Shown here piece by piece: positions 1 to 52,165 of a DNA stretch of 52,165 nt (its first letter is position 1; the number at the start of each line of letters is the position of its first letter). The notes beneath the pieces are model-generated. The model saw nothing but the letters and a program-made list of their open reading frames with translations, was not told where the DNA came from and ran no database searches. Made by a program: the position numbers and the translations under genes. The DNA comes from Anaerolineae bacterium (GTDB taxonomy: Bacteria; Chloroflexota; Anaerolineae; 4572-78; J111): assembly GCA_016931895.1 (NCBI GenBank), contig JAFGDY010000306.1, positions 1 through 52,165 of the forward strand, read 5' to 3'.

Positions 1-592
1 CTGTGTCCTCCGCGTCTCGGCGGTAAAAACTTCCTCCACTTGTGTGCAAAATGTTGTTGACCATTACACATTTTGCAGTTTTCCCTGAATCCTCATACAA
101 TTGAATATCTGTTCAGGGAGAAGGCGAAATGTACTACTGCCACAGGATAGTTGGCATCATTGTTTAATTGCAGCAGTCGCAATTTATTTGTGGCTGCTGT
201 TTTGTTTTTGGAGATATTGGTTCACTGACCGGCCTATACTTTACCAGGTCCAGTGGTGAACATATCGGCGACATGTGACAATACTGCTCGCCTCTCGCGG
301 GGAAGAAGTACCCTGGAGTGGGCAGAATTGGTGAGATTGTGCCGGCGAAATAGTCTTTTATCGGCGGAGTAGTTTGTGTAGTACCTCCTGGTAGCATCGG
401 TTATTCGTGCAGCCGCTGCTTGGCAGGCGTTGGGTGCTTTCGTTAAATCACGGGTAAAACATTGTCAGAATAGTAGGACACACACATTTGGGTTTCAAAA
501 ACGCCGGTTGAGCTGGTCGAAACCGGGTTTTTAAACGAATTATACCAAGATTAGTTTGAAACCGTTACTTTTTCAGTAACAATGGCGGATAT
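1..592. other. non-coding stretch, repeats only
   Basis: I see no convincing gene here. The first 25 bases resemble a short interspersed motif often seen between genes in Chloroflexota and cyanobacteria (recollection, not searched). A 10-bp perfect inverted repeat lies at 45-77. Around 508-535 a CCGGTT/AACCGG stem is followed by GTTTTT, either a weak terminator or part of a dispersed repeat. The weak open frames on the minus strand have no family resemblance and no ribosome binding site. Confidence 0.5.
45..77. repeat. 10-bp perfect inverted repeat
   Basis: TGCAAAATGT at 45-54 and ACATTTTGCA at 68-77 are exact reverse complements separated by 13 bases. There is no T-run, so it is not a terminator. 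It could be an operator for a gene since lost, or chance structure. No adjacent intact gene supports a role. Confidence 0.4.
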
Positions 593-790
593 GTGGTGAC
601 GGGCACCTTCGTAGTCGAACAAATCTTTGTTATTCCGGGCATGGGTAGACATTTTGTGACGAGTATTGGCAATCGTGATTACACCATTATTACTGGGGTA
701 ACGCTGATTTACGCCATATTGCTGGTTGGGGCCAATCTGGCTGTGGATGTTATTTACGGTTGGCTTGACCCCCGTATACGCTATGAATGA
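560..790 (+). pseudogene. C-terminal remnant of a DppB/OppB-type peptide ABC transporter permease
   Basis: After an in-frame stop at 557-559 the frame reads about 75 residues to a stop at 788. The segment with GTFVVEQIFVIPGMGRHFV, a final hydrophobic helix and the ending YGWLDPRIRYE is typical of the extreme C-terminus of dipeptide/oligopeptide permease subunits (BPD_transp_1 family). These are normally about 310-340 aa, so roughly three quarters of the gene is missing. No partner permease, ATPase or binding protein is nearby. A GTG at 593 could be a start but a functional protein is unlikely. This is a decayed fragment, marking deletion or rearrangement upstream of recA. Confidence 0.75.
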
Positions 791-856
791 CCTTAGAAAG
801 ACAAATACGGGCCAACATAGTTTTTTGCGCCAGGCGAACGTATCGGACAATTTTGA

Positions 857-988
857 CTCGGCACCGACCAACTGCTGACAGGCGCCAATGGTCAAAGCCA
901 GATTTCGGTGGAAGATTATGCCGTAGCCATGTTGGATGAGTTGGAAAACCCGACACACACTCGTCAACGATTCACGGTCGGTTATTAA
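857..988 (+). pseudogene. C-terminal remnant of an NAD(P)-binding reductase (NADH-flavin reductase-like)
   Basis: Immediately after a stop at 854-856 the frame encodes about 43 residues starting LGTDQLL and running through ISVEDYAVAMLDELE to a terminal RQRFTVGY before a TAA stop at 986. This matches the C-terminal end of atypical short-chain reductases of the NAD(P)H-binding_10 family (YwnB / NADH-flavin reductase type), normally about 200-215 aa. The N-terminal Rossmann part is absent, so it is a broken gene. It lies 66 bases after the permease remnant, and both are on the plus strand, as in a decayed gene graveyard. Confidence 0.7.
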
Positions 989-1134
989 ACTGTAACGTAA
1001 GGATTCGGAGTAGACGCATAGAAGAGTCGAAGCCATAGGCTATTTAATGCTCATATTACCATAAGTTAAAGAGGGTCAATCACCAGGATTGCATCATCTT
1101 GCTCCTGTCAATAGTCTCAGCGGGTCCAATTTTG

Positions 1135-1240
1135 TTACCCTGAACGCAGCAAAGAATCTCCTTCGGGCCAATTAAAGAGGAGTTTCTGCGTTGTTACGCT
1201 CCTTAAATTGTTTTGAGCGCAGTCAAAAGAACGACATTTC
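1135..1240. repeat. imperfect fold-back interspersed repeat
   Basis: The left part contains CTGAACGCAGCAAAGAATCT and the right part AGGAGTTTCTGCGTTGTTAC, which is roughly its reverse complement. A third related piece, TGAGCGCAGTCAAAAGAACG, follows at about 1213-1232. Such CCTGAGCGNAGNGAAGNATCT-like units are commonly dispersed between genes in Chloroflexota and other phyla (recollection). It has no coding content and sits between gene remnants and the recA promoter. Confidence 0.45.
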
Positions 1241-1281
1241 CACTTAAGAATTTGGCTCTACTGATTCTGAACGAAAATTTT

Positions 1282-1311
1282 TTGTCAATTAATTGCAATT
1301 TCTCTTATGTT
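1282..1311 (+). promoter_or_regulatory. candidate sigma70 promoter of recA
   Basis: TTGTCA at 1282-1287 and TATGTT at 1306-1311 are separated by 18 bases, giving a start about 50 bases before the recA ATG. The match is moderate (5/6 at -35, 4/6 at -10) in an AT-rich patch. No obvious SOS operator overlaps it. Confidence 0.4.
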
Positions 1312-1369
1312 GATGTAAACTAGCTTCACTGGCTTTAAGTTTTATCCCAACTCGGGAGACGTAATCTTT

Positions 1370-2461
1370 ATGGCAGACAACGGACAGACGAAAGCCCTGG
1401 AAACGGCCCTGGCCAACCTAAAAAAACGGTTTGGCGAGGGCGCTATTATGAAATTGGGCGAGGCGCAACATTTGCAAGTGGCCTCCATCCCCACCGGCTC
1501 GCTGTCCCTGGATATTGCCCTGGGCGTGGGCGGGGTGCCCAAAGGCCGGGTCATCGAAATTTACGGCCCGGAGAGTTCCGGTAAAACCACCCTCTGCCAG
1601 CACATCATTGCCGAAGCCCAAAAAACAGGGGGTATTGCCGCTTTTGTAGATGTAGAACACGCTTTAGACCCCATTTATGCCCAAAAATGCGGGGTGCAGA
1701 TTAACGAGTTGTACGTATCTCAACCCGATACGGGCGAGCAGGCCCTGGAAATCACCGAAGCGTTGGTGCGCTCCGGGGTTTTAACCGTGGTGGTGGTTGA
1801 TTCGGTGGCGGCCTTGGTGCCCCGGGCTGAGATTGAAGGTGAGATGGGCGATTCCCACATGGGTTTGCAGGCCCGTTTGATGAGCCAGGCGCTGCGTAAG
1901 TTAACAGGCGCCATCAAAACCAGCAATACCTCCGTTGTTTTCACCAACCAACTTCGCCAAAAGATTGGGGTTATGTTTGGCAACCCCGAAACCACCACCG
2001 GCGGGATGGCCCTGCGTTTTTATGCTTCGGTGCGGTTGGATATTCGCCGGATTCAGGCCATCAAGGATGGCGGCGACGTGGTGGGCAATCGCACCAGGGT
2101 AACGGTTAAAAAGAATAAAGTGGCCCCGCCCTTCAAAGTGGCCGAATTTGATATAATGTATAATGAGGGCATCTCTAAAGTAGGCGACATCCTGGACCTG
2201 GCTGTGGCCGAAGAGATTGTTGACAAACGGGGCGCCTTTTTCTCTTACGGTGAAACCCGGCTGGCCCAGGGCCGCGAAAACGCCAAAAAGTTTATGCAAG
2301 AAAATCCCGAGTTGACCCTGGAAATTGAAAACAAGATCAGAGAAAAGTTTGAACTGCCGCTCAGAGACCCGGCCACAGTTGATTACGGCTCAAGCCAAAC
2401 CCAACCGGCCTCAAAAAAGGCGCTCTATGACGCGTCGGCAGAAACAGAAGAGCAGGATTAA
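1370..2461 (+). CDS. recA: recombinase RecA
   Basis: RecA forms ATP-dependent filaments on single-stranded DNA, catalyses strand exchange and promotes LexA-type self-cleavage. The 363-aa protein has the usual family length. The N-terminal helix is followed by a Walker A motif GPESSGKTT at residues 66-74, a Walker B region ending [10 protein letters not shown], the DNA-binding loop 1 region [12 protein letters not shown] and loop 2 region around [11 protein letters not shown] Shine-Dalgarno GGGAG at 1354-1358 lies upstream of the ATG. The acidic C-terminal tail ends AETEEQD, as expected. recX lies downstream in the same direction but is separated by 762 bases and an intrinsic terminator. Confidence 0.98.
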
Positions 2462-2556
2462 TTGGTATTATAGGGGCATTTCATTTTATTTATGGCCCCG
2501 CCAAAATTATAGGGTTCATCATGAGCCCGTTACAGCTTTTAATGATTTGCCGCAAA

Positions 2557-2589
2557 CATCGAATCTAAGGCCGTCACTGCGATTCGATG
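2557..2589. repeat. 9-bp perfect inverted repeat
   Basis: CATCGAATC (2557-2565) and GATTCGATG (2581-2589) are exact reverse complements with a 15-base loop. It lies about 95 bases after recA. Without a following T-run it is not a standard terminator; it could stabilise the recA mRNA 3' end. Confidence 0.4.
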
Positions 2590-3171
2590 TGAGTGTAGCA
2601 GCTATTGAAACCTGATTCGCTTCATAATAGGCAACTGTAGTCGTTAACCAAACTCGTGATGATGTAGTCGTTGAAAATTTTCACCGATAAAATCAAACTC
2701 TCTCTAAAGGGAACGTTTAAAACAAATTTACCGGGGGAGGCAAAAGCGTAGCTGCCAACGTGGATATGATTGTTTATCAAGATTGTCTCAAAGTGATTTT
2801 TGATCATACACAAAATAACTATGCCGTACCCAAATGGCAAACGGCGCATAAAACGGCCCCTGGTCGTTGTTGTAGCATTGGGTATATACGATTATTTTGA
2901 GGTTGGTAGTTTCGGCGCTCTCCCTTGAAGTTGGGCTTGAGCAGCGGTTAACGTGAGGCTTGGTTGTGAATGAAGTAAATTTTTTCAATACTTGCCCTGA
3001 ACGTGAATTGAGTTTTGCCTGACTTGCTTTCTTGCAGACAAAGGTAAGTTTTTGAGGCAAACGATTGTTTTGTTTGCCTTTAAAATCTAAAATGGCCGGG
3101 CGGTAGTCAGGCGGTCAAAACGTAATGGGTAGGGCGCGGGGCCGGGTAATTCAATAGCCTTGCTGAATCTT

Positions 3172-3211
3172 AAAAGCTGTGACGATTTTCGTCATAGCTT
3201 TTGTTTTTTTT
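3172..3211 (+). terminator. strong intrinsic terminator directly before recX
   Basis: The arms AAAAGCTGTGACGA (3172-3185) and TCGTCATAGCTTTT (3189-3202) form a 14-bp stem with one G-U pair and a 3-base loop, followed by G and eight T (3204-3211). The recX Shine-Dalgarno AGGGGG starts 2 bases later, at 3213. There is no room for a promoter between terminator and gene, so recX should be expressed only by read-through or antitermination. Confidence 0.85.
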
Positions 3212-3223
3212 CAGGGGGTGTAC

Positions 3224-3853
3224 ATGGCCGGTATCATCACGGCCTTACAGGTACAACAGCGAAATCAAGAACGGGTCAATGTATTTGTGGACGGCCAATT
3301 CGCCCTGGGCGTGACCATGCTGGTGGCCGCCACCTTGCGTAAAGGTCAATATTTAAGCGACACCGATATAGAAAAACTCAAACAGGAGGACCAGCGCAGC
3401 AAGGCTTACGATAAAGCGATACGCTTTTTAGGGTATCGAGCGCGGAGTCAAACAGAGGTGGCCGATTATTTGCGCGACAAAGGCTATGCCCCTGAAGTGA
3501 TTGAGGAAACCGTGAGCCGCCTGGTTGAGCGGCAATATCTTGATGACGAGGCGTTTGCCCGTTTTTGGTTGGAAAATAGAGAACAATTTCGGCCGCGCGG
3601 GCGACAGGCCTTGCGCTACGAGTTAAAACAAAAAGGTATTTCCGACGAAATCATCCAAACCGTTTTGGCCGATGTAGATGAAGATGAATTGGCCTGGCTG
3701 GCCGTGGCCGGTAAACTTCAACGCTGGCAAAATTTGCCTGAACCGGATTTACAGAAAAAGGTAATCAGCTTTTTGAGCAGGCGTGGTTTTAGTTACCAAA
3801 CGGCTCGTCAGGTTTTCGACCGCGCCCGGTCCTTGTTGAATATTGGGGAGTAG
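3224..3853 (+). CDS. recX: regulatory protein RecX
   Basis: RecX binds RecA filaments and limits their extension and activity. The predicted 209-aa protein is helical with the family pattern: an N-terminal extension, then a core with AIRFLGYRARSQTEVADYLR, a repeat RLVERQYLDDEAFARFW and QALRYELKQKGISDEIIQ, typical of the tandem three-helix RecX repeats. The ATG at 3224 is chosen because AGGGGG lies 5 bases upstream; an earlier in-frame GTG at 3179 falls inside the terminator stem. recA is upstream on the same strand and rny follows after 83 bases. Confidence 0.9.
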   Translation: MAGIITALQVQQRNQERVNVFVDGQFALGVTMLVAATLRKGQYLSDTDIEKLKQEDQRSKAYDKAIRFLGYRARSQTEVADYLRDKGYAPEVIEETVSRLVERQYLDDEAFARFWLENREQFRPRGRQALRYELKQKGISDEIIQTVLADVDEDELAWLAVAGKLQRWQNLPEPDLQKKVISFLSRRGFSYQTARQVFDRARSLLNIGE

Positions 3854-3936
3854 CCGGGACGCATTTTTGGTGACTCTAAGGTCCACTTGGGACGTTAGAG
3901 CGGCGACATTAAAAAACGAAGAGAGGAAAGAAGCGT

Positions 3937-5466
3937 ATGAATATTGTAGGATATGTTATTGTGGCTATTGTGGCTTTGGTGGGGGGCGTTGCTCTTGGCT
4001 ATTTATACTATCGGCGGGTGAGCAAACAAACAGTGGAATCGGCCGATGTATTGGCCAAAGGAATTATTGCCCAGGCCGAAGCGCAAAGTAAAGAATTAGA
4101 GATTCGCTCCAAAGAGGAAGCCATTCGGGTACGGGGTGAAACTGAAAAGGAAATCAACCGCAAACGGCAGGAACTTGATCGAATTGAAGAAAGGCTGCAA
4201 AAGCGTCAGGAAAATCTGGATAGACGTTTTGAAAATATTGACAAAAGAGAGCGCAACCTCAACAAGCGCCAGAGTCAAATTGACAAACGAGCCAATGAAA
4301 TAGAACAACTCAATGAAGAAAGACTGGCCGAACTGGAACGCATCTCCACCATGAGCCGGGACGAGGCCAAAGAGATGCTTCTGCAAGCAATAGAAACCGA
4401 GGCCAGACAAGATATGGCCCGGGTGCTGCGCCAGGTAGAGGCCGACGTAAAAGAAGAGGCCGACCGTAAAGCCCGCAAAATCATTGCCCTGGCCATGCAG
4501 CGCATTGCTTCGGACCAGGTATCGGAAACCACGGTGTCGTCGGTGCCGCTGCCCAGCGACGATATGAAAGGCCGCATTATTGGCCGCCAGGGTCGTAATA
4601 TCCGCGCTTTTGAAAACGCCACCGGCATTGACGTGATTGTGGATGACACCCCGGAAGCCATCATCTTGACCGGCTTTGACCCGGTGCGGCGTGAAGTGGC
4701 CCGCCTGGCCATGAGCCGCCTGATCACCGATGGCCGCATCCATCCGGCCCGTATTGAAAAGCTGGTTAAAAAAGTGCGCGAGGAAGTTAATCAAATTATT
4801 CAAGAGGAAGGGGAACGAGCGGCCTACGAGGCGGGGGTGCATCGGTTACACCCGGAGTTGATCAAACTGTTGGGTCGTTTGAAATACCGCACCAGCTATG
4901 GTCAAAATCAGCACGCCCACGCGGTTGAAGCTTCTCGCCTGGCCGTGATTATTGCCAATGAACTGGGCGCGGAGATAGAGATTTGCCGGGAGGGCGCCCT
5001 GCTGCACGATATTGGCAAGGCCGTTGACCATGAAGTTGAAGGCCCGCACGCCATTATTGGGGCCGATATTGCTAAACGTTATGGCGTAAACGAAAAGGTG
5101 ATCAATTGCATTGCTTCGCACCACCATGAAGTAGAGCAGGAATCGCTAGAGGCGGTGATTGTGGAAGTGGCCGACGCCATTTCCGGGGCGCGGCCAGGCG
5201 CTCGCCGGGAAAGTTTGGAGAATTACGTCAAACGCATCAAGGCCCTGGAAGAGGTGGCCAACTCTTTCAAGGGTGTGGAAGAATCATTTGCTATTCAAGC
5301 AGGCCGGGAAATTCGCATTATTGTCAGGCCCGAGGAAGTGGACGACTACGAAGCCATCAAAATGTCTAAAGAGATTGCCCGCCAGGTGGAAGAAAGCCTG
5401 GAATATCCGGGCCAAATTAAAGTGACCGTGGTCCGGGAAACCCGGGCCATAGATTATGCCAAATAA
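3937..5466 (+). CDS. rny: ribonuclease Y
   Basis: RNase Y is a membrane-anchored endoribonuclease that initiates mRNA decay. The 509-aa protein has the full family layout. There is one N-terminal transmembrane helix (about residues 3-25) and a long charged coiled coil (about 40-185). A KH RNA-binding domain follows, with GRIIGRQGRN near 211-220. An HD hydrolase domain carries the metal-binding HD at 357-358 (LLHDIGKA) and a downstream SHHHEVE segment. A GAGAGGAAAG ribosome binding site precedes the ATG. The gene follows recX on the same strand, so it may share read-through transcripts, though the 83-base gap could hold its own promoter. Confidence 0.97.
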   Translation: MNIVGYVIVAIVALVGGVALGYLYYRRVSKQTVESADVLAKGIIAQAEAQSKELEIRSKEEAIRVRGETEKEINRKRQELDRIEERLQKRQENLDRRFENIDKRERNLNKRQSQIDKRANEIEQLNEERLAELERISTMSRDEAKEMLLQAIETEARQDMARVLRQVEADVKEEADRKARKIIALAMQRIASDQVSETTVSSVPLPSDDMKGRIIGRQGRNIRAFENATGIDVIVDDTPEAIILTGFDPVRREVARLAMSRLITDGRIHPARIEKLVKKVREEVNQIIQEEGERAAYEAGVHRLHPELIKLLGRLKYRTSYGQNQHAHAVEASRLAVIIANELGAEIEICREGALLHDIGKAVDHEVEGPHAIIGADIAKRYGVNEKVINCIASHHHEVEQESLEAVIVEVADAISGARPGARRESLENYVKRIKALEEVANSFKGVEESFAIQAGREIRIIVRPEEVDDYEAIKMSKEIARQVEESLEYPGQIKVTVVRETRAIDYAK

Positions 5467-5489
5467 AGCAAAATATCGCAGCTAAGGCG

Positions 5490-5525
5490 GGGGTCAAGGA
5501 GCGCCTTGAATCGCTCCTTGACCCC
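5490..5525. repeat. 14-bp perfect hairpin after rny, no T-run
   Basis: GGGGTCAAGGAGCG (5490-5503) and CGCTCCTTGACCCC (5512-5525) pair perfectly around an 8-base loop. The plus strand continues AAAAC, so the classic U-tract is missing. It is probably an mRNA 3'-end stabiliser or U-less terminator for rny. Confidence 0.7.
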
Positions 5526-5541
5526 AAAACAATACCAGTTC

Positions 5542-5685
5542 TATGCCGCGGCCCTTATCAGAAACGCAACCCCTGAAGATGTTCAATTGCTGGCTGCTCT
5601 CATTCGCCATTCATTTGGTGAGGTAGCCAAACAATTTGCCTTAACCCCCGCCTCTTATTTTCTCCTGAAACTTTTGTCATTATAA
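5542..5685 (+). pseudogene. possible N-terminal fragment of a GNAT acetyltransferase
   Basis: The frame reads about 47 residues: IRNATPEDVQLLAALIRHSF, then GEVAKQFALTP, then a hydrophobic tail and a stop at 5683. IR-x-ATPxD-xxx-LAxLIRxSF-xxVAxxFxLTP is typical of the first 40 residues of GNAT family N-acetyltransferases. The remaining acetyl-CoA-binding domain is absent. No good start codon is in frame; a TTG at 5518 falls inside the preceding hairpin. The end overlaps the sigma-factor promoter. I regard it as a gene relic with limited certainty. Confidence 0.4.
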
Positions 5686-5691
5686 TCCGTA
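5666..5691 (+). promoter_or_regulatory. ECF-type promoter upstream of the sigma factor gene
   Basis: TGAAAC at 5666-5671 and CGTA at 5688-5691 are separated by exactly 16 bases. TGAAAC-N16-CGTA is the published consensus of Bacillus subtilis SigW-type ECF promoters. It lies 39 bases upstream of the first ATG of an ECF sigma gene, as expected for autoregulation. A sigma70-like TATAAT also falls inside the spacer. Confidence 0.65.
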
Positions 5692-5730
5692 TAGCATGAT
5701 GCAGACAGATAAAGGAACTCTAACTGCACT

Positions 5731-6384
5731 ATGCAAATAACCCTAGGCCAAAAATTTATTATGACCACGCCTGTTAGCCCCCCGGTTTCCAGAACAGCGG
5801 AACAGGCAATAGAAAAACAAGATGCGCCGGAAAACCAAACCCAGGAAAAAGCCTGGGCTTTGGCCGCGCAAAACGGCGACAGCGCCGCTTTTATGCACAT
5901 TGTAGACGCTTACCAGCGGCCCGTGTTTAACTTATGCTATCGTATGCTCGGTGATGCTGCGCAGGCAGAAGACGCCGCCCAAGAGACATTTCTACGAGTC
6001 TATACCCGGCTTGAAACCTACAACCACAACCGCAAATTCTCCTCCTGGCTTTTGTCTATTGCCTCGCACTATTGCATAGACCAGCTCAGGCGGCGGCGCT
6101 ACCAAATGATTTCCTGGGACGACCTGCCGCCCTGGCGCTGGCTGCCAACTTCGGAGCCGGAGCCGGAAGATGCTGTGCTGATCGGCGAAACCCACGAGAC
6201 GCTGCGCTCGTTGCTGGACAACCTGCCCTCCGAACACCGGGCAGCGATTATCTTGTACTACTGGCATGATTTATCTTACGAAGAAATAGCCGAAACCCTT
6301 GAAACAACCGTCAGCGCCATTAAAAGCCGGCTCTTTAGGGCCAGGCAGATGATGATCAAGGAATCAGAAACCTCAAATCAGTGA
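5731..6384 (+). CDS. ECF-family RNA polymerase sigma factor
   Basis: This 217-aa protein directs RNA polymerase to alternative promoters. After a low-complexity N-terminal extension of about 45 residues, region 2 is visible (FNLCYRMLGDAAQAEDAAQE, then TFLRVYTRL). A linker rich in W, P and E follows, then region 4 (LPSEHRAAIILYYWHDLSYE, then EIAETLETTVSAIKSRLFRA) with the helix-turn-helix. The ATG at 5761 (MTTPVSPP) is an alternative start 10 codons in; neither has a strong Shine-Dalgarno. The following gene is its likely anti-sigma factor, and a SigW-like promoter upstream implies autoregulation. The stimulus is unknown; the third gene of the group suggests an envelope response. Confidence 0.93.
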   Translation: MQITLGQKFIMTTPVSPPVSRTAEQAIEKQDAPENQTQEKAWALAAQNGDSAAFMHIVDAYQRPVFNLCYRMLGDAAQAEDAAQETFLRVYTRLETYNHNRKFSSWLLSIASHYCIDQLRRRRYQMISWDDLPPWRWLPTSEPEPEDAVLIGETHETLRSLLDNLPSEHRAAIILYYWHDLSYEEIAETLETTVSAIKSRLFRARQMMIKESETSNQ

Positions 6385-6475
6385 TGAGGAGTAAGAAATT
6401 GAGAAACAAAAGTTGTCACTTACCCCAAACGGGTATTGCCAAAATCACTAACTTATCTCACAAAGGAGTGAGCCA

Positions 6476-7054
6476 ATGACGCACGAAAAATATATTGAAC
6501 AAATTTCACTGTGGTTAGACAATGAACTCAGCCCCGCCGAAAGCGCCGAACTGCAAACCCACCTGGCCGAATGTCCCGCCTGTGAGCGCATTTGCCAGGC
6601 TTTGCAGGGGATTGACCAGTTTCTGCATCAGGCGTCAACCGTGATGAAGGGACCCCAACCGGGTTTTAGCGCCCGCTTTGAGGCGCGGCTGGCCCGCCAG
6701 AACGACAGGCGAAACCAGATGTGGTTGGGCCTGACCGTACTCTTCCTGGGTACGCTTGCTTTTGCCGTGATTGGCGCTATTGCCGGGGGTGCAATTCTGA
6801 TTGGCGCCAGGGCCACCATGCTTAACGTGCAAACACTTTATTACTTTCTGGGTGAGTTAGGCGGCGTGGTCAACCAGATTCGTGCTTTTATTAACCTGGG
6901 CGGCCTGTTTTTCAAAGTGGCCTTGCTGGCCATGAGCCAACCTCTTTTCTGGGGTTATGTTATTGTTACCATGCTCTTAACCGCCACCTGGTTCCGGGTA
7001 ATGCAACTGCTCTATCGCCGGGCGCCGGTTACAGGCAACCTGTTGCTAGTTTGA
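6476..7054 (+). CDS. zinc-finger anti-sigma factor, membrane-anchored
   Basis: The 192-aa protein starts with a putative zinc-finger (zf-HC2) domain. Residues 29-36 give H-x3-C-x2-C in THLAECPACE, the zinc-binding anti-sigma domain of ZAS proteins. A hydrophobic segment follows at about 82-115, and a second near 145-180, so it is an integral membrane protein with a cytoplasmic N-terminus. AAAGGAG lies about 8 bases before the ATG. It sits 91 bases after the ECF sigma gene and presumably sequesters that factor at the membrane. The order sigma then anti-sigma is the usual one. The sensed signal and any regulating protease are not visible here. Confidence 0.85.
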   Translation: MTHEKYIEQISLWLDNELSPAESAELQTHLAECPACERICQALQGIDQFLHQASTVMKGPQPGFSARFEARLARQNDRRNQMWLGLTVLFLGTLAFAVIGAIAGGAILIGARATMLNVQTLYYFLGELGGVVNQIRAFINLGGLFFKVALLAMSQPLFWGYVIVTMLLTATWFRVMQLLYRRAPVTGNLLLV

Positions 7055-7228
7055 TCAAAATAAACTTCAAAACATACTTTAGTTACGCTGGATCGGGCAA
7101 AGAGGTTGTGGCGTACGGCGTATTGCGGATGCTTTTTAGCCCCGCACCACGCCATACCCCATCACCACCCATCAACATCCATAAATCAAACCCTGGCCGG
7201 AAACATTATCTTTAAGAAGGAGTAAACC

Positions 7229-8542
7229 ATGAAACAAAAACTTTTAGTCTTACCTTTAATCTTAATTCTTTTTCTCATCTTTGCGCCCCCTGCTTTGGCC
7301 CAAGGCCCCGAGGACGGGCGGGTTGTGTTTGGGGGGAATCTCACCTTAGAGGCCGGGGAAGAGATTAACGGCGATGTAGTTGTATTTGGCGGCAACGTGA
7401 CGTTACGTCCAGAGAGTGTCGTTGACGGCGACATGGTTGTATTTGGCGGCAACGCCAACGTAGATGGCACCATTAAAGGTGATATTGGCATGCTTGGCGG
7501 CAACATCAATCTGGGCGATACCGCTATAGTTGAAGGAGATATTGGCCTTATCGGCGGCAATGCCTCGGTGGCTGAAGGTGCCCGGATAGAGGGCAAAATC
7601 GAAAGAATAGGCGGAAGACTCAACGGCGAAGAGGGTTTTTCCGCTCCTATCCCGCCGATCCCGCCTATCCCTCCCATTCCCGACATACCGGAAGCTCCCG
7701 AACCGCCTGTCAGGACTCACACCTGGCCAGATAAAGCCTTTGGCTTTTTTGAAAACTTGGTCAGCGACATTGTGGGGAACATTACTTTACTGATTGTATT
7801 GGGCGTGGTAGGTTGGTTAGTGGCCACCTTTATGCCCCAACAGATGAAAACTGTAAGCGATGTTATTGTAGACACGCCGGTAGTGAGTTTTGGCGTTGGC
7901 TTGTTGACCACCCTTATTGTGATGGCCAGCATGCTGCTGGTATTGACCATTTGCCTGGCCTTTGTGCCCCTCATTGCGGCGGTTCTGCTGGGGGTTGCGA
8001 TCCTGCTAGGTTGGCTTGTGGCCGGTCAAATTCTGGGAGAACGTTTACTGGTAGCCGCCGGAAATCCGGCCCCTAACTTTGTGCTCTCCACCGTGGTCGG
8101 CGTGATGATCCTCACCATTGTGGCCAATATGCCCATTATCGGCCAGATACCCTGCATCGGTTGGATTTTAGGTTTTCTGGGCTGGCTGGCGGGCATGATT
8201 ATTACCCTGACCAGTTTAGGCGCGGTTATCCTGACCCGCTTTGGCGCCCGGCCTTATTACGCTGCCTCATACCCCACCCCCCGCGGCCCGGCGCCTGTTC
8301 CCCGGCCCAGGCCCGGCGCCTGGACAAAGGCCGACTTCTCTGACGAAGATTTTTCAGACCTGGACGTAAACAGCGCCTCTGATGCCGAACTGCGGGCCAA
8401 GATCAGAGCCGCCCTGGATGAAGCCGGTGAAGAAGAAAAACCCAAGAAAAAACGAAGCCCCCGGAAAAAACCAACCGGCGAGGAATCGCCGGAACCGGAT
8501 GAACCCACCGGCAACAACCCCGACCCCGATGCGGATAAATAG
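7229..8542 (+). CDS. bactofilin-like polymer-forming protein with signal peptide and membrane domain
   Basis: The 437-aa protein begins with a signal peptide (about residues 1-24, ending PALA). About six short beta-repeats of the form VVVFGGN-x-T follow (residues 32-130, e.g. GDVVVFGGNVTL), like the right-handed beta-helix of bactofilins (polymer-forming cytoskeletal family). Next are a proline run (IPPIPPIPPIP near 140), several hydrophobic segments between about 175 and 345, and a charged Lys/Pro-rich C-terminal tail. The beta-repeats are therefore predicted on the outside of the membrane. AAGGAG precedes the ATG. Its place after the sigma/anti-sigma pair suggests it belongs to that regulon, perhaps as an envelope-reinforcing protein. 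The function is inferred. Confidence 0.75.
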   Translation: MKQKLLVLPLILILFLIFAPPALAQGPEDGRVVFGGNLTLEAGEEINGDVVVFGGNVTLRPESVVDGDMVVFGGNANVDGTIKGDIGMLGGNINLGDTAIVEGDIGLIGGNASVAEGARIEGKIERIGGRLNGEEGFSAPIPPIPPIPPIPDIPEAPEPPVRTHTWPDKAFGFFENLVSDIVGNITLLIVLGVVGWLVATFMPQQMKTVSDVIVDTPVVSFGVGLLTTLIVMASMLLVLTICLAFVPLIAAVLLGVAILLGWLVAGQILGERLLVAAGNPAPNFVLSTVVGVMILTIVANMPIIGQIPCIGWILGFLGWLAGMIITLTSLGAVILTRFGARPYYAASYPTPRGPAPVPRPRPGAWTKADFSDEDFSDLDVNSASDAELRAKIRAALDEAGEEEKPKKKRSPRKKPTGEESPEPDEPTGNNPDPDADK

Positions 8543-8576
8543 ACCGCAGGCCGGGCCCAATCAAGAACAATGCCGG

Positions 8577-8623
8577 GCGATACCGGCGGCACCATAGCGC
8601 CGCCGGTATCGCTTTTAATTTTT
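8577..8623 (+). terminator. intrinsic terminator after the bactofilin-like gene
   Basis: GCGATACCGGCGGC (8577-8590) and GCCGCCGGTATCGC (8599-8612) form a perfect 14-bp stem with an 8-base loop, followed by TTTTAATTTTT. The T-run overlaps the end of the convergent murJ gene. Confidence 0.9.
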
Positions 8624-10213
8624 CAGCCCCACTCTCTGGCCCATTCGCCGGGTCACTTGCCGCCGGATTATCTCTAGCTCTTGCACCCGGAGCAGGTAGG
8701 CCAGCCCTACGTAAACCAAACCACCAACCAGAATACCAATGATCCCACCCAGCCACTTGCCGGTTGCAGGCAAAACAGGCAGCAAAACCAACAGCACCAG
8801 GGCCATGCCTGCCGCAGCTAAACTCATCTTGGCCACAGAGGGCCACAGAGCGGTTTTAGCCAACCCGCCCATCAAAGGGCGCAGTAAAATCAACAAGGCC
8901 GCCATTTCCAATGTCACGGCAATGGAATTGGCCAGAGCCAAGCCGCCGTGGAGCGGCCACGCCAACCAGGCAAAAAGTCTCAACAACGTTAAACTTAAGC
9001 CAATATTAAGCGCCATTGCCACCACGGCTACGGCTACCGGGGTTTTGGTATTTTTGAGAGCATAAAAGGCTCGCGTCACTATTTCCACTACGGCATGGCC
9101 TACCAGGCCCAGGGCAAAAAAGCCCAAAGCCCAGGCTGTGGTTGCGGTTGAGGCGGCATCAAATTTTCCCCCCTGCAACAATAAGCGCACAATTGGTTCG
9201 CGCAAAATGATCAGGCCCACCGAGGCGGGCAAGGTTAGAAAAAGCAAATTACGTAAGGTTATGCCAAATACGCGGCGCAACTCGTCCTGTTCTCCCCGGG
9301 CCGCCAGCGCCGCCAGGGTGGGGAAAAGGGCCGTGGCCACCGACTGGGCTATAATGCCCTGCGGCAGCAGCATAATGATCCAGCCGTAATTGAGCGCGGT
9401 CAAACTGCCCTCAGCCAGGCCGGAGGCCAGCACCACGTTGACCACAAAGTTTATTTGCACTGCGGCCAGGCCCAACACCCGCGGGGCCATCAGCCGCCCC
9501 ACCTCGCGCAAACCGGCCTCGCGCCAGGCCAATACGGGCCGGTAACGCATCTGTTGCCGCACCAGGCCCGGCACCTGGATGAACAGGTGGCCCACGGCCC
9601 CCAGCACTACGCCCGCCGTTAAACCCCGCACCCCCCAGGTAGGCCCCCAAAGCCACGCGCCCATAATAATGGCCCCGTTATAAATAACCGGGGCCAGGGC
9701 CGGCAGAAAAAAATGCTGGTGCGCGTTCAAAATACCCATCACCACGCCGCTGATTCCAAAAATAACCGTAGAGATGAGCATCCAGCGCATCAATTCAATG
9801 GTCAGCAGTTGTTGGGCCGGGGTAAAATCGCCAAAAAAGGCCCGGACCAACCAGGGCGCAAAAATTGCGGCGGCGGCGGCCAGGCCTGATAAAATAAGCA
9901 TCACCCAATTAATCACAGCCGACGCCAAACGCCACGCGCCGGTCAAATCCTGGCGGGTCAGATAGCCGGTAAATACGGGAATAAAGGCAGAGCCTAAGGC
10001 TCCGCCGGCCACCACGTAAAACAGAAAATCAGGCAAACGAAAAGCAGCCAGGTAAGCGTCCATCTCGGCGCTGAGGCCAAACTGGCGGGCAATGACCATC
10101 TCCCGCAACAGTCCCAACAGCCGGCTGACAATAAACAGCGCCATCACCAGCGTGGCCGCCCGGGCAATGCGCCTGATATGAGTTGTGGTTTGGGTTGTTT
10201 CGGCCTGGTTCAT
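8615..10213 (-). CDS. murJ: lipid II flippase MurJ (MviN family)
   Basis: MurJ moves the peptidoglycan precursor lipid II across the cytoplasmic membrane. The protein (532 aa from the chosen ATG) is almost wholly hydrophobic with about 13-14 transmembrane helices. It contains the family N-terminal pattern SRLLGLLREMVIARQFG and ALGSAFIPVF. An upstream in-frame TTG (10231) would add six residues; the ATG at 10213 is chosen because neither has a clear Shine-Dalgarno and ATG is the usual start. The gene stands alone on the minus strand, convergent with the bactofilin-like gene, and lies far from the dcw cluster. Confidence 0.93.
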   Translation of the reverse strand: MNQAETTQTTTHIRRIARAATLVMALFIVSRLLGLLREMVIARQFGLSAEMDAYLAAFRLPDFLFYVVAGGALGSAFIPVFTGYLTRQDLTGAWRLASAVINWVMLILSGLAAAAAIFAPWLVRAFFGDFTPAQQLLTIELMRWMLISTVIFGISGVVMGILNAHQHFFLPALAPVIYNGAIIMGAWLWGPTWGVRGLTAGVVLGAVGHLFIQVPGLVRQQMRYRPVLAWREAGLREVGRLMAPRVLGLAAVQINFVVNVVLASGLAEGSLTALNYGWIIMLLPQGIIAQSVATALFPTLAALAARGEQDELRRVFGITLRNLLFLTLPASVGLIILREPIVRLLLQGGKFDAASTATTAWALGFFALGLVGHAVVEIVTRAFYALKNTKTPVAVAVVAMALNIGLSLTLLRLFAWLAWPLHGGLALANSIAVTLEMAALLILLRPLMGGLAKTALWPSVAKMSLAAAGMALVLLVLLPVLPATGKWLGGIIGILVGGLVYVGLAYLLRVQELEIIRRQVTRRMGQRVGLKN

Positions 10214-10404
10214 AAAAGAAGCGTTCGCCAATAAACACCAAGTAACAAATTCCCCGCACTGTACCTTTTTTTTCTATTCGTGTCAATTTGGGTAAATTAT
10301 TGGATTCGCCCTACTTTCCGCTTTAAGCTATACTTTCCTCCATTGTGGCTAATCCGTACTTGCAGGAAATATGATGATGCATAAAGAAAGCAAAATAAGG
10401 GCTG

Positions 10405-11064
10405 ATGAAAGATCAAGATATTCACCAAATCATTTCCATCTTGCGAGAAAGTGCCAAAGTTTGGGCCTTGCCAATGGTAGAAAGTATGGGCCGGCAGGAG
10501 AAACGGACGCCCTACCAGATTCTCATCGCCACCATCCTTAGCCTGCGCACCAAAGATACCCTCACGGCGCAAATAGCGCCAAAGCTTTTTGCCGTGGCCG
10601 ATAATCCAGATGATATGGTTCGCCAATCACCTGAAGAGATTGCGGAGATCATCTATCCGGTGGGGTTTTATCGCAACAAGGCTAAAAGCATCATCGCCGT
10701 TTCGCAAATGCTCCTTGACCGGTACAACGGCCACGTGCCTGACGATTTGGATGAGTTGCTGAAATTGCCGGGGGTAGGTCGCAAAACGGCCAATCTGGTG
10801 CTTACCGCGGGGTTCAATAAACCGGGCATCTGTGTTGACACCCACGTTCACCGCATTTCTAACCGGTGGGGTTACATCCAAACCAAAACGCCGGAAGAAA
10901 CAGAATTTGCCCTGCGAGATAAATTGCCGCCCGAATATTGGCTTGAATATAACGGCCTGCTGGTTGGTATGGGGCAAAATCTTTGCACGCCCATTTCGCC
11001 CTGGTGCAGCCATTGTGCGGTCAAACCATTCTGCGATCAGGTGGGGGTGGAGCGTCGTCGTTAG
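10405..11064 (+). CDS. nth: endonuclease III
   Basis: Endonuclease III is a DNA glycosylase/AP lyase that removes oxidised pyrimidines in base-excision repair. The 219-aa protein has the helix-hairpin-helix LPGVGRKTANLV with catalytic Lys127, and the catalytic Asp145 in VDTHVHRI. A [4Fe-4S] cluster loop has Cys194, 201, 204 and 210 in the spacing C-x6-C-x2-C-x5-C. Length matches the family. The gene is divergent from murJ; the 190-base gap between them holds a possible -10 (TATACT) but no convincing full promoter. No special features. Confidence 0.97.
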   Translation: MKDQDIHQIISILRESAKVWALPMVESMGRQEKRTPYQILIATILSLRTKDTLTAQIAPKLFAVADNPDDMVRQSPEEIAEIIYPVGFYRNKAKSIIAVSQMLLDRYNGHVPDDLDELLKLPGVGRKTANLVLTAGFNKPGICVDTHVHRISNRWGYIQTKTPEETEFALRDKLPPEYWLEYNGLLVGMGQNLCTPISPWCSHCAVKPFCDQVGVERRR

Positions 11065-11088
11065 CAGGGGGAGGGTCAGTAGATAATG

Positions 11089-11607
11089 TTACCCAATTCC
11101 ATGGAGTTGATATATCTTTGACCTATTCAGTAAAACAAGCGGCATCTCTTCCGGTATCGCGGTGCTGGCCTGAGTCATAGGGAAAATGGACGCCTCGGTC
11201 AGCGTCAAAAATCTTTTATTTACCGCATCCAACACCGTGGACAACGTCATATCCCCGCCCATAGAGATATTGCCGTGGATGGCAAAGTCGCCGGCATAGA
11301 TAATGGCCGGCTCAGAACGCGGCATCCGTTGAATGGCGGCTTGAGCTTCTGCCTGCATGGGATAAACCAATACCAGCTCTTCAATTTTCAACACGCTTTC
11401 GGTGTACTTTATTGGCTTCAGGGGATTGCTCTGGTGCCAGGGCATAGCTATCCCATCGGTTATGGTAATATAATTATATCTTTCATCATTAAGGGTATTA
11501 TCCAAATTGCCCACAATTTTCATTTTGGCTTCCACCAAAAACTTCTCCAAAACAATTTTGGCGTTTATCTGAGCAATTTGTAAACTAAGTCCACCGCCGG
11601 TATCCAT
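11089..11607 (-). CDS. conserved hypothetical protein, 172 aa
   Basis: I do not recognise a characterised family. The protein is soluble, with no signal peptide or membrane helix. It starts MDTGGGLSLQIAQINAKIVL and contains a well-ordered stretch near the middle (IIYAGDFAIHGNISMGGDMT). A glycine-rich turn is followed by STVLDAVNKRFLTLTEASIF, as in a folded beta-rich domain. The start is secure: AGGAGG lies about 7 bases before the ATG. It converges with nth (24 bases apart) and is upstream of a repeat-bearing intergenic region. It could be a lineage-specific domain of unknown function; no role can be inferred from its neighbours. Confidence 0.75.
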   Translation of the reverse strand: MDTGGGLSLQIAQINAKIVLEKFLVEAKMKIVGNLDNTLNDERYNYITITDGIAMPWHQSNPLKPIKYTESVLKIEELVLVYPMQAEAQAAIQRMPRSEPAIIYAGDFAIHGNISMGGDMTLSTVLDAVNKRFLTLTEASIFPMTQASTAIPEEMPLVLLNRSKIYQLHGIG

Positions 11608-11687
11608 AAATAACCTCCTGAAGTTATATATCTAGTATAACGCTTTTTTGACATAATCTCAAGATTGCCCCCCGCCAGTTGAAACAG

Positions 11688-11796
11688 ACACCTACGTTGT
11701 GAGGTACGCCCCTAAATTTTGGCGGTAAGGACAGGACAATGTCCTTGTCCCTACGCTATGGCCTAAAAATTGGGGCAGACCCTACATTGTGTTTTT
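11688..11796. repeat. interspersed repeat with internal hairpin and direct terminal copies
   Basis: The ends carry near-direct copies CCTACGTTGTG and CCTACATTGTG. Inside, an imperfect inverted pair (CCCCTAAATTTTGG versus CCTAAAAATTGGGG) surrounds a hairpin AAGGACA/TGTCCTT. The layout and the GTAGGG/CCCTAC edges resemble small dispersed elements (REP/MITE-like). It encodes no protein. Confidence 0.5.
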
Positions 11797-11823
11797 GTGC
11801 TTTCCTATCGGTCAGAGTAAAAT
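11795..11823 (+). promoter_or_regulatory. candidate sigma70 promoter of the lipoprotein-pgk unit
   Basis: TTGTGC (11795-11800), a 17-base spacer and TAAAAT (11818-11823) lie about 90 bases before the lipoprotein ATG. The -35 overlaps the edge of the repeat element. Confidence 0.5.
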
Positions 11824-11914
11824 GTGAAATCCAGACAAACAGTTAGAGCCAAATCATCAACAAAAACGAACAGCGGACTGCTGAACGTTGCATCTGATTA
11901 GAGTTGATAAAATT

Positions 11915-13105
11915 ATGAGTCCGCTCTCACCTAAACCAAAACAAACATTTATCAACGCCGTCCTATTGACCCTAACCATTTTGGCCTGCGGGCCATTGGA
12001 CCGGTTGCAAGAATTCAACCGGCAAACGCAAAAAACCCCTCTGGCCGCAACAACGGTTGGCCCCAAAAACCAATTGAATATTACTGCTGCCTACCAAAAA
12101 ATAGAAACTTTGCCCGGTTATCGTCTGGAAAATCATCACCTCGTCCGCGACAAGCTGGGAAACCGAATTAAACAGACCATTACCAGTGAGTACGATGCCA
12201 GCGGGAATGCCCACCTCTTGATCCAAGAAAACAACGGCCTACAAAATGAAATTTATCTTGTTGGCGGTAATACCTACATATTTGAACCTCAATACGCCAG
12301 CTGGCTGGAGTTGAAGACATTTCCATTTACCAGAACCCAACAAATTAGCATAGCTTTGCTGGGCAATTTGCATCCGGCGGAGACCCTGGTGCAACTACTG
12401 GATCAAACAAGGCCAGAGGCAAGAGACAGTGAAATTTACCTAAACCGGCCTGTCACCCGTTATGTTGTAGCCGATACGATTGAGGAGATTGACCAAAAAA
12501 CAGGCAATTCCCCCCTAGATGTAAGGGGAACCCTGTGGATAGACGATAATACCGGGGCCATCATCAAGTCGGAATTATTCATTTACGAACCGGACGACAG
12601 CCAACCGGCGCAGGAATTTGTTTGGGAAATCAGTGAAATCGGTAATGTGCCCCCTATTAGCGCCCCTACGCCGGTGATTGACCTTTCCACAATTGCCTCG
12701 GCCACCGCCACCGCGCAAGTGCAGATCACGCTGCCGGCTCGGCTGAATTACCAGGGCGAACAGGTTGATTTTGAAATCGTCCCGCTGCAAGTGACGCAAA
12801 GGCCTGAGGTCTCTCCGCGCAGCGCCGCAGTACATCTGGTTTTGCGCCAATTACCTGGCCACCTTTTTGAGGAAACAAATCTGGAGCCGTTTTTGGCCCT
12901 TCTCCAAACACAATTGAATTTGAGCATTCCTGAGCGTAATTTAGTTGTAACCAGCAGCGGCTTTAATTTGATAGATAGTGATAAGCAAAAGCACACACTT
13001 GAAGTGCAATATCTTTACAACGCCGATTTAGAAAATCTTAGCCACATTGAGTTAATTCTATCCGGGCAAGGCAACCCTGTTTTTGCCCCGGTGCCGGTAG
13101 AGTAA
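11915..13105 (+). CDS. predicted lipoprotein of unknown function
   Basis: The 396-aa protein has a lipoprotein signal: a basic N-terminus, the hydrophobic run INAVLLTLTILAC and a lipobox ILAC/G with the lipidated Cys near residue 25. The mature part starts with a low-complexity linker. It continues with beta-strand-rich sequence (residues about 55-240) that resembles the LolA/LppX-like fold of lipid-handling lipoproteins, then a short S/T/A/P linker and a second domain. I do not recognise a named family. The start at 11915 (MSPLSPKPK) is preferred to an upstream TTG at 11888 because it gives a standard signal peptide. pgk follows after 36 bases and may be cotranscribed. Confidence 0.7.
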   Translation: MSPLSPKPKQTFINAVLLTLTILACGPLDRLQEFNRQTQKTPLAATTVGPKNQLNITAAYQKIETLPGYRLENHHLVRDKLGNRIKQTITSEYDASGNAHLLIQENNGLQNEIYLVGGNTYIFEPQYASWLELKTFPFTRTQQISIALLGNLHPAETLVQLLDQTRPEARDSEIYLNRPVTRYVVADTIEEIDQKTGNSPLDVRGTLWIDDNTGAIIKSELFIYEPDDSQPAQEFVWEISEIGNVPPISAPTPVIDLSTIASATATAQVQITLPARLNYQGEQVDFEIVPLQVTQRPEVSPRSAAVHLVLRQLPGHLFEETNLEPFLALLQTQLNLSIPERNLVVTSSGFNLIDSDKQKHTLEVQYLYNADLENLSHIELILSGQGNPVFAPVPVE

Positions 13106-13141
13106 TATTATTTGAAATTTTTAATCTGAGAGGAAAAACCA

Positions 13142-14365
13142 ATGAATAAAAAAACAATCAAAGATATTGAGGTTAAAGATAAGCGCGTTTTAGTGCGGGT
13201 GGACTTTAACGTGCCGTTGCAAGATGGACAGGTCAGCGACGACCGCCGCATCCGGGCCGCCCTGCCCACCATCAACTACCTGTTAGACAACGGAGCCAGC
13301 GTGGTGCTGATGAGTCACCTGGGACGACCCAACGGCCAGCGGGTGGCCAAGTACAGCCTCAAACCCGTGGCCGTCAAACTGCAAGAACTGCTGGACCGTC
13401 CGGTAAAACTTCTGAACGACTGCGTCGGCGACGCCGTAGAGTCTGCCTGCGCTCAACTTGAAGCGGGTCAAGTTATTCTGCTGGAAAATCTCCGTTTTCA
13501 TCTTGAAGAAGAAGGCAAGGCCAAGCAGGAAGATGGCTCTAGCCTCAAAGCCGACCCGGAAAAGGTCAAGACCTTTCGCGCCTCGCTGGCCAAACTCGGC
13601 GACGTGTATGTGAATGACGCCTTTGGTACGGCTCATCGCGCTCACTCTTCCACCGCCGGCATCACCGATTTTCTGCGCCCGGCTGTGGCCGGTTTTTTGA
13701 TGGAAAAGGAACTGGCCTACCTGGGCGGCGCGTTGGCCAATCCCACTCCGCCCTTTTTGGCCATTATGGGTGGAGCCAAAATTTCCGATAAGATTGCCGT
13801 AATTGAAAATCTGCTGTCTCAAGTTGACTCCCTGCTCATTGGGGGGGGTATGGCCAATACCTTTTTTGTGGCTCAAGGGCACAACGTGGGCACTTCGCTG
13901 GTAGAAGAGGAAGCTGTGGAAACCGCCAAAAAGCTTTTAGCCGAGCACGCCGACAAACTGGTGTTGCCGGTAGATTGTGTTGTGGCTGCCGAATTTAAAG
14001 CCGACGCCGAATCTAAAGTGACGCCGGTTGACGAAGTGCCCAACGACTGGAAAATTCTGGATATTGGCCCAGCCACCATTGCCCACTTCTCTAACCGGCT
14101 GGCCCCGGCCAAAACCGTTGTGTGGAACGGCCCCATGGGCGTATTTGAGTTTCCGCGCTTTGCCGAAGGCACTTTTGCCGTGGCCAAAGCCCTTTCGCAG
14201 TTAAGCGGGGCCACCACCATTGTTGGCGGTGGCGACAGCGCCGCCGCAGTAGAACAATCCGGCCTGGCCGATAAGATTAGCCACATCTCCACCGGCGGCG
14301 GGGCCAGCCTGGAATTTTTGGAAGGCAAAACCCTACCGGGAGTAGCGGCGCTGGATGACAAATAA
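13142..14365 (+). CDS. pgk: phosphoglycerate kinase
   Basis: Phosphoglycerate kinase interconverts 1,3-bisphosphoglycerate plus ADP and 3-phosphoglycerate plus ATP in glycolysis. The 407-aa protein shows the substrate-binding start [20 protein letters not shown], the [14 protein letters not shown] segment and, in the C-terminal domain, [16 protein letters not shown] and the nucleotide loop [19 protein letters not shown] precedes the ATG. The last 11 bases overlap the start of the next gene (ATGACAAATAA), so pgk and the ANTAR regulator are translationally coupled, an unusual pairing of glycolysis with a nitrogen-type regulator. No other glycolytic gene is in the window. Confidence 0.98.
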
Positions 14366-14960
14366 GCAAAACCCTGGTCAAAAGAAAAAATTAAAGGTTC
14401 TCATTGCCGACGATGAAGCGGTCATTCGGATGGGGTTAAAGACCATGGTGGCCGGTTTGGGCTATATGGTCGTCGGCACCGCCGTCAACGGTGACGATGC
14501 GCTGGCCCAGGTTAAAACGTTAGAACCCGATCTGTTGCTGCTGGACATCAAGATGCCGGGCAAAGACGGCTTGACCGTGGCTGAAATCCTGGCCGCCGAA
14601 AACCCCCTGCCCATCATTATGCTAACCGCCTACACCGAACAGACCATGATTGAACGGGCGGCCAATGCAGCGGTGATGGGCTATCTGGTCAAACCCATCC
14701 ACGAGGCTAAATTGGGGCCGATGATTGATCTGGCCCTGACCCGCTTTGCGGAAATGCGGAAAGTGGCCCAAGAAGCCTATCTGCTCCGCGACCAGTTGGC
14801 GTCCCGCGAATTGATCGAGGCAGCCAAGCGTATTCTCATTACCGCCGGTCTGTCCGAAGCTGAATCCTACAAACGCCTGCAAATGACCGCCCGCGAAAAA
14901 CGCTGCCCTATGCGCCAAGTGGCCGAGGCGGTGATTGCCGTGGGGCAAAAATTCGCTTAG
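14355..14960 (+). CDS. response regulator with ANTAR RNA-binding domain (transcription antiterminator)
   Basis: The 201-aa protein has a receiver domain (residues about 12-125; acidic pocket D19/D20, phosphoacceptor D64 in [10 protein letters not shown], conserved K113) and a C-terminal ANTAR domain (about 146-200). The latter contains [20 protein letters not shown] and [20 protein letters not shown], matching the three-helix AmiR/NasR RNA-binding fold. ANTAR regulators bind paired stem-loops in leader RNAs and prevent intrinsic termination. The start overlaps the pgk end by 11 bases. The next gene, amt, has an attenuator-like leader starting 170 bases downstream, so amt is a likely target. 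No cognate histidine kinase is in the window. Confidence 0.9.
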
Positions 14961-15094
14961 AAGTTGTTCAAAAACAACGTCCAAACTTCGTTTGGCATCA
15001 GCTTTGTTGGTAAATAACAAGCACAAAGTGCAAGCGCATCCGATGCGGCGTTATTTATGAACAAAGCCTTAACCTTAAAAAACTTAAAAAGGGG

Positions 15095-15123
15095 TTGACA
15101 ACCCAGTAAAAGTATGGTAGATT
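15095..15123 (+). promoter_or_regulatory. strong sigma70 promoter of amt
   Basis: TTGACA (15095-15100), a 17-base spacer and TAGATT (15118-15123). Transcription should start near 15130, leaving a leader of about 160 bases before the amt ATG. The -35 sits inside GGGTTGACAACCC, a near-palindrome shared in part with the glnA upstream region. Confidence 0.8.
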
Positions 15124-15157
15124 AACCCCCATCAAATTGAATAACAATTTTTGAGCG

Positions 15158-15210
15158 GCCGCGAAGCCCTCGGCAACGATAACCAACTCGTGCTGAGGGC
15201 TTTTTGTTTT
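15158..15210 (+). terminator. leader terminator (attenuator) before amt, with competing stem
   Basis: AGCCCTCGGCA (15165-15175) and TGCTGAGGGCT (15191-15201) form an 11-bp stem with one G-U pair. TTTTGTTTT follows and can act as the U-tract. An alternative stem GCCG (15158-15161)/CGGC (15171-15174) uses bases of the terminator's left arm, so the two are mutually exclusive. The terminator lies between the promoter and the amt start, 82 bases before the ATG, the position of a regulated attenuator. An ANTAR-domain regulator is encoded just upstream. Confidence 0.75.
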
Positions 15211-15291
15211 CCAGGCCACGACGCCTGCAAAGTTAACCTATCCATTCAATAAACTCGACAAATACTATAAAAATAACTTTGGAGGAACATC

Positions 15292-16695
15292 ATGAAACGC
15301 AAATTATTTACCCGGGCTTTGCCCATCGCTTTATTGCTCACCCTGACCCTTGGCGGGGTAGCTTATGCTCAAGACGGAGCCACCACTGCAAGCCAGATGA
15401 TTGACGTGATCTGGTTGTTGGTAGCCGCTTTTCTGGTGTTCTTCATGCAGGCTGGCTTTGCCATGGTGGAAAGCGGCTTCAGCCGCGCCAAAAACGCGGC
15501 CAACCTGTTAATGAAGAACCTGATGGACTTTTCGGTTGGAACGCTGCTGTTTTTTGTGCTTGGCTATGGCCTGATGTTTGGCGCTTCGGCCAGCGGCTTT
15601 ATTGGCACCGATAACTTCTTTTTAAGCAAGCTCAACTTTGGCCCCGACAGCGCCTACAACTGGGCTTTTTTCCTGTTCCAGTTGGTGTTTGCCGGAACAG
15701 CCGCCACCATTGTTTCCGGCGCGGTGGCCGAACGTTTGAAATTCTCGGCCTACCTGGTGTACAGCATCATTATAGTGGGCCTGGTTTACCCCATCTCCGG
15801 CCACTGGCTGTGGGGCGGCGGCTGGCTGGCCGAATTGGGCTTTATTGACTTTGCCGGTTCCACCATTGTGCACAGCGTAGGCGGTTGGGCGGCCCTGGCC
15901 GGAGCCGTTATTCTTGGCCCGCGCATTGGCAAGTTCAACAAAGATGGCAGCAGCAACGTTATCCCCGGCCACAGCTTAACCCTGGCCGCATTGGGGGTGT
16001 TCATCCTTTGGTTCGGCTGGTTTGGTTTTAACCCCGGCAGCACGCTCAGCGGTATGAACCCCGGCATTGGCTACATTGCCGTTACCACCAATATGGCGGC
16101 GGCAGCGGGCGCGGTGTCGGCCATGGTGATCAACTGGGTCCGCGCCGGCGAGCCTTCCACCGAAATGGCCCTCAACGGCACCCTGGCTGGCCTGGTGGCC
16201 ATTACCGCCGGCTGCGCCAGCGTATCGCCCACCGGGGCCTTGATCATCGGCCTGGTGGCCGGCGGCGTGCTGGTGTTTGGCCTGCTCTTCATTGAACGTG
16301 TGTTGAGAGTGGACGACCCGGTAGGCGCGGTGAGCGTGCATGCCCTCAACGGGGTGTGGGGCACGCTGGCGGTGGGTTTGTTTGCCGTTCCGGCAGCCGG
16401 CGGCCTGACCGCAATGGGCGATGCGGCCGGGTTGTTCTACGGCGGCGGCTTTAGCCAACTGAGCATCCAGTTTATTGGTTCGCTCTCGGTGAGTCTGTGG
16501 GCCTTTACCACCGCCTTTGTTGTTTTTAAGGCCACCGACGTGATCATTGGCATCCGGGTTACGCCGCAGGAAGAACTAGAAGGTTTGGACATCACCGAAC
16601 ACGGCACCATCAGCTACCCCGAGTTTGGCACCAGCGTGGTCAATGCCTCGCCCGGCGAGCGCGTGGTGATGCCCGTTGTTGAATCGGCCAGTTAG
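15292..16695 (+). CDS. amt: ammonium transporter (Amt family)
   Basis: Amt proteins conduct ammonium/ammonia into the cell as trimers. The 467-aa protein has a cleavable signal peptide (about residues 1-26, ending AYA), then about 11 transmembrane helices. Family patterns include MQAGFAMVESGFSRAKNAAN, GAVAERLKFSAYLVYS, the first pore histidine in ISGHWLWGGGWL and the second in VSVHALNGVWGTLA. The C-terminal cytosolic tail (EELEGLDITEHG) is the usual PII-interacting tail. GGAGG lies 8 bases before the ATG. The next gene follows 19 bases later with its own Shine-Dalgarno, so the two are cotranscribed. Confidence 0.97.
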   Translation: MKRKLFTRALPIALLLTLTLGGVAYAQDGATTASQMIDVIWLLVAAFLVFFMQAGFAMVESGFSRAKNAANLLMKNLMDFSVGTLLFFVLGYGLMFGASASGFIGTDNFFLSKLNFGPDSAYNWAFFLFQLVFAGTAATIVSGAVAERLKFSAYLVYSIIIVGLVYPISGHWLWGGGWLAELGFIDFAGSTIVHSVGGWAALAGAVILGPRIGKFNKDGSSNVIPGHSLTLAALGVFILWFGWFGFNPGSTLSGMNPGIGYIAVTTNMAAAAGAVSAMVINWVRAGEPSTEMALNGTLAGLVAITAGCASVSPTGALIIGLVAGGVLVFGLLFIERVLRVDDPVGAVSVHALNGVWGTLAVGLFAVPAAGGLTAMGDAAGLFYGGGFSQLSIQFIGSLSVSLWAFTTAFVVFKATDVIIGIRVTPQEELEGLDITEHGTISYPEFGTSVVNASPGERVVMPVVESAS

Positions 16696-16714
16696 TTAAC
16701 AAGGAGAAGGCCCC

Positions 16715-17674
16715 ATGAAAATTTCATTGGAGCAGAACGTAAAGCATGATCAGGGAGACGTGCCCTACTACGTCAACGTGGAAACCTCAACCATAACCAT
16801 TGACCTTGACACCATCTTCCACATCCCGGTTTACCGGTCCGGCAATGGCCGACCCGGCTACAATGTTGAGGTGTGCGGTTTCCAGGTTTCAGCCGATGCG
16901 CCGGAGCAAATTGTGCCGGTGACCGAGCGGCTTATCCGCGGCCTGGTCAATATGGCCCGCCTGCCAACCTACATCTTCATCGCCCGGCGTTCGCGCCAGA
17001 TGTACCCGGTGTATACGGTTGGCGATGAGGTATTTGCCACCACGCCCGGCGGCCCGGTTTTTAGACACGTTGAATTGGCCAAAGTGCGCGAATACTTGGC
17101 CGAATATCTCAATGCGATGGGCCTTATCGGTACGCCGGGCATGAGCGAAAAATTGCGGGTACGGGGCGTCAACATGAACTCGCTGGCTCTGGTTCGCCCC
17201 ATCCTCTACCTCAAAAAACGCCCGCAGAGCGAAGATGAAAACGAGTTCTGGGCGCCGGTCTTTTTGGCCGACGACCGGGGCAGCATTTACACCTACGCGG
17301 CCAGCGGCAAGCGCGAAATTGACCTGGCCGGCGGTTACGAAGCCCTACTTTTGCGCACCCAGGTGGCCCAGGCCCTTATTGCCGATAAACGTTTGAAAAA
17401 CAATTACGACCTGCGCCCCGACCGTCTGTTACCCGACTACTGGGAACGCGTCAAAAGCACGCTCAAATTGCAGCCGGAAAAATTGGTCTTTGCCGGCGCG
17501 GCGTTTGAAATTTACCGTAACGGCAAAGCCGTGATTGCCGCCGAACATCGGGAAGACGAAGATCGCTACAGCCTCTATATCGGCCGGGATATTAACGATC
17601 TACGCCATCACGCCGCCACAGACCTGGTTCGCCGGGGGCTTATCAGCAACACCGCCGCGGTGAACGTTCAGTAA
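16715..17674 (+). CDS. uncharacterised protein in the amt-glnA interval
   Basis: I recognise no family in this 319-aa protein. It is soluble with no signal peptide. The N-terminal third (VNVETSTITIDLDTIFHIPV) is beta-rich. The middle is arginine-rich and basic (ERLIRGLVNMARLPTYIFIA, then RRSRQMYPVYTVGDEVFATT), and the C-terminal part mixes helices and strands, with a KNNYDLRPDRLLPDYWERV segment. AAGGAG precedes the ATG. It follows amt by 19 bases and precedes glnA by 208 bases, so it probably belongs to the nitrogen response. No GlnK/PII gene is present where one is often expected beside amt; this protein has no PII T-loop signature and is not a PII homologue. Its role is unknown. Confidence 0.75.
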   Translation: MKISLEQNVKHDQGDVPYYVNVETSTITIDLDTIFHIPVYRSGNGRPGYNVEVCGFQVSADAPEQIVPVTERLIRGLVNMARLPTYIFIARRSRQMYPVYTVGDEVFATTPGGPVFRHVELAKVREYLAEYLNAMGLIGTPGMSEKLRVRGVNMNSLALVRPILYLKKRPQSEDENEFWAPVFLADDRGSIYTYAASGKREIDLAGGYEALLLRTQVAQALIADKRLKNNYDLRPDRLLPDYWERVKSTLKLQPEKLVFAGAAFEIYRNGKAVIAAEHREDEDRYSLYIGRDINDLRHHAATDLVRRGLISNTAAVNVQ

Positions 17675-17687
17675 CAAAACATTGTCC

Positions 17688-17718
17688 GGGCCGGCAGTTT
17701 GTAAAGAACTGCCGGCCC
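17688..17718. repeat. 12-bp perfect hairpin after the amt unit
   Basis: GGGCCGGCAGTT (17688-17699) and AACTGCCGGCCC (17707-17718) are exact complements with a 7-base loop. CAAAAAAA follows, not T, so it is a U-less terminator or mRNA 3' stabiliser rather than a standard intrinsic terminator. It ends the amt operon before the glnA promoter region. Confidence 0.7.
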
Positions 17719-17787
17719 CAAAAAAACATCCAAATAACTCGTTCCCAAACTCTGCCTCATAACCGGCGCTTCAGTTATCAGGCGGGG

Positions 17788-17817
17788 TTTGACAACGAGG
17801 GTAAAGTTGTCAAAAAA
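17788..17817. promoter_or_regulatory. perfect inverted repeat upstream of glnA (putative operator)
   Basis: TTTGACAAC and GTTGTCAAA, exact reverse complements separated by GAGGGTAAA, lie about 70-95 bases before the glnA ATG. The left arm includes a -35-like TTGACA; 17 bases on, the -10 position reads AAAAAA, so the promoter would be weak without an activator. A related GGGGTTGACAAC lies at the amt promoter. A regulator binding site is inferred. Confidence 0.5.
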
Positions 17818-17882
17818 AAATCAATCTGCTTTCGGGCGTTTTACGCTATAGAAAAATTCTTAACCTAAAGGAGACTTAAAAA

Positions 17883-19295
17883 ATGGCAGAAACAGTAAAA
17901 GATGTAATGGCGCTTATCAAAGAGCACAATATTAAAATGGTGGACTTCCGGTTCACCGACCTGCCGGGCACCTGGCAGCACTTTAGCATGTCAACCCGCC
18001 TGGTAAACGAAGACCTGTTTGACGAAGGGCTTGGCTTCGACGGCTCTTCGGTGCGCGGCTTCCAGGAAATTCAGGAATCTGACATGATCTTGATCCCGGA
18101 CCCCACCACCGCCTTTGTGGACCCCATTTTTGAGGTGCCCACCCTGGTAATTATGTGCGACGTGTACGACCCCGTCACCCGCCAACCCTACAGCCGCGAC
18201 CCCCGCTACGTGGCTAAAAAAGCCGAAGCCTACCTGAAAAAAACGGGCATCGCCGACACAGCCTACTTTGGCCCGGAAGCCGAGTTCTTCTTGTTCGACA
18301 CGGTTCGCTACGGCGGCGGCACAAACTCGTCTTTCTATGAGATTGACAGCAAAGAGGGCTGGTGGAACAGCGACAAGCCCGGCCTGGGCGCGCAAATTCC
18401 GCCCAAACGCGGCTACTTCCCGGCCCCGCCCACCGACACCCAGCAAGATATCCGCAGCAAAATGGTGCTGGCCCTGGAAGCGGTGGGGGTTAATGTGGAA
18501 TTGCATCACCACGAGGTAGGCACCGCCGGCCAGGCCGAAATTGACCTGAAGTTCGACACGCTCACCAAAATCTCCGACAGCATCATGATTTACAAATATA
18601 TCATCAAGAGTGTGGCCCGCCAAAACGGCCTTACGGCCACCTTTATGCCCAAGCCCCTCTTTGGCGATAACGGCAGCGGTATGCACACTCACCAGAGCTT
18701 ATGGAAAGGCGGCGACACCGTGATGTACGACGAGTCGGGTTACGCCGGTCTCTCCGACATTGCCCGTTACTACATTGGCGGTCTGTTGAAACACGCGCCG
18801 GCCCTGCTGGCCCTGGCTGCGCCCACCACCAACTCTTACAAACGCCTGGTGCCCGGCTACGAAGCGCCTATCAACCTGGTTTATTCGCAGCGCAACCGTT
18901 CGGCCATTTGCCGCATCCCTATGTACTCCGGCAGCCCCAAGGCCAAGCGGGTTGAATTCCGCGCCCCGGATCCCAGTTGTAACCCGTATCTTTGTTTTGC
19001 CGCCCTACTCATGGCCGGTCTGGACGGGGTCCAGAAGCAAATTGACCCCGGCGAACCGATTGATAAAGACCTGTACGACCTGCCCCCTGAGGAAGCGATT
19101 AAAGTAATGAACACGCCCGGTTCATTAGCCGATGTTCTTGACGCACTGGAAGCAGACCACGAATTCCTGCTGCAAGGCGATGTATTTACCCCGGATATTC
19201 TGGAAGCCTACATCACCTACAAGCGGGAAGCCGAAGTGGACCCCGTCCGGCTGCGCCCGCATCCTCACGAGTTCACCCTGTATTTCGACATCTAA
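17883..19295 (+). CDS. glnA: glutamine synthetase, type I (adenylylatable beta form)
   Basis: Glutamine synthetase condenses glutamate and ammonia with ATP to glutamine. The 470-aa protein has the family landmarks: [10 protein letters not shown], the [13 protein letters not shown] loop, the metal/glutamate site [36 protein letters not shown] and the NRSAICRIP latch. The segment [11 protein letters not shown] contains Tyr398 in the position modified by GlnE, so this is the beta subtype controlled by adenylylation. AAAGGAG lies about 8 bases before the ATG. A terminator follows the gene and glnE comes next, which fits the covalent control system. Confidence 0.98.
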
Positions 19296-19313
19296 AGGTT
19301 CGCCCCACCCAGA

Positions 19314-19346
19314 AGAGGCGGCAGGTTATTCTGCCGCCTCTTTGTT
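19314..19346 (+). terminator. intrinsic terminator of glnA
   Basis: AGAGGCGGCAG (19314-19324) and CTGCCGCCTCT (19331-19341) form a perfect 11-bp stem with a 6-base loop. TTGTTA follows, so the T-run is short but adequate. Confidence 0.85.
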
Positions 19347-19456
19347 ACCCTTAACCCATAATGCGTAATCTTACCGAGGTATTTTTTCAAGGCGTATGGC
19401 GTTATTGCGTAACGCGCAGCGCCTAAACAAAAAACGCGGTATTGAGCAGCCTGCGC

Positions 19457-19485
19457 TTGGCCTCCTTTTTCCTTTTCACTATAAT
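19457..19485 (+). promoter_or_regulatory. sigma70 promoter of glnE, implying a leaderless mRNA
   Basis: TTGGCC (19457-19462), a 17-base spacer and a perfect TATAAT (19480-19485). The glnE ATG begins only 10 bases after the -10, so the transcript would start about 3-5 bases before it. Confidence 0.65.
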
Positions 19486-19495
19486 ACCTCTAACC

Positions 19496-22400
19496 ATGAA
19501 CACCACTATCTCCGCCTACGCCCGTGATATTTTAAGCCAAACGCCGCTCAGCGACGACGACGTTTGGCGGCTATTGGGGCCGGTTGGGTTTGCCGACCCC
19601 CCGGAAGCGTATCGCCGCTTGCAAAAAATGGCCAAAAACGAGCCGGCCCGGCAGGCCCTGGCCGATAGTTTAACGCCGTTGCTGCTGGCCTTGTCGGAAG
19701 CGGCCAATCCTGATAATGTGCTGGTCAACCTGGGCCGCTTTGCCTACAACGTGGCCGACCAGTCCGCTCTGTTCAACCACTTTGCCAACAACCCCCGCTC
19801 CGTTGAAATTTTGGTAAAATTATTTGCGGGCAGCCAATTTCTCACCGAAATCCTCTTGCGCAGCCCGGAATATTTCACCCGCCTGTCGGCGCACCAGCAA
19901 CTGGCCCACGTTAAGAGCGCGGCCCAATTTGACGCCGCCGCCCGCGAAGCTATCCGCCCCCTGATCCTGCTTTCCAGCGAAGATCCGTCCGACCCCGCCG
20001 CTCTGCTGGATGCTCTACGCCGGTTCCAGCGGTGGGAACTGCTGCGCATCGGGGTCTGCGACCTGCTGGACTCCTTTGACCTGACCACCGTCACCGGCCA
20101 ACTCTCCGGCCTGGCCGACAGCCTGGTGCGCGTTTGTTTAACCCTGGCCGCCCGGCAGTCCAATGTAAAGCCGGATGATTTTGTGGTGCTGGCCATGGGC
20201 AAATTGGGCGGGCAGGAACTCAACTATAGTTCCGATATTGACCTGTTGTTTTTATGCCGCTCAGACCCGGCGGCTTACCGGCGCCTGGGCCAAAACCTAA
20301 TTGACGCCCTGGCCCGCATTACGCCGGAAGGCTTTTTGTATCGGGTGGACATGCGGCTGCGGCCCTGGGGAAATGTGGGCAACCTGGTGTCATCGGTTAA
20401 CGGCTATGTAAGTTATTTACAAAAGAACGCCCGCCTGTGGGAAAAACAGGCCTTGCTCAAAGCGCGGGTTATTGCCGACAACCAGGAATTGGGCCGGGAC
20501 TTTCTGTGCCAGGCCCAACCTTTCATCTTTGCCGCCGACGACGAAACCGTCAAGGCCGAGGTGAACGCGCTCAAACAGCGCATCGAAGAACGACTGCAAC
20601 AGCAAGGCCGCGCCTGGGGCGAGGTCAAACTGGGCCAGGGGTCTATCCGCGACATTGAATTTGTAACCCAATACCTGCAACTGGTGCATGGCGACGAACA
20701 GCCCGAAGTGCGCAGCCCCAACACCCTCGAGGCCTTGGCCCGCCTGTTTGCCGCCCACTTCCTCTCTGCTCATGAATACCGGGTGCTCACCGACGGCTAT
20801 ATCTTTTTGCGCACGGTTGAACACCATTTGCAACTCAAACACTACCGCCAAACCCACAGCCTGCCCGGCGACCCGGAAGCCATCACCCAACTGGCCCGAC
20901 GGCTCGGTTTCCAGGGCCGAGAGGCAGGCGACAATCTGATTGCCCGCTACCAGCAACACAGCGCCGTTATCCGCGTGGTTTACCAACAATACCTGGGCAA
21001 ACAGCCCGTCACAAACAAAACGCGCTCCGTTACCTCATCAGATTTATTGTTGCCCCACCTGGTGCGAATGCCGCCCGCCTACGTCACCACCTTCAGCGAC
21101 GCCGACATCGAGCACCATGCAACCCTGGCCGAACAACTCAACGAGGACAATCTGGCAAAAGTGGAAGCCAAACCCCTGGAGAATGGACTTTGGCAGGTGA
21201 CCATTGTGGGCTACGATTACCTGGGCGAGCTCTCCCTGATTTGCGGCCTGCTATTTGTGCACGGTTTTAACATTGTTGACGGCCACATCTTTAGCTACGG
21301 GCGAGCCGCCGACCCCGGCTATGTGCCTGTGCCCCAACGCCCTTCCCGCTCCCGGTGTCGCCAACTATCGTCCATGTTATACGCCGTCTCCCGCCAAAAA
21401 ATTGTTGACGTTTTCACCGTGCAGCCGGTGGTTGACCATGTTGATGAACTCTACTGGCAACAATATACCACCGACCTGAACGCCCTGATCCGCCTGCTGC
21501 ACGCAGGCAAACAACGTGAGGCCCAGGGCCAATTGGCCAAACGCGTGGCGGTTGCCTTACGAGACATCCCCGGGGCCATCTCTACGCTGTACCCGGTTGA
21601 CATTGAGTTTGATAACGAATCTTCCGAACGGCACACCATTTTGCACATTGTTTCCACCGATACCATCGGCTTCCTGTTTGAGTTCACCAATGCCCTGGCC
21701 CTCAACGGCGTCAATATCCGGCGGATGATCGTCAGCTCGGTGGGCCAGCACGTGCGGGACACCCTTTACGTTACTGATGCGCAGCGCCGAAAAATCACTT
21801 CCCCCGAAAAACAACGAGAGTTGCGCGTGGCCATTGTGTTAATCCGGCACTTCACCCACCTGCTGCCCAACTCGCCCAACCCGGAACAGGCCCTGCTTCA
21901 CTTTCGGGAACTGTTGGGGCAGTTATTTACCCGCCCCAATTGGCCGGATGCAATTGCCTCGCTGGAACAGCCCCAGGTGCTCAACACCCTGGCCCGCCTG
22001 CTGGGGGTAAGTGATTTCCTGTGGAAAGACTTTTTGCGGATGCAATACGCCAACCTGTTCCCGGTGGTGCGGGATGTAGACGCGCTGGCCACTGGCAAGT
22101 CAAAAGACGAATTGCGGTCGGAATTGGCCGCGCTCCTGCAAACCGGCGCTGCCCAGCGCGAGGCGCTCAACGCCTTCAAAGACCGCGAAATGTTCCGCGT
22201 GGATATGCGCCACATCCAGGGACACATTTCTGAGTTTGGCCAATTTTCAGGTGAATTGACCGACCTGGCCGAAGTGATTGTAGAAGCCGCCTATCACCTC
22301 TGCCTGGCCGAACTCCGGGCCACGTTTGGCCTGCCCCGGCTGGAAAATGGCCGGCCCTGCCCTATGAGCGTTTGCGCCCTGGGCAAATGCGGCGGGCGCG

Positions 22401-23209
22401 AATTGGGCTTTGCCTCGGACATTGAACTGCTGTTTATTTTTGCCGGTAACGGCCAAACCACCGGCCCCAATGTGATCACCACTGCCGAATTTTTCGACAA
22501 GTTGGTCCAACAGGTCAATCAAACCATTCAAGCCCGGCAGGAAGGCATCTTTGAACTGGACCTGCGCTTGCGGCCTTATGGCCAGGCCGGCAGCATGGCG
22601 GTATCCCTTGAGTCGTTTCGCCGGTACTTCGGCCCCAACGGCGACGCCTGGCCCTACGAAAAACAGGCCCTGGTTAAATTACGGCCCATTGCCGGCGACG
22701 AAAAACTGGGCCAACAGATTGTTGAACTACGTAACAAATTTATCTACACCGGCCAGCCGTTTGACGTGGCGGCTATGCGCGCCATGCGCGAGCGCCAGCT
22801 CAGGCATCTGGTGACAGCAGGCACTATTAACGCCAAATTCAGTCCCGGCGGCCTGGTAGACCTGGAATATCTGGTGCAAGGCTTACAAATCACTTACGGG
22901 CACCAAGACCCTCGCCTGCGACTAACCAACATTGGGGAGGCTATGCAAATGCTGGCCGAAACAAAAATCCTCTCGCCTGACGATTATGTGCCTCTTCGTG
23001 AAGCCCACATCTTTTTACGCCGGTTGATCAATGCCTTACGCATGGTGCGCGGCAACGCCAAAGATTTAACCGTTCCACCGCCCGGCAGTGAAGAGTTCGC
23101 CTTTCTGGCCCGCCGCTTACACTACGAACGCAACCTCAACCAATTGCAAGCCGACTTAAACCGCCATCTTATCTGCGTGCAAGAAATCAGCCAGCGGGTG
23201 TTGAGTTAA
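19496..23209 (+). CDS. glnE: glutamine synthetase adenylyltransferase/deadenylase with two central ACT domains
   Basis: GlnE adds and removes AMP at the conserved tyrosine of glutamine synthetase. The 1237-aa protein exceeds the usual length of about 950. The N-terminal nucleotidyltransferase (adenylyl-removase side) has GKLGGQELNYSSDIDLLF with D247/D249. The C-terminal one (transferase side) has GKCGGRELGFASDIELLF with D975/E977, so the second acid is Glu. Between them lie two segments that look like ACT domains, at about 564-640 (QVTIVGYDYLGELSLICGLL) and 712-790 (ILHIVSTDTIGFLFEFTNAL), like the pair at the C-terminus of GlnD. The start at 19496 is chosen because it follows a TATAAT; an upstream TTG lies before the promoter. 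ACT domains may sense glutamine directly. Confidence 0.9.
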   Translation: MNTTISAYARDILSQTPLSDDDVWRLLGPVGFADPPEAYRRLQKMAKNEPARQALADSLTPLLLALSEAANPDNVLVNLGRFAYNVADQSALFNHFANNPRSVEILVKLFAGSQFLTEILLRSPEYFTRLSAHQQLAHVKSAAQFDAAAREAIRPLILLSSEDPSDPAALLDALRRFQRWELLRIGVCDLLDSFDLTTVTGQLSGLADSLVRVCLTLAARQSNVKPDDFVVLAMGKLGGQELNYSSDIDLLFLCRSDPAAYRRLGQNLIDALARITPEGFLYRVDMRLRPWGNVGNLVSSVNGYVSYLQKNARLWEKQALLKARVIADNQELGRDFLCQAQPFIFAADDETVKAEVNALKQRIEERLQQQGRAWGEVKLGQGSIRDIEFVTQYLQLVHGDEQPEVRSPNTLEALARLFAAHFLSAHEYRVLTDGYIFLRTVEHHLQLKHYRQTHSLPGDPEAITQLARRLGFQGREAGDNLIARYQQHSAVIRVVYQQYLGKQPVTNKTRSVTSSDLLLPHLVRMPPAYVTTFSDADIEHHATLAEQLNEDNLAKVEAKPLENGLWQVTIVGYDYLGELSLICGLLFVHGFNIVDGHIFSYGRAADPGYVPVPQRPSRSRCRQLSSMLYAVSRQKIVDVFTVQPVVDHVDELYWQQYTTDLNALIRLLHAGKQREAQGQLAKRVAVALRDIPGAISTLYPVDIEFDNESSERHTILHIVSTDTIGFLFEFTNALALNGVNIRRMIVSSVGQHVRDTLYVTDAQRRKITSPEKQRELRVAIVLIRHFTHLLPNSPNPEQALLHFRELLGQLFTRPNWPDAIASLEQPQVLNTLARLLGVSDFLWKDFLRMQYANLFPVVRDVDALATGKSKDELRSELAALLQTGAAQREALNAFKDREMFRVDMRHIQGHISEFGQFSGELTDLAEVIVEAAYHLCLAELRATFGLPRLENGRPCPMSVCALGKCGGRELGFASDIELLFIFAGNGQTTGPNVITTAEFFDKLVQQVNQTIQARQEGIFELDLRLRPYGQAGSMAVSLESFRRYFGPNGDAWPYEKQALVKLRPIAGDEKLGQQIVELRNKFIYTGQPFDVAAMRAMRERQLRHLVTAGTINAKFSPGGLVDLEYLVQGLQITYGHQDPRLRLTNIGEAMQMLAETKILSPDDYVPLREAHIFLRRLINALRMVRGNAKDLTVPPPGSEEFAFLARRLHYERNLNQLQADLNRHLICVQEISQRVLS

Positions 23210-23237
23210 GGGATCATGAACTTTGGATGGTTGATGA

Positions 23238-23266
23238 TTGTTCAGTTGCCAACTTTATGCTATTAT
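23238..23266 (+). promoter_or_regulatory. candidate sigma70 promoter of the UroD-family gene
   Basis: TTGTTC (23238-23243), a 17-base spacer and TATTAT (23261-23266) lie about 60 bases before the ATG. Confidence 0.55.
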
Positions 23267-23327
23267 TGAGGCGGGAAGATTTTGGACCCTATGCCCGTTA
23301 AGTAGGTAGCTAAAGAAGAAGGAAGCT

Positions 23328-24314
23328 ATGAACAAGCGAGAGCGCGTTTATACTGCCCTGGAAGGCCGGCCGGTTGACCAAGTGCCTTTGAGCCTGTGGC
23401 GGCATTTTCACAAACAAGACCTGACCCCAACGGGATTGGCTTCAGCCACGCTGGCTTTCTACCAGAAGTACAACTTTGACTTAATCAAACTGACGCCCAG
23501 CGGCTTTTACCCCATTCAAGACTGGGGCGCCCAGATTTCGACGCCCAAAGACGACGATCACTCCCCTCAATTAAAAAAGCCGGTCATCAAAATCCCCGAT
23601 GATTGGCGGCACCTGTCCACGCTCAATCCCACCGAAGGCAGTTATGGCCACATTCTGGAATCTATTACTCTTATCAAAAATCAATTGGGCGAAGAGGATG
23701 CCCCGGTATTGATCACCATTTTTAGCCCGATGACCATTGCCTACAAATTAGCCGGGGACGCACTGCTGGAACATTTAGCTCATCATGCCACCGATGTGCA
23801 CATTGGCCTGGCCACCATTGCCGAAACCACCTCTCGCTTTGCCGACATGGCCCTGGAAACCGGGGCCGACGGCGTATTCTTTGCTAGCCAACTGTCGTGC
23901 GCAGAGAAGTTGAGCGAAGAATTGTGTCAAACCTTTGTCGTCCGCTATGATTTGATTGCGCTGGAAAGAGTGCAAACCCAGCCAGTGCCCCTGGTGCTCC
24001 ACCTGCATGGGCTGAACCCATATTTTGAAACTGTCAACCAATATCCGGCCCATGCCGTAAGCTGGCATAACCACAAAACCGACCCTTCGCTCCAGGCAGC
24101 CCTCTCACTTACCGATAAAACTCTGATGGCCGGTCTGGATAGAACCACCCTGGAAGAGGGCAGTCCGGCAGTGGTGGCCGCTCAAGCCAGAGAAGCCATT
24201 GCCCAAACCGGGGGCCGGCGTTTAATTCTGGCCCCGGCCTGCGTTATCCCCACCCTTACCCCCCCAGAGAATTTACAGGCTGTGGCTGAGGTTGATCGCT
24301 CCCTGAACACCTAA
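23328..24314 (+). CDS. uroporphyrinogen decarboxylase (URO-D) family protein
   Basis: The 328-aa protein resembles the URO-D/methyltransferase superfamily (HemE- and MtbA-like TIM barrels). It starts MNKRERVYTALEGRPVDQVP, the typical entry motif. It continues with a KYNFDLIKLTP strand, an ETGADGVFFASQLSC segment and a C-terminal region with GRRLILAPACVIPTLTPPEN, the last strand of the barrel. HemE itself is usually 340-360 aa with an Arg-rich substrate loop near the N-terminus, which I cannot confirm. It could equally be a corrinoid-linked methyltransferase, so no symbol is given. Its stop codon overlaps that of the convergent ubiX by two bases. Confidence 0.8.
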   Translation: MNKRERVYTALEGRPVDQVPLSLWRHFHKQDLTPTGLASATLAFYQKYNFDLIKLTPSGFYPIQDWGAQISTPKDDDHSPQLKKPVIKIPDDWRHLSTLNPTEGSYGHILESITLIKNQLGEEDAPVLITIFSPMTIAYKLAGDALLEHLAHHATDVHIGLATIAETTSRFADMALETGADGVFFASQLSCAEKLSEELCQTFVVRYDLIALERVQTQPVPLVLHLHGLNPYFETVNQYPAHAVSWHNHKTDPSLQAALSLTDKTLMAGLDRTTLEEGSPAVVAAQAREAIAQTGGRRLILAPACVIPTLTPPENLQAVAEVDRSLNT

Positions 24315-24886
24315 TGGGCTGAACCTTGCCACCGCCGGAAAAGGTCCGGCTCAAGATCAAGGTTCAATACGTCCAAAACCCGGTTGACCGTTTGGTTGAT
24401 AATATCGTCAATGGTTTGGGGGCGGTGATAAAAAGCCGGCAGAGGGGGCATGATGATGGCGCCCATCTCGGTAGCCTGGACCATCAGCCGGAGGTGCCCC
24501 AAGTGTAAGGGCGTCTCGCGGAAAAGTAATACCAATTTGCGCCGTTCCTTGAGGGTCACGTCGGCGGCGCGCAGGATGAGATTATCGCTGTAAGAATGGG
24601 CGATACCGGAGAGGGTTTTTACGGCGCAAGGCACAACAACCATCCCGCTGGTGGGGTATGAACCCGAGGCGATAGCCGCGCCAATGTCGTTAAAGTCATA
24701 GCGTTCGTGGGCCAGGCGCTCTACCTGGTCCACGGTGTAAGCCGTTTCCAGCCGGATGGTGCGTTTGGCCGCATCGCTGATAATCAGGTGGGTTTGAATG
24801 TCGGTTATACCCTGCAATACTTCTAACAACCGTACCCCGTAAATCACGCCGGTTGCGCCGGAAAAGCCAACAACGAGTTTTTTCAT
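24311..24886 (-). CDS. ubiX: flavin prenyltransferase UbiX
   Basis: UbiX prenylates FMN to make prenylated FMN, the cofactor of UbiD-type decarboxylases. The 191-aa protein has the FMN-binding start VVGFSGATGVIYG, the GSYPTSGMVVVPCAVKTLSG loop, and ERRKLVLLFRETPLHLGHLR with a MGAIIMPPLPAFYHRP segment. It lies 38 bases after gmd on the same strand, so they may be cotranscribed. The ATG follows AAAGG directly, and AAGGA also occurs 15 bases upstream, so the ribosome site is not ideal. No ubiD gene is in the window. Its product could serve a quinone or aromatic pathway elsewhere. Confidence 0.95.
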   Translation of the reverse strand: MKKLVVGFSGATGVIYGVRLLEVLQGITDIQTHLIISDAAKRTIRLETAYTVDQVERLAHERYDFNDIGAAIASGSYPTSGMVVVPCAVKTLSGIAHSYSDNLILRAADVTLKERRKLVLLFRETPLHLGHLRLMVQATEMGAIIMPPLPAFYHRPQTIDDIINQTVNRVLDVLNLDLEPDLFRRWQGSAH

Positions 24887-24924
24887 CCTTTGGCCAAAAA
24901 TTCCTTATCCATAAAGAGCAAATT

Positions 24925-26031
<1,107 letters not shown>

Positions 26032-26047
26032 TTATTTTCTTCCCAGG

Positions 26048-26085
26048 CTTGTTTAGGCCCAAGCAGAAGTTTGGGTCTAAACAAG
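26048..26085. repeat. 15-bp hairpin upstream of gmd
   Basis: CTTGTTTAGGCCCAA (26048-26062) and TTGGGTCTAAACAAG (26071-26085) pair with a single G-U and an 8-base loop. There is no clear T-run on either strand. It lies between gmd and the downstream end of the next gene, so it may protect or end that mRNA. Confidence 0.55.
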
Positions 26086-26184
26086 TTTGAGGACGAGCTT
26101 AACAATGTTGTTATTATTTTTTGATGAGGGGCAAGTAGGTTTTGCTAGAGGATGTTTGAAAAACAGACTATATTTATGCAGAAT

Positions 26185-27387
26185 CTATTGGTACTCCTCC
26201 GGCACGTCCATAGTGCCTATTCTCAGATCAACCCCTTCTTTAATGAAAACGGTTAAGGTAACGGTAAGCCTGTTGAAGTAGACGTTGCCTTCGCCATACT
26301 CCAGCTCATCAATGTGGGCTACAACGCGCAGGGCCGAGGTCTCCAAAACAAATTCTGCGCCCGGTTGGGCTAACACAGCCTCGGCCTGGGGATTGGCTTC
26401 AACTTTGGCTTGAATGGCCTCATCGTAAAAAGCGTGTTCGCTCATCACTACCCGGGAGAGGGTGGTGATGTCTGTTTTATCAAAAAGACCCACGTCAAAG
26501 GCAACCACCTGTTTGGGGCTGGTGCCGGGAATAGCTTCTAAAATGCCCATGCCGCTCTCGCCCAAAAAGTCGCCTTCAAGCGTCTCGATGGTGAAAAACT
26601 CGTCGTAATTATCTTGACCCAGGGTATAAGTGCCGCTCCACTGTTTGATGGGTGCCGGGCCTTCGCCCTCCCACTCAATTTGCGGCCTGGCCGGCGCTCT
26701 TCTGCTGCGGTTAAATTGCCAGCGGCCAATGAGCAACACAACCACAATAATGAGCAGCAGCGACAAACAGCAAAGCCCTAATTGCCACGCCGAAAAACCG
26801 GCAATAAGGCCACCCGGTTCTTCCGCCGGCGGGGCCGTTGTGGCCGGGGCAATTGGGGTGACGGGTTCTTCACCGGCGGGCGGCGGCGTAACTTGCTGCA
26901 CCACGTTCAAAGCCGCGCCGTAACTGGTTACCGCCTGCATTTTGGCGCTATCGCCCTGGTATTCGGCAGCCAATTTTCCTACCTCAGCCGAAATGGTTTC
27001 AGCCGACCAACCTTCAAGATTCTTGAGCTGGCCGGCCAAATCGCTCACAGCCTGGGCTTCAACTGCCTGCCCATTAGCCACATATACCGTAAACCGCTCG
27101 CCCAAAACCCGAATTTTGGTGGCCTGGTCAAACGTTTGCAGGCGCCTTTGGGCCTCTTTTTCGTCATGATTAACAATGTAGGAATCGACCACCATGGCCA
27201 GGTAATGGCTTTGGTAACCTGGGGCTAATTCCTCAGGGTAGGCACCCCCCTGATAAACCGGAGGATCCAGCCGGATATATAGATAGGAAAAAACCAGGCC
27301 GGCAATACACCCAAAAATGAGACCGGCCAAAACGCCAATAATCAAGCTTCTTTGCACAGATTGAATTGAGGGTCTCGATCCAGCCAT
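26185..27387 (-). CDS. membrane protein of unknown function, two transmembrane segments
   Basis: I do not recognise a family. The 400-aa protein has a cytoplasmic N-terminus, a first transmembrane helix (about residues 15-38) and an extracytoplasmic helical domain (about 40-170) with EKEAQRRLQTFDQATKIRVL. A Pro/Thr/Ala linker follows, then a second helix (about 205-225, LGLCCLSLLLIIVVVLLIG) and a basic patch. The cytoplasmic C-terminal domain of about 150 residues starts WSGTYTLGQDNYDEFF and is acidic. GAGGAG lies just upstream of the ATG. It is flanked by gmd and the M24 peptidase on the same strand. Possible roles include envelope sensing, but nothing in the sequence decides this. Confidence 0.7.
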   Translation of the reverse strand: MAGSRPSIQSVQRSLIIGVLAGLIFGCIAGLVFSYLYIRLDPPVYQGGAYPEELAPGYQSHYLAMVVDSYIVNHDEKEAQRRLQTFDQATKIRVLGERFTVYVANGQAVEAQAVSDLAGQLKNLEGWSAETISAEVGKLAAEYQGDSAKMQAVTSYGAALNVVQQVTPPPAGEEPVTPIAPATTAPPAEEPGGLIAGFSAWQLGLCCLSLLLIIVVVLLIGRWQFNRSRRAPARPQIEWEGEGPAPIKQWSGTYTLGQDNYDEFFTIETLEGDFLGESGMGILEAIPGTSPKQVVAFDVGLFDKTDITTLSRVVMSEHAFYDEAIQAKVEANPQAEAVLAQPGAEFVLETSALRVVAHIDELEYGEGNVYFNRLTVTLTVFIKEGVDLRIGTMDVPEEYQ

Positions 27388-27512
27388 AACAAGCTCCTCA
27401 GTTGAGGGGACACTCCCTCACCTTAACATAATTTTATGTATAGTATATTACCATACTTAACCGTTTAGTGCAAGGCATCATTTTTAAGTTATGACCATTA
27501 CCCCGGCAGGTT

Positions 27513-28595
27513 TCACGTTACCTTCAATACCGCTTCTTTGGGCGATTTGCTCAGAATCTCAAGCCCTTCTTCACGCACCACTACCAGGTCCTCATGGCGC
27601 ACGCCGCCCCAGCCGGGCAGGTAAATGCCCGGTTCCACACTCATCACCGCTCCGGCCGGTATCTGATGGGGATAGTTAAAGCTAAAACGGGGATTTTCGT
27701 GAATGGCCAGGCCCAGGCTGTGCCCCAAGGCATGCCCAAAATTGTCTTTGTATCCGGCCTGATCAATTACCTGGCGGGCTAATTTATCCACCTCCACACC
27801 CGTCATACCGGCCTTGGCCCCAGATAGGGCGGTCTCCTGGGCCTCTCGCACGATATTCCAAACCTCCAAATACCGACCGTCGGCCGGCTGGCCCAAACAG
27901 ACCGTGCGGGTCATATCCGAACAATAGCCGCCAACCATACAGCCAAAATCCAGCACAATGGGTTCGCCCGGTTGTAAGGAACGCTCCGTGGGCACGGCAT
28001 GCGGTTTGGCGCTATTGGGGCCGCCGGCCACAATGGACTTAAAAGAAACAGCCTCGGCCCCATGCGTTCGCATGTAACTTTCTAATTCCCAGGCCACTTG
28101 TAACTCGGTTTGGCCTGGTCGCAGCCAGGCGCTGATATGGGCAAAGGCGTCGTCGGCCAGGGCCACGGCTTTTTTAATGCTGGCTATCTCGGTCTTATCC
28201 TTGCGCATACGCAACTGTTCAACAAAACCTTCGGCGTGGATCAAAATGAGCCGGCCCAGTAAGGCCCGCTCCCAGGCATGCAGCGTAGCCACGCTAACGT
28301 GTTCCGCCTCAAAACCAACCCGGCGGGCGCCCAACCCCAATCTTCGCAATAGCTCCAGCATATTGCCCACAAAATCATAGCCAACTTCAACCAGCTCCCA
28401 ATCAGGGCACTGCTCCCGCACCTGTTCATAATAACGAGAATCTGTCGCCAAAACCTGCTGTTCTGCCGTAATAATGAGCACACCATTACTGCCGGTAAAA
28501 CCGGAGAGATAACGGCGATTTTCCGGTTGGGTTATCAGAAAACCGTCAATATCCTCTTGGGCCATTTGTTGGCGAAATTGTTCCAATCGACTCAT
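27513..28595 (-). CDS. M24 family Xaa-Pro aminopeptidase/dipeptidase
   Basis: Metal-dependent peptidases of the M24 (pita-bread) fold remove N-terminal residues before proline or split X-Pro dipeptides. The 360-aa protein has the creatinase N-domain (residues 1-125) and the catalytic domain. The five metal ligands are visible: Asp in VLDFGCMVGG, Asp in YCSDMTRT, His in GHALGHSLGL, Glu in SVEPGIYLPG and Glu in VRHEDLV. Length fits PepQ/PepP-like enzymes, but which of the two it is cannot be told. AAGGAG lies 6 bases before the ATG, so the start is secure. It stands alone on the minus strand. Confidence 0.93.
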   Translation of the reverse strand: MSRLEQFRQQMAQEDIDGFLITQPENRRYLSGFTGSNGVLIITAEQQVLATDSRYYEQVREQCPDWELVEVGYDFVGNMLELLRRLGLGARRVGFEAEHVSVATLHAWERALLGRLILIHAEGFVEQLRMRKDKTEIASIKKAVALADDAFAHISAWLRPGQTELQVAWELESYMRTHGAEAVSFKSIVAGGPNSAKPHAVPTERSLQPGEPIVLDFGCMVGGYCSDMTRTVCLGQPADGRYLEVWNIVREAQETALSGAKAGMTGVEVDKLARQVIDQAGYKDNFGHALGHSLGLAIHENPRFSFNYPHQIPAGAVMSVEPGIYLPGWGGVRHEDLVVVREEGLEILSKSPKEAVLKVT

Positions 28596-28811
28596 TGGCG
28601 TCTCCTTGCACGCATATTCTAATTTTTTGGATAAAACAATGTTTGGGAATAATTGAGGAGTTTTTCAGCCTTCAGCGGCAAAAAGGCAGAGGAATTATCA
28701 TCTTTCCTCAATTTAATAATGAAACAATTATACCATAAAGAGAAGGGTTGTCATGCGGGGGACATCTTGATGAGGCGCAATTCAAATTGGCCAAGTACAA
28801 TCGAACACAGC

Positions 28812-30143
28812 TCAAGGTTCTGTAGGCAATTCGTAAAACGTTTGACCGGCCACGTCAACCCTTTTTATTAATCCTTCTGCCGCCATATCGTGCAGGCGAT
28901 TTAAGGTATTGCTCTCCGGCAGTTTCACCGCTGTGGCAATAGTTTCCAGGTCTGCCCGGCCCAGGTCGGTCAGGGCCTGCAAGATAGCCTGTCTGCGCTC
29001 CACTAATTTTCCATATAAATCAGGATAAAGTTTTTTAATACACTCAGGACAAAGTCCGTGGCTGAATTCCGCATCAGAATGGCTGGCAATATAAATTTCT
29101 ACTTGCTCCCAATAGCCGTGGTCGTTGCGTATCTTTTTGCAGCCGCTACATATTGGCAACAGGCCGGTCAAAATTTTAACTTTGTCCAGCGCCTCTTGCA
29201 GCTCGGCATTGGTATGCTCCAGATCAACAGCGTGCTGATGCAGCGCCTCAACCAACCAGGTATTGTCAATGGCAATTGCGGCTGAAGCGGCAATGGTTTC
29301 AACCAGTTCCAGGTCATTCACGTCAAATGTACCATTTAACTTGTTGACCACTTCCAACACCCCAATCACGCGGTCACGCAGTTGTAATGGCACCGCCAGC
29401 AAGGATTCGGTACAAAAGCCGGTCTGTTTATCAATTCCGGAGAAGAAACGTGTATCGTTAGCTGGATCGGCAATGGTGGCGCTTTGCCCGGTTTGGGCTA
29501 CCCAGCCAGCCACACCCTGACCCACCCGTACCCGCAAATCAGTCCAGCACTCCTCCGACTCCTCTTGAAAAGCCGCCACACAAACCAACCACTCTTCCTG
29601 TTCTTGATCTTTGAGCCACACCGATGTCCCCGTTGCGCCCACAATCTCGGTAACGGTCTGCTGAATTTGCTCAGCGATACGCTGTAGGTCAAGGGTGGCA
29701 ATAAGTTCCCGGCCCACCTGATTGAGCAAAGCCAATTGATGGTTGCGTTGTTTAAGCGCCAGGTGAATTTTGACCCGCGTCAAAACTTCTTCGTAACGAA
29801 AAGGTTTGGTAATATAATCAACGCCTCCGGCGGAGTAGGCCTGAACCTTGGCTATCACTTCATCCAGGGCCGTCACAAAAATTACGGGGATATCTCGGGT
29901 GCGTTCGTTGGCCTTCAATTGCCGGCACACTTCATAACCGTCCATTCCCGGCATCATCACATCCAATAAAATTAAGTCCGGCGGGTCAGTTTGGGCCAGG
30001 GATAAGGCGTCGGGGCCATTTAAGGCAGTTTGGAGCTGATAACCGTGCAGACTCAAAGTATCAACCAAAAAGTCTAAATCGGTTAGCAGGTCATCAACCA
30101 CTAAAATAGTGGCCACAGTTGTTTCGGAGAGGGCAGTGTTCAT
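28812..30143 (-). CDS. response regulator with REC, GAF, zinc-like and winged-helix domains
   Basis: The 443-aa protein begins with a receiver domain (residues 12-125; D17/D18 pocket, phosphoacceptor D61 in LILLDVMMPGMDG). Next come a GAF sensor domain (about 145-300) and a short coiled linker. A cysteine cluster follows (ICSGCKKIRNDHGYWEQVE, then GLCPEC), of the type often found at the end of PAS/GAF regulators. It ends with a winged-helix-like DNA-binding stretch (LEtIATAVKLPESNTLNRLH). This domain order is unusual because the receiver is fused to both a GAF sensor and a wHTH. The ATG has no Shine-Dalgarno and lies close to a strong promoter, so the mRNA leader is only about 10 bases. No kinase partner is nearby. 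Confidence 0.85.
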   Translation of the reverse strand: MNTALSETTVATILVVDDLLTDLDFLVDTLSLHGYQLQTALNGPDALSLAQTDPPDLILLDVMMPGMDGYEVCRQLKANERTRDIPVIFVTALDEVIAKVQAYSAGGVDYITKPFRYEEVLTRVKIHLALKQRNHQLALLNQVGRELIATLDLQRIAEQIQQTVTEIVGATGTSVWLKDQEQEEWLVCVAAFQEESEECWTDLRVRVGQGVAGWVAQTGQSATIADPANDTRFFSGIDKQTGFCTESLLAVPLQLRDRVIGVLEVVNKLNGTFDVNDLELVETIAASAAIAIDNTWLVEALHQHAVDLEHTNAELQEALDKVKILTGLLPICSGCKKIRNDHGYWEQVEIYIASHSDAEFSHGLCPECIKKLYPDLYGKLVERRQAILQALTDLGRADLETIATAVKLPESNTLNRLHDMAAEGLIKRVDVAGQTFYELPTEP

Positions 30144-30160
30144 TATATCAACTGATACTC

Positions 30161-30189
30161 ATTGTACCTCGCTCCATATCCAGCGTCAA
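30161..30189 (-). promoter_or_regulatory. sigma70 promoter of the REC-GAF regulator gene
   Basis: On the minus strand TTGACG (30184-30189), a 17-base spacer and TACAAT (30161-30166). The ATG lies 17 bases after the -10, so the leader is about 10 bases and has no Shine-Dalgarno. Confidence 0.7.
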
Positions 30190-30218
30190 CACCACAAAAT
30201 AGGGGGTTTTATACAGGT

Positions 30219-30256
30219 AAAAAAAGGCGCCCCTGGCTGGGGAAGGCCAGGGGCGC
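30219..30256 (-). terminator. intrinsic terminator downstream of ftsZ
   Basis: Reading the minus strand, GCGCCCCTGGC (30246-30256) and GCCAGGGGCGC (30227-30237) form a perfect 11-bp stem with an 8-base loop, followed by C and seven T. It ends the dcw/ftsAZ transcript about 100 bases after ftsZ. Confidence 0.92.
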
Positions 30257-30358
30257 AGCGGGGATGCGGTGTGTGGTTTTTTTTGACCTGCCACACTCAG
30301 GCCATAGGAGGAAACGTTTTTAGGTTAGTATTCCCAAACAGAGTTAACAAAAAAAATC

Positions 30359-31516
30359 TTAAGAAGCCCGGCGCTGCTGCATGCGCTTGCGCAGAAAAGC
30401 CGGCACTTCCAGGTTATCAGGGTCGTAAACCGGCTCCTGACGGGCAGAATCGGTCCGGCCAAAGGACTCTTTAATTTTGTCTTGCGGGAAAGCAATGGTT
30501 TTTGACTCTCCTTCCCGCCGTTTACCGGCCACGTAGGGCCGCCGCTGGGCCACGGCGTCAAAGCCGGTGGCAATCAAGGTGATGCGCAATTCATCGGTCA
30601 GGTTATCGTCAATCACCGCCCCAAAAATGATATTGGCATCGGGGTGGGCTTTACGTTTGATGATTTCAGCGGCTTCATTTACTTCAAAAAGGCTCAAGTC
30701 GGGGCCGCCGGTCACGTTAAAGAGAATGCCCTGGGCCCCGTCAATGGTCACATCCAACAGCGAGGAAGACACCGCGCTTTCGGCGGCCTCTACCCCCCGG
30801 TTTTCGCCGGCGGCCACCCCCACCGACATCAGCGACGTGCCGCCGCCGTTCATGATCGAGCGAACATCGGCAAAATCCAAGTTAATCAAACCGGGCACGG
30901 TAATCAATTCGGAGATGCCCTGGATCCCTTGGCGCAGCACGTCATCGGCGGTGCGGAAAGCCTGGGTCATGCTGGCTTTTTTATCCACAATTTCCAGCAA
31001 GCGATCGTTGGGGATAACAATGAGCGTATCAACTTTTTCTTTGAGCCGTTCTATGCCCTCCACCGCCACATTTTGGCGGCGCGTGCCTTCAAAGGTGAAG
31101 GGCTTGGTCACCACGCCCACGGTCAGCGCGCCACTGTCTCTGGCCAACTCGGCAATAATCGGCGCGGCCCCGGTGCCGGTGCCGCCGCCCATTCCGCAGG
31201 TCACAAAAACCATGTCCGTCCCGCGCAGAATCTCTTCCAACTCTTCCGATGATTCTTCGGCGGCTTTGCCCCCCACTTCAGGGTTGCCGCCCGCGCCCAG
31301 GCCGCGGGTCAATTTGTCGCCGATACGGATACGTTGGGGCGCGTCGCTCATTAATAAAGCCTGGGCATCGGTATTGACGGCAATAAATTCAACACCGCGC
31401 AATCCTTCGGCAATCATCCGGTTAACGGCATTACTACCGCCGCCGCCAACGCCAATCACCTTTATCTGGGCAAAATTCTCTGGGGTCATCATATAATTTT
31501 TCCCGTTGTTAGCCAT
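30359..31516 (-). CDS. ftsZ: cell division protein FtsZ
   Basis: FtsZ is the tubulin-like GTPase that forms the division ring. The 385-aa protein has the N-terminal GTP-binding part [17 protein letters not shown], the tubulin signature [18 protein letters not shown], the T7 loop with [15 protein letters not shown] and the C-terminal conserved peptide [15 protein letters not shown] that binds FtsA and other partners. AAGGAG lies about 8 bases before the ATG. It follows ftsA by 34 bases and is the last gene of the cluster, terminated at 30219-30256. Confidence 0.98.
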
Positions 31517-31550
31517 TTTAAATTCTCCTTAAAACATTAAACGCAGATAA

Positions 31551-32774
31551 TCAGCCAGGTAAAAATGGTTTTAGCCAGCCCGGCACTTTCAACTGGCCGG
31601 TAGAGGGCTGCTGCGCAGGCGAGGGCAGATCGTGCCGGACGCCCCATTCAAGCAGCCCTACGCTGGTGGCAAAAGCCGGGCTTTGTAAGGTATCAACCAG
31701 GCCACGCAAGTTTTGCGGTTCGCCAATACGGGCCGGCAAGTTCATAATCTCCCGAGTCAAATCCCGCAGGCCCGGCAATTCGGCGGTACCGCCACACAAT
31801 ACCACACCCGCCGGTAGTAAACCATCATAGCCGCTTCGTTTGATTTCCTTTAAAACCATCTCCAGTATTTCTTCGGCGCGGGCTTCAATGATTTCGGCCA
31901 AAAATTGGCGGGAGATTTGGGTTTGACCGTCCCCGCCAAACACGCTTACCTTGACAGTTTCATCGGGCATCATGGTGTCGGGCAGGCAATGGCCGTATTT
32001 GATCTTGATCTCCTCGGCCAGATTGAACGGCGTGCGCAAACCCACGGCCACATCATTGGTAATTTGTTCGCCGCCGGTGGGTAACACCACCGTATGCCAG
32101 ATACTGCCTTCAATAAAAATGGCAATGTCGGTGGTGCCGCCGCCAATATCAACCAAGGCCACGCCCATCTCGCGCTCAATATCGGTGAGCGCTGTTTCGC
32201 CGGAAGCTAACGGCTCAAGGACCAAGGCGTCAATGTAGATACCGGCATTCTGCGCGCATTTGACCAGGTTACGGATGGAGGCCGTGGAGCCGGTGACAAT
32301 ATGGGCCTCAACTTCTAGCCGATACGCCTGCATGCCAACCGGGTCGCGCACGCCGCTGTCGCCGTCTACCGTAAAATCGCGGGGGATGATGTGCAGCACC
32401 TCGCGGTTGTGCGGCAGATCAATGGCCCGGGCCGCTTCCAAAGCCCGTTCCACGTCTACGGGACGGATGCCTCGCTCGCCCCGGCTGATGGCTACCACCC
32501 CCCGGCTGTTCATAGCGCTAACGTGCGCCCCGGCCAAACCAACGTAGGCGCTGGCAATTTCGTAACCGGAGGTCCGTTCAGCCCGATGAATAGAATCGGT
32601 AATGGCCGCCGTGACCTCACCCACATTCACTACCACGCCCTTGCGGATGCCTTTGGCCGGAACCGTACCCACCCCCACTATCCGCAGCACATTCTCCGGG
32701 GGAGGGCCAACTTCGGCGACCAGGGTACAGATTTTGGTAGTGCCTATATCCAGGGCGACAACGGTCCGCTCCAC
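31551..32774 (-). CDS. ftsA: cell division protein FtsA
   Basis: FtsA is an actin-like ATPase that tethers FtsZ to the membrane. The 407-aa protein shows the phosphate 1 motif ALDIGTTKICTLVAE at the N-terminus, the SHS2-type 1C insertion (residues about 85-165), the phosphate 2 motif ALVDIGGGTTDIAIF, the adenosine site PAGVVLCGGTAELPG, and a C-terminal LKVPGWLKPFLPG amphipathic membrane-targeting helix. It starts at a GTG (MERTVVALD) preceded by GAGGAG. The upstream 263 bases hold a separate promoter with two NrdR-like boxes, so ftsA-ftsZ can be transcribed apart from the rest of the dcw cluster. Confidence 0.97.
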   Translation of the reverse strand: MERTVVALDIGTTKICTLVAEVGPPPENVLRIVGVGTVPAKGIRKGVVVNVGEVTAAITDSIHRAERTSGYEIASAYVGLAGAHVSAMNSRGVVAISRGERGIRPVDVERALEAARAIDLPHNREVLHIIPRDFTVDGDSGVRDPVGMQAYRLEVEAHIVTGSTASIRNLVKCAQNAGIYIDALVLEPLASGETALTDIEREMGVALVDIGGGTTDIAIFIEGSIWHTVVLPTGGEQITNDVAVGLRTPFNLAEEIKIKYGHCLPDTMMPDETVKVSVFGGDGQTQISRQFLAEIIEARAEEILEMVLKEIKRSGYDGLLPAGVVLCGGTAELPGLRDLTREIMNLPARIGEPQNLRGLVDTLQSPAFATSVGLLEWGVRHDLPSPAQQPSTGQLKVPGWLKPFLPG

Positions 32775-32849
32775 ACCAGGTCTCCTCGCTGAAAAGTTTT
32801 GGGTTTACACCGGCTTTCCCCCCGATAAAGGTAGTAAGTGGTAGAATCC

Positions 32850-32903
32850 AGTTTACCACAATATATAGTATTTTGCAAGGGGTTAAACCACAACATATAG
32901 TGT
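32850..32903 (-). promoter_or_regulatory. ftsA promoter with two NrdR-like boxes
   Basis: On the minus strand, -35 TTGCAA (32873-32878) and -10 TAAACT (32850-32855) are 17 bases apart. The spacer is filled by ATACTATATATTGTGG (32856-32871). A second box, ACACTATATGTTGTGG (32888-32903), lies upstream with a 16-base linker, so the centres are 32 bp apart. Both match the NrdR box pattern aCaCwATATwTwGTGt, and tandem boxes about 31-32 bp apart are the family norm. No nrd gene is adjacent. Confidence 0.75.
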
Positions 32904-33037
32904 TTTTCCTTAAAATTTTGGCGCATCACAGCGCATTACGGCCCATTGCCGGGTATATGCCGGTAAACAAGAGAAACCTTCTTGTTTGTATGGCATCTTT
33001 GGCAGGTCATTATTTGCCGTACAGCCTAAATAATATC

Positions 33038-33943
33038 CTACCGCGGCGCTATCGGCCCGGTTTGCGCCGAACCAACAGCCGCTCGCGACCCTGAAACTGA
33101 TCGCTGTACCGGCTGGGCAATCTGAATAATAGATTGCGGTTTATAAAAAGGCCGGAGCGGGTCGCGCAAATCAATAAAAACCGGCGTAATATTTCGATCT
33201 TTCAAATCGGCCAGCAACGCCGTGAGCACTATTAATTTGGCCTTAATCTCACTGCCGTCGCCCAGGTATACCGGCCATCCTTCAGGCGTAGCCACCGTTA
33301 AACCCTGCAAACGAGAATAACGGATCACCGATACTTCCGGGGCCAACATCCGCAAGGTCTGCGCTCCTTCCACAATGGCGGCGTCAATTTGGTAGCCCGG
33401 CTGCAAGGGCTGTTGGTCGTCGTCAATAATCCGCAGCATGCCGGTGATGTCACCCCTGGGAGGCACAATCATGCCTTCGTGGTCCACCCACCAGACGGTT
33501 TCGCCGGTTTGCCACAACAGTTCGGGGCGCCGCTCGACCACGTTGATCACTATTTTAGCCGGCAACGCAACGGACACAGCAGCCGCCTTGATATTAGGCA
33601 GTCGCGTAATTCGCTCAACGATTTCGGTTGGATTGAGCCAAAAAATACTCTGGCTGTCTATACCGCTAACGGCATAAATCTCGTACGCCGACACGGCCAC
33701 ATTTCCCTGGATATCGGCCCCGTAAACAAAAAAACGCGGCTGGGTAAATAAGAAGTATCCGCTCCAGCCCAACACAATCAGAGCAACCAGGCCGGTCAAT
33801 TTTGTGCCCCGCGCCTGCCAAAATCTTACCACGGGGGTCAAGGTCAGGCGAGGTTGAACGGCAGTGGCTTCGTAATCAATCGTCTTCACTCCCAGTCGCA
33901 TTTCAGAACGGCGCCGTCGTCGGCGTTTTTGATGGCTATACAT
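33038..33943 (-). CDS. ftsQ: cell division protein FtsQ/DivIB
   Basis: FtsQ is a bitopic division protein linking the early and late divisome. The 301-aa protein has a very basic cytoplasmic N-terminus (HQKRRRRRRSEMRLG), one transmembrane helix (about residues 50-70) and an extracytoplasmic POTRA domain starting near 72 (RFFVYGADIQGNVAVSAYEI). A beta-domain follows, with the family segments RLPNIKAAAVSVALPAKIVI and VVERRPELLWQ. The start codon is ATG with no clear Shine-Dalgarno, 9 bases after the ddl stop codon, so it is probably translationally coupled. The following gap to ftsA contains the NrdR-like promoter. Confidence 0.9.
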   Translation of the reverse strand: MYSHQKRRRRRRSEMRLGVKTIDYEATAVQPRLTLTPVVRFWQARGTKLTGLVALIVLGWSGYFLFTQPRFFVYGADIQGNVAVSAYEIYAVSGIDSQSIFWLNPTEIVERITRLPNIKAAAVSVALPAKIVINVVERRPELLWQTGETVWWVDHEGMIVPPRGDITGMLRIIDDDQQPLQPGYQIDAAIVEGAQTLRMLAPEVSVIRYSRLQGLTVATPEGWPVYLGDGSEIKAKLIVLTALLADLKDRNITPVFIDLRDPLRPFYKPQSIIQIAQPVQRSVSGSRAAVGSAQTGPIAPR

Positions 33944-33952
33944 CGGTCAACA

Positions 33953-35071
33953 CTACTCAGCCGCACTCACATCAAACGTGGTTTGCGATTGTTGTTTATC
34001 CTCAAAGCGTTCAATGGCCAATTCGATCAAACGATCAACTAACTCACTATACGAAATCCCGCTGGCTGCCCATAACTTGGGATACATACTGATGGGCGTA
34101 AAGCCGGGCATTGTATTGAGTTCGTTGATAAACACTTCGCCGGTAGTTTTGTCCAATAAAAAGTCGCAGCGGGCCAGGCCGGAACAATCCAATACCTTAA
34201 AGGCCAACACGGCCAGTTGCCGGATTAACTCGGTCTGTTCCGGGTTAAGGGGAGCCGGGATCAAAAGTTCGGAATCGCTATCAAGATATTTGGCCGCATA
34301 ACTGTAAAACTCTTTGGAGGGCACAATCTCACCCGGCACAGAGGCAATGGGGTCATCATTGCCCAACACGCTCACCTCAATCTCGCGAGCGTCCAAGCCC
34401 TGCTCCACAATAAGCCTCCGATCGTAACGAGCTGCATCATCCAAGCCGGATTGTAACCCGACGCGATTTTTGGCCTTGTGGATGCCCACACTGCTGCCCA
34501 GGTTGGCCGGTTTGACGAACATGGGATAAGGCATGGCTGCCTCACATGCAGCGATGACGGCCTCCGGGTCGCTCTGCCACTGCTTGCGTAAAAACACACG
34601 ATGGATGACAATAGGCAGACCATGCGCCCGGAAAATTTCTTTGGCGATAGCCTTGTCCATACCCACTGCGCTGCCCAGCACACCTGCGCCCACGTAGGGA
34701 ACACCCACCAGTTCAAAAAAGCCCTGCACAGTGCCATCCTCGCCAAAGGGGCCGTGCAGCACCGGAAACACCACATCCAGCGGGCCGGTCTCGGCCACGC
34801 CCAGCGCCAGGGCCTGCTCTTGAGCGAGAGACTCGGCCCGGCTGATTTCATTGGCCAGCAGGGGATGCCCGGCGGCGGCGTCTAACAATTTCTGATGAAT
34901 GTTGCCCCCGGCCAGCCACTGGCCTGTTTTGGTAATGCCAATAGGCACCACCTCGTATTTATCTTTATCAATGGCGTTCATAACGGCTTTAGCCGAAGTC
35001 AGGCTAACTTCATGCTCGCCGCTGCGCCCACCAAAAATTACGCCGACCCGCAGTTTTCGCTTAGAACTCAC
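33953..35071 (-). CDS. ddl: D-alanine--D-alanine ligase
   Basis: Ddl makes the D-Ala-D-Ala dipeptide added by MurF. The 372-aa ATP-grasp protein has the N-terminal [15 protein letters not shown], the [18 protein letters not shown] segment, the serine-rich GSSVGIHKA loop, and [20 protein letters not shown] with [13 protein letters not shown]. The GTG at 35071 is preferred because GAGG lies about 6 bases upstream; a TTG three bases earlier is possible. The start overlaps the end of murB, so the genes are coupled. A two-residue VS-type N-terminus is normal. Confidence 0.96.
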
Positions 35072-35993
35072 CAAGCACCTCTATTTCTAGTTCAAGTTCA
35101 ACCCCAAATTTGTCTTTGACGGTCGTCTGCGCCGTTTCAATTAAGGTCAACACTTCCGCCGCTGTCGCCTGGCCCAGATTTTGGAAAAAATTGGCATGCA
35201 CGGGTGAAATTTGCGCCCCGCCCAAACGATACCCTTTCAACCCGGCGGCCTCTATCAGGCGACCGGCGTAATCGCCAGACGGATTTTTGAATATGCTGCC
35301 CATTGTGGCTCCCGGTGGCTGGCTGGCCTTGCGCTGTATATTGAATTCTTGCATCCGCCTTTCCACTTTAGCCACTGGCGCAGACATCAGTTGCAGCGCC
35401 GCCCGCAAGACAATCCAGCCGTCCCGCTGTCCCTTCAGCCTTGAGGTACGATACTCATATTCAAACCAATCAACCGGCTGCCACACCCGTTCTCCGGTGG
35501 GCGTGAGCAACTCGGCCCGGACAAGCGTGTGAGCCATATCACGGCCAAAAGCCCCGGCATTGTTGATGACCGCCCCGCCAATAGTGCCGGGCACGCCAAC
35601 CGCCCATTCCAATCCGTTCAGGCCGCGTTTGGCGCAACGACGAGTCAAACCAGGCAAAACCACGCCGCTGTCCGCCATCACTTCTACCCTCTGGTCCGGT
35701 TCTCCAACCGGGGACGGAAAGTCAACCCGATTGCTCCGATTTTGGATGACCAAGCCCCGGATACCGGCATCGCCGATGAGTACGTTAGCTCCGCCTCCCA
35801 GAATGAAAAGTGGCACGTGATGCTGCCGGGCCAAAGTGGCGGCTGAGACCAATTCGGACACGTTCTCCACCGCCAGCCATACCTCGGCCGGGCCACCCAA
35901 CCGAAAGGTGGTATGCCCGGCCAACGGCTCATTACGCCGCACCCTATCGCCAAACACTGCGGCCAGGACTGTCAGAAACGGCGACCAGGACAA
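35061..35993 (-). CDS. murB: UDP-N-acetylenolpyruvoylglucosamine reductase MurB
   Basis: MurB reduces UDP-GlcNAc-enolpyruvate to UDP-MurNAc with NADPH and FAD. The 310-aa protein has the FAD/NADPH motifs [33 protein letters not shown], the [19 protein letters not shown] and NNAGAFG stretch, and the C-terminal [20 protein letters not shown] with PVHANFFQN. It starts at TTG (35993) with AGGAG 7 bases upstream; no better start exists. Its 3' end overlaps ddl. Length indicates the type IIb-like shorter form. Confidence 0.96.
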
Positions 35994-36006
35994 AAGATAC
36001 TCCTGC

Positions 36007-36219
36007 TTAGGCCGCCGGGGAAGGTTGATCCACTTCCATCATTTCAGCCATAATCTGAAACAGCATAGCCTGCCGGGCTGCTCTGGCGGCTGTCATGGCT
36101 TTAAAACGGGCTGCTTCCGTCATCTCAGCCGGGGTAAGCGCAGGAGATTTTGACCGCGGCAACTGAGAAACACGCTGTCCATTTTTTGCCTGCATCAGTT
36201 TGCCATTTTTCTGGTTCAT
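36007..36219 (-). CDS. small protein of 70 aa between murC and murB
   Basis: I do not recognise it. The protein is basic at the N-terminus (MNQKNGKLMQAKNGQRVSQL) and helical and alanine/methionine rich in the second half (EAARFKAMTAARAARQAML). It has no membrane segment. The ATG overlaps the murC stop (ATGA) and AAAGGAAC lies about 6 bases upstream. So translation coupling is strongly suggested, and murB follows after 13 bases with its own Shine-Dalgarno. It is therefore likely a real gene of the dcw cluster. Confidence 0.65.
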   Translation of the reverse strand: MNQKNGKLMQAKNGQRVSQLPRSKSPALTPAEMTEAARFKAMTAARAARQAMLFQIMAEMMEVDQPSPAA

Positions 36220-37616
36220 TGGTTGTTCCTTTCTCCACTCATTGAACGTTTAACGTTTAAACGCTCTAACACCCATTCGCCCACCTGGTAGCCGTCGCCC
36301 GCCCCCAGGGTGAGTAACACCGCCGGCGGCGCCAGATGCGAAACCAGATAATCGGTAGCCTCAAGCAACGGCCCCAGGTAGCGAGCGTCGGGATGATTCA
36401 TCCGGTTCAAAATATCTTTACTATTGACCAAGCCCGCGTCGGTTTCCCGCGAGGCAAAAATATCAACAATGATCACGTGATCGGCGTTGTCAAAAGCGCC
36501 CGCAAAATCATTCAGCAGCGCCATCGTCCGGCTAAAGGTATGGGGCTGAAAAACAGCCCATAGCGGGCGGTCGCCAAAACGGGCGCGGGCAGCAGCCAGG
36601 GTGGCCCTGATCTCGGTGGGATGGTGGGCGTAATCGTCAATCACCGTGATACCATTAGCCTCACCCTTTAACTCAAAACGACGGCTGACGCCTGCAAACC
36701 GTCCCAAAATTCCGGCTGCCTGCGCCACATCAAGCCCCTGCTGCCGGGCCATCGCCAACACAGCCAGGGCGTTATAAACGTTATGCAATCCCGGTACAGT
36801 CAGCGAAACAGCAGCCAGCGGCGAACCACCCGTAGGAGCATGAATCACTTGAAAATCATACCCCCCTCGCCGATTGGATTGCACGTTGACCGCCCACCAA
36901 TCATTCTCTTCTCCCAAACCGTAAGTGGTCGTTTTGGCCAGCGCCGCTTTAAGCGTTTCCCGCGCGCCGGGGTCATCGCCGCAGCCAATCACCAGACCAT
37001 GCGGCGGGACCAGTTGCCCAAAATCGGCAAAAGCTTTGCGCAAACTCTGCCGCGTGGGAAAGATGTCGGGATGGTCCCATTCAACGGTGGTTATCACGGC
37101 CACTATTGGTCGTAGTCCCAAAAACATGTGGTCATACTCGTCAGCTTCGATGATAAAAACATCTCCCTGACCGGCGGCGGCATTGGTCTCCAACTGAGGG
37201 ATAAAACCACCCACAATATAAGTTGGTTCCCGGCCCATCTCCCGGAACAAAAAAGCCGCCATGCCGGTGGTGGTCGTTTTGCCGTGCGTTCCGGCAATGG
37301 CAAGGCCCACCTTATCGCGCATCATCCGGCCCAGCCATTCGGCCCGTTTGACCATCTTCAGGCCACGTTCTCGCGCGGCGGCCAATTCGGGATTATGGGG
37401 CGGAATGGCCGAGGAAACGATGACCGTGTCCAGGTTGTCGGCCAGATTTTCAGGCCGGTGGCCAATGAAAATGGTTGCACCCAACTGGGTTAGCCGCGCG
37501 GTTGCTTCTGACGCCTGCATGTCGGAGCCGGAAACGGTATAACCTTGTTGTAAAAGTACGGTGGCAATGGCACTTAAACCCGCGCCGCCGATGCCGATGA
37601 GGTGAATGTTAGGCAC
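36216..37616 (-). CDS. murC: UDP-N-acetylmuramate--L-alanine ligase MurC
   Basis: MurC adds L-alanine to UDP-MurNAc. The 466-aa protein has HLIGIGGAGLSAIATVLL, the ATP-binding loop GTHGKTTTTGM, a conserved EADEYDHMFLGLRP, and the central DDYAHHPTEIRATLAA motif. The GTG at 37616 is the start; a strong Shine-Dalgarno is not evident. The end overlaps the small downstream gene by four bases. It follows the three CvpA-like genes by 104 bases on the same strand. Confidence 0.97.
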   Translation of the reverse strand: MPNIHLIGIGGAGLSAIATVLLQQGYTVSGSDMQASEATARLTQLGATIFIGHRPENLADNLDTVIVSSAIPPHNPELAAARERGLKMVKRAEWLGRMMRDKVGLAIAGTHGKTTTTGMAAFLFREMGREPTYIVGGFIPQLETNAAAGQGDVFIIEADEYDHMFLGLRPIVAVITTVEWDHPDIFPTRQSLRKAFADFGQLVPPHGLVIGCGDDPGARETLKAALAKTTTYGLGEENDWWAVNVQSNRRGGYDFQVIHAPTGGSPLAAVSLTVPGLHNVYNALAVLAMARQQGLDVAQAAGILGRFAGVSRRFELKGEANGITVIDDYAHHPTEIRATLAAARARFGDRPLWAVFQPHTFSRTMALLNDFAGAFDNADHVIIVDIFASRETDAGLVNSKDILNRMNHPDARYLGPLLEATDYLVSHLAPPAVLLTLGAGDGYQVGEWVLERLNVKRSMSGERNNQ

Positions 37617-37720
37617 GTTAATTGTTAGCTTTCTTTCAATTAGGGATTTATCTCAAAACGACTCCCCAAATTTGTCTATAAAGAACGAGCATCAAGGACG
37701 AAATTATTTACGAGCAAAGC

Positions 37721-38509
37721 CTAACTCTTGTCCTTATTTTTTTCTTCGTCTTTCTTTTTATCATCCGGTTTCTTTTCTTCAATCATCCATTCTTTGTAAC
37801 CATAAGGTAGTTTATATTCTACCTTGCGACCATCTTTTGATGTTGAGATGATAATACGATTCCTTAAAGCAATAAAAAAAATCAACAAACCAATCCCAAC
37901 GATCAACCACGGGATGTAGCTGTCCATAATTGTGAATTGGGGTAAGTTCACTGCTTGGATTGAGATATTGGTTGAGGCCGGGCCAAACGCGCTGCTGCCC
38001 GCCACCGCTATTTCTGTTTCAGGAGGTGTATTACCAGGTAAAGCCCGACCATCTAGATATTCTCTAACCAAACTTATGATCAGAAAACCATTTATGGCCC
38101 CCAAAAATAATCCCAATATTCTGGCGAGAGGTCCAACCTTATATACTTTCGAGGGTAACCGTCTAAGCGAAGTTGGGAGGATCAGACTGGCAAACACAGC
38201 AGAAAACCCGAGAACTAAAAGTAAAATTGCAATCCATGTCCCCGGGCTTGAAGCATTGAACTGAAACGGACCAATAGTAGGGGTAAGACCAAACAAATTG
38301 ACCACAAACTGCCACACTACAGCAATTATCCAATTTATAAAGTCAACTACAACCTGTGCCCAATCTGGTCGTTGTAACAATAATAACAAAACTGCCAGGA
38401 AAAGAATCGTAATGGCTTCCTTCCACCAACCCCTAAAAAATCCGATAACGGCGAAGAAACCAACAACAAGATAGGTGAGCAACATCCAATCAATTTCCAT
38501 AGTGTTCAC
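37721..38509 (-). CDS. CvpA-like membrane protein, third of a tandem triplet
   Basis: The 262-aa protein has about 5 hydrophobic segments and the CvpA/colicin-V-production-like start: an N-terminal helix, FFRGWWKEAIT at about residue 24, then a second helix. The later motif INGFLIISLVREYLDG is shared with its two neighbours. The C-terminal tail is long, basic and Lys-rich (KKPDDKKKDEEKNKDKS). It is the most diverged copy. CvpA proteins affect envelope physiology in other bacteria, but their molecular role is not known. GTG start with AGGTGAAC close by. It is next to murC. Confidence 0.75.
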   Translation of the reverse strand: MNTMEIDWMLLTYLVVGFFAVIGFFRGWWKEAITILFLAVLLLLLQRPDWAQVVVDFINWIIAVVWQFVVNLFGLTPTIGPFQFNASSPGTWIAILLLVLGFSAVFASLILPTSLRRLPSKVYKVGPLARILGLFLGAINGFLIISLVREYLDGRALPGNTPPETEIAVAGSSAFGPASTNISIQAVNLPQFTIMDSYIPWLIVGIGLLIFFIALRNRIIISTSKDGRKVEYKLPYGYKEWMIEEKKPDDKKKDEEKNKDKS

Positions 38510-38562
38510 CTACGGAACTATTTGCATGAAGTATTCATCAAAACCCTTTACGGCAAAAGCCA

Positions 38563-39348
38563 TCAATTACCCTCCTTTTTTTTAACAGGCACAATAGCGG
38601 GAACGATTACAAAATCTTCTTTTTCTTTCTTGATATTCCCTCTTTGATAACCAAAGGGTTGTTTTGGGCCAAAGACTCTACTCCTAAAAACAAGTACCAA
38701 TAACAAGAGCGCAAAACCGATAATGCCCCATGTCAGCAGATGGCTAATTTGGGTAAAATTAGGCAAATCTATCACCTCAAGGCCCACGCCAGAAGAGGCG
38801 ATGCCCACGGTTTGCCCCCCGGCTACGGCCACTTCGGTGGCCGGTTCTTCGGCGCCAGTGGGCAAATTACTACCATCCAGATATTCTTTGACCAAATTTA
38901 TAATCAGAAATCCATTCAACCCACCCAAAAGACCCCCTAAAAAACTACCCAGGGGGGTTACAGTGTAGGTGTAATAAGTTTTGGCAGTCCTCAAATGATT
39001 AGGCAAGAGCAAACGGCTCAATAAAACAGAGAGACCGAGCACAAAAATCAAAACAGCCAACCACGTCATGCCGCTACCGGCATCAATTTGAAAGGACGTA
39101 ATCCCCAAAACATTGGCCAGAAATTCCTGAATAGACAACGGCAGCCAACCCCAGACTGTTTGCAAGATACGGTTCAGCCAATCAATAACTGTTTGAGCCA
39201 CCTCGGGCATCTTCAGCAAAAAAACCAGACTCCCCAGAAAGAACAGGGTTATTGCTTCCTTCCACCAGCCTTTTAAGAAACCTGATAGAGCAAAAAGGCC
39301 AATAACAAAGTAAGTGATTACGGTCCAATTTATCTCAACAGTGTTCAC
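38563..39348 (-). CDS. CvpA-like membrane protein, second of a tandem triplet
   Basis: The 261-aa protein shares FLKGWWKEAITLFFLG near the N-terminus and LNGFLIINLVKEYLDGSNLP in the second half with the copies on either side, and about five hydrophobic segments. A soluble loop with EPATEVAVAGG and a basic C-terminus follow. The start is GTG (MNTVEINWTVI), with GAGGGTGAAG upstream. It probably arose by tandem duplication from the same ancestor. Confidence 0.75.
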   Translation of the reverse strand: MNTVEINWTVITYFVIGLFALSGFLKGWWKEAITLFFLGSLVFLLKMPEVAQTVIDWLNRILQTVWGWLPLSIQEFLANVLGITSFQIDAGSGMTWLAVLIFVLGLSVLLSRLLLPNHLRTAKTYYTYTVTPLGSFLGGLLGGLNGFLIINLVKEYLDGSNLPTGAEEPATEVAVAGGQTVGIASSGVGLEVIDLPNFTQISHLLTWGIIGFALLLLVLVFRSRVFGPKQPFGYQRGNIKKEKEDFVIVPAIVPVKKKEGN

Positions 39349-39412
39349 GGCTCAACTTCACCCTCTAAATGGCGCATCGTTCAATAAGGTTGAGTACAAA
39401 AAAGGTCAAGGC

Positions 39413-40156
39413 TCAACTACCTTTGGTTATTTTGGTTTTGGCATAACCCGGTGGTGGTCTAAAATCAATTTTTCTAAATCCTTTATTTTCCCGAACAGCA
39501 ACTCTACTTTTGAAAGCCGCCACCAACACCGCCAAACTAATCCCCACAAAAAGCCAGGGCAAAAAACTATCCAAGATAGAAGCATTGGGCACATTCACTG
39601 CTTGAATGGCAATCTGGTCTGCCACCGGCGAGGCCATTCCTATAGAAGCCATCTCGCTACCGGCAGGTAGATTACGGCCATCCAAATAGGCTCGAATTAG
39701 ACTGATAATGAGCCAACCATTGACAGCACCCAACAATACCCCAAATAAGCCTCCACCACACGTTACTACATAACCGCTGTAATCACCCCGACGCCCTGAA
39801 CCAGGCATACTTAAACGGCCAAACAAGATCGCCAGGCCCACAAAAACAATCAACATAATTAACCAGGTTTGTGGACTGCTGGCATCAATTTGCGGCGGAG
39901 ACCCAGCCGTACCCAACCCAAAGACGGTTGCCAGAAAATCAAGCACAAAACTGGGCAAGATTTGCCAGATAGCAGCGATAACCCAATTAATTGAGTTTAT
40001 AAAAAACTGGGCGGCGCTGGGCATCTGCAAAAAGAAAACCAAAACAGCCAGGAAGATAGTGGTAATGGCTTCTTTCCACCATCCTTTAAAAAAACCGGCC
40101 AGGGCAAAGTGCCCCATTATTAATAAAACCAGAACTGTCCAGTTAATTTGTAACAC
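39413..40156 (-). CDS. CvpA-like membrane protein, first of a tandem triplet
   Basis: The 247-aa protein has FFKGWWKEAITTIFLAVLV near the N-terminus, VNGWLIISLIRAYLDGRNLP in the second half and 4-5 membrane segments. Start codon: GTG at 40156 (MLQINWTVLV), with GGAGG 6 bases upstream, matching the other two copies. An upstream TTG (40171) would add five residues. It overlaps the murG end by 14 bases, so the triplet is coupled to murG. Confidence 0.75.
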   Translation of the reverse strand: MLQINWTVLVLLIMGHFALAGFFKGWWKEAITTIFLAVLVFFLQMPSAAQFFINSINWVIAAIWQILPSFVLDFLATVFGLGTAGSPPQIDASSPQTWLIMLIVFVGLAILFGRLSMPGSGRRGDYSGYVVTCGGGLFGVLLGAVNGWLIISLIRAYLDGRNLPAGSEMASIGMASPVADQIAIQAVNVPNASILDSFLPWLFVGISLAVLVAAFKSRVAVRENKGFRKIDFRPPPGYAKTKITKGS

Positions 40157-41252
40157 GCTGGACCTCCACAATCTCCTGGGCTAAACAAGCCGCCGCCTCT
40201 GGCCTGGCCAGGTTTTGGCTGGCTTGGCTCATGGCCGCCAACTTTTTTGGGTCTTTCAGTAAATTGAGTACCGTATCCTTTAATTTTTCGTTCAAATCAG
40301 CATTATCCAAAATAAGCGCCGCCTGATGTTGGGCCAGGTATTGCGCGTTCAACATTTGATGCGCCCCCGCGTGAGGATACGGCACAAGCACCGCCGGTAA
40401 ACCTGCTGCCGGGAACTCGCCCATCACGCTGGCGCCGGCCCGCGATACCACCAGATCAGCCGCCACCAAAGCGGCCATCATTTTATCATGCAAATAGGCC
40501 CACACGTGATAGCGAGCCTGCAATTCTTCCGGCAACTCGGCCCACCTGGACCAAACCCACTGCTCATCCAGCGTGCCGGTCACATGCACCACCTGGCACA
40601 CCGACAGATAATCTTGAATCTGATTGGTGATAGCCTGGTTGATACTGCGGGCACCCCGGCTACCGCCCAAAACCAACAACACCGGCAGGTCGCCGTGCAA
40701 ATCCAGTTCTCGCCGGGCGACAGCCTGGCCTTGCTTTTGCATGGCAAACAACTCCGCCCGCACCGGATACCCAGTGACCACCGCCAGGCCAGGCTTAAAG
40801 AATTGCTTTGCTTCGACAGTGGTCACTGCCACCCGATTGGCCAACCGGGCCAGAAACTTAATCGCCAGTCCCGGTTCAACATCCGGCAAATAAATGATCA
40901 CCGGCAGGTCGGCCCCTCGAGCAGCTAGCGCAATTGGCACACACACGTAACCACCGGTCACAAACAACACCTCAGGCCGAAACCGACGGATAATTTGGCG
41001 GCTGCGGCGATAACCCTGGGCCAGTGCCCATAATCCGCGCCCAAACGCCACGGGATTTTTGCCACGTATTCCCTCCGCCGAAATTAATTCAATTTTTAAA
41101 CCGGCCCGTTCAACCAGAGTTTCTTCCATCCCGCCCCGGCTGCCGACCCAGAGAATTTCCAAATCACTGTGCTGCCGCGCCAGCTCTTGGACGACGGCCA
41201 GGGCCGGATAAACGTGCCCCCCGGTTCCGCCGCCGGATATGATCAATCTCAC
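40143..41252 (-). CDS. murG: UDP-GlcNAc--lipid I GlcNAc transferase MurG
   Basis: MurG transfers GlcNAc to lipid I to make lipid II on the inner face of the membrane. The 369-aa protein has the N-terminal loop SGGGTGGHVYPALAVVQEL, the second glycine loop GGSRGARSIN and the UDP-GlcNAc-binding region around VSRAGASVMGEFPAAGLPAV. It starts at GTG with AGAGGAA about 6 bases upstream. Its start lies 89 bases inside the ftsW coding region, a long overlap in a different frame. Confidence 0.96.
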   Translation of the reverse strand: MRLIISGGGTGGHVYPALAVVQELARQHSDLEILWVGSRGGMEETLVERAGLKIELISAEGIRGKNPVAFGRGLWALAQGYRRSRQIIRRFRPEVLFVTGGYVCVPIALAARGADLPVIIYLPDVEPGLAIKFLARLANRVAVTTVEAKQFFKPGLAVVTGYPVRAELFAMQKQGQAVARRELDLHGDLPVLLVLGGSRGARSINQAITNQIQDYLSVCQVVHVTGTLDEQWVWSRWAELPEELQARYHVWAYLHDKMMAALVAADLVVSRAGASVMGEFPAAGLPAVLVPYPHAGAHQMLNAQYLAQHQAALILDNADLNEKLKDTVLNLLKDPKKLAAMSQASQNLARPEAAACLAQEIVEVQRVTN

Positions 41253-42387
41253 GGCGTTCCTCTTCTTTCAACCGGCCCTCATCCGGCATTGTTCCACGAG
41301 AAACGGCCAGCAACAGGCCAATGCCGGCCATGCTCACCACCAACGACGACCCGCCAAAGCTGATGAAGGGCAGGGGAATGCCGGTAAACGGCAGGCTGGC
41401 CGTTATCACGCCAATATTAACAATGGCCTGAAAAATAAGGTTGCACGTAATCCCTGCCGCCAGCACCCGGCCAAAGGGGTCGGTGGTTTCCAGGGCAATG
41501 CGAAAACCACGATAAGCCAGAAAGGCCAACAAGGCAATCACTACCAGGCAGCCCAGCAGGCCCAGCTCCTCGCCTAAAATGGCAAAAATACCATCTGTGT
41601 GGGAGGCCGGAATATAGCCAAATTTTTGCCGGCTGGCGCCCAACCCCAGGCCGGTCAAACCGCCCGACCCCAGGGCAATCAATATCTGGTGAATCTGGTA
41701 GCCGTCGCCCAGGGGATCACTGTTGAGCGGGTCTAAAAAAGTGGTTATGCGGGCCAAACGATAAGCGGAGCGAGTGATAAACAGGGTAAAAATTCCTCCG
41801 GCCAGGGCCATACTGGCTATGATTTGCCACAAACTGCCCCCGGCAATAAAAAACATAGCCAGGGCGGTGACGGCGATCAGAATAGCGGTGCTTAAATCTT
41901 GCTGCAAAACAATCAGGCCGGTAATAAAGCCCAATAAAATGGCAAAAGGGACCAGGCCATAACTAATTTTGCGGATCTGCTCGTCGCCTTTAGACGATAA
42001 CCAATCGGCAATATAAATGATAATGGCTAACTTGCTTATTTCTGAAGGTTGAATAGAGCCGTGAAAAAGCCAGCGCTGCCCGCCAAAACGCATTTCGCCA
42101 ATTACCAACACCAACCCCAACAAGAAGATAGTAACTGCCATAATGGGGATGGAAAATCGCCGCCAGGTATGGTATTCCACCCGGGCCAGGATAATCATAA
42201 CCAGCAAACCCAGGCCCATCCACAAAAGCTGCCGGATAAAATAATAGGTCGGCTGGCCGTGCAGTTGATAACCCAGGGCAAAGGTGGCGCTGTAAATCAT
42301 CATCAGGCCGACGATCAGCAGCGCGGCCACATTGATTATGAGCAAATAGTCATATTTGTGCTGATCTTCTGTTTTTGATTGGCCCAT
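41164..42387 (-). CDS. ftsW: cell division protein FtsW (SEDS polymerase)
   Basis: FtsW is the septal peptidoglycan glycosyltransferase of the SEDS family. The 407-aa protein has about 10 transmembrane helices and family motifs MRFGGQRWLFHGSIQPSEIS, ILLGFITGLIVLQQDLSTAI, and the late HTDGIFAILGEELGLLGCL. The C-terminal tail is short, Arg/Glu-rich and runs 89 bases into murG. The start is uncertain: ATG 42387 is chosen; a TTG at 42396 is also possible. It lies 51 bases after murD. Confidence 0.94.
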   Translation of the reverse strand: MGQSKTEDQHKYDYLLIINVAALLIVGLMMIYSATFALGYQLHGQPTYYFIRQLLWMGLGLLVMIILARVEYHTWRRFSIPIMAVTIFLLGLVLVIGEMRFGGQRWLFHGSIQPSEISKLAIIIYIADWLSSKGDEQIRKISYGLVPFAILLGFITGLIVLQQDLSTAILIAVTALAMFFIAGGSLWQIIASMALAGGIFTLFITRSAYRLARITTFLDPLNSDPLGDGYQIHQILIALGSGGLTGLGLGASRQKFGYIPASHTDGIFAILGEELGLLGCLVVIALLAFLAYRGFRIALETTDPFGRVLAAGITCNLIFQAIVNIGVITASLPFTGIPLPFISFGGSSLVVSMAGIGLLLAVSRGTMPDEGRLKEEERREIDHIRRRNRGARLSGPGRRPRAGAAAQ

Positions 42388-42438
42388 CAGATCCAAAAAC
42401 CTTTATAACGGCGCATAACTTACCCGTACTCCCCGGCC

Positions 42439-43899
42439 CTACAACTGCTCTACAAATTCTTTAAACTTCTCGCCCCGTTCCGCAAAGTTGGCAAAAGCGT
42501 CAAAGCTGGCGCAACCGGGCGAAAGCAAAACCACCTCACCGGGCCGGGCCACCTGCGCCGACAGGTGGACCGCCTCTTCCAGGTTTACACAACGGTGCAA
42601 GGCCGGATTGGCCAGGCTTGCCGCCGGGCAATTTTCGTCAATGGCCCGGGCAATAATCTCCGTGGCTTCGCCAAAGAGAATGATGTGCCGGGTTTTGCCC
42701 AGCATCACCCGCGCCGCATCTGCCCACGGCAAATGTTTGTCCCGCCCCCCGGCCAGCAATACAATTGGCTCGTCAAAAGAGCGCAAGGCGGCAATTAATC
42801 GTTCCGGGGTGGTGGCAATGCTATCATTATAGTAACTCACTCCGTTCCGTACCCGCACCATTTGCAGCCGGTGTTCAACCCCGGTAAAGGTGGCGGCCAC
42901 CCGACCCATAACTTCTACTGAAACTCCGGCTTCTCCGGCAATCAGGCAGGCGGCCAGAATGTTGCTCAAGTTGTGGCTGCCGCGCAGTTTTATCTGCTGC
43001 CGGTTCACTACCGGCTGCGCCACGCCGGCCTGGTCAAGCAACACTACCGTATCGCCTGATAAACCCGCCCCGCCAGGCAGCAGGGCTTCCAGGCTGAACC
43101 AGCGGGTTCTGGAGCCAAGTTGACGGCCAATGGTTCGGGTCAGATCGTTATCCAAACTCATGATAGCCCGCCCGTCCGGCCTCTGGTAATCAACAATGGC
43201 TCGTTTGGCCTGGATGTAATCCTTCATCGAAGGATGCCGATCCAGGTGGTTGGGCGTGATGTTAAGGACGGCCCCAAGAGGCGGGCTCCAGGGAGCCAGC
43301 AACGCCGCCAGAACCTGCCGTTGAACGCCAGCGACAACCTTAAGGTCAACCGTTTCATTGAGCTTGCCGTGAAAATATTCCAATTGAAAACTGCTCAACT
43401 CCATAACCACCGCATCGCCCGGCTGAATCTGATCCACAACGGTGATTAAAGGCTGGCCAATGTTGCCCCCAACCCAGGTTTTGCGGCCGGCGGCGGCCAG
43501 TATGTGCCCAACAAGCGTAGTGGTGGTGGTTTTGCCGCTGGAGCCGGTTATGGCAATAATTGGCGCCGGGCAAAGGTGGCAAAACAATCTACTCTCGGCG
43601 CTAAACGGAATTTTACGCCGCCTGGCCTCTTGCAAAAAAGGAAGTTCCGGCGGGACGCCGGGGCTGACAAACAAAAGGTCAACCTCATCCAGGAGAGATA
43701 CGGGATGCTCCCCCAGGGTCAACGACACGCCAACTTCCTGCAAAGAGGGTAAAATGGCGTTTAATTTTTGGGCAGGTTGTTGGTCAGTAGCGGTTACGGC
43801 CAGGCCATGCCCGGCCAGATAGAGCGCCAGAGCAGTACCTTCGCGCCCCAAACCAACCACCAGCGCCCGTAAGCCGGATAACGCACCGATGTCTGTCAA
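42439..43899 (-). CDS. murD: UDP-N-acetylmuramoylalanine--D-glutamate ligase MurD
   Basis: MurD adds D-glutamate to UDP-MurNAc-L-Ala. The 486-aa protein has the N-terminal UDP-binding domain VVGLGREGTALAL, the ATP loop ITGSSGKTTTTTLVG, and a C-terminal domain with YYNDSIATTPERLIAALRSF and LLSPGCASFDAF, a typical MurD end. It starts at TTG. The Shine-Dalgarno is weak (GGAA). It sits between ftsW and the small 100-aa gene. Confidence 0.96.
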   Translation of the reverse strand: MTDIGALSGLRALVVGLGREGTALALYLAGHGLAVTATDQQPAQKLNAILPSLQEVGVSLTLGEHPVSLLDEVDLLFVSPGVPPELPFLQEARRRKIPFSAESRLFCHLCPAPIIAITGSSGKTTTTTLVGHILAAAGRKTWVGGNIGQPLITVVDQIQPGDAVVMELSSFQLEYFHGKLNETVDLKVVAGVQRQVLAALLAPWSPPLGAVLNITPNHLDRHPSMKDYIQAKRAIVDYQRPDGRAIMSLDNDLTRTIGRQLGSRTRWFSLEALLPGGAGLSGDTVVLLDQAGVAQPVVNRQQIKLRGSHNLSNILAACLIAGEAGVSVEVMGRVAATFTGVEHRLQMVRVRNGVSYYNDSIATTPERLIAALRSFDEPIVLLAGGRDKHLPWADAARVMLGKTRHIILFGEATEIIARAIDENCPAASLANPALHRCVNLEEAVHLSAQVARPGEVVLLSPGCASFDAFANFAERGEKFKEFVEQL

Positions 43900-43982
43900 A
43901 GTTAATTTCCAAACAAGCGTAGCTATTCAGCCTATACCTCAACAAGACGACTGAATAGAAACAAACAGAAACAAACCACGGG

Positions 43983-44285
43983 TCAGGCCGCCAACTCCTG
44001 CGGCAACCACATCAGTTCGGCTTCTTGCTCTTCGGCCACCAGCAGATCATCGGCCAGAATGGCATGCACTACCTGATCCAAAGTGGTCAGAAGCCGGCCG
44101 GCTCGATTGCGATAATGACGAATACCCAGGCTCAAATCTTCGTCAATGCGGGCCACCAGTTTAAGCGCAGCGTAATAAGCCGCGTCTTTTTCAGATAGAG
44201 GCGGGGCCACCACCAATTCTGGATAGGCTCTGCGCTGAGAGGGGCGCTGCTTATGGTTTGAGTTTCGCATTTGAAGATGTTCCAT
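43983..44285 (-). CDS. small protein of 100 aa between mraY and murD
   Basis: I do not recognise it. The protein is soluble and helical. Its N-terminus is basic (MEHLQMRNSNHKQRPSQRRA) and its C-terminal half acidic (LADDLLVAEEQEAELMWL), with a central helix LSEKDAAYYAALKLVARIDE. GGAGG lies about 8 bases upstream of the ATG, so it is very likely a real gene. It is located between mraY and murD, where a divisome or cell-wall function is plausible but unproven. Confidence 0.7.
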   Translation of the reverse strand: MEHLQMRNSNHKQRPSQRRAYPELVVAPPLSEKDAAYYAALKLVARIDEDLSLGIRHYRNRAGRLLTTLDQVVHAILADDLLVAEEQEAELMWLPQELAA

Positions 44286-44361
44286 TTTGAATGGTCCTCC
44301 ATATTATTCACTAATAAATTTATTAAAACGTCTGCCTAAACCAGACGCTTATCCACAACCT

Positions 44362-45354
44362 TTAGATTAAAGCCAGGGCAATGCCCAACATAGCCGATAA
44401 AATACCAACCAGCCAGAAACGTTGGGTTACGTGGGTTTCAGACCAACCCAATAGCTCAAAATGGTGATGCATTGGGGCCATTTTGAACAAACGCTTACCC
44501 CTGGTCAATTTAAAGAAACCTACCTGCAAAATAACCGACGCCGTTTCGGCCACAAAAACAAAGCCCACCACCGGCAAAAGCAACCACTGGCCCGTCATCA
44601 GGGCCACCACGGCTAAAGTAGCGCCCAGGGCCAGCGAGCCGGTATCGCCCATGATCATTTCGGCGGGATAGGCATTGTACCAGAGAAAGGCTAACACTGC
44701 CCCCACCACCGTATAAACAAAGGCCACCAGCCAAATTTGCCCCTGCAAAAAAGCAATTACGCCATAGGCCACAAAGGCCACCGCGGCAATGCTGCCGGCC
44801 AAACCATCCAGGCCATCGGTTAAATTAACCGCGTTAGACATACCCACAATAAAAAAAATGGCAATTGGAAGATAGAGCCAGCCGATGTCAATTTTTTCCT
44901 CAATGCCTGGAATGGCAATGCTGCGTAAATCCAGCGCGTAATGCAAAAATAGGGCCGTGGCTGTGGCAAAAATCAATTGCCACAAAAGTTTTTGACGCGC
45001 TGTCAAACCGGTGGTGATCACTCTGACTCCCATTAAATCGTCAACCGCGCCCAGAATGCTAAAGGCAAGCATGACGCCCATTGGCACCAGAATGGACCGG
45101 CCAATGAGATTTTCCTCGCCCAACAAGTTGGCGAACAGGTTGGCAATATTTAAAACAAGCGTGATCAGCAAAACCGGCACAATGATCATCAAACCGCCCA
45201 TGGTGGGGGTCCCCTTTTTCACTTGATGGGTGACCGGCCCCTCAATGCGAATGCCTTTGCCAATGTTGTACCGTCTCAATAAAGCAATCAAGGGCGGCCC
45301 CCAAATAACGGCTAATAAAAATGAGATTGTGCCCAAAGTAAGTGAATATGCCAT
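44362..45354 (-). CDS. mraY: phospho-MurNAc-pentapeptide translocase MraY
   Basis: MraY transfers phospho-MurNAc-pentapeptide to undecaprenyl phosphate, forming lipid I. The 330-aa protein has about 10 transmembrane helices and the family motifs KKGTPTMGG, DDLMGVRV, NAVNLTDGLDGLAG, GDTGSLALGA and the C-terminal APMHHHFELLGWSETHV. The ATG at 45354 (MAYSLTLG) is preferred to an upstream in-frame extension, which would overlap murF. It follows murF by 25 bases. Confidence 0.96.
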   Translation of the reverse strand: MAYSLTLGTISFLLAVIWGPPLIALLRRYNIGKGIRIEGPVTHQVKKGTPTMGGLMIIVPVLLITLVLNIANLFANLLGEENLIGRSILVPMGVMLAFSILGAVDDLMGVRVITTGLTARQKLLWQLIFATATALFLHYALDLRSIAIPGIEEKIDIGWLYLPIAIFFIVGMSNAVNLTDGLDGLAGSIAAVAFVAYGVIAFLQGQIWLVAFVYTVVGAVLAFLWYNAYPAEMIMGDTGSLALGATLAVVALMTGQWLLLPVVGFVFVAETASVILQVGFFKLTRGKRLFKMAPMHHHFELLGWSETHVTQRFWLVGILSAMLGIALALI

Positions 45355-45379
45355 AGTGCCTGAACGGAAAGCTGACCCC

Positions 45380-46819
45380 CTATTTTGTATCCTGTACAGC
45401 CAAAGCCGAAACAATTTTTTCCAATTTTTGGGCGTTGGAGCCTTTGAGCAACACAATGTCGCCAGGCCCCAACGTTTTTTCCAGGTACGCAATCGCCGCT
45501 TCATTGTTGGTCAATTGCAAAATAAGCGAGGGGTCAAGACCGCACTCCTGCGCCCCCGCCGCCATAAATTTGGCCCGCGCGCCCAGCACAATGAGCAGGT
45601 CAACCACATCAGCCGCGCGACACCCCACTTTACGATGCCCTTCCTCTTCAAAACTGCCCAATTCCAACATGTCGCCCAATACCGCAATTTTTTTGGCCGC
45701 CGGCAGGTCGTCCAATAAATTTAAGGCGGCAATGGTGGAGGCCGGGCTGGCGTTGTAGGTGTCATCCAATAAAATCGACTCGTTAGGCCCGGGCGCCGCC
45801 ACCAGGCGTAACTGAGCGGTGCTGGGCAGCGCCTGCAAACCGCTGATAATTTCTTCCCAGGCCATTCCTTCAACCAGGCCCACCAAAGCGGCCCGCAGCG
45901 CCGTATGCACACTATGCCGCCCCAGAAGAGGCACGCGCACGTGCAAAACTTCATCCTGATAATGAAAAACAAAACGGATCCCCTCCAGGCCGGCGCTGAC
46001 CACATCACTGGCCCATAGATCGGCCTGGGGCGATAGGCCATAAGTGACCACCCGGGCCTGGGTTTTATCCGCCATAGGCAAAACCAGGGGGTCATCATAA
46101 TTGAGAATAGCCACGCCTCCCTCTGCCGCGGGCGGGAGAGCCTGGACCAACTCGGTTTTGGCCTGCGCAATCCGCTCAATAGTGCCCAGGCGTTCCAGAT
46201 GGGTTGGCCCTACATTGGTAACCACCCCCACCTGTGGGCGGGCAATCTCGCACAGGAGGGAAATTTCCCCCAGGTCGTACATGCCCATTTCCAGCACCAC
46301 TCGTTCGTGGGCGGCGGTTAAGTTCAGCAGGGTCAGGGGGAGGCCGATCTCGTTGTTAAGATTACCCTCGCTGGCCAGGGTATTGAAACGCGCCGATAGC
46401 ACCGAACTGACCAATTCTTTGGTGGTGCTTTTACCCACACTGCCGGTAATGCCAATTACGCGCGGGTCAAACTTTTTGCGCCAGAATATGGCCAATTGTT
46501 GTAAGCCGGTTAAACTGTCTTGCACCTGAATACAAACTGGCAAATCTTCATGAGCCAGGGCCGAAACCGTAATAGGCTGGCCCGTTTTAATGAGCCGACC
46601 CCCCTCAACCGGCCGATGGACAATGGCCGCTATGGCCCCACGCTCAAACGCGTCTTCCACAAAAAGATGGCCGTCGGTGTTTGCGCCGGGTAGGGCCACA
46701 AAGAGCGCCCCCTCGCCGGCCTGCCGCGAATCAATGGTGATGGCTTCAATAGGCTGCGGCGCTTCCAGACGATATTCAGTTAAACCTTCCATCACATCGG
46801 CTAGAGTTAAATCAGTCAT
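45380..46819 (-). CDS. murF: UDP-MurNAc-tripeptide--D-Ala-D-Ala ligase MurF
   Basis: MurF adds D-Ala-D-Ala to UDP-MurNAc-tripeptide. The 479-aa protein has ITIDSRQAGEGALFVALPGA, the ATP loop ITGSVGKSTTKELVSSVL, the MurF-type GNLNNEIGLPLTLLNL, EMGMYDLGEI and LLDDTYNASPASTIAAL. These patterns distinguish it from MurE. It directly follows ftsI, without murE in between. ATG start, no clear Shine-Dalgarno. Confidence 0.96.
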   Translation of the reverse strand: MTDLTLADVMEGLTEYRLEAPQPIEAITIDSRQAGEGALFVALPGANTDGHLFVEDAFERGAIAAIVHRPVEGGRLIKTGQPITVSALAHEDLPVCIQVQDSLTGLQQLAIFWRKKFDPRVIGITGSVGKSTTKELVSSVLSARFNTLASEGNLNNEIGLPLTLLNLTAAHERVVLEMGMYDLGEISLLCEIARPQVGVVTNVGPTHLERLGTIERIAQAKTELVQALPPAAEGGVAILNYDDPLVLPMADKTQARVVTYGLSPQADLWASDVVSAGLEGIRFVFHYQDEVLHVRVPLLGRHSVHTALRAALVGLVEGMAWEEIISGLQALPSTAQLRLVAAPGPNESILLDDTYNASPASTIAALNLLDDLPAAKKIAVLGDMLELGSFEEEGHRKVGCRAADVVDLLIVLGARAKFMAAGAQECGLDPSLILQLTNNEAAIAYLEKTLGPGDIVLLKGSNAQKLEKIVSALAVQDTK

Positions 46820-46855
46820 AGTTCAATTCAACAAAATGATGAATTCTCTTTAAGC

Positions 46856-48559
46856 TCATTTGGTTTGCGCCAGCCGCACGTTGTCGGGCGGAATGTCGAG
46901 CAAGACCACTAACTGTTCGGCGATACGCCTGAAAGTTGGGGCAGCCGTTTCATTGCCCCAACGAGACGTGGCCGGGCGGTCAATTACCACCAGCACCAAC
47001 ACCTCGGAGTCATCGGCGGGCAGATACCCCACAAAAGAGGCCAGGGTGAGCGTGGGATGGTAACCGCCGGGCACGGGAATTTCGGCGGTGCCGGTTTTTC
47101 CGGCTACCCGGTAGCCGGGCACCATGGCCAACGAATCGGCTTGCTCCAGAGCAGTAACCAACATCCCGGTTAAGGTTGACGCGGTTTCTTGCGATACAGC
47201 CCGCCGCACCACCAGGGGTTTTACCTGGATTTCCCGCCCGCCGTCAAGCACTCGCTCAACCACATAAGGTTTCATCAATAGACCATCGTTGGCAATGGCC
47301 GCCACAGCCACGGCAATTTGAAGGGGGGTTACGGCAATGCCCTGGCCAAAAGAGTTGGCCCCCAAATCGCTTTCATGCCAGGTGGCGTCTTTGGGTGTTT
47401 TGAGCGTGCCGGGGCCTTCACTGCCCAGGTCAATTTCGGTCAGATGGCCAAAGCCAAACCGTTTCATGTACGTGTAAAAACGATCTTTGCCCAATTTGCC
47501 GGCAACCTGGGCAATGCCCACGTTTAAACTTTTGGCCAACACGGTGGTCATATTCACCGGGCCATGTGATTGGCGGTCCCAATTGTAAAAAATACGGCCG
47601 CCAAACTCAATCGCTCCGCTGTCAAAAACCGTGCTGTCGGGCGTAACCACCCCGGCGTCCAAACCGGCCGCCATTGTGATAATTTTCAATACCGAGCCAG
47701 GCTCGTATTGTTCGCTGACAACCGGGTCCGGGAAAAGCCGGTCATCACTGTGGCTATAATTGTTGGGGTTATAAGCAGGATAACTGGCCATGGCCAACAC
47801 CGCCCCGGTTTTGGGCTGCAAAACCACCACCGAGCCACCCTGGGCGCGGTATTGTTGCACTGCCGTTTTTAACTCCCGCTCCACCAAAAATTGAACCGAA
47901 CGATCAAGGGTGAGGTAAAGCGTTGTGCCGCTCACCGGAGGCACAAAATGGCTGATGCCCAGGGGTATCATTTCGCCAAAAGGACTTCGCTCACCGGCTT
48001 GCAAGCCGGGTTTGCCGCTGAGCATATTCTGGTAGTAACCTTCCACCCCGTAAAAACCGCGGCCATTGCCATTAACAAACCCCAACAAATGCGCGGCCAT
48101 TTCTCCCTCGGGGTAAACCCGTTTGGCCCGCGGTTCGGTCTGAACCCCCACTATGTCCCAACCAATAAGGGTTTCACCCACTGCTTGGGGAGCAGCGTAA
48201 ACAATGGGTACCCAGAGGTCCTGGCTGGTCAGGTGCTGCAACAGTTCCTCGCGCGGCATGTCCAGGAGACGAGAAAGCCGGTCGGCGGTAGCATACGGGT
48301 CGCCGATGATTTGCGGGCTGGCCGAAATATCGTATTGGATAACGTCAACGGCCAGCAGATGCCCGACCCGGTCGCGGATTTCGCCCCGCCGGGCCGGAAT
48401 GATCAATTCATCCCGGTGTTCCGCTTCCGCCAGGGCCACAAAGTTACGGTGCTCAATAATTTGCCAACGAATCAGTTGGCCAATGAGCACCAATCCGGCG
48501 GCGCACATCACCGACATAATGGCATAGATACGGTATCTAAAATGGTCCGCTGTTTTCAT
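46856..48559 (-). CDS. ftsI: penicillin-binding protein FtsI (class B transpeptidase)
   Basis: FtsI crosslinks septal peptidoglycan. The 567-aa protein has one N-terminal membrane helix (about residues 8-28) and the class B dimerisation domain with IIPARRGEIRDRVGHLLAVD. The transpeptidase has SxxK at S289-K292 (EPGSVLKII), SxN at S344-N346 (KSLNVGIAQ) and KTG at 488 (AGKTGTAEIP). No PASTA repeats. The ATG immediately follows the FtsL-like stop codon. Next is murF, after 36 bases. Confidence 0.95.
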   Translation of the reverse strand: MKTADHFRYRIYAIMSVMCAAGLVLIGQLIRWQIIEHRNFVALAEAEHRDELIIPARRGEIRDRVGHLLAVDVIQYDISASPQIIGDPYATADRLSRLLDMPREELLQHLTSQDLWVPIVYAAPQAVGETLIGWDIVGVQTEPRAKRVYPEGEMAAHLLGFVNGNGRGFYGVEGYYQNMLSGKPGLQAGERSPFGEMIPLGISHFVPPVSGTTLYLTLDRSVQFLVERELKTAVQQYRAQGGSVVVLQPKTGAVLAMASYPAYNPNNYSHSDDRLFPDPVVSEQYEPGSVLKIITMAAGLDAGVVTPDSTVFDSGAIEFGGRIFYNWDRQSHGPVNMTTVLAKSLNVGIAQVAGKLGKDRFYTYMKRFGFGHLTEIDLGSEGPGTLKTPKDATWHESDLGANSFGQGIAVTPLQIAVAVAAIANDGLLMKPYVVERVLDGGREIQVKPLVVRRAVSQETASTLTGMLVTALEQADSLAMVPGYRVAGKTGTAEIPVPGGYHPTLTLASFVGYLPADDSEVLVLVVIDRPATSRWGNETAAPTFRRIAEQLVVLLDIPPDNVRLAQTK

Positions 48560-49048
48560 TTACTCTTCAACCAGCCACGCCGTAAAACTATCCAGCGTAT
48601 CTACCCACCAATCCGCCATGGGAGAGGGAGACTCCGGGAGTGAAACGGGAAAGGCAGCAATGTATTCTGTTTCAGCCACGTTCACTTCCCGCCCCTCTAT
48701 TTTTGCCGGGAGGGGATAATGGGCCACCGGCAAATAACGCACGTTGGTGGTTGGCCCCAGGCCCAGTTCAGGGGCGCGGGTTTCAATCCGGGCCAGATTT
48801 TCCAATTGAGCAATTTCAAGGGCCAGGGCTGCATTTTGGTTTTCCAGATGGTCCAATTCTAACCGCAATTCATCAATACGATACCGGGTAGTGGTTACCG
48901 CGCTGGCCTGCGATAGATACAACCAACCCACCAGGCTGAAAATTGCCAAAATCAACAAAAAGCCCAGCGCGGCTTTGCTGTCCAGCCGCCAGGGAAGCTG
49001 GCGAACGACATTTTCCGGTTTCCAGTTGATCATCGTATGAGTTGACAT
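48560..49048 (-). CDS. FtsL-like bitopic division protein
   Basis: The 162-aa protein has a short cytoplasmic N-terminus, a single transmembrane helix (about residues 27-49) and a heptad-like coiled coil (about 56-88, IDELRLELDHLENQNAALAL), then RIETRAPELGLGPTTNVRYL. This is the FtsL/DivIC pattern; sequence identity in the family is low, so the call rests on position between rsmH and ftsI, size and topology. The C-terminal extension of about 50 residues is longer than usual. It is 4 bases after rsmH. Confidence 0.75.
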   Translation of the reverse strand: MSTHTMINWKPENVVRQLPWRLDSKAALGFLLILAIFSLVGWLYLSQASAVTTTRYRIDELRLELDHLENQNAALALEIAQLENLARIETRAPELGLGPTTNVRYLPVAHYPLPAKIEGREVNVAETEYIAAFPVSLPESPSPMADWWVDTLDSFTAWLVEE

Positions 49049-49052
49049 AATG

Positions 49053-50000
49053 TTATAACCCTATTGACGCAACGACCCGCAGCTTTGCACTGCGGGCCCT
49101 TGGGTTTTCATCTATCTCAGCCAAACTAGGCGTTATTGGTTTTTTGGTTATAATATGTATAGTTGCTTTATGTCTACATGTACAGACCGGTTGAGTTGGC
49201 GGACAAATACAATCCTGGGATTCCTGTTTGAAGTATTGTTTAACAATTCTATCTTCTAACGAATGAAAACTAATTACGGCCAGCCGGCCCCCTGGCTCCA
49301 GCAAAGAGATGGCTTGCGGCAAAACTCGCTCCAGGGCGCCCAATTCATCATTCACGGCAATACGCAATGCCTGAAAGGCGCGCGTGGCCGGATGAATTTT
49401 GAGCTTACCCGGCCGCCGGCCGCTTTTTTGGCGCCGAGGCCCAACCGCACCGGCCACAAGATCAGCCAGCTCCTGGGTGCGCTCAAGGGGTCGAGCCTGC
49501 ACAATGGCCCGGGCAATCCGGCGGCTGTACGGTTCTTCGCCGTACCGGTAAATCAGATCGGCCAGTTCCGTTTCCGGTAAGTGATTGACCAGGTCGGCGG
49601 CGGTTTCGCCGGCAGAGGGGTCCATCCGCATATCCAGCGGGCCATCCGTTTGAAACGAAAAGCCGCGCTCCGGTTGGTCAAGCTGCATTGACGAGACCCC
49701 TAAATCCAGCAAGATGCCATGCGCCAGCGGGATTTGCTGCTGTTGCGCTATCTGGCTCAACTGGTCAAAATTTGCATGAAAAAGATGAACCCGCTGACCA
49801 AACTCGGCTAACCGGCGACTGGCTATGGCCAGGGCGCGCTCATCCCGGTCCAAGCCAAACAATTGGCCGTCTGGCGCTGAAGCCTTGAGTATGGCCGCCG
49901 CGTGACCGCCCCCGCCAACCGTGCCGTCAATATAAACGCCGCCGGGGCGAGGTTGCAAGGCTGGTATGGTTTCTGTTAAAAGAACAGGTTGGTGGGCCAT
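49053..50000 (-). CDS. rsmH: 16S rRNA (cytosine(1402)-N(4))-methyltransferase RsmH
   Basis: RsmH methylates N4 of C1402 in 16S rRNA. The 315-aa protein has the SAM-binding motif [53 protein letters not shown] and the C-terminal [20 protein letters not shown]. It is the second gene of the dcw cluster, 34 bases after mraZ, as in most bacteria. ATG start; no strong Shine-Dalgarno. Confidence 0.97.
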
Positions 50001-50034
50001 AGTTAGAATATTAAAACGTGGCCACGTTCAATAC

Positions 50035-50466
50035 CTAAATGCCTAAATCCTGCAACTGGGCCGCAATAGCGCCAGGGTCTTCTTCAACCTGGGTGACCAC
50101 CTGCGACCACTTGGCCGGATTCCAGATTTCAACCCGGTTCATGACGCCAATGATCACGGTTTCACTTTCAATGCCGGCGTAATCCCGCAGATTTTGGGGC
50201 ACCAAAACCCGGCCCTGGCGGTCGGGAACGGAGTCGGAGGCGTTAGAAAACATAAAACGACTAAAGTTTCGAGCAGCCGGATTGGTGGTAGGCAACTGGG
50301 CGATTTTTTCGGACAATGTTTCAAACTGAGAACGACTGAAGGCCCACAAACAGCCGTCCAGGCCGCGGGTAATAACCACACCCCCTTCCAATTCATCACG
50401 GAATTTGGCAGGGATGGTCAAACGGCCTTTATCATCAATCGTATGTTCGTATTCACCCAAAAACAT
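50035..50466 (-). CDS. mraZ: transcriptional regulator MraZ
   Basis: MraZ is an AbrB-like DNA-binding protein that represses the dcw operon. The 143-aa protein has two SpoVT-AbrB folds, the first with EYEHTIDDKGRLTIPAKFRD and the second with VPDRQGRVLVPQNLRDYAGI. Upstream are four TGGGN repeats at 10-bp spacing, the known MraZ operator, so it is likely autoregulated. It is the first gene of the cluster. Confidence 0.97.
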   Translation of the reverse strand: MFLGEYEHTIDDKGRLTIPAKFRDELEGGVVITRGLDGCLWAFSRSQFETLSEKIAQLPTTNPAARNFSRFMFSNASDSVPDRQGRVLVPQNLRDYAGIESETVIIGVMNRVEIWNPAKWSQVVTQVEEDPGAIAAQLQDLGI

Positions 50467-50535
50467 AATCGTGTACCCTGGTGGTGAGGGGTGGGGAATT
50501 TTCCCCCACTAGAGAGAAAGAACAAGTGTTCTATA

Positions 50536-50570
50536 CCCCATTTTCCCCCATTTCTCCCCACTATGTCCCA
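50536..50570 (-). promoter_or_regulatory. MraZ operator: four TGGGN boxes
   Basis: On the minus strand TGGGN repeats occur at 50566-50570, 50556-50560, 50546-50550 and 50536-50540, each separated by 5 bases, giving 10-bp periodicity. They lie just after the dcw -10. A fifth TGGGA is in the promoter spacer at 50588-50592. MraZ binds three or four such repeats in known species. Confidence 0.9.
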
Positions 50571-50571
50571 C

Positions 50572-50600
50572 ATTATAACCTATTTTGTCCCACTTGTCTA
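50572..50600 (-). promoter_or_regulatory. sigma70 promoter of the dcw cluster (mraZ)
   Basis: On the minus strand TAGACA (50595-50600), a 17-base spacer and perfect TATAAT (50572-50577). Transcription should start about 100 bases before the mraZ ATG, within the TGGGN boxes. Confidence 0.85.
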
Positions 50601-50652
50601 GTCGGGTTACAAAATTTTTAAGGTTATGTTTATTTGGTGATTGCCCAAAACT

Positions 50653-50681
50653 TTGCGGCTGGAATCGAAGTAAGGTATAAT
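50653..50681 (+). promoter_or_regulatory. sigma70 promoter of rmd
   Basis: TTGCGG (50653-50658), a 17-base spacer and TATAAT (50676-50681), about 90 bases before the rmd start. Confidence 0.65.
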
Positions 50682-50774
50682 GTGGCCCATTTGGGCGTAA
50701 GGGGTTATTACCGGGCGGCGATGTAGCTGATCAGGCCTTGCTTGACGCCCTTTTTTGATGCGAGGAGAAACTTA

Positions 50775-51731
50775 GTGCGAGCATTGATTACCGGCATTAC
50801 CGGCTTTGCCGGGGGACATTTGGCCCAAACTCTATTGGACCGAAGGGAAAAAGTTTATGGAGTGGATATTCGCCCAACTCAGGGTTTGCCGTATCTTAGC
50901 CCCAAAATAAAATCGTTCACCGCCGATTTGAGCGATCCAACGCTGGTGGCCAATTTATTGCACGATATTCAACCGGAAGCTATTTATCACTTGGCCGGCC
51001 AACCTTTTGTGCCAACCTCCTGGCAGGACCCCTGGGGAACCATTGAAAACAATATCCGCCCCCAACTGAACATTCTTCAGGCTATTACTCAGCAACGGCT
51101 AAACACGCGGCTCTTGATTGTGGCCTCTAACCAGGTTTACGGCAAGGTCAGCCCAAACCAATTGCCGGTGCGAGAAGAAACTCCCTTCCGCCCTGAGAAT
51201 CCGTATGGCGTGAGCAAGGTGGCCCAGGATATGCTGGCCCTACAATATCACGTGAGCCACGGGGTGGATGTGCTGCGCGTGCGCGCTTTTAACCACATCG
51301 GGCCGCGCCAAAATCCCCACTTTGTTTCCTCCTCCTTTGCCAAACAAATCGCCGAGATAGAGGCGGGACTGGCCAAGCCGGTGATGCGCGTGGGCAACCT
51401 GGAAGCGCAGCGAGACTTCACCGATGTAGTGGACGTGATGCAAGCTTATGCCCTGCTGGTTGAGCGCGGCGAGCCGGGCGAGGCTTATAACGTGGGCACG
51501 GGGCAGGCTCATTCCATTCAATACCTGCTGGACGTGCTGCTTGGCTACAGCAATGTAAAAATAAAGGTTGAGCAAGACCCCAAAAGAATGCGCCCTTCCG
51601 ACGTACCGGTGTTGTATGCCGACAACGGCAAGTTACGCGCCGCCACCGGCTGGGAACCGACCTATACCTTTGAGGAAAGTTTGCGGCGCGTATTGGATTA
51701 TTGGCGGGCGGAAGTTGGACCGGGAAGGTGA
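50775..51731 (+). CDS. rmd: GDP-6-deoxy-D-mannose reductase (Rmd)
   Basis: Rmd reduces GDP-4-keto-6-deoxy-mannose to GDP-D-rhamnose. The 318-aa SDR protein begins [20 protein letters not shown] with the glycine motif. It has LAGQPFVPTSWQDPWGTIEN, the catalytic YGVSKVAQD (Y-x3-K) and the C-terminal KRMRPSDVPVLYADNGKLRA followed by a TGWEP segment, typical of Rmd. The GTG at 50775 (MRALITG) has GAGGAG about 8 bases upstream, while an earlier ATG lacks one. It is divergent from mraZ. gmd is 25 kb away. Confidence 0.88.
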   Translation: MRALITGITGFAGGHLAQTLLDRREKVYGVDIRPTQGLPYLSPKIKSFTADLSDPTLVANLLHDIQPEAIYHLAGQPFVPTSWQDPWGTIENNIRPQLNILQAITQQRLNTRLLIVASNQVYGKVSPNQLPVREETPFRPENPYGVSKVAQDMLALQYHVSHGVDVLRVRAFNHIGPRQNPHFVSSSFAKQIAEIEAGLAKPVMRVGNLEAQRDFTDVVDVMQAYALLVERGEPGEAYNVGTGQAHSIQYLLDVLLGYSNVKIKVEQDPKRMRPSDVPVLYADNGKLRAATGWEPTYTFEESLRRVLDYWRAEVGPGR

Positions 51732-51754
51732 AACATACAGGCTCTCAGGAATTT

Positions 51755-52165
51755 TTACCGCCGAAAGTCTTCCGCCGGTTCGGGCTTATTGTCCAAAATC
51801 TGCTCAATCCGTTCCATCACCGCCGGAGTCAATTTTTCCACCATCTCCAGCGCCTGCATGTTCTCCACCACCTGGGCCGGTTTAGACGCCCCGGTGATCA
51901 CTGTACTCACCTGGGGATTTTTCAAACACCAGGCCAGGGCCAGTTGCGCCATTGAGCAGCCTAATTCCCGGGCTATTGGCGTCAACTGCCGCACTTTCTC
52001 CAAACGCCGCTGCCCTTCTTCACTTTCAAACATCTCCCGCAACCACTCGTAGCCCGGCAAGGTAATCCGGCTGTCTTCGGGAATACCCTCGTTGTATTTG
52101 CCGGTCAACAAGCCGCTGGCCAAAGGACTCCAGATGGTTGTGCCCAGGCCAAATTCCGCGTAGGC
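51755..52165 (-). CDS. aldo/keto reductase, 5' end outside the window
   Basis: The C-terminal 136 residues of an NADPH-dependent aldo/keto reductase are present; the coding region runs off the window edge with no start visible. It shows [47 protein letters not shown] and the [13 protein letters not shown] segment, the C-terminal cofactor-binding part of voltage-gated potassium channel beta-subunit-like reductases. The family is about 320-340 aa, so roughly 190 residues lie outside. It converges with rmd. Confidence 0.92.

Follow-up and report, generated by a model that had tools for sequence, protein, structure and literature searches.

An Anaerolineae bacterium carries, within the predicted promoter of its ftsA-ftsZ unit, two 16-bp NrdR-type boxes in tandem, one of which fills the spacer between the -35 and -10 elements. 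The pair lies in what we call the window, the whole stretch of 52,165 nucleotides of DNA analysed here (contig JAFGDY010000306.1). We read it as a genuine tandem NrdR operator set into a sigma-70-type promoter, through which dATP-loaded NrdR would repress ftsA and ftsZ together with nrdR-nrdJ, and assign to this joint reading a probability of roughly 84%. The assignment of the boxes to NrdR is well supported at the level of sequence; binding of the protein, dependence on dATP and the sign of control at ftsA, repression, are what we infer from it. NrdR has been described as a repressor specific to ribonucleotide reductase (RNR), and its paired operator normally shuts off the production of DNA building blocks when dATP is plentiful. 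The operator type and the regulator are known, whereas the ftsA-ftsZ target is new: a search of the open-licence literature yielded no paper that places NrdR boxes before either gene.

Anatomy of the ftsA operator

The distal box, the linker, the proximal box and TAAACT follow one another in this order on the minus strand (Table 1). The initial annotation had placed here two 16-bp minus-strand sites with a 16-bp linker and had one of them fill the 17-bp spacer between TTGCAA and TAAACT; both descriptions proved exact in their coordinates and in every sequence detail, the spacer consisting of a single A and the 16-bp proximal box. The pair is contained in the 263-bp gap (33037-32775) that separates the ORF in the ftsQ position from the ftsA start. 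The same gap holds, upstream of the distal box, a small AT-rich inverted repeat, AAACAAGA...TCTTGTTT (around 32960-32990), without a T-run.

The published NrdR consensus is acaCwAtATaTwGtg (PMC4009431), and NrdR needs two boxes, with linkers of 14-17 bp or 24-27 bp (PMC4009431, PMC12051234), those of 14-17 bp binding NrdR in vitro (PMC12051234). Each ftsA box scores 20/24 against this consensus, and the pair reaches 40 of a maximum of 48 in a tandem scan that applied the generic published consensus to 600-bp upstream regions. The 16-bp linker falls inside the 14-17 bp range, which sets both boxes on the same helix face, and the boxes overlap the predicted promoter of the gene that they would control. 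The likeness to the NrdR box pattern and to the tandem spacing of known operators, suggested from the outset, is thus borne out. The genes downstream are ftsA and ftsZ rather than those of an RNR operon and, accordingly, represent a new target class, although the anatomy of the operator is fully NrdR-like.

Table 1. Features of the ftsA-ftsZ operator region in the window and related features in other sequences of the order
Feature	Position	Strand	Basis
Distal NrdR box ACACTATATGTTGTGG	32888..32903	-	Sequence, consensus scan, conservation across three families
16-bp linker tttaaccccttgcaaa, holds the -35 element, ends TTGCAAA	32872..32887	-	Sequence
-35 element TTGCAA	32873..32878	-	Position kept in 17/18 genomes
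Proximal NrdR box ATACTATATATTGTGG, fills the -35/-10 spacer	32856..32871	-	Sequence, consensus scan, conservation
-10 element TAAACT	32850..32855	-	Sequence, conservation
ftsA, first gene downstream of the operator; start GTG at 32774; GGAG-type ribosome-binding site	31551..32774	-	Pfam FtsA 4.7e-48
ftsZ, second gene of the unit	30359..31516	-	Pfam Tubulin/FtsZ and FtsZ_C
ORF in the ftsQ position, upstream neighbour	33038..33943	-	Position and reading of the translation
nrdR	C300:12514-12948		Pfam zinc ribbon and ATP-cone
NrdR with zinc-ribbon insertion	G000, G001, G003-G007, G009, G010 (L001 = window genome)		
Pair in the dnaA-adjacent gap	L279:3292-3340 (G000:C283:14791), L286, L309, L363		
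f1 sites near or before genes for a sortase, a LysM/lamin-tail protein, glycogen phosphorylase (GlgP), a GH-like lipoprotein, a PPIase lipoprotein, an FHA-winged-helix regulator and a Na/H antiporter	L275, L034, L278, L033, L276, L274, L280, L282		

The regulator and its own operator

The presence of an nrdR gene had been named as a check, and a single one was found in the genome. The encoded protein carries an intact zinc ribbon and ATP-cone, and its homology to NrdR proteins of solved structure spans the full length. Directly behind it sits the only RNR large-chain gene detected in the genome, and the nrdR-RNR promoter carries the tandem boxes GTACAATATATTGTAG and CCACTATATATTGTGG, separated by a 14-bp linker. 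A different motif at the nrd promoters would have spoken against the assignment; the motif there is the same tandem one. By box sequence, pairs of a CTACTATATATAGTAG type can be distinguished from those of a CCACTATATATTGTGG type. In the same consensus scan, tandem boxes were found upstream of nrdR in many genomes of the class. In G018, where nrdR stands apart from RNR, a tandem pair nevertheless lies upstream of the nitroreductase-RNR stretch. Nine NrdR proteins of family f1 have in common two extra zinc-ribbon residues, inserted directly behind the first CxxC and ahead of VIDT (Table 1), and this insertion coincides with an expanded set of tandem sites (8-31 matches per genome).

Conservation of the pair upstream of ftsA

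FtsA was found in 55 of the 61 genomes examined, and a readable ftsA upstream region was available for 21 members of the order, window genome included, from families f1, f2 and f3. Both boxes, whose conservation in relatives had been proposed as a further check, precede ftsA in 18 of these 21 members and in all three families sampled (FtsA at least 63% identical), two of the pairs being weak (G012, score 21; G014, score 25). The proximal box lies between the -35 and -10 positions in 18/18 genomes, with a recognisable -35 element in 17. The linker measures 15 or 16 bp throughout: 16 bp in most genomes and 15 bp in two, in which the 17-bp promoter spacer is still kept. The -35 element reads TTGTCA in most f2 and f3 relatives, and the -10 element takes the forms TACACT, TAGACT and TATTAT among relatives. 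Comparison of f1 with f2/f3 gives identities of 0.72 and 0.79 for the distal and proximal boxes and of 0.69 and 0.74 for the -35 and -10 elements, respectively, against 0.26-0.33, close to random, in the sequence around the boxes. Outside the order, a candidate ftsA pair was detected in only 1 of the 31 testable upstream regions (G031, score 23). The nearest named genomes are those of Anaerolineales bacterium H5_CFX5 and H5_CFX7 (FtsA, 85%).

Other tandem sites and the identity of their reader

Orthologous tandem pairs precede gyrB (G000, G001, G004, G006, f2 G018 and f3 G013) and dnaE (G001 and f3 G013), as well as xpt-guaA (G000, G003, G004, G009 and G010, with a looser match in f2 G018), the deoxynucleoside kinase gene dNK (G000, G005, G009 and G010) and gyrA (G001). 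The genes behind the gyrB, dnaE, xpt-guaA and dNK sites make a coherent set devoted to DNA synthesis. Four f1 genomes (G000, G001, G006 and G010) have a conserved pair in a dnaA-adjacent gap rich in exact DnaA boxes (TTATCCACA); only its content marks this gap as a putative oriC, and the four regions were chosen because the pair had already been found there. Given this location, NrdR could act at the replication origin.

The f2 and f3 genomes contain only few 15-bp-linker tandem sites in all, nrdR or RNR promoters among them. In f1, where gene assignment covers part of the tandem sites, pairs also occur at genes with no evident role in DNA or dNTP metabolism (Table 1). Two of these pairs, L280:3104 before the Na/H antiporter gene and L282:2446 before a gene for an uncharacterised membrane protein, have nearly identical linkers, and such similarity (the C7 and C83 pairs) suggests that duplication has spread some of the sites. 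Within 25 kb of G006 (C1:267919-292316), a tandem CTAGATGTTGTAGGATGCTTGCC... element recurs in several near-identical copies; it is probably a repeat that belongs to repeated genes or lies close to them.

The f1 genomes that bear the boxes have 8 to 31 matches to the 15-bp-linker tandem, compared with 0-4 for the control; G005, in which ftsA was not found, is noisier (27 versus 11). By contrast, G002, G008 and G011, likewise of f1, have no ftsA boxes, yet keep TTGCnA-17-TAAACT. Genome-wide, there is no excess of 15-bp-linker tandem sites in G002 (1 versus 4 in the control) or G008 (5 versus 6) and no clear excess in G011 (11 versus 5), where four copies of one repeated element make up most of the 11. 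From these counts, the three genomes seem to have lost the operator set in its entirety, and the coordinated disappearance of the ftsA boxes and of pairs across the genome points to one trans-acting reader. Since the three assemblies are 55-80% complete, the failure to find nrdR in G002 and G011 does not show that they lack the gene.

The reader might be a different regulator with an NrdR-like tandem motif, which would serve ftsA and many f1 sites and leave to NrdR only the nrdR-nrdJ promoter. Several f1 sites indeed precede genes unrelated to nucleotides, many end in a CTACTATATNTAGTAG-type sequence instead of ACA/CCA, and G008 lost its sites but kept nrdR. However, the core, the palindromy and the tandem 14-16 bp spacing are the same as in the boxes of the nrdR promoter; the ftsA boxes are also present in f2 and f3, with their few 15-bp-linker sites; and the loss of sites was coordinated, the NrdR of G008 being itself divergent from the other f1 proteins in the zinc ribbon. 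We consider this alternative improbable and know of no other family with such a two-palindrome operator. Some of the same observations nonetheless weigh against NrdR as the reader of the ftsA boxes: the many f1 sites at genes with no obvious dNTP link, which would be compatible with a broader regulator or a second one with a similar motif, the zinc-ribbon insertion in f1 NrdR and the retention of nrdR in G008, to which the difference in linker length between the nrdR (14 bp) and ftsA (16 bp) operators should be added.

Gene order and origin of the operator

In 21 genomes of the class, from many orders, nrdR is located directly behind ftsA-ftsZ, usually with RNR next (L130-L165) and with the identity of ftsZ confirmed, and hence NrdR and the division genes have probably long been linked. 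In most genomes with the ftsA-ftsZ-nrdR order, boxes precede nrdR but not ftsA, which implies that autoregulation had no need of an ftsA site, whereas the cluster and both operators are retained in the order members G017 and G019. In f1 and f2, nrdR is away from ftsAZ, and both ftsA boxes were kept while their flanks were randomised. In the simplest history, an old ftsA-ftsZ-nrdR-RNR neighbourhood would have been joined by an ftsA operator in the order's ancestor, and nrdR would later have left the cluster in f1 and f2, where the ftsA operator persisted.

The gene order also lends itself to another interpretation, namely, that the ftsA boxes are a relic of ancestral ftsA-ftsZ-nrdR(-nrdJ) autoregulation, irrelevant for ftsAZ wherever nrdR moved away, as in the window genome. 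The 21 clustered genomes, which include the box-bearing G017 and G019, are in line with such an ancestry, but the persistence of the f1 and f2 boxes amid randomised flanks with nrdR elsewhere, and the restriction of the boxes to nrdR in most of the clustered genomes, make it very unlikely. We reject it as a full explanation and accept it as a possible origin, in that it accounts for the origin of the boxes but not for their retention.

Significance of the pair

Sites were counted genome-wide by pattern searches with reversed-pattern controls. Single boxes with up to 3 mismatches yield 102 matches versus 115 for the control and, being no commoner than the latter, prove nothing on their own; a third match in the window, at 30192 (a single box with 3 mismatches), was treated as chance. 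By contrast, the CWANATNTWGT pair at the ftsA spacing, with up to 2 mismatches, has 12 matches on both strands of the genome versus 0 for the control, and its 15-bp-linker version has 17 versus 1. Among 715 shuffled upstream sequences, none reaches a score of 22 in the tandem scan (maximum 19). The significant feature is the pair, not the single box. Chance AT-rich palindromes that happen to overlap an ordinary promoter, an idea with which the frequency of single boxes would agree, can be dismissed with near certainty in view of the shuffling result, the near-zero controls for pairs and the retention of the pair in 18 genomes amid randomised flanks.

Proposed mechanism and implications

With dATP (and ATP) plentiful, the only NrdR of the cell would bind the two boxes from the same side of the helix, cover the -35/-10 spacer and keep RNA polymerase off the ftsA promoter, such that ftsAZ would be repressed together with nrdR-nrdJ. 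As replication draws down dATP, NrdR would be released, and RNR and the division genes would be made together. Repression is the expected outcome because the boxes overlap the -35 and -10 elements, as proposed for the boxes at the RNA-polymerase site of Listeria nrdDG.

If this is correct, one protein would directly link the dNTP level to the Z-ring genes. A more far-reaching proposal, to which we give even odds, is that NrdR in this order is a nucleotide-sensing coordinator of the chromosome cycle, with RNR, dNK, xpt-guaA, gyrase, dnaE and ftsA-ftsZ under one operator type read through dATP and with the f1 pair in the putative oriC potentially acting at initiation. The sites at gyrB, dnaE, dNK and the putative oriC suggest that replication and division share a regulon, which bears a loose resemblance to the G1/S programme of eukaryotes, and the ftsA operator offers a specific and easily tested molecular candidate for the coupling of replication to division in bacteria.

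Comparison with known systems

The WhiA regulon of Streptomyces likewise joins division genes and RNR control in one network (PMC3781837). There, however, it is WhiA, with its GACAC motif, that binds both sets of genes and represses nrdR (PMC3781837), no binding of NrdR to fts promoters being reported. Precedents for NrdR targets other than RNR are weak. In Pseudomonas aeruginosa, NrdR similarly has a site at a non-RNR gene of DNA metabolism, topA, but this is a single box at which NrdR showed activator-like behaviour (PMC4409342), a mechanism questioned on the grounds that NrdR needs two boxes (PMC12051234), whereas ftsA has a full, conserved tandem pair.

The closest counterparts are the NrdR operators of Streptomyces coelicolor nrdRJ and nrdAB, E. 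coli nrdHIEF, nrdDG and nrdAB, and Listeria nrdDG, which, like the one at ftsA, comprise two 16-bp palindromes of the acaCwAtATaTwGtg type with a 14-17 bp linker and overlap the RNA-polymerase site (PMC12051234, PMC12176259, PMC4009431). The NrdR-RNR systems also share with the genome studied here the zinc-ribbon/ATP-cone regulator and the autoregulation of nrdR-nrdJ (PMC12051234, PMC12176259, PMC4009431). What sets the present case apart is the range of putative targets: rather than being confined to RNR genes, they include ftsA-ftsZ and, at other loci of the genome, gyrB, dNK and xpt-guaA.
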